DNA of 28,181 nucleotides from a virus: the IMG/VR virus record IMGVR_UViG_3300007609_000072, positions 1-28,181 of that record, one strand, 5' to 3'. Each line of letters begins with the position of its first letter. Position 1 is the stretch's first letter. The position numbers were made by a program, and so were the translations under genes. The notes below the pieces were generated by a model. It had not been told where the DNA came from. It searched no databases and was given only the letters and a program-made list of their open reading frames with translations. This document shows, in pieces, positions 1 through 28,181 of this stretch.

Positions 1-490
1 AATCATATTTAAGAGTTAAAGAAATTTCAACTGCTTGCTCTTGACTCCAATCCATTTCATTAAAGTTAGCATCTCCAATAAAAGCCCCGACTAATTTCCA
101 ATATTCAATCTTTTCTCCGGTTGGAGATAAACTATAGAAATCAATATCTTTTTTATAATCTGTGGAATAACCGTTTCGACCAGTTAATGATTCATGATGT
201 AATCGAACCCACTGCATTACTGCTTCAGCTCCAGATGGCACAATTGGATCATATAGTGTAATATTAACATCTTGCCATCTTGTTTTTCCTTTTAATTTTC
301 GGTCAACGTTGATGTGGTCTGTTACAATTTCTCCATTTGTTAAACTAGGTCGTCCTGCTGCTTTAATTAAATATGACGGAATATCATTAATATACATAAT
401 AAACCGATTTTGATATTTTGGTTCCCATCGAAATGCATTTCCATATAAGTCAGTCTGGTCAATGCCTGGTAAAATTTGTTGTAAAGCCAT
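1..490 (-). CDS. 19: Tail tube protein, gp19-like (3' end cut by window edge)
   Basis: This gene would form the inner tube of the contractile tail, through which DNA passes. It reads from ATG at 490 to base 1 without a stop, giving 163 codons; T4 gp19 is 163 residues, so only a few residues are probably missing. It opens MALQQILPGIDQTDLYGNAF and includes RFIMYINDIPSYLIKAAGRP, LKGKTRWQDVNITLYDPIVP and, near the end, WSQEQAVEISLTLKYD. This is the usual tail-tube layout: an Ile/Pro-rich N-terminus, a WxDxxxxLYDP strand and a closing beta strand. It follows the sheath gene, as gp19 follows gp18 in T4, but a terminator and a promoter-like motif separate the two, so it may be expressed on its own at high level. 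There is no Shine-Dalgarno sequence; the start is preceded by A-rich sequence. Confidence 0.85.
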   Translation of the reverse strand, partial: MALQQILPGIDQTDLYGNAFRWEPKYQNRFIMYINDIPSYLIKAAGRPSLTNGEIVTDHINVDRKLKGKTRWQDVNITLYDPIVPSGAEAVMQWVRLHHESLTGRNGYSTDYKKDIDFYSLSPTGEKIEYWKLVGAFIGDANFNEMDWSQEQAVEISLTLKYD

Positions 491-508
491 ATTTATTTCT
501 TCTTTTTA

Positions 509-517
509 TATAAATAT
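509..517 (-). promoter_or_regulatory. Putative late promoter motif upstream of tail tube gene
   Basis: The sense strand reads ATATTTATA followed by TAAAAAG. The motif ends 18 nt before the gp19 start codon and lies just behind the terminator at 527-555. This terminator-motif-gene order recurs elsewhere in the window. Promoter function is inferred from repetition and position only. Confidence 0.55.
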
Positions 518-526
518 ACAGGACAG

Positions 527-555
527 AAAAAAAGGCAGAGCTGAAACCCTGCCTT
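527..555 (-). terminator. Intrinsic terminator after tail sheath gene
   Basis: The sense strand forms a 7-bp perfect stem, AAGGCAG (555-549) with CTGCCTT (538-532), around a 10-nt loop, followed by a run of seven T. It lies 18 bases past the sheath stop codon. Confidence 0.85.
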
Positions 556-572
556 GTTTATTTTTTTTATTA

Positions 573-3053
573 TTAATTTCCGGGGAAGCTCGCTCCTGTT
601 GGTTGAATGTTGAAGTCCAATATAATAAACTCAGCTGTTCTTGTAGGTTGTAAAAATATTTGTCCATATAAAATATTTTGATCTATTAAATCTGGAGTAT
701 TATTTTCTGCGTCCATTTTCACACGGAATGCGAATAAACCTTGTTCATTTTTAACTTGTTCTAAATATGGATTAACGATATTTAAAAATCTATTTCTAGT
801 CGCATCTGTATTTTGTTCGAATACTAAAAATTGAGTAGAAGAAGCGATAAACTTTTTAACTGCTATAAGCAATCGTCTAACATTGACACGGTCTAATGCA
901 CTAGGTCTTGCTTGTAATGTTTTTTGACCCCACACAGCAACGCCTAAATTAGGAAAGTTTGCTATCGGGTTAATACGTGCTTCATACAGCTCTCCTTTTT
1001 GAGATGGGTTCAAATTCCTATATGTTTGTTGAACCGACGTTAATCCGCCTCTATTCAAGCCTGCAGGGGCATACCATGGAGCTGCAGCCGAGTCATTAAA
1101 TGCAATTACACCAGGCATGACTACTGATGGTGGTACCCATGTCGGCCGGCCGTTTCTAGGATCTTGAATTTTAACCCATGGATAATATGATGCTGCGTAG
1201 CTAGAGTCAATATTATTTGCTTCTGATATTGCAGTTGATATATTATCTTCTAATGAAACTAAATCGAAAATATAAAATGTATCTTCTCGTTGTTCAGCCA
1301 ATTGGCGAGCTGCATTGCTTGTATTTACATGTAAATTATGTATGATACCGGGTGTCAACAACATATTTATATCATAGAAATCGGTATTACTAAGCAAATT
1401 AAATGCTTTTTTATATGATACGGTACCGGTTGATGATGGACCACTACAATCAAATCCAAAAGTATTGGTGCTCCTAATATTACCTCCACTAAATTTTGGT
1501 AAATTTGGACGAGCTCCATCAAATCCTCCTTGCATTGGCATTATAAAATTACGAGTGCTGTTTGCAACGGTACTAGTAAATGTTCCAGCTGTCAACGCAG
1601 CTTGTAATGATCCACTATATGGATTTGCGATATTCGGAAACCCAACATCACTGCTTTGTGATACATTGCCTAGATAGAAATCCGTATTATTTCCAACTGT
1701 CGATCCAGATGTTGGTATTGGTGCTAGATATGCTAAGTTTGGTGTATTTATAAAATTAAATCCATGAGTATTATTTGAATTAAATGATCCTCCTATAGTT
1801 TGCGATGTATTATATGTAACTGCTGATAAATTATCGCCAGCAGATGTGTTTGGTATCGGAGATAATAACGATCTAAACCCAAATGGTATCAACGTTTTAT
1901 CAATACTTTTATTTGTAACTGCAGATGTTACTTCTACTCGGATATATTTAGAATTATTTTCATAATCTCCATTGAGAAGAATATCACCCGATGTACTCAA
2001 TGTCAGAAAGCGATCGCCAATTACACGAGAAATATATCTAGGAGAGTCTGGATCTAAATTTACATTTTGAAATGTTTCAATAATTTCTGGATTATTGTCA
2101 GTGTCACTGCTATTATATACAGATTTATATTCTGGCGGTATATTGCTTGTATTAACACGTCTTACGTCTACTGTAAACGTCCCATATCCGTTTGGATCTG
2201 CTACTTCCGTTGCTAATTTTATATTACGTATTGCAATTTTAGTTTCATAATTAACAGATGTGCCTTGTGATAATGTATGAAATTTAAATAAATTAGCTAC
2301 ATTTGTTCCAATTTGTTGTGATGTTACCCAAGGCGTTGCTGCAGTCGAATAATCAGATAAAAAATCATATGATGTCAACACTTCAGCCGAAATTGTTACG
2401 TCTCCTAGGTTATTAAATAGTGAAATTGCATTTTCATTTTCATATTGTACATATACTGGATAATTATTCGATTTTGGTGTATTTCCGAAAATTTTACTTA
2501 AATATGTATTATCGCCAGATACAATTGATGCAGATATTGGTATATTAGTTGTTGGATATAAATCAAATGCCCCGGAAAACCCTGGTACGTCTGTGTTTAA
2601 ATTTTCAGTATATGACCCCGATAATGAGATAGCAAATGATCCAGATATGTCATCTGACAATGTAGATTCTGATAATAAATCAGCTGCATTGTTAACTGGT
2701 TGAGTAGGATGAAGTAAATGGGTTACGATTGTAGTTGACGCGGAGGTTGCTGTAATTGCAATTGCTCCATTTTCTAACTCGTATCCATCTTCATATAATA
2801 GTCGGGTTACGGTGATTGCAGGTGCTCCACCACGTAAATAATCTTGAACTACAAACGGAACATATGAATCATCTGTAAATGTTCCAAATGTTTGTTCGAA
2901 TTCAGAAAATGAAGAGATTGTAGTAGGCACTAAAGCTGGGCCTTTTTGTGTTGGCCCGACTATAGCAGCACCAATTTGTTGTATTGCTTGCGGTAAAAAT
3001 GACTGGTCTATTTCACGGGTATATACACCAGGCGTTATAATTCTTTCTGCCAT
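573..3053 (-). CDS. 18: Contractile tail sheath protein, gp18-like
   Basis: This is the sheath subunit that contracts around the tail tube. The protein has 826 residues. The N-terminus AERIITPGVYTREIDQS is the conserved sheath start (xxPGVYxxExD), followed by AAIVGPTQKGPALVPTTISS. The C-terminal approximately 150 residues contain GVAVWGQKTLQ, the DRVNVRRLLIAVKKFI helix, FEQNTDATRNRF and EFIILDFNIQPTG, all typical of the conserved sheath core (WGxRTL, NVRRLxxxIE). T4 gp18 is 659 residues, so this protein carries about 170 extra residues. The middle (about 80-580) is rich in Ser, Thr and Asn, looks beta-rich and is the variable surface part. A motif at 3094-3102 precedes the gene and a terminator follows it, so it appears to be its own transcription unit. 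Confidence 0.93.
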   Translation of the reverse strand: MAERIITPGVYTREIDQSFLPQAIQQIGAAIVGPTQKGPALVPTTISSFSEFEQTFGTFTDDSYVPFVVQDYLRGGAPAITVTRLLYEDGYELENGAIAITATSASTTIVTHLLHPTQPVNNAADLLSESTLSDDISGSFAISLSGSYTENLNTDVPGFSGAFDLYPTTNIPISASIVSGDNTYLSKIFGNTPKSNNYPVYVQYENENAISLFNNLGDVTISAEVLTSYDFLSDYSTAATPWVTSQQIGTNVANLFKFHTLSQGTSVNYETKIAIRNIKLATEVADPNGYGTFTVDVRRVNTSNIPPEYKSVYNSSDTDNNPEIIETFQNVNLDPDSPRYISRVIGDRFLTLSTSGDILLNGDYENNSKYIRVEVTSAVTNKSIDKTLIPFGFRSLLSPIPNTSAGDNLSAVTYNTSQTIGGSFNSNNTHGFNFINTPNLAYLAPIPTSGSTVGNNTDFYLGNVSQSSDVGFPNIANPYSGSLQAALTAGTFTSTVANSTRNFIMPMQGGFDGARPNLPKFSGGNIRSTNTFGFDCSGPSSTGTVSYKKAFNLLSNTDFYDINMLLTPGIIHNLHVNTSNAARQLAEQREDTFYIFDLVSLEDNISTAISEANNIDSSYAASYYPWVKIQDPRNGRPTWVPPSVVMPGVIAFNDSAAAPWYAPAGLNRGGLTSVQQTYRNLNPSQKGELYEARINPIANFPNLGVAVWGQKTLQARPSALDRVNVRRLLIAVKKFIASSTQFLVFEQNTDATRNRFLNIVNPYLEQVKNEQGLFAFRVKMDAENNTPDLIDQNILYGQIFLQPTRTAEFIILDFNIQPTGASFPGN

Positions 3054-3093
3054 TGATTTTATTTATTTTAAAGTTTAATGAATACTATATATA

Positions 3094-3102
3094 TATAAAT
3101 AT
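3094..3102 (-). promoter_or_regulatory. Putative late promoter motif upstream of sheath gene
   Basis: The sense strand reads ATATTTATA, then TATATATAG. It lies 40 nt before the sheath start codon and 6 nt past the stop of the small coiled-coil gene at 3109. Function is inferred from recurrence. Confidence 0.5.
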
Positions 3103-3108
3103 AGATTA

Positions 3109-3393
3109 TCAGTTACTGACAGTTTCCGCCGGATTAAACGTACCGTGTTCTATATTAATTTCACCATCGCCATATTTATCTTTTAATGTTTCAATTAATT
3201 TAGATTCTTTCTGCTGCAAAGTTTTAAATTTTTCTAAATATATTTCTTTTTCATTTGTTACGATATTCAATTGGTCTGATAATAGTGACTCTTCAATTGA
3301 AGAATTAGCAATTTTACTTGTAACATGTTGATACGATTCCTGAAGTGTCTTTAATTCTTCTAAATCTTGTTTGTCTAGTTTTCTAGTTGTCAT
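3109..3393 (-). CDS. Small coiled-coil protein of unknown function
   Basis: This 94-residue protein begins MTTRKLDKQDLEELKTLQES. An in-frame ATG further upstream (3435) would add a hydrophobic 14-residue stretch, but I prefer 3393 because the reading from there starts directly with the charged, helical sequence. The whole protein is predicted helical with heptad-like Leu/Ile spacing (ELKTLQESYQHV, SLLSDQLNIV, YLEKFKTLQQKESKLIETLK), ending in KYGDGEINIEHGTFNPAET. Small coiled-coil proteins of this type are common next to sheath genes in marine T4-like phages; an assembly or chaperone role is possible but not shown. A TATAAATA in sense orientation lies about 45 nt upstream. Confidence 0.75.
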   Translation of the reverse strand: MTTRKLDKQDLEELKTLQESYQHVTSKIANSSIEESLLSDQLNIVTNEKEIYLEKFKTLQQKESKLIETLKDKYGDGEINIEHGTFNPAETVSN

Positions 3394-3564
3394 ATTTTTT
3401 ATTATTAATATAATAATTCTACAACTAATAACCAAATTTATTTATACTTATTCTATATTGCAATTCGAACATCCGATTTTATGCTATCTATTTTTTGACG
3501 CATATTTAATCCTATTTTATATTTTTAAAAGAATTACATAAAAATATAAGAAACATTTATTACA
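3394..3564 (-). other. Intergenic stretch with possible 16-codon micro-ORF
   Basis: This AT-rich 171-base gap separates the accessory fibre genes from the small coiled-coil gene. It contains a possible micro-ORF at 3503-3453 (MRQKIDSIKSDVRIAI, TAG stop) preceded by AGGA with 6-nt spacing, and a TATAAATA on the sense strand at 3446-3439. There is no clear terminator hairpin. The micro-ORF may be chance or a gene remnant. Confidence 0.3.
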
Positions 3565-3906
3565 CTATCTTCTTCTACAAATCCCACCTAATGTCAAATC
3601 TCTGCCGTCCCATCTCCAATATTCTCTACCATCTGAATAAAAACCAACTGGTGCTATTCTATCACCGCAGGTTGTATATAATGTACCTCTCGACATAACA
3701 GTTTTTGTAGATTCATCTAAGTAATATGTTTTAGGTCTACCACCACACGCACTAGCTCCATCTCTCCCATAAGCTAAATTTATTTCTTTACAGGTTATCG
3801 AATTAGGCACATCTTTGCTGCCAACTTTAGCAATATTTGCTCTAGACGTATTTGCTAATTTAGAAATATTTTCCCATAAAACTCCACTTATCTTCGATAT
3901 ACTCAT
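3565..3906 (-). CDS. Small Cys-containing virion-associated protein, unknown function
   Basis: The protein has 113 residues. The N-terminal third (MSISKISGVLWENISKLANT, then RANIAKVGSKDVPN) repeats an xISK-type pattern that I associate with small structural proteins of marine phages. The C-terminal part has alternating aromatic and glycine residues (TYYLDES, GFYSDGREYWRWDGRD, LTLGGICRRR), which resembles a compact beta domain. Four cysteines (ITCKE, SACGG, TTCGD, GGICRRR) could form disulfides or bind metal. The gene follows the DUF7936-like gene by 6 nt, so it is probably co-transcribed with the fibre at 5563. Association with the tail fibre is inferred from position; a lectin-like or capping role is only a guess. 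Confidence 0.7.
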   Translation of the reverse strand: MSISKISGVLWENISKLANTSRANIAKVGSKDVPNSITCKEINLAYGRDGASACGGRPKTYYLDESTKTVMSRGTLYTTCGDRIAPVGFYSDGREYWRWDGRDLTLGGICRRR

Positions 3907-3912
3907 AATATA

Positions 3913-4242
3913 TTATTCATTAGATTTATCTTTTTTAGGTAATGGTAATTTAATATGAGTTGGGGTTTCTTTTAAAGATATGCAATTCTTGATTTCTTGT
4001 TGTAAAATTTCCATATCCATGGAAGATTCAAGCCAATTGGATACCACCTCTAAAGTTAAGTTTTCATAATCAACAAATTCTTCGGGATTTGGCTCACCAA
4101 CAGGTAAAGCCCCATATCTTTCACAAGAAACTCCATTTTCGTTAATTCCCATATACCTCCAATGTATTGTCTCTACAACATTGGTTAATTCGTCTTTTGA
4201 TACAACACAATCTAGTGCTGAAATCGTCCATTTATATTCCAT
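3913..4242 (-). CDS. DUF7936-like small protein, fibre-associated
   Basis: This 109-residue protein matches, from memory, a family common in marine T4-like phages and cyanophages next to tail-fibre genes. Seen in the sequence: YKWTISALDCVVSKDELTNV, the VETIHWRYMG motif, then YGALPVGEPNPEEFVDYENL, the helix SNWLESSMDMEILQQEIKNC, and a closing THIKLPLPKK. The pattern of a WxI-LDC start, a V-WRY strand, a P-x-EEF-YE-L segment, an amphipathic helix and a P-PLP end is the family signature as I recall it. Molecular function is unknown. It begins 10 nt after the fibre gene stop and has no Shine-Dalgarno sequence. Confidence 0.75.
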   Translation of the reverse strand: MEYKWTISALDCVVSKDELTNVVETIHWRYMGINENGVSCERYGALPVGEPNPEEFVDYENLTLEVVSNWLESSMDMEILQQEIKNCISLKETPTHIKLPLPKKDKSNE

Positions 4243-4252
4243 ATTTATTTTT

Positions 4253-5563
4253 TTATAATTCTATCCAAGTATTCTCAGGTTCGAATCTTACTACTGCAGT
4301 ATCTAATATTCCGTTTCCGCTTATGTTATGTCCTACAACTTTAACTACATTTCCTGATGAACTTGGCGCTGTTTCAGTTACAACCCCAGATGTTGTACTG
4401 GCGTAAATTGGTGCGCCTGCCTCAGCTCCAGATGTTAACTGTGCATGTTGAGCTGCATTTGTATTATAATTGATAATACCATCAATTAAAACATCTAAAG
4501 CATCATTTAAACTTGCAGAATTTAATGCAATACCTAAAAATCTATCCACTTCTCCGACAGAAGTCGCAGATGCTGTATACCACTTTCCATCAGTTTCTAA
4601 ATAAACTAAATGACTTGCTAAAATTCCGGGTTCGCCTGCAGTTTGATTCGATAATATATCACCACTCACATATAAATTAGTTGTTTCTTCAGAAAACTCA
4701 TCAGTATCAATTATCGATGATACGCCATCATGTAAATCATACCCAGTACCAACAATATTTTCATAATCACCAGCATGTAACTGTTTTTGTATTTCAACTC
4801 TTCCACCACCGCTAGATGTGATTTTAACCTGATTTTGAGCTCCAGCATCTAAAGTTATTTCATCGTTGTTTGAAAATCTAATAAAAGTATCTGTATCTTC
4901 TGAATGTATTATTTTATCAGTTATAGTAACATCACCATTAACATCTAATTTTGTAGCTGGATTTGAATTACCAATACCTACATCTCCATCGGGTTGTATT
5001 CTTACAACTTCTGTCGGGGTGGTATTGGAGGCCCAAAAGCTAAGTCCTATCACTGTATTGTTGCCACCGTTATATGGTCTGATTTCTGCATAACTAGAAT
5101 CAGACCCCGCATCTAATCGTATTCCATTTTCTCTAACGCTATTAACGGTAGATAAGTTTGGTGGAGCATTTTCAATTCTTAGAATACCCTCGTCAATATG
5201 GAGTTTATTTGTTGGAGAAGTTGTTCCTATACCAAAATCGCCATTAGCTAATAACCTCATGTTTCCTGCTGTTGAACCTCCTGCCCTAAAGCATAGATTA
5301 TCTCCAAAAGCTCCTATACCTACTTGGGAATCATCGGTTGTAGTGCTATCCATTAATGCTATCCCTCCGCCAGCTACTGTAGATTCAAATAATGATGGAC
5401 ATTGTTCTGAGTCAACAACATGGAGTTTGTGTGTTGGGGAAGTTGTTCCGATGCCTACGTTACCTGAGAATGTAGCTGATGAGCCTGTTAAGCTGGTGGT
5501 AACATTTAATGAGTTTAAAGTAGCATCACTTCCGGATACTATTAATTTTTTCCAATTGGGCAT
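4253..5563 (-). CDS. Tail fibre / appendage protein with GIGTTSPTHKLHV repeats
   Basis: This 436-residue protein starts MPNWKKLIVSGSDATLNSL, a tag shared with the protein at 6096-7283. It then carries phage-fibre repeats: GNVGIGTTSPTHKLHV, GDFGIGTTSPTNKLHI and GDVGIGNSNPATKLDVNGDV, each giving a beta turn followed by a strand. The C-terminal about 130 residues (LVYLETDGKWYTASAT, RFLGIAL, GAPIYASTTSGVVTE, VVKVVGHNI, ENTWIEL) look like a compact trimerising end domain found on marine phage fibres. No chaperone-of-endosialidase (S74) catalytic segment was seen. It is probably a host-recognition appendage; which virion site it binds cannot be told. A motif 67 nt upstream and a hairpin-containing leader precede it. 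Confidence 0.8.
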   Translation of the reverse strand: MPNWKKLIVSGSDATLNSLNVTTSLTGSSATFSGNVGIGTTSPTHKLHVVDSEQCPSLFESTVAGGGIALMDSTTTDDSQVGIGAFGDNLCFRAGGSTAGNMRLLANGDFGIGTTSPTNKLHIDEGILRIENAPPNLSTVNSVRENGIRLDAGSDSSYAEIRPYNGGNNTVIGLSFWASNTTPTEVVRIQPDGDVGIGNSNPATKLDVNGDVTITDKIIHSEDTDTFIRFSNNDEITLDAGAQNQVKITSSGGGRVEIQKQLHAGDYENIVGTGYDLHDGVSSIIDTDEFSEETTNLYVSGDILSNQTAGEPGILASHLVYLETDGKWYTASATSVGEVDRFLGIALNSASLNDALDVLIDGIINYNTNAAQHAQLTSGAEAGAPIYASTTSGVVTETAPSSSGNVVKVVGHNISGNGILDTAVVRFEPENTWIEL

Positions 5564-5630
5564 ATTTTTATATTATGGTTGGTTACAACAAATGTGTGTT
5601 GCCCACTTCCCTTTCGGGCCTATAATTTAT
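5564..5630 (-). promoter_or_regulatory. Structured 5' leader of fibre gene
   Basis: Between the promoter-like motif and the fibre start lies a leader of about 67 nt. The sense strand contains GGCCCGAAAGGG, a short stem CCC/GGG closed by a GAAA tetraloop, followed by AAGTGGGC, which could pair alternatively with GCCC. This is the most GC-rich intergenic patch in the window. No known riboswitch was recognised. Confidence 0.3.
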
Positions 5631-5639
5631 TATAAATAT
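5631..5639 (-). promoter_or_regulatory. Putative late promoter motif upstream of fibre gene
   Basis: The sense strand reads ATATTTATA, then ATAAATT. It directly precedes the stop codon end of the gene at 5641 and lies 67 nt before the fibre start at 5563. Confidence 0.5.
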
Positions 5640-5640
5640 G

Positions 5641-5865
5641 TTAAGATTTTGATTTAGTTGATCGTTCTATTTTTTTAATGCCAGATTGTTTTTTTGTTTC
5701 TTCTTGGCGAAGTTCATTTTGTATTTGAGATATTTTATTGTCTAACTTTATTTGTAAAGTAGCAATAAATTGGGCAGAAGACCCTTTTATGTCTATTACG
5801 TTTAATGATTGACGTAGAGCAGAGATTTCTTCTGCACTTAATTTCTCTAATTTATATGAATTCAT
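5641..5865 (-). CDS. Small coiled-coil protein, unknown function
   Basis: This 74-residue protein begins MNSYKLEKLSAEEISALRQS. The rest is helical: FIATLQIKLDNKISQIQNEL has heptad-like hydrophobic spacing, and the C-terminus is a Lys/Ser/Thr-rich tail (KKIERSTKSKS). It starts 6 nt after the stop of the 68-residue gene and probably forms one unit with it and the fibre at 6096-7283. Its place between two fibre genes suggests a fibre assembly or trimerisation factor, but nothing in the sequence proves that. Confidence 0.6.
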   Translation of the reverse strand: MNSYKLEKLSAEEISALRQSLNVIDIKGSSAQFIATLQIKLDNKISQIQNELRQEETKKQSGIKKIERSTKSKS

Positions 5866-5871
5866 AACTTG

Positions 5872-6078
5872 TTATTTAGTTTGATTTATATATTGTTGTT
5901 GTAGTTTTATAATTAAATTATATAAATTTTCTATGTCTTCTCCAAGAAAAGATGATCTTTTTATTAAAGAAAGTAAAACTTCTATCTCATGTGATGAAAG
6001 TTGTTCTGCGTCAGAAGCACGTTTTGGTGTATCTTGCTGTTTATTACCTACAATTAAATTTGCTATATTTAATCCCAT
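5872..6078 (-). CDS. Small helical protein, unknown function
   Basis: This 68-residue protein has an N-terminal hydrophobic patch (MGLNIANLIVG), a polar linker and then two helices (SSHEIEVLLSLIKRSSF and IENLYNLIIKLQQQYIN). It starts 17 nt after the fibre gene stop and precedes another small helical gene by 6 nt. It is probably co-transcribed with the fibre. No family was recognised. Confidence 0.6.
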   Translation of the reverse strand: MGLNIANLIVGNKQQDTPKRASDAEQLSSHEIEVLLSLIKRSSFLGEDIENLYNLIIKLQQQYINQTK

Positions 6079-6095
6079 AACTATGTTTTAATATT

Positions 6096-7283
6096 TTATG
6101 AATATATCCAAATACTTTGATCGGCTGCAGAAACATATATATTACCTACTGCTTCATACCTAGCAGCCGGGCCAGATGTATTAGGGTTAGCGCTAAGATC
6201 AGTTGTTACTGCTGCCATGAATGCATCTGGGTCTAGGTTAGATGTGTTTGCAGTGAATGCTGTTTCTACTCCCCATCTCTCTGATGAGTTGTCCCAGCCG
6301 AATACTTCACCTACATCTTGGGTAGCTTGTTGAACAACAAAACCACCATCTCCGGTTGTGTTTGAACCAGATGCAAATAATACAAATCGATCGGCTACTT
6401 CTAAATTAGTTGTGTTTTGGAATGAAGCTGTTCCTTGTACTGTTAAATTGTTTGATACGACTAAATCATTTGTTACCGTTAAATCGTTTCCTATTGTTAC
6501 GTCATTTGGTAATCCAATCGTGTATTCAGGAGCTCCACCTAATGCTTGAGCAGTTGCGCCTGTGATTTCAATTTCATTAGTTGTACCACCAATACTAATA
6601 ATTGTATCGCCCTCTACTGCAGTATTTGTTGTTGAACCATAATCGACTTCAATTGTCGGCTCAGACCCTTCTCCGGTATTCGATCCGATAGTTAGGCCTG
6701 TGCTTGTACCTAGGTTTGCTACATAATCACCAGTTGTATCAGTTCCCAATGCTACACTATCTTCTTGAATAGTTGCATTACCATTGACATCCACAACAAC
6801 ATCGCCGGATATTGTGCTTAATATTGACCCAGAAATTGCTGATGTTAGAGTGGTTGTGTTTACTGCTACATCGTTGGTGTTAACTGTAATATGTGTGCCT
6901 TCTCCTACAGTTACTGTTCTAGCGCCGTCTCCATTATACGGGAACGATGATTCTAAACCATTACCTATAGTTAAATTATCTAAGTTAGTTCCTAACGACT
7001 TCCCACTGATTGTTGACTTATCTAAAGATGTATTTGGTATTGCTGATAATCCGAAGGTTAAAGTGTCATTTAATGGGGTTGCAGTAATGGTTAGACCTTG
7101 TCCTGATCCGGATGCAAAATTTAGACTCCCGGTAGGTGAATCTGCTAGTAAATTAGTTCCATCGAATGATGCTGTTGAAAACCCATTTGGGATCGTTAGT
7201 GTCCCAGCTGTTATATATCCAGCGTCATTATTTAATTGTGATACATTGCTACCCGAGACAATGACCTTTTTCCAATCTGCCAT
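6096..7283 (-). CDS. Tail fibre / appendage protein sharing the WKKxIVSGS N-terminus
   Basis: This 395-residue protein starts MADWKKVIVSGSNVSQLNND, whose WKK(V/L)IVSGS tag is shared with the fibre at 4253-5563. The body is Gly/Thr/Asn-rich with short beta-strand repeats (NGLESSFPYNGDGARTVTVG, NDVTIGNDLTVTNDLVVSNN, LTVQGTASFQNTTNLEV). Near the C-terminus are VADRFVLFASGSNTTGDGG, VFGWDNSSERWGVE and the end QSIWIYS, a signature I associate with marine phage fibres. No enzymatic domain was seen. It is likely a trimeric appendage involved in host binding. It opens a transcription unit with a motif 18 nt upstream and two small helical genes following. Confidence 0.78.
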   Translation of the reverse strand: MADWKKVIVSGSNVSQLNNDAGYITAGTLTIPNGFSTASFDGTNLLADSPTGSLNFASGSGQGLTITATPLNDTLTFGLSAIPNTSLDKSTISGKSLGTNLDNLTIGNGLESSFPYNGDGARTVTVGEGTHITVNTNDVAVNTTTLTSAISGSILSTISGDVVVDVNGNATIQEDSVALGTDTTGDYVANLGTSTGLTIGSNTGEGSEPTIEVDYGSTTNTAVEGDTIISIGGTTNEIEITGATAQALGGAPEYTIGLPNDVTIGNDLTVTNDLVVSNNLTVQGTASFQNTTNLEVADRFVLFASGSNTTGDGGFVVQQATQDVGEVFGWDNSSERWGVETAFTANTSNLDPDAFMAAVTTDLSANPNTSGPAARYEAVGNIYVSAADQSIWIYS

Positions 7284-7301
7284 AATTGTTCTTTATTTTA
7301 T

Positions 7302-7310
7302 TATAAATAT
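7302..7310 (-). promoter_or_regulatory. Putative late promoter motif upstream of second fibre gene
   Basis: The sense strand reads ATATTTATA, then ATAAAATAAAG, ending 18 nt before the start codon at 7283. Confidence 0.55.
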
Positions 7311-7324
7311 ATATATGTTTTATT

Positions 7325-7732
7325 TTAATCACTTAATCCAACAAAAAATGATGATGAAGTAAAGTATATACCTCCATTAGGTGCAGGATCATATAATTTG
7401 TTGCTACTAGTAGCAACTGTTATAATTCCACTTTGACTAACAGTTAATATATTAGCCCCAGCAAAATTTTTAATTAAAAAAATATCCGATGCATCAGAAT
7501 GTATCGTTGTTGACCCCAATGAATTTATTTTAAATAATTCAATACTAGCACTCGATAATAAAAATGTATAATTTGGATCTTGTACACTAGCTGTTACTGA
7601 ATTAAAATTTATTTGCGGTGGTGAAGGTATATCTGTTAATTTACTTCCATCGCCAATAAATGATCCGGTAAATGATCCAGTAATTCCATACGAAGCAGTC
7701 GGTAATTGTTTTATATTAAAAATTCTACTCAT
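7325..7732 (-). CDS. Small fibre-like structural protein
   Basis: I place the start at 7732, giving 135 residues and a TAATG overlap with the stop of the gp15-like gene, which suits translational coupling; an ATG three codons earlier (7741) is possible. The protein begins MSRIFNIKQLPTASYGITGS, followed by SFTGSFIGDGSKLTDIPS. The GSFxGxGSxLTxIP pattern is widespread in marine phage fibre-like proteins. The rest is beta-rich with Ser/Thr (STTIHSDASDIFLIKN, ILTVSQSGIITVAT) and ends in FTSSSFFVGLSD. It is probably a minor tail or fibre component made together with the tail terminator. Confidence 0.65.
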   Translation of the reverse strand: MSRIFNIKQLPTASYGITGSFTGSFIGDGSKLTDIPSPPQINFNSVTASVQDPNYTFLLSSASIELFKINSLGSTTIHSDASDIFLIKNFAGANILTVSQSGIITVATSSNKLYDPAPNGGIYFTSSSFFVGLSD

Positions 7733-8955
7733 TATAGCCATCTTCCATTAACAACAATAATAAAATTAGAATCTAATTGATATCCTAATGTATTAGTATC
7801 AAATATTATAGTTTGAAGAGATGTATTTGTCGGCGTCCATGTATACACATTTTTATCAATATATTGTCCATTTATATATACATCAAATTCATTTTTAGAT
7901 GCAACATCTGATGTTGTTGGATTAATTGCAGCAGCTGCATTTATATTAGCAGTAGTTAAATTTGTTACCGTTGCATATTGATCAGTTAAATTAACTAGAT
8001 AATTTAGTGTAGGTGCGTTAATAGATGTCGACGAGCCGCCGCTATTTGCTATAACAGTACCACCAGATAATATTTGTTGCGATACAGCAAGTATAGATGT
8101 TGGCACTTGTGTAGTTTCAAATAAATTAGAATCGACATCAATTACCGTATCAAATTTAACTTTTTTAATCGAATACATTTTTTTAAGTGTATTTCTTCTA
8201 AATTCCTGACCACTTAATAATGTAGCGTGCACTGTAATTGGAAGCGATGCTCTGACTAGACGGTCTTCTCCTACTGTGTTCACCGTTTCAAAATTTATTG
8301 ACCCATAAATACTCGTAAATTTATTGTCCTCATTTCCCCATGCAAATCTATTATATGGTAAGATTTGGTCTACTAAATCATTAAGTTGCGTAGTAAAATC
8401 ACACCACATTAACAATTCATATTCAATTGTTACGAATTTAGGAATATCAACTAGATATATTTTTTCTGATTCCGATGGTGTTGTGTCTGGCATCGGGAAT
8501 AACGAATCAGTATATCGATTACGTTTATTGTATTTAGATTTATAAATTATATTGTTTCCAGATTGTGGGTAATTGGTGGCAAGTCCCTTAAGATTGTCGC
8601 GTTCTTGTACATTATTACGTTTAATCATAACCAGTGGGGACTGAAGCATTCCTTTTTCGTCCCGTATATATCCCAATCGCTGCACATTATCCCATTTTTC
8701 GCCATTTGCAAATATAACTGGTACATTAATTAATTCTTGTTGAAATTTAATTTGTGGTTGTATTTCGTTGTCAATAAACCATTTCATTGCATAATCAATA
8801 TCATATACCGTTTGTTTCGGAGTGCGTATTACATCATCATCTCGGCGTGTTTGTTCAGATCGATTAAGTATACGATCTCCTTTTAAACTATCCGTGCGTT
8901 TAGGTGATGGTTTATTGGTTTTACGATCGATATTTTGTTTGTTATATCTCGGCAT
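7732..8955 (-). CDS. 15: Tail terminator / sheath stabiliser, gp15-like, with C-terminal extension
   Basis: This 407-residue protein aligns by eye with the T4 gp15 layout: a strand set INVPVIFANGEKWDNVQ (T4 VPITYAS), LVMIKRNNV, IEYELLMWCDFTTQLNDLV followed by DQILPYNRF (T4 IYELSIFTRY and EQILPYF), and RLVRASLPITVHATLLSG. T4 gp15 caps the tail tube and sheath and joins the head-neck complex. Position directly after gp13 and gp14 agrees. T4 gp15 has 272 residues; here the N-terminus has about 50 charged residues and the C-terminal approximately 110 residues form an extra beta-rich part ending FDVYINGQYIDKNVYTW and SNFIIVVNGRWL. The start overlaps the gp14 stop (TAATG), with GAGG six bases before it. 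Confidence 0.7.
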   Translation of the reverse strand: MPRYNKQNIDRKTNKPSPKRTDSLKGDRILNRSEQTRRDDDVIRTPKQTVYDIDYAMKWFIDNEIQPQIKFQQELINVPVIFANGEKWDNVQRLGYIRDEKGMLQSPLVMIKRNNVQERDNLKGLATNYPQSGNNIIYKSKYNKRNRYTDSLFPMPDTTPSESEKIYLVDIPKFVTIEYELLMWCDFTTQLNDLVDQILPYNRFAWGNEDNKFTSIYGSINFETVNTVGEDRLVRASLPITVHATLLSGQEFRRNTLKKMYSIKKVKFDTVIDVDSNLFETTQVPTSILAVSQQILSGGTVIANSGGSSTSINAPTLNYLVNLTDQYATVTNLTTANINAAAAINPTTSDVASKNEFDVYINGQYIDKNVYTWTPTNTSLQTIIFDTNTLGYQLDSNFIIVVNGRWL

Positions 8956-9476
8956 TAATGTCCTCTATATGTATATTGTTTTCTATCACTTCCAAACCGT
9001 AAATTTTTAATACCAGCTGGTATTTGTCTTGTTGCATGTGTATCAATTAATACAGAAACACTGTATCCATGATCATCGCCATTAGGCCATGTTTCTGGAT
9101 TTTTACCTGCAAAATATTGATTTGCATCTACATTGTCTAATTCATAATATTCATTATCCCAAAAAATTATATCTCCAACTTCGGGATACATGTTAGCTCG
9201 TACTAATGTATCTCGAGAAATTGCAAATTGAGCATTTCTTGTATATGTATGACCATAATCATCTTGTGATGAATTTTTATCATTTTTGGTAATTAAGCAT
9301 GGAATTAATATAGAATCATAATATGATTTTTTTTCTGATTCCCCATATAAGTTCGAATCACTATGTTCTATATTTAATTTATAAAATTCTATTTCAGTGT
9401 CAATGATTGCATTCAATAATTCTGCATTTATTGAAGCTAAAAATTTTGCATCTCGTTTTCCACCAAATAGTGCCAT
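8955..9476 (-). CDS. 14: Neck protein, gp14-like
   Basis: The protein has 173 residues (T4 gp14 has 256). It starts MALFGGKRDAKFLASINAEL and contains YGESEKKSYYDSILIPCLI, the strand ARNAQ-type segment RNAQFAISRDTLVRAN, then YPEVGDIIFWDNEYYELDNV and a closing YSVSVLIDTHATRQIP. The order of a YGE segment, a (R)P-x-GD-I-F strand, an F/YEL strand, and a final Y-V-V-L strand matches cyanophage gp14 proteins as I recall them. It would join the portal side of the head to the tail terminator. Synteny between the gp13-like and gp15-like genes supports the call. The 87-nt gap before it holds no clear promoter motif. Confidence 0.6.
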   Translation of the reverse strand: MALFGGKRDAKFLASINAELLNAIIDTEIEFYKLNIEHSDSNLYGESEKKSYYDSILIPCLITKNDKNSSQDDYGHTYTRNAQFAISRDTLVRANMYPEVGDIIFWDNEYYELDNVDANQYFAGKNPETWPNGDDHGYSVSVLIDTHATRQIPAGIKNLRFGSDRKQYTYRGH

Positions 9477-9563
9477 TTTAAAATTCTATTATTTTATCAA
9501 ATTAATTTGTTTATATTATTTATTATGTAAATTACATTTTATCATATTTTGACGCTAATTATA

Positions 9564-10787
9564 TTAACCAATATATATTTTAACTGGTACTTTACTTAAT
9601 ACTTCAAATATCGATTCATTTTCTGATTTTTGTCGTTCTAACATTGCCTGTTTTGTCATTTTTTCTAAAAATTCTCTAAGTTGTGTGATTAAAGATTCTT
9701 TTTCTGCAGAAGCTTGACTTAATAATTCTGCAGAATTTAATTGTACTTCTGAATTTGGTATAGGTATAGATGAATATTTACCTCGTACGTTTCCTAATAT
9801 TTCTTTTACCAATGCCGACCCATATCTAAATATCCACGTACGGCCCATATCATTAATGTTACTGTATGTTTGATATGTATATGGGATATTAGATGCGTCA
9901 CTTATAACGCCGTTATTTGGGGCAGTATTACCAAATAAGAGGGCGTCTTTACTTTTTTCTTCTTCGAATAAAAATTCAATCCAAACTTTGTCAAAATAAG
10001 GAGTCGCTTGAGTTCCTTGAGTCCCGGGTACTGGATATAATTTTATATCATCTCCGTGTACTTCAAAAGAAAAATGCGATTTACGAATTCGATCATTGAA
10101 TTCTATAGTTTGTATTCTTAATAAATCTTGATGTATTGGCATCATCATGAAATTAACAGAAGGAGAAAATCCACCAAAATCAAATGCATCTAAAAGTTGT
10201 TGTGAGCCTAAGCCCGTTCCTACAAATGGATCAAAATATCTAATAATAGCCGGCGGTACTGTATGTAATACTCGTTTTATTTCAATTGAACTAGTATTAG
10301 ACATTGTAATACCTAATGAAGTTTCAACTGCTTCGCGTATACTATATGTTTGTTTTCCATCTTGTACATCTATAGATGCAGTATACCATTTTACATTACC
10401 ACCTGAGTCTGCTTCAGTTCCATATGTTTTTGATAATCTGGTAATATATTGTAACGATGTTCCTACCAATTGATCTGTTAATGATCCGTTATTTAAATAA
10501 TTAGAAGAAGTCGGAACACCTAATGTACTAACAAGATTATTAACGATATTAATCTGATTAACTTGGTTAGAATATTCCATAACTGCCTGTTCAAATGCAG
10601 TATAAAAATTAATATCTATAAGCTCAACATCCATTGTAGGATACCCAACACTTTGTGCAGCAAAATTAGCAAACCGATCTGCGTGTTGTTGAAATATTAT
10701 ATCGCTATCAAAAAATCCGTACGGTGTTGATCCGGGAGAAAATGATGACGATCCAGGCCATATTGGTTTATCTATACTATAGTCCAT
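9564..10787 (-). CDS. 13: Neck / head completion protein, gp13-like
   Basis: This 407-residue protein would seal the filled head and form the neck. The C-terminal third is the diagnostic part: WIFRYGSALVKEILGNVRGK, then YSSIPIPNSEVQLNSAELLS and a helix of Gln/Glu-rich sequence SAEKESLITQLREFLEKM. T4 gp13 is 309 residues; extra length sits in the N-terminal and middle parts (DYSIDKPIWPGSSSF, YFDPFVGTGLGSQQLLDAF). It begins the neck unit, with a promoter-like motif 16 nt upstream and gp14-like and gp15-like genes downstream. No Shine-Dalgarno sequence is present beyond a weak AAGAAG. Confidence 0.75.
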   Translation of the reverse strand: MDYSIDKPIWPGSSSFSPGSTPYGFFDSDIIFQQHADRFANFAAQSVGYPTMDVELIDINFYTAFEQAVMEYSNQVNQINIVNNLVSTLGVPTSSNYLNNGSLTDQLVGTSLQYITRLSKTYGTEADSGGNVKWYTASIDVQDGKQTYSIREAVETSLGITMSNTSSIEIKRVLHTVPPAIIRYFDPFVGTGLGSQQLLDAFDFGGFSPSVNFMMMPIHQDLLRIQTIEFNDRIRKSHFSFEVHGDDIKLYPVPGTQGTQATPYFDKVWIEFLFEEEKSKDALLFGNTAPNNGVISDASNIPYTYQTYSNINDMGRTWIFRYGSALVKEILGNVRGKYSSIPIPNSEVQLNSAELLSQASAEKESLITQLREFLEKMTKQAMLERQKSENESIFEVLSKVPVKIYIG

Positions 10788-10803
10788 TATTTGCTTCTTT
10801 ATT

Positions 10804-10812
10804 TATAAATAT
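10804..10812 (-). promoter_or_regulatory. Putative late promoter motif upstream of gp13-like gene
   Basis: The sense strand reads ATATTTATA, then AATAAAG, and its first base is the last base of the PhoH stop codon. It ends 16 nt before the start at 10787. Confidence 0.55.
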
Positions 10813-11477
10813 CAATAACCCTGCGATAATAATCTTAATATTTCATCTAATGATTCATGTCGATGATTGTCTTTAAGTATTATTTCCGAAACAAATTTAG
10901 AATCTCGAATTTTTGGTACTTCATGAATTGCTGAATCATTTTGAAATTTTAAATCAATTTGTTGTTGGTCACCACATAATATCATGGTACTTCGTTTCCC
11001 TAGTCTAGATAGTACCATTTTGAGTTGTTGTTTAGTTAAATTTTGAAATTCGTCTATAATACAAACTGCATCGTCAAATGTGCGTCCCCTAAAATGTGTT
11101 AAAGAAACTAGTTCAATTTGATCCTCCGTTTCCATTTTTTCTAATATTTCGGGTTTATTGTAAACTTTCCTCATATTACTACGTATCGGTACTAACCATG
11201 GCTCCATTTTTTCATTTTCAGACCCGGGTAAAAAGCCATTATCTTCTGTACCTATAGTAGGTCGTGTGATGATAATTTTATTAATTTCTCGTTTAAAAAA
11301 TCTATCTAATGCAATTTGCACAGCTAATAATGTTTTACCAGATCCAGCTTTACCTAATACAAAATTAAAAGGATGTTCTAATATAATAGTTTTTGACTGT
11401 TTCTGTTCATCTGATAATGATATGTTAAATTTTACTGGTGTTTTAGGTGATTTTTTAGATTTATTGGATACTGCCAT
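10812..11477 (-). CDS. phoH: PhoH-like P-loop ATPase
   Basis: This 221-residue protein has a full set of PhoH ATPase motifs: Walker A GKAGSGKT at residues 42-49, ITRPTIG at 69-75, Walker B IIDEFQN at 139-145 and the CGDQQQID sensor segment at 167-174. PhoH-like genes are frequent in marine phages as host-derived auxiliary genes; proposed roles concern RNA metabolism or phosphate stress, but the phage function is not settled. The protein is about the length of the ATPase core and has no added RNA-binding or nuclease domain. It starts one base after the stop of the preceding small gene (TAACATG), so the two are coupled. Confidence 0.93.
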   Translation of the reverse strand: MAVSNKSKKSPKTPVKFNISLSDEQKQSKTIILEHPFNFVLGKAGSGKTLLAVQIALDRFFKREINKIIITRPTIGTEDNGFLPGSENEKMEPWLVPIRSNMRKVYNKPEILEKMETEDQIELVSLTHFRGRTFDDAVCIIDEFQNLTKQQLKMVLSRLGKRSTMILCGDQQQIDLKFQNDSAIHEVPKIRDSKFVSEIILKDNHRHESLDEILRLLSQGY

Positions 11478-11478
11478 G

Positions 11479-11754
11479 TTATGATAATTTTATAAGGCTT
11501 GATTCTATTAATTGCATTTCTTTTAAAGTTTCAATTTTTCCTAAACATAATTTTCGTATTGCAACAAAAGATTTTTTTCCTGGATATGGAGTCATTATTT
11601 TAACTGTAACAAGTTCCGCGCCTTCTCCTAAATCTTGTTCTATATGCACCATTAACACCATTCTAATTGCTCGAATTCGATCCAACACATCAACGAGTTT
11701 TCCGTTATAACGAATTCTACATTGCATTGAATATTTATGTCTTTCTACTGCCAT
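11479..11754 (-). CDS. Conserved small protein upstream of phoH, unknown function
   Basis: This 91-residue basic protein starts MAVERHKYSMQCRIRYNGKL. Visible parts are a beta segment (YSMQCRIRYNGKLVDVLDR), a helix (RIRAIRMVLMVHIEQDLG), a strand (AELVTVKIMTPYPGKKSFVA) and a C-terminal helix. It looks like a small alpha/beta domain. I cannot name a family. It is coupled to phoH by a single intervening base and is led by a motif 13 nt upstream, so phoH is probably expressed as part of this two-gene late unit. Confidence 0.7.
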   Translation of the reverse strand: MAVERHKYSMQCRIRYNGKLVDVLDRIRAIRMVLMVHIEQDLGEGAELVTVKIMTPYPGKKSFVAIRKLCLGKIETLKEMQLIESSLIKLS

Positions 11755-11767
11755 CGATATCTTTTAT

Positions 11768-11776
11768 TATAAATAT
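11768..11776 (-). promoter_or_regulatory. Putative late promoter motif upstream of small gene-phoH unit
   Basis: The sense strand reads ATATTTATA, then ATAAAAG, ending 13 nt before the start codon at 11754. Confidence 0.55.
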
Positions 11777-11798
11777 ACGAATAGCAAGAAAGGAATGA

Positions 11799-12467
11799 CT
11801 ATAATAATCGTTTTTTAACTTCTGTATATGTACTACATCCCCAAAATTCTTGATATTTTTTATATAATCGTTTATGTGTGATGCCGTATTCTCGTTTTAT
11901 TTGATCTTGTGATTTTTCTTTCAATAACTCTAATAATGAATCTGCTGTAAGTTCATTTAACCATCGTTCTGTGTCTGCATCTAAATATCGGGTGGATAAC
12001 CGCTGATTACGTTCTATATACCGACGTTCTCCTTCTACATTACCATATTTCGTCTGAAACCATTCGAGTGTGTAACGACCCTGTGCGGCGGTACTCATGT
12101 TCTGTTTTGTTTGTTCGGTCGGTACCCATGTTGGGTGTGTTTTTCTATTTTCTTTAATTTTTTGAATAAATTGATTGCGATTTGGATTATTCGTAATATT
12201 ATCACCGCCATAACCACCTTCACCGATATTATAGTACATATCTAATAATTGTGCATTAGTTATTTCAATCCAATGTCGTTCTCTTTCTGCCATATGGTCT
12301 TCTGAGTCACAATATTCGAGTATTGTTTTTATAAAATTTTCCTTGCCGTACTTTTTGATAGCTTGATTGAGTATTTTACCAGAGCCGAGATATTTAGGAT
12401 CATTATGTTTATCTTTACCAATATAACGCTTTCCGTTTATTTTATTTATTGTTTCATATATTACCAT
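11799..12467 (-). CDS. Free-standing GIY-YIG homing endonuclease
   Basis: This 222-residue protein has an N-terminal GIY-YIG nuclease domain: VIYETINKINGKRYIG at 2-17, YLGSG, the KKYGKENF segment carrying the usual catalytic-side residues, AERERHW with the metal-binding Glu, and YYNIGEGG with the closing Asn. The middle (PTEQTKQNMSTAAQGR) resembles a NUMOD3-type DNA-binding motif. The C-terminus (SQDQIKREYGITHKRLYKKY) looks like a helix-turn-helix. Such genes, like T4 seg genes, spread by cutting phage genomes that lack them. It sits alone between the major capsid gene's terminator and the phoH unit, with its own promoter-like motif, so it seems intact and non-disruptive. Confidence 0.88.
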   Translation of the reverse strand: MVIYETINKINGKRYIGKDKHNDPKYLGSGKILNQAIKKYGKENFIKTILEYCDSEDHMAERERHWIEITNAQLLDMYYNIGEGGYGGDNITNNPNRNQFIQKIKENRKTHPTWVPTEQTKQNMSTAAQGRYTLEWFQTKYGNVEGERRYIERNQRLSTRYLDADTERWLNELTADSLLELLKEKSQDQIKREYGITHKRLYKKYQEFWGCSTYTEVKKRLL

Positions 12468-12484
12468 AAAACTTATTTCTTTAA

Positions 12485-12493
12485 TATAAATAT
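12485..12493 (-). promoter_or_regulatory. Putative late promoter motif upstream of GIY-YIG gene
   Basis: The sense strand reads ATATTTATA, then TTAAAG, ending 17 nt before the start at 12467 and lying behind the terminator at 12526-12560. Confidence 0.55.
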
Positions 12494-12525
12494 AAGTATT
12501 TTATGGTAAAATTACAATTAAACAC

Positions 12526-12560
12526 AAAAAAAAAAGTGTCGACTTTCGCCGACACTTTTT
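12526..12560 (-). terminator. Strong intrinsic terminator after major capsid gene
   Basis: An 11-bp perfect stem (12560-12550 with 12541-12531, core AGTGTCG/CGACACT) closes an 8-nt loop and is followed on the sense strand by a run of about ten T. It ends the gp22-gp23 unit about 20 bases past the gp23 stop. Confidence 0.93.
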
Positions 12561-12580
12561 AAATTTCATATGAGTTTATA

Positions 12581-14266
12581 TTAAAGAGTCTCTAAACCTT
12601 TAACATATACCTTCCCATAAAATTCCGGTCTAACTACCTTCTTAGCGTAACGAGTCATTACACCTTTACGTGGAGTAAAGTTAACTGGATCGTACACTAA
12701 TGGAGTCATGATCAATGGAACATATGGAGAGAATACTGCTCCCGTTTCAAGGAACTGTGCTCCACGGAATCCCATAAGGATGATGTTCTCTTTCATGTAT
12801 GGGTTCTTGTAAACTGTGTAACGATTATTAATCGCACCAATTTTTTGAACACCTGCAGCAAATTCCATTTTGCTTCCGTCTGTGTCTGCAGCAAATCCTG
12901 GGATAGACTCAAGAATAGTTGCAACTGCTGGACTTGTAACAAGGAAATTTGCTCCACCTCTTAACGTCTTTTGGTGAATTTTATTTGACACTTTTTGCAG
13001 TTTAGTTCCTAAAGTTTGGAACCATCCGCCTTGAGTGTTATAGAAACCGGTATTATCACTAACACCATTTCTAGTAAACCCGGTACCATTCCATACTTCA
13101 TTGTTTACTGCTGACCAATATTCAGTAGTTGGAGCAGCTGAAATTAACATATCAAGAATTTCCAAGTCAATTTCCATTGACACGTATTCAGAAAGCATTG
13201 AAGTTAATTCCGCTTCTGCATCGATGCTGTGGTAAGCGTTAAGGTCTTGTGCGAACTCAGGAGTCCAAACAGCTTTTAACTTACGTGTCTTAGCAACAAT
13301 TGGCTCTGACTGCATTTCAAGATTTAATTCCGGAATATCAATATCAGTTCCGTCATTAATACCAGTTCCGGCACTAGATCCTTTGAATGGATCTGCGTCT
13401 TCAAAGTCACCACGTGTTATGTCATCTGGTTGTTTGCTATAGTTAACATTCAACTCATTATTATCAATAGCCGTTTGTATGTCACCAGCTAATGATGCTG
13501 TTACTACAAATGAAGCAGTATAATTACTAGTAATACTTGTAAATGCTTGTTCTGGAATGATTTCCGTTGATCCAGAAATCAGTGTAAACGAACGAGCTGC
13601 ATATAAATCGGCATCTGTTGGTACTGGTGTTGTTAATACGAACCAATCGCTACTATTTACTGTATATGCACTGTCGAAGTTAACTGATGCAGATGGTACA
13701 GCTTCTGCTGTAGCACCAGAACCAGTAGATGCTCCTGCTGATATTGTAGTAGCGGAACCTGATACATTCTTGATAGAATATCCAAAACGACCTGCTCCAT
13801 AAAGTCCGCCAGATGGGTCATCTGATGTATTAGTAATACCAAATAAAGAATCAGATGATTCTGCGTTTCCAAATGGGTGTCCATTTGCTGATACCGGATC
13901 GGTGTTATCATCATCAAATCCTGGGCGATTTGTGCCGTATTTGAAATCTAAGTAAAATACTAGACCAGATGGTAAATTCATTGGCTGTACTGATACAAAT
14001 TCTTTTGCAGCAAATTCAGCAAAAATTCTTCTTACCAATGGAAGTGCTACACCAGCCCATTCTTCAGATCCTTCTGCAGTGCCAGTTTGTGAAGCTTCTT
14101 TTACTAATTGTCTTGCTTGATTTTCAAGCAACTGAGCCATTCCGGCTTGTTCGGTTTCATTACGAAGTCCTTCTAATAGACCCGTTCTTTGCCATTTTTG
14201 TACTAGAGGTTTTGCTGCAATTGTTTGATTTGGAGCTTTTGCCTCTAAAAGACTGTTTACATTCAT
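12581..14266 (-). CDS. 23: Major capsid protein, gp23-like
   Basis: This 561-residue protein forms the capsid shell (T4 gp23 has 521). The N-terminus is a helical, charged prepiece (MNVNSLLEAKAPNQT, QKWQRTGLLEGLRNE), followed by the conserved LPLVRRIFAEFAAKEFVSVQ and PMNLPSGLVFYLDFKYG, matching T4 MVRRAIPNLI and VQPMNSPTGQVF. gp21 cleavage is expected just before this block; TAE at 62-64 or SEE at 66-68 are candidate sites. Later signatures include KLKAVWTPEFAQDLNAYHSI (typical AxWTxExxQD), QKTLRGGANFLVTSPAVA and a final YGKVYVKGL. The gene has no Shine-Dalgarno sequence, only an A-rich leader, and follows gp22 by 31 nt, so both likely share one transcript ended by the terminator at 12526-12560. 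Confidence 0.95.
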   Translation of the reverse strand: MNVNSLLEAKAPNQTIAAKPLVQKWQRTGLLEGLRNETEQAGMAQLLENQARQLVKEASQTGTAEGSEEWAGVALPLVRRIFAEFAAKEFVSVQPMNLPSGLVFYLDFKYGTNRPGFDDDNTDPVSANGHPFGNAESSDSLFGITNTSDDPSGGLYGAGRFGYSIKNVSGSATTISAGASTGSGATAEAVPSASVNFDSAYTVNSSDWFVLTTPVPTDADLYAARSFTLISGSTEIIPEQAFTSITSNYTASFVVTASLAGDIQTAIDNNELNVNYSKQPDDITRGDFEDADPFKGSSAGTGINDGTDIDIPELNLEMQSEPIVAKTRKLKAVWTPEFAQDLNAYHSIDAEAELTSMLSEYVSMEIDLEILDMLISAAPTTEYWSAVNNEVWNGTGFTRNGVSDNTGFYNTQGGWFQTLGTKLQKVSNKIHQKTLRGGANFLVTSPAVATILESIPGFAADTDGSKMEFAAGVQKIGAINNRYTVYKNPYMKENIILMGFRGAQFLETGAVFSPYVPLIMTPLVYDPVNFTPRKGVMTRYAKKVVRPEFYGKVYVKGLETL

Positions 14267-14297
14267 TTTTTTGTTTTCTTTTTTATTGTTTAATAAT

Positions 14298-15311
14298 TTA
14301 AATTAACCCTGCTAATTTTTTCCAACGATTTGCAAACTCAACACTTTCAGAAATAATTTCTTTTTTAGGTGCTGTGCTTGTAACAGGTTTTGAAGCATAA
14401 CCTTCTTTAACTATTCGTTTTTTAGATTTAGTAGGTCGTTTAAAACTTTCGCTCAATGTGCTAAATACTAATTTAACTTCTCGAGTGCTAGCAGCTCTGT
14501 CAAAATTTTCAATCACTTTCATTTTTTGTGATTCATTCAATTCGAAGTTACGGAATAATTTATTAGTAAATAGAAGTTTTGCATTTAAAAGATTAACTTC
14601 ATTGATAGTGTATTGTAGTTGTTTGATAACTGAATATGCTTCGTCTAGTTCTTCTTTCATTTTATATGAACCTTCATCCATTTCGTCATCCATTTCGTCA
14701 TCCATTTCAACTTCTTCTTCAGATAAAATTGATTCGATAATTGCATCGATATCTTCTTCTATCATACCATCGCCGTCGTCTCCTGCTGAATCTCGTACTT
14801 GTTCTTCAACATCTTCTTCTTCATACATACCTTCTTCTAACTCTTTAATAATTTCGTCAAGCTCTGCGTCTAATTCCGTATCCATTTCCGAATCATCCAT
14901 TTCCATGTCTGGTTCATCCATATCCATTTCCGAATCATTCATTTCCATGTCTGGTTCATCCATGTCCATTTCATTATTACCGCCTAGCTCACCTTCGATG
15001 TCATATGATCCATCCATGTCTAAATCTACGCCTACTCTAACTGCAGTAGGGTCGTCCATTTCCGAATCATCCATTTCCATGTCTGGTTCATCTAGATCCA
15101 TTTCTGGTTCTGTTGCTACATCTTCTTCATCAGCTGCCATTTCTAATTCAGCTTCTTCATCATCGAGTTGTTCAGATAGTTTTGCACCGAGCATACTTTC
15201 TAAACGTGATCCGAATGCTTCTTCTAACGCAATTTTAGCATTAGCAATTGCAGTTTCTTTAACTGCTTTAGCATCGGCAATTGCTTCTTTCAGCAAATCT
15301 GTTTTTGCCAT
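14298..15311 (-). CDS. 22: Prohead core scaffold protein, gp22-like, with acidic repeats
   Basis: This 337-residue protein is the likely internal scaffold on which gp23 assembles and which gp21 degrades (T4 gp22 has 269). The N-terminus is an Ala/Lys-rich helix (LLKEAIADAKAVKETAIANA). Residues about 50-210 are extremely acidic, with repeated DEPDMEMDDSEMD-type units. The C-terminal half is helical, with LLNAKLLFTNKLFRNFELNE, SQKMKVIENFDRA and the closing NRWKKLAGLI, a typical scaffold C-terminus in this phage group. It lies directly before gp23, as in T4. It is the only gene in the window with a strong Shine-Dalgarno sequence (AAGGAG, 9-nt spacing), and it has a leader of about 112 nt with two hairpins. 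Confidence 0.88.
   Translation of the reverse strand: MAKTDLLKEAIADAKAVKETAIANAKIALEEAFGSRLESMLGAKLSEQLDDEEAELEMAADEEDVATEPEMDLDEPDMEMDDSEMDDPTAVRVGVDLDMDGSYDIEGELGGNNEMDMDEPDMEMNDSEMDMDEPDMEMDDSEMDTELDAELDEIIKELEEGMYEEEDVEEQVRDSAGDDGDGMIEEDIDAIIESILSEEEVEMDDEMDDEMDEGSYKMKEELDEAYSVIKQLQYTINEVNLLNAKLLFTNKLFRNFELNESQKMKVIENFDRAASTREVKLVFSTLSESFKRPTKSKKRIVKEGYASKPVTSTAPKKEIISESVEFANRWKKLAGLI
14881..15093 (-). repeat. In-frame near-identical 40-base repeats in gp22-like gene
   Basis: Three near-identical copies of a unit of about 40 bases occur at 14881-14920, 14923-14962 and 15055-15093. Each encodes an acidic DEPDMEMDDSEMD-type segment. The high DNA identity suggests recent duplication and a site prone to length change. 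Confidence 0.85.
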
Positions 15312-15423
15312 AATTTGTTTCTCCTTAAATTTTTTTTTGTGGAAATAAGATTATTTGAAATCTTAATAGAATATTTTATAATTGTTTCTAGACGCTATAT
15401 AGGGGTGAATAGCGTATTCTAAT
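15312..15423 (-). promoter_or_regulatory. Structured leader of the scaffold gene
   Basis: Between the degenerate promoter-like motif and the gp22 start lies a leader of about 112 nt. On the sense strand it can form a 7-bp hairpin ACGCTAT/ATAGCGT (15415-15409 with 15398-15392, 10-nt loop) and a second 7-bp hairpin TAAGATT/AATCTTA (15365-15359 with 15352-15346, 6-nt loop). An A-rich stretch and AAGGAG follow. It is the longest leader in the window, which suggests RNA-level control. No known riboswitch class was recognised. Confidence 0.4.
15321..15326 (-). promoter_or_regulatory. Shine-Dalgarno sequence of the scaffold gene
   Basis: The sense strand reads AAGGAG, nine bases before the ATG at 15311. 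Other genes here start behind A-rich sequence; the nearest rivals are GAGG before the gp15-like gene, which overlaps coding sequence, and AGGA before a doubtful micro-ORF. Confidence 0.8.
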
Positions 15424-15432
15424 AATAAATAT
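15424..15432 (-). promoter_or_regulatory. Degenerate late promoter motif upstream of scaffold gene
   Basis: The sense strand reads ATATTTATT, one mismatch from the common 9-mer, then ATTAGAATA. It lies directly behind the terminator at 15454-15483 and 112 nt before the gp22 start. The downstream TTAGAATA also follows the motif at 16099-16107. Confidence 0.45.
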
Positions 15433-15453
15433 GGCACTGAACAAAAAAACAGT

Positions 15454-15483
15454 AAAAAAGCCCTAACTTTTTCTGCTAAGGCT
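15454..15483 (-). terminator. Intrinsic terminator after the 150-residue gene
   Basis: On the sense strand AGCCTTAGC (15483-15475) pairs with GTTAGGGCT (15467-15459), a 9-bp stem with two G-U pairs and loop AGAAAAA, followed by six T. It separates the unknown gene at 15575 from the gp22-gp23 unit. Confidence 0.85.
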
Positions 15484-15551
15484 CAATTCTAATAGATTTT
15501 TTAAATGTTAAATGTCATAGTTTCTATTATTTTATGACTCATTAGGAACTC

Positions 15552-15565
15552 TTATGGGCCCATAA
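15552..15565. other. 14-bp perfect palindrome
   Basis: TTATGGGCCCATAA reads the same on both strands and lies between the stop codon at 15575 and the terminator. Short flanking arms ATGAC (15534-15538) and GTCAT (15569-15573) are also inverted. It may be a protein-binding site or a hairpin at the mRNA 3' end; function is unknown. Confidence 0.4.
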
Positions 15566-15574
15566 TCGGTCATT

Positions 15575-16027
15575 TTAGTTTTTAAAATTTTGTCTATAAC
15601 TTAATTCTGCTCTTAAATCTTTTAATTCTCTAGCATTTTCATTTGAAAATTTTCCTTTCTCTAATTCTTCAATTCTAGCTATAAGTTCCTTCATTGCCAT
15701 TTCTTCAGGAGACTTTTTAATATATTTTTTAGTATGTAAATAATTAAATAGTTTAATAGCTGCAGCAGATTGAATTTTAGGTGATTCATCTGCAGTCATT
15801 CTAAGGTTTTTATACAATTGTTTTAATTCGTTATTATTACTGGCAGTAACATCATTATAAAAGTCACCTAATTCAGCAAGAATCATATCAGTCATGTTTT
15901 CACCTTTTAAAGATGTTACCATGATGGTCTCTACTGTTTCTATAAAATCTGAATTTGTTTCGATGTTTTCATTTAGATTCTTCGTGTTGAAACGCTTCAT
16001 GTTTTCTACTAAAATGTTCTTTTTCAT
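15575..16027 (-). CDS. Unknown helical protein between bS21 and scaffold genes
   Basis: The protein has 150 residues and starts MKKNILVENMKRFNTKNLNE. It looks entirely helical and polar, with acidic helices (FIETVETIMVTSLKG, ILAELGDFYNDVTASNNNEL), a segment SAAAIKLFNYLHTKKYIKK, and a coiled-coil C-terminus (ELIARIEELEKGKFSNENAR). The RFNTKNL-type start with NENIE resembles other proteins encoded around prohead core genes, so a core or internal head protein is possible. It forms a single-gene unit between two copies of a terminator-promoter module. A second in-frame ATG at codon 10 is an alternative start. Confidence 0.65.
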   Translation of the reverse strand: MKKNILVENMKRFNTKNLNENIETNSDFIETVETIMVTSLKGENMTDMILAELGDFYNDVTASNNNELKQLYKNLRMTADESPKIQSAAAIKLFNYLHTKKYIKKSPEEMAMKELIARIEELEKGKFSNENARELKDLRAELSYRQNFKN

Positions 16028-16098
16028 TCGTATTATGTTTTTAAATTATTATTATTCTTAAATTTAAGCATTTTTATTCAATTAAACAAATATTCTAA

Positions 16099-16107
16099 TA
16101 TAAATAT
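16099..16107 (-). promoter_or_regulatory. Putative late promoter motif upstream of the 150-residue gene
   Basis: The sense strand reads ATATTTATA, then TTAGAATATTTG. It is 71 nt before the start at 16027 and lies behind the terminator at 16126-16153. Confidence 0.55.
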
Positions 16108-16125
16108 AGCACAAAAAAAAACAAT

Positions 16126-16153
16126 AAAAAGCCCTAACTTTTTCTGTTAGGGC
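16126..16153 (-). terminator. Intrinsic terminator after the bS21 gene
   Basis: An 8-bp perfect stem, GCCCTAAC (16153-16146) with GTTAGGGC (16138-16131), closes a 7-nt loop AGAAAAA and is followed by five T and a second T-rich run. Confidence 0.9.
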
Positions 16154-16181
16154 CAATATAGATGATTAGTTAATGTGTAAT

Positions 16182-16415
16182 TTATTGCTCCCGGCTTCGA
16201 ATCTGTTGTATGAATGCTGCCTTTGATTTTTCTGCTCGTTTAATAACACTAGGTTTAATAAATTCTTTTCGATCATATGTTTTTTGCAATATTCCTGATT
16301 TTTTTACTCGTCGCTTAAATTGTTTTAACGCATATTCAATATCCCGATCAACAACCCGGACACCTAATACATTTCCTGGCACTATAGTTTGATGTAATTT
16401 CTGTTTTTTATTCAT
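16182..16415 (-). CDS. rpsU: Phage-encoded ribosomal protein bS21
   Basis: This 77-residue, very basic protein is bS21 of the small ribosomal subunit, which acts near the mRNA exit and the 3' end of 16S rRNA. Seen: VRVVDRDIEYALKQFKRRVK (the bS21 helix with AL-x-FKR), KKSGILQKTYDRKEFIKPSV and KRAEKSKAAFIQQIRSRE. The FIKPSVxxRAExxKA block is typical of Bacteroidetes bS21 rather than E. coli. There is an N-terminal extension of about 14 residues. Aligned without gaps to my recollection of flavobacterial bS21, Phe68 falls where the host has Tyr54, the residue reported to help hold the anti-Shine-Dalgarno tail. The gene follows an unknown gene by 9 nt, inside the head-gene cluster, and ends in a strong terminator. 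It lacks a clear Shine-Dalgarno sequence of its own. Confidence 0.88.
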   Translation of the reverse strand: MNKKQKLHQTIVPGNVLGVRVVDRDIEYALKQFKRRVKKSGILQKTYDRKEFIKPSVIKRAEKSKAAFIQQIRSREQ

Positions 16416-16424
16416 GTAACTCGT

Positions 16425-16889
16425 TTATATGTTTCTATTTTTTTGTGGTTGTTCCTCTTGCATTACTTTGAAACGAAAATATTTTATTTCTGGCTTCTGT
16501 GAAAAATAACCTTGTAGTTGTTGAGATTCCTTTGCCGTATCTTCGCCTAATCGAAAATAAAAATATCCAGCTTTACCACTTTTTGATTTTACGTGTTTAA
16601 CTGGATATATTTTTTTCTTAGCTGCAAATTGTTTGATTTCTTTTGCTACATTTTCTGCCATAGCCGCATCACGAAGCATGTATTGAACTCCGCCGTTGTA
16701 GTCTGTAATGTTGTTGATGAGATCTGCTTCTTCTAATTCAGCTTCAGTTAGACCGGCATCGCTCATTGCATCCCCTAAATCTTTTATAGCTTGTGTTGTT
16801 TGTTCAATGTCTTCTGGTTTTGGTATTTTTGAATTATTCTGTTCCGTTAATCCAAAAAATTCCTTATATGTATTTCGTTTCTTGTTCAT
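16425..16889 (-). CDS. Unknown protein encoded just before bS21
   Basis: The protein has 154 residues and starts MNKKRNTYKEFFGLTEQNNS. The first half is acidic and helical (IEQTTQAIKDLGDAMSDAGL, TEAELEEADLINNI). The second half seems alpha/beta with conserved-looking basic and aromatic residues: DAAMAENVAKEIKQFAAKK, YPVKHVKSKSGKAGYFYFRL, and a final KYFRFKVMQEE. The basic strand-rich half could bind nucleic acid, but I recognise no family. It opens a two-gene unit with bS21 (9-nt gap), led by a motif 29 nt upstream, so a link with translation or with head assembly is equally possible. Confidence 0.65.
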   Translation of the reverse strand: MNKKRNTYKEFFGLTEQNNSKIPKPEDIEQTTQAIKDLGDAMSDAGLTEAELEEADLINNITDYNGGVQYMLRDAAMAENVAKEIKQFAAKKKIYPVKHVKSKSGKAGYFYFRLGEDTAKESQQLQGYFSQKPEIKYFRFKVMQEEQPQKNRNI

Positions 16890-16918
16890 ATTCGTTTCTT
16901 CTATATATTAAAACTTAA

Positions 16919-16927
16919 TATAAATAT
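16919..16927 (-). promoter_or_regulatory. Putative late promoter motif upstream of the bS21 unit
   Basis: The sense strand reads ATATTTATA, then TTAAGTTTTAA. It lies 29 nt before the start at 16889 and 6 nt past the stop codon of the gene at 16933. Confidence 0.55.
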
Positions 16928-16932
16928 CCTAA

Positions 16933-17355
16933 TTATTTACCAAATAATCGATTCATACCATAACTCATATTTTCATATGCTCTCATAGCTCGTTCTACCA
17001 ACATATCCGCTTCATTACAACTTTTTTCCATGAGTTTTAAATCATCTTCTACTCGTTTCAATTCTCGTTTTAATGAAACTTTTTCAAATTGCATTTCATC
17101 TGACTCAGTTAACTCCGTTGTTATGCGTTGTGCCATTTCAACCATTTCACGCAAATTCGAACACTGCTCAGACATTTTTCTACCTTCACCAAACATTTGT
17201 TGTCCGTATTCTTCCATACGCATAACCATTTCCATGAACCGACGTTTTTCTTCTGTAGTTACCGGAATATGTTGTTCTTTGGATTCATATTGTTTTTTAA
17301 AATCGCCTTTTTGTTCTTTATATATTGATCGTACATAGTCTAAGTTGCTATTCAT
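16933..17355 (-). CDS. Coiled-coil protein downstream of prohead protease
   Basis: I choose the ATG at 17355 (140 residues, MNSNLDYVRSIYKEQKGDFK), which is preceded by AAAAGAAACAAT, the A-rich context usual in this window; an earlier in-frame ATG at 17400 would overlap the protease stop. The protein is Met- and Glu-rich and helical nearly throughout (EEKRRFMEMVMRMEEYGQQM, SLKRELKRVEDDLKLMEKS), ending YGMNRLFGK. It is probably a coiled coil. Its position between protease and scaffold genes suggests a prohead core component, comparable in place to the small T4 core proteins, but I see no specific similarity. Confidence 0.68.
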   Translation of the reverse strand: MNSNLDYVRSIYKEQKGDFKKQYESKEQHIPVTTEEKRRFMEMVMRMEEYGQQMFGEGRKMSEQCSNLREMVEMAQRITTELTESDEMQFEKVSLKRELKRVEDDLKLMEKSCNEADMLVERAMRAYENMSYGMNRLFGK

Positions 17356-17374
17356 ATTGTTTCTTTTATTATAT

Positions 17375-18016
17375 TTATATTCTACACTTTCCATCTTCAC
17401 ATAAAATAGAAGTAATTATTTCATGCACATGATGATATTGACTTGGTTGATGTTGATGACCAGCTGATTCGAATTGATATTGTTTTTCATTTTTTGGTGC
17501 TATAAAAGCCCCGTGGGTTGATGGATTTGATACTACATCCCAACAAATTAATTCAAAATCTGGCTGAACTTCCATTATATTTTCATTGCGAAGTTCTTTA
17601 ACACTACCTAACCCTCGAGATGATATTCCTAAACGTATTCCTTCTTTAAATAATGATTTTAATATTTTACCAGATGGCGTATCTAAAACTTGTAAAGCTC
17701 CACATAAATCGTCGCCTTTCCACCAAATTTTTAAAATGTTATGTGATACATTATTTAAATTAACAACTTGTGATTCTGGATGATCTAATTCTCCTAAAGC
17801 TCTGTGCTGATGTATAAATTCTTTTTCATACCGTTTACATTCTCGCTCTAGTATATGTTTTGGATATACACGACCATTTTGGTTTTTAGCTCCAGCTCGC
17901 TGAAGAATGCCTTCAACTATAAATGACCCATCAACACCATATATATTAGCAGATGATTCATTTAATATATTTAATGGCGTAAATGGTATAAAATCTTGTA
18001 TAAGTTGTTTTGTCAT
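17375..18016 (-). CDS. 21: Prohead core protease, gp21-like
   Basis: This 213-residue serine protease of the herpesvirus-type assemblin fold matures the prohead by cutting scaffold and capsid proteins (T4 gp21 has 212). Seen: GVDGSFIVEGILQRAGAKNQ followed by NGRVYPKHIL, the catalytic His in GELDHPES (His79), the nucleophile in LGISSRGLGS (Ser132 or Ser133) and an ELICWDVVSNPS strand near 155-166 that completes the site. The C-terminal tail after APKNEKQ is His- and Gln-rich (SAGHQHQPSQYHHVHE), which is unusual and might bind metal. It starts 4 nt after the preceding stop and appears translationally coupled to it. Confidence 0.93.
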   Translation of the reverse strand: MTKQLIQDFIPFTPLNILNESSANIYGVDGSFIVEGILQRAGAKNQNGRVYPKHILERECKRYEKEFIHQHRALGELDHPESQVVNLNNVSHNILKIWWKGDDLCGALQVLDTPSGKILKSLFKEGIRLGISSRGLGSVKELRNENIMEVQPDFELICWDVVSNPSTHGAFIAPKNEKQYQFESAGHQHQPSQYHHVHEIITSILCEDGKCRI

Positions 18017-18020
18017 GATG

Positions 18021-18659
18021 TTATTGCATTAAATTTCTAACTCGTTCTGCTATAGTATTTAATCTTTCTGATATCGTATTTAGTGCAGTATTCGTACGTT
18101 TTTTATAACCTTCCCGTGTTATGCCGCTTTCTTCTTTTAATCTACTTGCGTTACGTACAGCTTCTTCAATTTCGCGTAATTTTTTCGAAACATCTATTAT
18201 AGTATTATTAACTTTTTGTTCGGGTGTTATTTTAGGATTAGATGTTGAATAGGTACGATATCCTTCGATAAGTTGTTCGTATTTTAATTCCATTGCTTCA
18301 GCAACGCCTGGGTATTTCATTTTATTTTTAGGTTTTTTTCTGTTGGAAAATGCATGTGGCGTTTGGTATCCGGCAATTCCTCCGGTAACCGACTGTTCAT
18401 CTATATCACTATCAATAGATTTGGTTTTTGCATATTCTTCTTCAAAATCTCTGCGAGCAACTTTAATAGTTTTACTAGTCACATGGTTATCTTTTTGGAA
18501 TTTCTTCCATGCTGCTTCTTTTTTGTCATCTAACGCGTTTACCATTGGCTCTTCTATATCGCCATCGTTATCAAAGTCTAAAAAATCAGGCTTTCTAGAT
18601 TCATTAATATTATTTATATTTTCAAATTTTCGTTTCATTTCTGCAATTAAATATTTCAT
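18021..18659 (-). CDS. Unknown protein, possible prohead core component
   Basis: The protein has 212 residues. It starts MKYLIAEMKRKFENINNINE and contains KPDFLDFDNDGDIEEPM, a DxDxDG segment (residues 28-34) that resembles a calcium-binding loop although the usual Glu at position 12 is absent. A charged helical middle follows (KEAAWKKFQKDNHV), then a proline/lysine patch (NRKKPKNKMKYPGVAEAMEL) and a C-terminal coiled coil (TIIDVSKKLREIEEAVRNAS). The FLD-x-D-x-DG-x-KEPM pattern recurs in proteins beside gp21 in marine phages, as I recall. The ATG overlaps the previous stop (ATGA) and the protease follows by 4 nt, so the three genes are coupled. Confidence 0.65.
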   Translation of the reverse strand: MKYLIAEMKRKFENINNINESRKPDFLDFDNDGDIEEPMVNALDDKKEAAWKKFQKDNHVTSKTIKVARRDFEEEYAKTKSIDSDIDEQSVTGGIAGYQTPHAFSNRKKPKNKMKYPGVAEAMELKYEQLIEGYRTYSTSNPKITPEQKVNNTIIDVSKKLREIEEAVRNASRLKEESGITREGYKKRTNTALNTISERLNTIAERVRNLMQ

Positions 18660-19507
18660 TGGTGAACTTGGTTTAATTCGTCGACAAGGTCATAATATCG
18701 TAAAAGTGATAATATATGAGACTCTTTTATAACTTTCATATTTTCTACGTTGCAAAGCATTTCTGCTAAATTTTCTATTTTTATGCGAACAACATCATCT
18801 TTTGTTTGTAAAACATGTTCTTTTAATTGTCGTTTAATTTTTGGTATTTCCGTTTTAATATATGACTTCAATGAATTGGTATCATTAACATGAGTAATAT
18901 ATTGGTTTAATAGATTTTTCTGAGCTTCTGATAAGTTAGTATATTTCGTATTAAATTTATCTACAAGTAATTTATATGTTAATAGCCTCGTATCATTAGA
19001 TTGTGTTTTGAATTCTTCATATAAATTATCAACAGATGATTTTTTTGTAGAGTCTTTTAATACATGTTCTAATATTACATTTTTACATTGTGATAGTTGT
19101 TTAATAGATGCATGTTCTGCATATTCAAATAATATATATGTTGAAGCTAATACTTTATAATTAGGTATACGAGAATTAGCTAAGGAATCAAATGAAAAAT
19201 TTTCTTTAATTTCTTTTACGAGATTATACTTTTGTCTACGCAATACACTTTGATTTAATTTACGGTATGCTTTTTGAGCTTCTACAATATAATCTAAAAC
19301 GCGAGCTTCTGATTTTTGTTGCTCTTTAATTAGAGAATTGTATAATTGTAATTCTTTAGCTAATTCTGTATTCTTACCGAAATATTTTTTAATTATATCT
19401 AATGCAATCGTTTTATCTGAAGTTAATGTTTCTGATGTTAGTTTTCTAACTAACATTTCAAATAAAATTCCGGTGTTTTTGTACTTCGAATGTTTAATTT
19501 TTTTCAT
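18656..19507 (-). CDS. Unknown helical protein between portal and protease
   Basis: This 283-residue, Lys-rich, all-helical protein starts MKKIKHSKYKNTGILFEMLV, then RKLTSETLTSDKTIALDIIK. Further parts include a conserved-looking FEYAEHASIKQLSQCKNVIL, a stretch LSEAQKNLLNQYITHVNDTN and a C-terminal ESHILSLLRYYDLVDELNQV. It occupies the place of the small T4 genes 67 and 68 between portal and protease but is far longer, and I see no T4 similarity. A head assembly role is inferred from position only. It overlaps the following gene by ATGA and is led by a motif 30 nt upstream. Confidence 0.68.
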   Translation of the reverse strand: MKKIKHSKYKNTGILFEMLVRKLTSETLTSDKTIALDIIKKYFGKNTELAKELQLYNSLIKEQQKSEARVLDYIVEAQKAYRKLNQSVLRRQKYNLVKEIKENFSFDSLANSRIPNYKVLASTYILFEYAEHASIKQLSQCKNVILEHVLKDSTKKSSVDNLYEEFKTQSNDTRLLTYKLLVDKFNTKYTNLSEAQKNLLNQYITHVNDTNSLKSYIKTEIPKIKRQLKEHVLQTKDDVVRIKIENLAEMLCNVENMKVIKESHILSLLRYYDLVDELNQVHQ

Positions 19508-19537
19508 TTCTAGTATTCAGTTCTAGATTTATTTATT

Positions 19538-19546
19538 TATAAATAT
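19538..19546 (-). promoter_or_regulatory. Putative late promoter motif upstream of protease unit
   Basis: The sense strand reads ATATTTATA, then AATAAATAAAT. It lies 30 nt before the start at 19507, just past the portal stop codon. Confidence 0.55.
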
Positions 19547-19554
19547 CAATACAG

Positions 19555-21387
19555 TTATAAAATATTAGTTTCATCTAACAATGTGCCGTGATCTTTATCT
19601 TGTTTAGTTGTCTCATACAACATTTGATTTGCTATTTTTTTATTATTAATCTTTTTTAATACATCAATATTTTCTTTGCGCATATTATATGGAGAACTGA
19701 CACTAGCTCGTCTACTTCCTCTAGAATCAGGCTGAAATGTAGTTTTTTGATTTTTTGAATCTACATGTTGTTTGATTTGTTTAATGCCTAGTGGATCCCA
19801 TCCGAATGCGTTTTTATGTGTTCCAGATTTAGGTCCTTCGGGTGGTCTTCCGCCTTTATCATCGCTATCTGATGACATATGCATCGAAGCTAAATCATGT
19901 GGAGTTCCATATGATACGCCTGTTAATGTAGGATCATTTCCTTCTTGTTCGATTTGATTCTGTCTAAATCTTAGTTTTAAATCTTCAACTACATCATTGC
20001 GCTCTTGCAACCATTGTTCTTCTGACATATTAAATATATATTCATATATATAACGATCTGACACTAGTTTACTATCTTTCATTGAAGTTGCAAGTTGAAT
20101 TTTTTCATTCATTAATGCAACTTTTTGTTGATCATATATAATTGATGGAGCTGTTAATTCCAATTCAAAATTAATTAAATCTTCATTTTCATATCCTTGT
20201 GTATATAAATGAACTATTGCTATTTTTGATAATTCTGATTGAATAATTTTTTGAATTCGTTCGATGGTTCTAGCAAATCTAATATCCATTGATGCCAATG
20301 TAGATTTTCCTTCTACACCCTCATCATATCCTAGGAATGGCTTAGGTACTTTTAATGCAGCCATCATTTTATGTTTAACATATTCAATATCGTCAATTCC
20401 AGTAAATTCCATGCCTGGCAATGTAGCAATTTCGGTAGAAGAATTTCCTCCACGAACTGGTAAAAAGAAATCTTCTAACATGTTGTTAAGATTAAATTTT
20501 AAATTATAATTACCGGTTTTTTGATCAACATGTGGAACTTTTTTCATTTTGTTAATCATTTGTTCCATAAATGAATCAACTTCATTTGGTGGAATATTAC
20601 CAATGTCAACTTTAAATATTCGTTTTTCTGGAGCTCGCATTACTCGATGAATAAGCATTGCATCTTCTAACATAGTTAATTTTTGGAATTCTGTTCTAGC
20701 TCCTTCTAACATAGATCTACCATATGGCAGAAAATTTGAATCTGAAATTAATCTAAAATGAGCAATTTCAAAAACGTCGTATTTTTCTTCTGGATTTGAT
20801 ACATGATGAAATTCAATTTCATATTCTCCTGTATCTTCTCGGAATTCTTCCCATCTCTCCATTTCGTAACTAGAAAATGGTCGCGCATTAACAATGCCAA
20901 GCTCGTCTGCGATATCCAATTTTAAAAAGAAATCTCCATATTTACACATATTACGAATCCACGGCCATAAATTAAATTCTATATTTAATATATCATAAAA
21001 TAAATTATTAAGTATCTTATGAATTCGAGTATCTTCAGTTTTAATAGTTAAAATCTCGCCGAATTGATTGGCTAATGTAGATTCATCAGCATATATATCT
21101 AATGCCGAGCTAATTATCGGATCTTTATCCATCATTTCGAAATCAGTATATAACTGCATTCGATTCTGGTGCATGTAATAATTTGAATCATATCCACCCA
21201 TTCCTCCTACGGAGTGGCGGTTCGTCCCATGCATTCTTGTATATCTATCAGCAATTTTGCTTTGTGCTAAATTACCAGATGACTGTAATTTATTTGTGTC
21301 AATTACTCGTAATTTGTTTTTGCCATAGGCTCTAACAACAACATTTGTTTGAAATAAATTACGTAATCTTCTTCTTAATGTAGCCAT
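19555..21387 (-). CDS. 20: Portal vertex protein, gp20-like
   Basis: This 610-residue protein forms the dodecameric ring through which DNA enters the head (T4 gp20 has 524). Diagnostic segments are MMDKDPIISSALDIYADEST (85-104), WPWIRNMCKYGDFFLKLDI, the conserved RAPEKRIFKVDIGNIP (251-266), MLEDFFLPVRGGNSSTEI (303-320) with ATLPG behind it, and KVPKPFLGYDEG. The C-terminus beyond about residue 500 is polar and low in order (SDSDDKGGRPPEGPKSGTHK), an extension relative to T4. The gene follows terminase directly, with a motif 16 nt upstream. No Shine-Dalgarno sequence. Confidence 0.95.
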   Translation of the reverse strand: MATLRRRLRNLFQTNVVVRAYGKNKLRVIDTNKLQSSGNLAQSKIADRYTRMHGTNRHSVGGMGGYDSNYYMHQNRMQLYTDFEMMDKDPIISSALDIYADESTLANQFGEILTIKTEDTRIHKILNNLFYDILNIEFNLWPWIRNMCKYGDFFLKLDIADELGIVNARPFSSYEMERWEEFREDTGEYEIEFHHVSNPEEKYDVFEIAHFRLISDSNFLPYGRSMLEGARTEFQKLTMLEDAMLIHRVMRAPEKRIFKVDIGNIPPNEVDSFMEQMINKMKKVPHVDQKTGNYNLKFNLNNMLEDFFLPVRGGNSSTEIATLPGMEFTGIDDIEYVKHKMMAALKVPKPFLGYDEGVEGKSTLASMDIRFARTIERIQKIIQSELSKIAIVHLYTQGYENEDLINFELELTAPSIIYDQQKVALMNEKIQLATSMKDSKLVSDRYIYEYIFNMSEEQWLQERNDVVEDLKLRFRQNQIEQEGNDPTLTGVSYGTPHDLASMHMSSDSDDKGGRPPEGPKSGTHKNAFGWDPLGIKQIKQHVDSKNQKTTFQPDSRGSRRASVSSPYNMRKENIDVLKKINNKKIANQMLYETTKQDKDHGTLLDETNIL

Positions 21388-21403
21388 ATTCTATTTATTT
21401 ATA

Positions 21404-21412
21404 TATAAATAT
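21404..21412 (-). promoter_or_regulatory. Putative late promoter motif upstream of portal gene
   Basis: The sense strand reads ATATTTATA, then TATAAATAAAT, ending 16 nt before the start at 21387. Confidence 0.55.
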
Positions 21413-21439
21413 AACATACAAAATATCATCAGTTAAATA

Positions 21440-23020
21440 TCAAATTAACCACGTTAAATCCTCATCGCCATACCCAGTATTCCAATTCCACCCCGTATCT
21501 GTATTTTGTCGATTATTTGTAGAAATTACTCCGCTGGTTTTAGTAAAGTGCGATAATGACTTTTTATGAAGTTCGATACCATGTTGCCTTAGTTTTAATG
21601 AAGTATCTCGTAACCACAATCCAATAGCATATGCCATTACAAGGTCATCATTATATCCTGATTGAGCTTGGGCTTTTCCATTTAACCAAATAAATACAAA
21701 TAATTCTTGTATAAGCCGTTTACTTCGAATAATAGGAGTTCCTTCGCGCATATACATTTCCAACGCCGAAATCATTAATGGTCTTGTTTTTGATGTCGTC
21801 GAAACCCCCGGTACCATCTGTGTTTTGTCTTTGACGTCATATCCTTTTGTGAGTTGTACGTCTAAATCTACATAGCCATCATCTTTATATGTATAAAATA
21901 AATTTTCATATCCTTTATCTAATAATGGTTGAATTGCAGCCCATCCGATATTTGCATTTTCTACTGCTAGCAATGCATTATTCCATTCAGTAGCAACACT
22001 ATATAACATATTTCCAAAATCTTTAGGAGGTATTTTTCCTTTATATTCTGCTACTTGTGCTATATTCTGTATATCAATCACATGGAATGTTGACCAGTCA
22101 GCTCCATCGCCCCTTGCAACGTCTGCTACTACTACATAATTTCTAGAATAATCTGGATATTCCCATATCCAATATGCATTGTCATAACCTCGTCTTTCTA
22201 TAGGATCCTCACATTTTTCTTCATATCGTTGTAATATAGATCCATCTACAACTGTGTGTCCGGATGATATGAAGTCACAATCACATTCTTGAGCTGCGCC
22301 TTTTTCTCCTAATAACTGTGTCTGTGCATCTCTCCAGGCCTGATCTCGTTCTGGATGTACAGTCCAATGTAATTTAATATTATTCCATTGTGTTTTAGGA
22401 TTTGTTTGGCCATCAACCCACGTCTGGTGAAACCAATTACCAATACCATTTGGAGTTGACAATACAATAGCGCCACCACCAGTTGACAATGTTGCTTGGG
22501 ATGCTATCCATATTTCTTCAATATTTCTAATAAATGCAGCTTCATCGACAATTAACAATGATAATGCTTCCGATCGGGCTCCTGTATTAGATGAAGAAAT
22601 TGCTTTGATTTGCGATCCATTTTTAAATTTTAATGAAAGTTTATTATCAGCTTCAATAGTACCTTTTAACCAACTAGGTAAATTGTCATGCATTACTCTT
22701 ACTTTAGTAACTAAATTTTTTGCAACTTCTTGTGTTGTTGCTATAACTAAAACATTAAAATCTTCATTAAACAACATATTCCATAAAGCAAACCCAGCCG
22801 ATAACGTAGATATACCTAATTGCCTAGATTTTAATATTACATTGTAACGATTATTTTTTAAGTCATCCAATGAATTTTCTTGAAAATCATATAAATTAAA
22901 TTTAATCTTTCCTCTTTTAGGATGTTGAATATAACAATAATTACGCATGAAAAATATTGGATCTGCAGAACATTTAATATATTGATCGCGTATTATAGAT
23001 TTTAAATCTTTTTTATCCAT
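21440..23020 (-). CDS. 17: Terminase large subunit, gp17-like
   Basis: This 526-residue motor ATPase and nuclease packages DNA into the prohead (T4 gp17 has 610). The ATPase half has a deviant Walker A SRQLGIST (65-72, with Ile where T4 has Lys, and Arg66 able to act instead), Walker B LLIVDEAAF (155-163) with Glu160, and the coupling motif LSTPNG (187-192). The RNase H-like nuclease half has Asp300 in VVVADVARGDGADWS, Glu354 in LLAVENANIGW and Asp458/Asp459 in SGYNDDLVMAYA, the expected acidic triad. It lacks the N-terminal extension of T4 gp17. It starts 20 nt after a small membrane protein gene. No small terminase was recognised nearby. Confidence 0.95.
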   Translation of the reverse strand: MDKKDLKSIIRDQYIKCSADPIFFMRNYCYIQHPKRGKIKFNLYDFQENSLDDLKNNRYNVILKSRQLGISTLSAGFALWNMLFNEDFNVLVIATTQEVAKNLVTKVRVMHDNLPSWLKGTIEADNKLSLKFKNGSQIKAISSSNTGARSEALSLLIVDEAAFIRNIEEIWIASQATLSTGGGAIVLSTPNGIGNWFHQTWVDGQTNPKTQWNNIKLHWTVHPERDQAWRDAQTQLLGEKGAAQECDCDFISSGHTVVDGSILQRYEEKCEDPIERRGYDNAYWIWEYPDYSRNYVVVADVARGDGADWSTFHVIDIQNIAQVAEYKGKIPPKDFGNMLYSVATEWNNALLAVENANIGWAAIQPLLDKGYENLFYTYKDDGYVDLDVQLTKGYDVKDKTQMVPGVSTTSKTRPLMISALEMYMREGTPIIRSKRLIQELFVFIWLNGKAQAQSGYNDDLVMAYAIGLWLRDTSLKLRQHGIELHKKSLSHFTKTSGVISTNNRQNTDTGWNWNTGYGDEDLTWLI

Positions 23021-23040
23021 ATGATTATTTTATATAAAGT

Positions 23041-23424
23041 TTATTGTATAATAATTGATATCATTTTGCCTGTTAATAATGTAGTTGTAATGCCCCCAGC
23101 GAACCAAAATATTGGTTTTTGATACCACTTTTTTTGTAATAATTTTTCTCGATCAATGTATATATCAATATTATTTTTTAATAAATCAATTTGTTGTTGA
23201 TAATATACTTGTTGTATCGAATCATAATAAATAATATGATCTTGATCCTTTATAACTTGTTGCTGTGTATTTATTATTTCATTGTTAACGGAATCAATAT
23301 AATATAATGAATCTAATGTTTCTGATATTAAATGTATTTCTTTTTCTGTAAAGCAGGTGTCTGAATATTGACTTAATACATTTAAATGTAATATAAATGT
23401 TGTTATAATTAAAATATATTTCAT
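23041..23424 (-). CDS. Small exported membrane protein with coiled coil, possible spanin
   Basis: The protein has 127 residues. Residues 1-18 (MKYILIITTFILHLNVLS) look like a signal peptide, with a Gln at the likely cleavage point as is common in Bacteroidetes exported proteins. A periplasmic helical region follows (IHLISETLDSLYYIDSVNNE, YYQQQIDLLKNNIDIYIDRE) and then a C-terminal membrane segment KPIFWFAGGITTTLLTGKMI. Signal, coiled coil and C-terminal anchor is the layout of single-gene spanins, which fuse inner and outer membranes at lysis. A lipobox is not evident: the nearest Cys (TYSDTC, about residue 23) lacks the usual context, which weakens the idea. The ATG overlaps the previous stop (ATGA). 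Confidence 0.65.
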   Translation of the reverse strand: MKYILIITTFILHLNVLSQYSDTCFTEKEIHLISETLDSLYYIDSVNNEIINTQQQVIKDQDHIIYYDSIQQVYYQQQIDLLKNNIDIYIDREKLLQKKWYQKPIFWFAGGITTTLLTGKMISIIIQ

Positions 23425-23744
23425 TTATTGATTTTTTTAATTATATTGTATTTACTTTCTTTAACTGTTTTATTTTTTTTCGTAGGTATATTTTTTTTAT
23501 TTTTAATTAAATTTGTTATTTTTTGTTTAGTATGTATAATTTTTGATTTTATTTTTGTTTTTTCGGTGTTAATAAATTCAGTTTTACCTTTTATAATTTG
23601 TATTTTACTAGTATTATCATCTAATTGTTGTTTGGTTTTTGATAATTTTGTATTAGAAAATAATTTTAAAAATATAGTAAATATTCCAAAAAATGAGGTA
23701 ATACTAAGTATTATATATTTCCAATATTTTTTAATTTTATTCAT
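23421..23744 (-). CDS. Small Lys-rich inner-membrane protein
   Basis: The start at 23744 gives 107 residues (MNKIKKYWKYIILSITSFFG) and an 8-base overlap with the end of the preceding gene; the longer reading from 23822 runs deep into that gene and is unlikely. There is one N-terminal membrane segment (YIILSITSFFGIFTIFLKLF) followed by a Lys/Thr/Ile-rich helical region (KTKQQLDDNTSKIQIIKGKT) and a very basic tail. Topology resembles an inner-membrane spanin component or a small holin-associated protein. The next gene overlaps it by 4 nt and also encodes a membrane protein, so the two may act together. Base composition is unusually AT-rich even for this window. Confidence 0.55.
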   Translation of the reverse strand: MNKIKKYWKYIILSITSFFGIFTIFLKLFSNTKLSKTKQQLDDNTSKIQIIKGKTEFINTEKTKIKSKIIHTKQKITNLIKNKKNIPTKKNKTVKESKYNIIKKINK

Positions 23745-24390
23745 TATGTTTCGTTCGTTTATCCAATTCGTCCATAAATTTCTTTTTGTATTCTTTAAAC
23801 CCATTTTCAATTTTCTCTTCAAATTCCTCAGGTGTCATCTGTGCTTGTATATTTTCTGTTAACCCGTCTGAATTAACAACTACTTTATTAGCTTGGGTAT
23901 ATACTTTCTTTAACATTTCTACATCTTGCTCTGCATCTCGTAACCATGCTAATGCATTTGCTCTAATTTTATCTTTTGCATATTCATGAAATTTACCTTG
24001 CTTTTTTAACTCATGTTCCATTTCAATAGTACAATCAAAACACATTCCATTTGATTTACGCATTGTTTCATCTATAGGATGTGGGTTTATACATGTACAT
24101 TTTTCTTTCCTACAATTAGGAAATGATCGAATATAATCTCGTACATTCTGTAATGTATCAGAATTCTTTGTTTTTTTAATTCGAAACCCGTCTCGTTGCT
24201 CTATTATAGTAACATTTCCAGTAATTGGATCTATTTCTTCCCAAATGTCCCCAATTTCATGATATTCTGATTTTTTTGCTGTGGATGTAGCATCAGAAAA
24301 TCCTATGCTTTTTTTAGTTTGAAACTTATGAGTGCCGTCAATCATTTGTTGAACGGCTTTAATATTTTGTAACTTGTTCTTTTTTGCCAT
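23737..24390 (-). CDS. Cys-rich protein with putative zinc-binding centre
   Basis: This 217-residue protein starts MAKKNKLQNIKAVQQMIDGT. Residues 44-75 form a likely beta part (HEIGDIWEEIDPITGNVTII, then RDGFRIKKTK). Cysteines at 93, 98, 100, 117 and 120 (NCRKEKCTCINPHP and GMCFDCTIEME) suggest a zinc ribbon. The C-terminal half is helical and charged. It lies upstream of terminase; I considered whether it is the missing small terminase, but nothing beyond position and size supports that. The DITGN-type loop and the zinc centre could also suit a structural adaptor. It is 10 nt after the preceding gene and overlaps the next by 8 nt. Confidence 0.6.
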   Translation of the reverse strand: MAKKNKLQNIKAVQQMIDGTHKFQTKKSIGFSDATSTAKKSEYHEIGDIWEEIDPITGNVTIIEQRDGFRIKKTKNSDTLQNVRDYIRSFPNCRKEKCTCINPHPIDETMRKSNGMCFDCTIEMEHELKKQGKFHEYAKDKIRANALAWLRDAEQDVEMLKKVYTQANKVVVNSDGLTENIQAQMTPEEFEEKIENGFKEYKKKFMDELDKRTKHNE

Positions 24391-24400
24391 TAAATATATT

Positions 24401-25192
24401 TTATAGAATGCCGTTATTTTGCATCCATGTTATTATGTCAGTTTTCATTGACTGTTTATCACTTTCAGCTCCAGTTTCTGCTTCTACTTTTGTTAATGTA
24501 GTTTGTAACATATTCAGGAAAATTGATGTAGCTGCGCTAGTAGGATTTTTTGAATTTTTTAGTTTATTTATTACAAATTGTTGAAATGAAGCTGCTGGGC
24601 CTTGTTCTTTAGGTGCATCTTGTTCTGGTTCTGGAGTTGGTTCTGGTTCCGGAGTTGGTTCTGGAGTTGCTTCCGGTTCCGGAGTTGGTTCTGGGGTTTC
24701 TTCTTCTGGGGTTTCTTCTTGTTCGAGAATCATTATATCGATTTTTCTTCGAACATATTCTCTAATTAATCGTTCTTTATTCTCTGCAGATAAACGATTT
24801 ACCCTCTCTTGTAATTTTTCTTCTTTTTCAGGTTGGGTCATTGAATTAGTAATTGCGCCATGGTCAATTCGTTCTAATTTTTCTAGAAACCCATCTGTGT
24901 CTTCAATTTGTAATTTTTCGAAAACTTTTTGAGCGTTTTCTGCTGAATATTCCCCTTCTTCAACTTTTTTATATAATCGGTCCTTGATATCCGGAACCAT
25001 ATTTTCTACATTGTCAATTACATCAGTAGCATATTTTCTAGGAACATTTGGTACAACTCCTTTTCTGCCACCAGGCACCATATTAGGCACATCTTCACCT
25101 GTGTAATCTTTTATATTTTTACGAATTTCTGGTTTATGCGATTTTTCTAAATCTTTAGGTGATTTATATTTACTTTTATGTTTTTCAGCCAT
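24401..25192 (-). CDS. Protein with Pro/Glu/Thr repeat linker, unknown function
   Basis: This 263-residue protein has three parts. Residues 1-155 are charged and helical (MAEKHKSKYKSPKDLEKSHK; NVENMVPDIKDRLYKKVEEG; RLIREYVRRKIDIMILEQEE). Residues 158-193 are a low-complexity linker of TPEPTPEPE units. Residues 200-263 are a small helical domain (SFQQFVINKLKNSKNPTSAA, TSIFLNMLQTTLTKVEAETG) ending IITWMQNNGIL. Such a layout suits a two-domain tether, for example a scaffold or an injected internal protein, but I recognise no family. It opens the unit that ends in terminase, with a motif 19 nt upstream. Confidence 0.65.
   Translation of the reverse strand: MAEKHKSKYKSPKDLEKSHKPEIRKNIKDYTGEDVPNMVPGGRKGVVPNVPRKYATDVIDNVENMVPDIKDRLYKKVEEGEYSAENAQKVFEKLQIEDTDGFLEKLERIDHGAITNSMTQPEKEEKLQERVNRLSAENKERLIREYVRRKIDIMILEQEETPEEETPEPTPEPEATPEPTPEPEPTPEPEQDAPKEQGPAASFQQFVINKLKNSKNPTSAATSIFLNMLQTTLTKVEAETGAESDKQSMKTDIITWMQNNGIL
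24620..24715 (-). repeat. Tandem 12-base repeats coding a Pro/Glu linker
   Basis: Imperfect tandem units of about 12 bases (plus strand GGTTCTGGAGTT and variants) encode the PTPE/PEPE linker in the 263-residue protein. Copy number is likely to vary. Confidence 0.8.
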
Positions 25193-25211
25193 GGATTTTC
25201 TTTATTTTATA

Positions 25212-25220
25212 TATAAATAT
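25212..25220 (-). promoter_or_regulatory. Putative late promoter motif upstream of terminase unit
   Basis: The sense strand reads ATATTTATA, then TATAAAATAAAG. Its first base is the last base of the preceding gene's stop codon, and it ends 19 nt before the start at 25192. Confidence 0.55.
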
Positions 25221-27229
25221 TATCTACTATACTTTAGGGCTCCTATCAATTGATTAATGGGTGCAAAACTCCCGGTTAATTTGTATGTATTACCCCCATA
25301 CGTGAATACTATTCCTTCTAAAGGCACGATTTTATCAAAACCACCAATCGATTGTATACGAGCTAAATGTTTGCGAAGTAATTGTAAATTTTTAATATCA
25401 TTACTTGATTTTAATATTCGAATTGAATCTGCTAAGTCTTTCCTAATTTGCTGAACTGCTTTGGTTGGATTAACTGCGAGGAAATCGCTTACATTCTGTA
25501 ATATCAATGCTCCTAATTTTAAAAATATACTTTCAAATGGTTGTATATTTTCATATTGAATTTTTTTTAGATTAGATTTATCATCAGTTTGAGTAAACCA
25601 ATTTAAAAATTGTTCATTATCAATCATTTTTTTCAATGCAGTTTTATTCAATGATTTATCATTAATCGACCATCGTTTAATTAATATAGATAGAACTTGG
25701 TCCGGAATATCATATCCTAATTCACGTGCTTTAGTTTTGATTAATTCTTTCCACCATTCTTTGTGATATTCCAATACTAAATCAGTTTCTGCTAACCCGT
25801 AACGATTTCTGAGTTGGTCGACTTCATTAAATAATGCATCTTGATAATCTTCAAAATTATCTACTTGGCCTAATTTTAATTCTCGCGGAGGAATAATTTG
25901 AAATGTTTTTTGTAAATGTGCATTTGCATCTTGTATTGCTTTTTGAAGTAATGCCCCGCCTGGCATATCAGTCATTATTTCATTTCCAGATTCATCATAT
26001 TCAGTTAAGTTATGAAATTGAAGAACCGCCGTTTCATATGAAATAACATTTCTAGTTTTAGGATATATAATTTCCATATTTGCAAAAACTCGTCCATTCT
26101 TAAAAATTTTATTTAAACGGGGTGGTTCTAATTTAGATAAAGCAGAATTTAAATCATTACCAGCTTCTCGGAATGCATCTGATATTGCACCCCGTCCTGC
26201 GAATTTTTCTGTTAATTCCCGTACGGATAATGGTGTTTTTCGTTCTGTTTTACCCCTAGCAAATTTTACTTGTCCATCTTTATATGTTACATATATATTT
26301 TGACCGTCTGTTTTTTCTGTAACTGATTGCTCTATATCTAATCGTCCAGTTAAGCCTCGAGATATTATTTCTTTAATGTCATTAAACGTTAAATCATACC
26401 GATCATATGGATGATTCATATGTCCGCCTAACCCTCCTTCATTTAAAGGAACACCAAACACTGTTTTGTTAAATTTGTCAAAATCATATACAAATTCCTT
26501 ATTGTTATTTTTATTTAGAAATCCTCTTAATTTATTAATTTTTTTAGAATGTTTTTTTGTTTGTTTTTTAGTTGGGTACCCGCCAGACATTATTTCATCG
26601 ACATCTTCATGTAATTGTGTTTTCCACCAGTTAGTAGAAAATAATGATTCATTAGTGGGTTTAAAAATTTGCCAAATATTTTTTATTAATGCATCTGAAT
26701 ATTGGGGATATTGTTGTTTGAATATATCATAATCGCCAGCTTCAATTGCATTTCGCGTAACAGTAGCAGATATTAGTTGTCCAGATGTCGTTGTTAATGG
26801 ATCTGTTGCAACATTGATTTCTTCTGCGTTTACTCCATGTGGTATTTTTCTTCCTTTTTTATCTCCAACCAACTTGTATTTTTCTACGTTGCTAATAAAT
26901 CCTTTTACACGAACATAATCATTGTCTTTATTAGCTGCAGCCAATGCATATGATGTTTGTGTATCTGGCGGTAGTGCAAATAAGTATTCATATGCAGCAA
27001 GTATCGGACTTGGATATGGAGTTTCTTGTATTTCTATTTTAGGATTATTGTTTAATAGACGAAAAATATCTATACTATTTTCTCTGGTTACTCCGGCTCT
27101 AGATTTTGGACCTATTAACATTATTACTTTACTCACTGATGGATGATTGGCACATTCATTAGCTAAATGCATATGTGCTCCAGTGATAGGTTTAAACCCT
27201 CCGGGAAATAAAACAGTTATATTATTCAT
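25220..27229 (-). CDS. Fused nucleotidylyltransferase (HxGH type) and KxDG ligase-like enzyme
   Basis: This 669-residue protein has two apparent catalytic parts. Residues 1-190 are a cytidylyltransferase/NMN-adenylyltransferase-like domain: FPGGFKPITGAHMHL with the TGAH form of the HxGH motif (16-19), and ISATVTRNAI (153-162), the ISSTxxR-type motif. Residues about 270-669 have nucleotidyltransferase motifs of ATP-dependent ligases: EKTDGQN with candidate nucleophile Lys306, KFARGK (322-327), VFANMEIIYP (381-390, motif III), EGIVF (638-642, motif IV) and YKLTG with Lys650 (motif V). A stretch of about 250 residues separates motifs III and IV. Similar large proteins are labelled cytidyltransferase in cyanophages, as I recall. 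Substrates are unknown: NAD or nucleotide-cap chemistry and RNA/DNA end joining are possibilities. A motif lies 13 nt upstream. Confidence 0.75.
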   Translation of the reverse strand: MNNITVLFPGGFKPITGAHMHLANECANHPSVSKVIMLIGPKSRAGVTRENSIDIFRLLNNNPKIEIQETPYPSPILAAYEYLFALPPDTQTSYALAAANKDNDYVRVKGFISNVEKYKLVGDKKGRKIPHGVNAEEINVATDPLTTTSGQLISATVTRNAIEAGDYDIFKQQYPQYSDALIKNIWQIFKPTNESLFSTNWWKTQLHEDVDEIMSGGYPTKKQTKKHSKKINKLRGFLNKNNNKEFVYDFDKFNKTVFGVPLNEGGLGGHMNHPYDRYDLTFNDIKEIISRGLTGRLDIEQSVTEKTDGQNIYVTYKDGQVKFARGKTERKTPLSVRELTEKFAGRGAISDAFREAGNDLNSALSKLEPPRLNKIFKNGRVFANMEIIYPKTRNVISYETAVLQFHNLTEYDESGNEIMTDMPGGALLQKAIQDANAHLQKTFQIIPPRELKLGQVDNFEDYQDALFNEVDQLRNRYGLAETDLVLEYHKEWWKELIKTKARELGYDIPDQVLSILIKRWSINDKSLNKTALKKMIDNEQFLNWFTQTDDKSNLKKIQYENIQPFESIFLKLGALILQNVSDFLAVNPTKAVQQIRKDLADSIRILKSSNDIKNLQLLRKHLARIQSIGGFDKIVPLEGIVFTYGGNTYKLTGSFAPINQLIGALKYSR

Positions 27230-27242
27230 ATGATATTTTTAT

Positions 27243-27251
27243 TATAAATAT
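27243..27251 (-). promoter_or_regulatory. Putative late promoter motif upstream of the fused enzyme gene
   Basis: The sense strand reads ATATTTATA, then ATAAAAATATC, ending 13 nt before the start at 27229. Confidence 0.55.
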
Positions 27252-27291
27252 ATATTATTATTAAATATAATAATTATTATTATCTATAAAT

Positions 27292-28181
27292 TTATTTATT
27301 AAGTGCCGGCACAAATACTGGTTCAGTAGATGCCCCGACTAATCGAGCTGATCTATATACGAAATTTTTCATGCGTAATATATCACCAGGATTACCGAAT
27401 GAAGATCTTCTAGTAATCATATATATCCTACAATATTTACCAGCATATTTAGCAATATTGGAGTCATCTAAATTAAAATTTCTAGATGTACCTCTGATAT
27501 CAGGTCCTGGGACTGGACTGAAATTCATGATAGACCTATACCCGCCGGGGGTGAGAGTTCCAGTAATATCTTCAGCTGTGCTCCAATTATCATATGCATC
27601 TATACTGGTCGCGCCGTCTATATTACTGGCAGATTGAATAAACCATCGACTTTGTATAGTAGTGAACGTATTTGTAACTGCTCGGTCGAATTGAACGGTA
27701 AATGACGTCTGTATGCTAGTTTCTCCTGGTAATAAAAATGTTTCAAATATTGACGATGTTACTGGAATAGTTTGTATATTAGTTCCAGTGTGTACAAATT
27801 CATTTCGATCGAAATATATTACCCGGCCGACATTATTTCCATCAATATATTCATTGTTACTATCAAATAATATATCACTACCTTGTACTGCGACAAAACT
27901 AGAAGCAGTAACATCACCTGCTGCATTTAAATGAAACCCACTTGATGATATTTCAATATTTCCATCACTACCGCTGATAAATGCAGAGTCAATATCGCCA
28001 ACAAAAAATCTTTCTGTTCGTATGTCTAATTCAGATGGTTGTGTTGCATATCTAAAATAGTTATCATTATTTGCATATAATTCTAAACCTACGCCGCTAT
28101 ATGGTACTCCCCCTTTAGTGTTCTGTCCGGGTAGTGCACTTCCGCTCCAAAGCAAGAATCCAGGATCTCCAAAATCAAATC
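27292..28181 (-). CDS. C-terminal part of a fibre-like structural protein (5' end cut by window edge)
   Basis: The frame is open from the right edge: residues DFGDPGFLLWSGSALPGQ precede any start, so the TTG at 28155 is not the true beginning. About 296 residues are visible. The first part has fibre-type beta repeats (FISGSDGNIEISSSGFHLNA, then AGDVTASSFVAVQGSDILFD). The second part looks like a beta-sandwich receptor-type domain (FTVQFDRAVTNTFTTIQSRW, YCRIYMITRRSS) ending PVFVPALNK. The GDIxISSSGFHLxxxGDVTAS segment is typical of marine phage appendage proteins as I recall them. It is probably a tail fibre or other host-contact structural protein. The 62-base gap after it is A/T-only repeats without a convincing terminator. 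Confidence 0.7.
   Translation of the reverse strand, partial: FDFGDPGFLLWSGSALPGQNTKGGVPYSGVGLELYANNDNYFRYATQPSELDIRTERFFVGDIDSAFISGSDGNIEISSSGFHLNAAGDVTASSFVAVQGSDILFDSNNEYIDGNNVGRVIYFDRNEFVHTGTNIQTIPVTSSIFETFLLPGETSIQTSFTVQFDRAVTNTFTTIQSRWFIQSASNIDGATSIDAYDNWSTAEDITGTLTPGGYRSIMNFSPVPGPDIRGTSRNFNLDDSNIAKYAGKYCRIYMITRRSSFGNPGDILRMKNFVYRSARLVGASTEPVFVPALNK

Follow-up and report, generated by a model that had tools for sequence, protein, structure and literature searches.

Within the analysed stretch of 28,181 nucleotides (the window: positions 1 to 28,181 of IMG/VR virus record IMGVR_UViG_3300007609_000072), we found a complete gene for a ribosomal protein bS21 of the Bacteroidia type, enclosed by the capsid genes and carrying an N-terminal extension shared with a clade of related phages. 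The extended proteins apparently form a previously undescribed variant of phage bS21. We consider it reasonably probable that the gene encodes a functional bS21, which would be made together with the virion proteins, would probably compete with the host bS21 for the 30S platform and would thereby yield ribosomes adapted to phage mRNAs. This explanation is favored by the match to PF01165, the Bacteroidia-type C-terminus, an aromatic residue at position 54 (which in the sampled hosts goes with genes devoid of Shine-Dalgarno (SD) sequences), purifying selection, kinship to the Flavobacterium phage immuto and an SD-less leader, as well as by published findings on phage bS21 (late expression along with capsid genes, PMC9723584; entry into E. 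coli ribosomes, PMC6375957) and on F. johnsoniae (rpsU autoregulation and the effects of Y54A, PMC9976891). Against it stand the failure to find an extended bS21 among the searched genomes of Bacteroidota and the decrease of in vitro translation to about 5% in E. coli ribosomes containing a viral bS21 (PMC6375957).

The bS21 gene and its landmarks are located as follows.
16182..16415, minus strand: bS21 (rpsU-like) coding sequence, 77 aa, with F. johnsoniae bS21 as best PDB match
16377..16415, minus strand: N-terminal extension, residues 1-13 (MNKKQKLHQTIVP), ahead of the canonical N-terminal strand
16245..16262, minus strand: FIKPSV block, residues 52-57, common to Bacteroidia bS21
16212..16214, minus strand: Phe68 codon, corresponding to Tyr54 of F. 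johnsoniae by ungapped alignment
16416..16437, minus strand: bS21 leader, without SD

The open reading frame is intact and matches Ribosomal_S21 (PF01165) with an E value of 5.2e-11 and a score of 42.5 bits, the curated cut-off being 27, in agreement with the initial annotation, which had called a complete bS21. Among solved structures, bS21 of F. johnsoniae (7jil_z of PDB 7JIL) is the best homologue, and the FIKPSV block, described earlier as Bacteroidetes-type, is indeed found also in Bacteroidia bS21, including that of F. johnsoniae. The two proteins align without gaps at an offset of +14, which places Phe68 opposite Tyr54 (KAAFIQ/KAAYIQ) and bears out the assignment of Phe to the position contacting the anti-Shine-Dalgarno (ASD). 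The mark of the Bacteroidia-type, ASD-sequestering bS21, an aromatic residue at position 54, is thus present in the window. A Foldseek search with the AF2 model returned just weak matches, to mitoribosomal small-subunit chains.

The N-terminal extension that had been claimed for this protein is real. An extension of about 13 residues, M[NS]KKQKQHQxIVPGNxLAV or a close variant, precedes the canonical N-terminal strand in 58 further IMG/VR contigs, and the window protein fits the clade motif M[NS]KKQKxHQxIVPGN. Both parts of the protein are under purifying selection, the extension evolving more slowly than the core (pN/pS of 0.28 and 0.43, respectively). The AF2 model predicts a helix at residues 3-10 and a strand at 15-19 (pLDDT 81-88). 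A tblastn search of 396 Flavobacteriales-order genomes with an extended bS21 produced essentially core matches alone, the best of them starting from residue 25-27, and a phylum-wide Bacteroidota search at an E value of 1e-9 (395 genomes, partly overlapping the 396) produced no extended bS21. No description of a phage-encoded bS21 with an N-terminal extension was found in the literature searched. The N-terminal helix of F. johnsoniae bS21 covers the ASD at the would-be mRNA site (PMC9723584); the extension is therefore well placed to influence initiation, should it have such an effect. Judged from sequence, the trait that sets the clade apart would be this basic extension, predicted to lie near the mRNA and the ASD helix, rather than the Phe. 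At the base of the clade are four loci (L454, L467, L469 and L470) in which position 54 is Tyr and the extensions are divergent (NKKHLAS, NKKQKQFES, NKKHKIWQ).

A T4-like cluster of large terminase (TerL), portal, protease, scaffold and major capsid protein (MCP) genes encloses bS21, all on the same strand.
21440..23020, minus strand: large terminase (phrog_2, 161 bits)
19555..21387, minus strand: portal gp20 (PF07230, 230.8 bits)
17375..18016, minus strand: prohead protease gp21 (PF03420, 111.5 bits)
16130..16154, minus strand: intrinsic terminator hairpin directly 3' of bS21 (GGCCCTAAC-AGAAAAA-GTTAGGGCT-TTTT)
15575..16027, minus strand: 150-aa ORF without a PHROG, between bS21 and scaffold
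15458..15484, minus strand: second terminator copy, before the scaffold gene
15321..15326, minus strand: AAGGAG, the SD of the scaffold gene, dG -8.2
14298..15311, minus strand: scaffold (gp22-like) gene
12581..14266, minus strand: MCP gp23 (PF07068, 254.5 bits)

From the protease onwards, the order is protease, a 155-aa ORF, a 154-aa ORF, bS21, terminator, the 150-aa ORF, terminator, scaffold and MCP. Thus, bS21 does lie inside the capsid cluster, but it adjoins neither the protease nor the scaffold gene, between which the initial annotation had put it: two ORFs separate it from the former, and one ORF and two terminator hairpins from the latter. The name scaffold gp22 is justified by synteny and by homology to the equivalent in immuto, but not by any Pfam or PHROGs match. 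Since no other gene lies between bS21 and an intrinsic terminator, bS21 ends the transcription unit that begins upstream and is not by default on one transcript with the scaffold and MCP genes. About 16 of the 29 non-redundant loci of the extended clade also have this hairpin after bS21, and their stems differ by compensatory changes, for example GCCCTAAC/GTTAGGGC and GTCCTAGC/GTTAGGAC. The 150-aa ORF is flanked by two 40-nt terminator repeats of 83% identity, and there is no gene at this place in the nearest relative, L003; the ORF appears to have been inserted through recombination between the terminators. Directly downstream of the MCP gene, the window contains a homing endonuclease gene (phrog_314, 11799-12467). 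The motif TATTTATA(T), in sense orientation, shows strong enrichment ahead of many late genes in the window and in L359-L378 (in G616, 24 occurrences versus 4 antisense), as well as in immuto, and is a candidate late promoter differing from the T4 sequence TATAAATA.

The leader of the window bS21 pairs with the 16S tail at -2.5 kcal/mol, and among 25 non-redundant extended-clade bS21 leaders none has an SD motif. The pairing energies of bS21 leaders in this clade have a median of -2.1 kcal/mol and never fall below -4.6. The corresponding median for rpsU in Flavobacterium hosts is -22.1 kcal/mol. In F. johnsoniae, rpsU is autoregulated via its strong SD (PMC9976891), a trait that is absent from the window. 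The phage leader is compatible with an escape from autoregulation but does not prove it. It need not signal escape at all, because many marine Flavobacteriales rpsU genes are likewise without a strong SD: just 28% of rpsU leaders fall below -10 kcal/mol in the Flavobacteriales sample, which is biased to phage-like sequences. The idea that the SD-less phage gene represents a unique escape is weakened by these hosts. In the explanation that we prefer, the phage bS21 mRNA would be translatable by SD-blind host ribosomes and would not be subject to the autoregulation that acts through the SD in many host rpsU genes.

To measure SD use, the pairing energy between the 16S tail and the region 20 to 3 nt upstream was calculated for each predicted gene and the value for shuffled leaders was subtracted; the first ATG was taken as the start codon throughout, a choice that makes the SD signal less sharp in every set. 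In the extended clade, with the window and L002 left out, the dG difference over 704 genes was -0.83 ± 0.07, and SD motifs peaked sharply at -14 to -9. No SD peak was seen in phages with unextended bS21 (-0.03 ± 0.08), in immuto (+0.36 ± 0.11) or in Flavobacterium (-0.14 ± 0.08). The difference for T4 was -2.02 ± 0.29, and the SD frequency in extended-clade contigs is T4-like, whereas their own bS21 gene is never SD-led. Among host loci, those with Y54 avoid SDs (+0.46 ± 0.13) and those with R54 make modest use of them (-0.58 ± 0.24). The extended phages are therefore odd in combining a Bacteroidia-like aromatic bS21 with SD-led genes. The window departs from its clade in this trait, as the 30 genes of the window and L002 show no SD enrichment as a set (-0.10 ± 0.31 versus -0.83 ± 0.07) and the scaffold gene alone has a strong SD in the window.

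Within the extended clade, SDs precede 90% of scaffold genes, 79% of ad2-like genes, 71% of protease genes and 64% of MCP genes, as opposed to none of the bS21 (0/25, non-redundant), portal (0/15) and TerL (0/16) genes. The scaffold leader ATTTAAGGAGAAA is conserved in the clade, and a weaker conserved GAGGA lies upstream of the window gene 7732-8955. A specific tie between the scaffold SD and the extended bS21 is weakened by the retention of ATTTAAGGAG at this place in some phages with no bS21, and a restriction of SD use to late genes was rejected, replication genes in G617 carrying SDs too. A run of small genes in L362 (60-74 kb of G616) has a common leader, TTTAAAAAGAGAGAAA, possibly an early-gene element that could base-pair to UUUCU at the end of the 16S tail.

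The nearest cultured relative is the Flavobacterium phage immuto (NC_055915), with an MCP identity of 54-58%. Long extended-clade contigs share 26-58 genes with it, and phages with unextended bS21 share 13-15. From this gene sharing a Bacteroidota host is likely, although not certain, because other phages of the same capsid type have a non-aromatic bS21. The search of Flavobacteriales DNA gave no usable link to a host. One Flavobacteriales-order bin, G353 (L385-L390), contains related phage DNA, but was rejected as host evidence since its five gp23 contigs are of at least two kinds, and the bin is probably mixed with viral DNA. Bacteroidota-type promoters (TTTG-N-TAnnTTTG) are unenriched in extended-clade contigs, but they are missing in immuto too and are hence uninformative as a host marker. 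An MCP tree built from 127 loci groups the phages with neither bS21 nor SD use (46 rows, the immuto clade) in a single supported clade, the extended phages in a second (20 rows) and the phages with non-aromatic bS21 in a third, with four loci of related divergent extension near the base. By parsimony on this tree, bS21 and SD use are ancestral and were lost together once. The association between extension and SD use consequently rests on essentially one evolutionary event and cannot show causation; the independent-pairs test had one pair alone and no statistical power. Two further observations concern the same capsid-cluster place: a large group of T4-like phages (L471-L549) has there a non-aromatic (Leu54-type), SD-led bS21, and Microcystis phage Mel-JY01 (L083, 8184-8411; isolate listed for Microcystis elabens) has a bS21 with a non-aromatic C-terminus, together with SD use.

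The initial annotation had proposed that the exchange of Tyr for Phe itself alters access to the ASD and selects late mRNAs, which we find highly improbable. Phe was found at position 54 in none of 253 Bacteroidota host ORFs (180 Tyr, 67 Arg, 4 His, 1 Lys and 1 truncated; the count includes a few genomes twice, and the order-level sample was in part picked for likeness to the phage protein), but it is the majority state in the 58 IMG/VR contigs of the window's clade (38 Phe, 18 Tyr and 2 truncated), where position 54 is strictly aromatic in all untruncated extended proteins. On a scaffold-protein tree, parsimony requires at least four changes for Phe at this position, with starred branches leaving a single origin possible. 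Members with F54 and Y54 use SDs equally, their leaders pairing at -4.46 versus -3.21 when shuffled and at -4.53 versus -3.51, respectively. Because F and Y alternate in the clade with equal SD use, the ring is kept and the window genes are not SD-led, a functional change through Phe is unsupported. In F. johnsoniae, Tyr54 stacks on A1534 (McNutt et al., 2023; PMC9976891), and it is removal of the ring (Y54A) or deletion of the C-terminus that increases SD-led translation (PMC9976891). We read Phe68 as a conservative exchange that would still let an aromatic ring stack on A1534 in the 16S tail, and not as a release switch. Replacement of the host protein is plausible for a Bacteroidia-type bS21 (PMC9723584), with a precedent for entry into ribosomes (PMC6375957), even though Phe is discounted as the cause of altered ASD access. 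It is also very unlikely, in our judgment, that bS21 has a non-ribosomal or virion role, packaged or acting as an RNA-binding protein in head assembly; its position in the capsid cluster and the published suggestion of virion delivery as a possibility (PMC9723584) point that way, but its ribosome-facing core and aromatic position 54 are conserved.

That selected late mRNAs are favored fits the wider clade, where the shared trait is the extension, better than it fits the window. The extended bS21 might free or reposition the sequestered ASD, so that the SD-led scaffold, protease and MCP mRNAs would be favored after host ribosomes have translated the SD-less bS21 mRNA. The SD peak confined to the extended clade in the comparison with unextended-bS21 phages, immuto and Flavobacterium is consistent with this possibility, as are the contrast between these capsid genes and bS21, the SD on the bS21 gene itself in the sister group with non-aromatic bS21 (mean dG -7.9) and the preference for SDs of F. 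johnsoniae ribosomes that have lost bS21 or its C-terminus (PMC9976891). We nevertheless rate it as rather unlikely, given that the SD-led replication genes of G617 (ssb, recA, exo) are expected to be translated ahead of the late bS21, that portal and TerL are SD-less as well, that the window has the extension and yet a single strong SD, and that the phylogenetic association is a single event. It is unlikely, too, that the extended bS21 makes ASD-sequestering Bacteroidia ribosomes SD-responsive and so provides the phages with their own initiation code for capsid mRNAs, retained in the window phage for the scaffold gene alone; that it renders ASD-blind ribosomes SD-competent is put forward as a testable hypothesis and not as a result. 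Quite possibly, though on balance doubtfully, SD use instead tracks the host: hosts of extended-bS21 phages would already have an accessible ASD, SD use and bS21 would be ancestral, the immuto clade would have lost both on entering SD-blind hosts, and the window lineage would be losing its SDs likewise. The single clade of phages without bS21 and SD use agrees with this, since nearly all bS21 phages, including the non-aromatic ones, use SDs, the window being a clear exception. It is, however, at odds with the aromatic position 54 of the extended proteins, which among the 253 host ORFs is of the Y/H type alone, whose sampled loci avoid SDs, and with the gene sharing that makes a Flavobacterium phage the nearest cultured kin.

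Phage bS21 genes were already known, as the initial annotation had noted for marine phages. They have been described from Bacteroidetes phages (PMC9723584) and a pelagiphage (PMC6375957), and the central idea of the initial annotation is mostly in print. Chen et al. (2022; PMC9723584) described bS21 in the TerL-portal-protease-MCP region of Bacteroidetes phages, with the same type of core and with late expression alongside the capsid genes, and proposed ribosome replacement, as we propose for the window phage; position 54 is always aromatic in those phages (Tyr in 54 of 61 phage sequences), and the whole set includes a few sequences with His and a single one with Phe. Their bS21 genes lie on the strand opposite to the structural genes, as in G622 and G623, whereas in the window bS21 and the structural genes share a strand; the contigs of the opposite-strand kind seen here are SD-less and have no extension. 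F. johnsoniae bS21 resembles the window protein in its core, FIKPSV block and aromatic position 54, but has Tyr, no extension and a strong autoregulatory SD (PDB 7JIL; PMC9976891). Immuto shares with the window the capsid gene order, an MCP 54% identical and the candidate TATTTATA promoter motif, but it has no detected bS21 and no SD use. The bS21 of pelagiphage HTVC008M is also phage-encoded, and its entry into E. coli ribosomes has been demonstrated (Mizuno et al., 2019; PMC6375957); by its published origin it is of alphaproteobacterial type, in contrast to the Bacteroidia-type protein of the window.

Ribosomal proteins are common in phages and their function there is unproven. The interest of the present case lies in the apparently undescribed extended bS21 variant and in its association with SD use. 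Comparing SD use between related phages that have a given kind of bS21 and those that lack it offers a direct test of whether phage bS21 alters mRNA choice, and the sequences named here, together with the existing F. johnsoniae reporter system, make the idea of specialized ribosomes testable.
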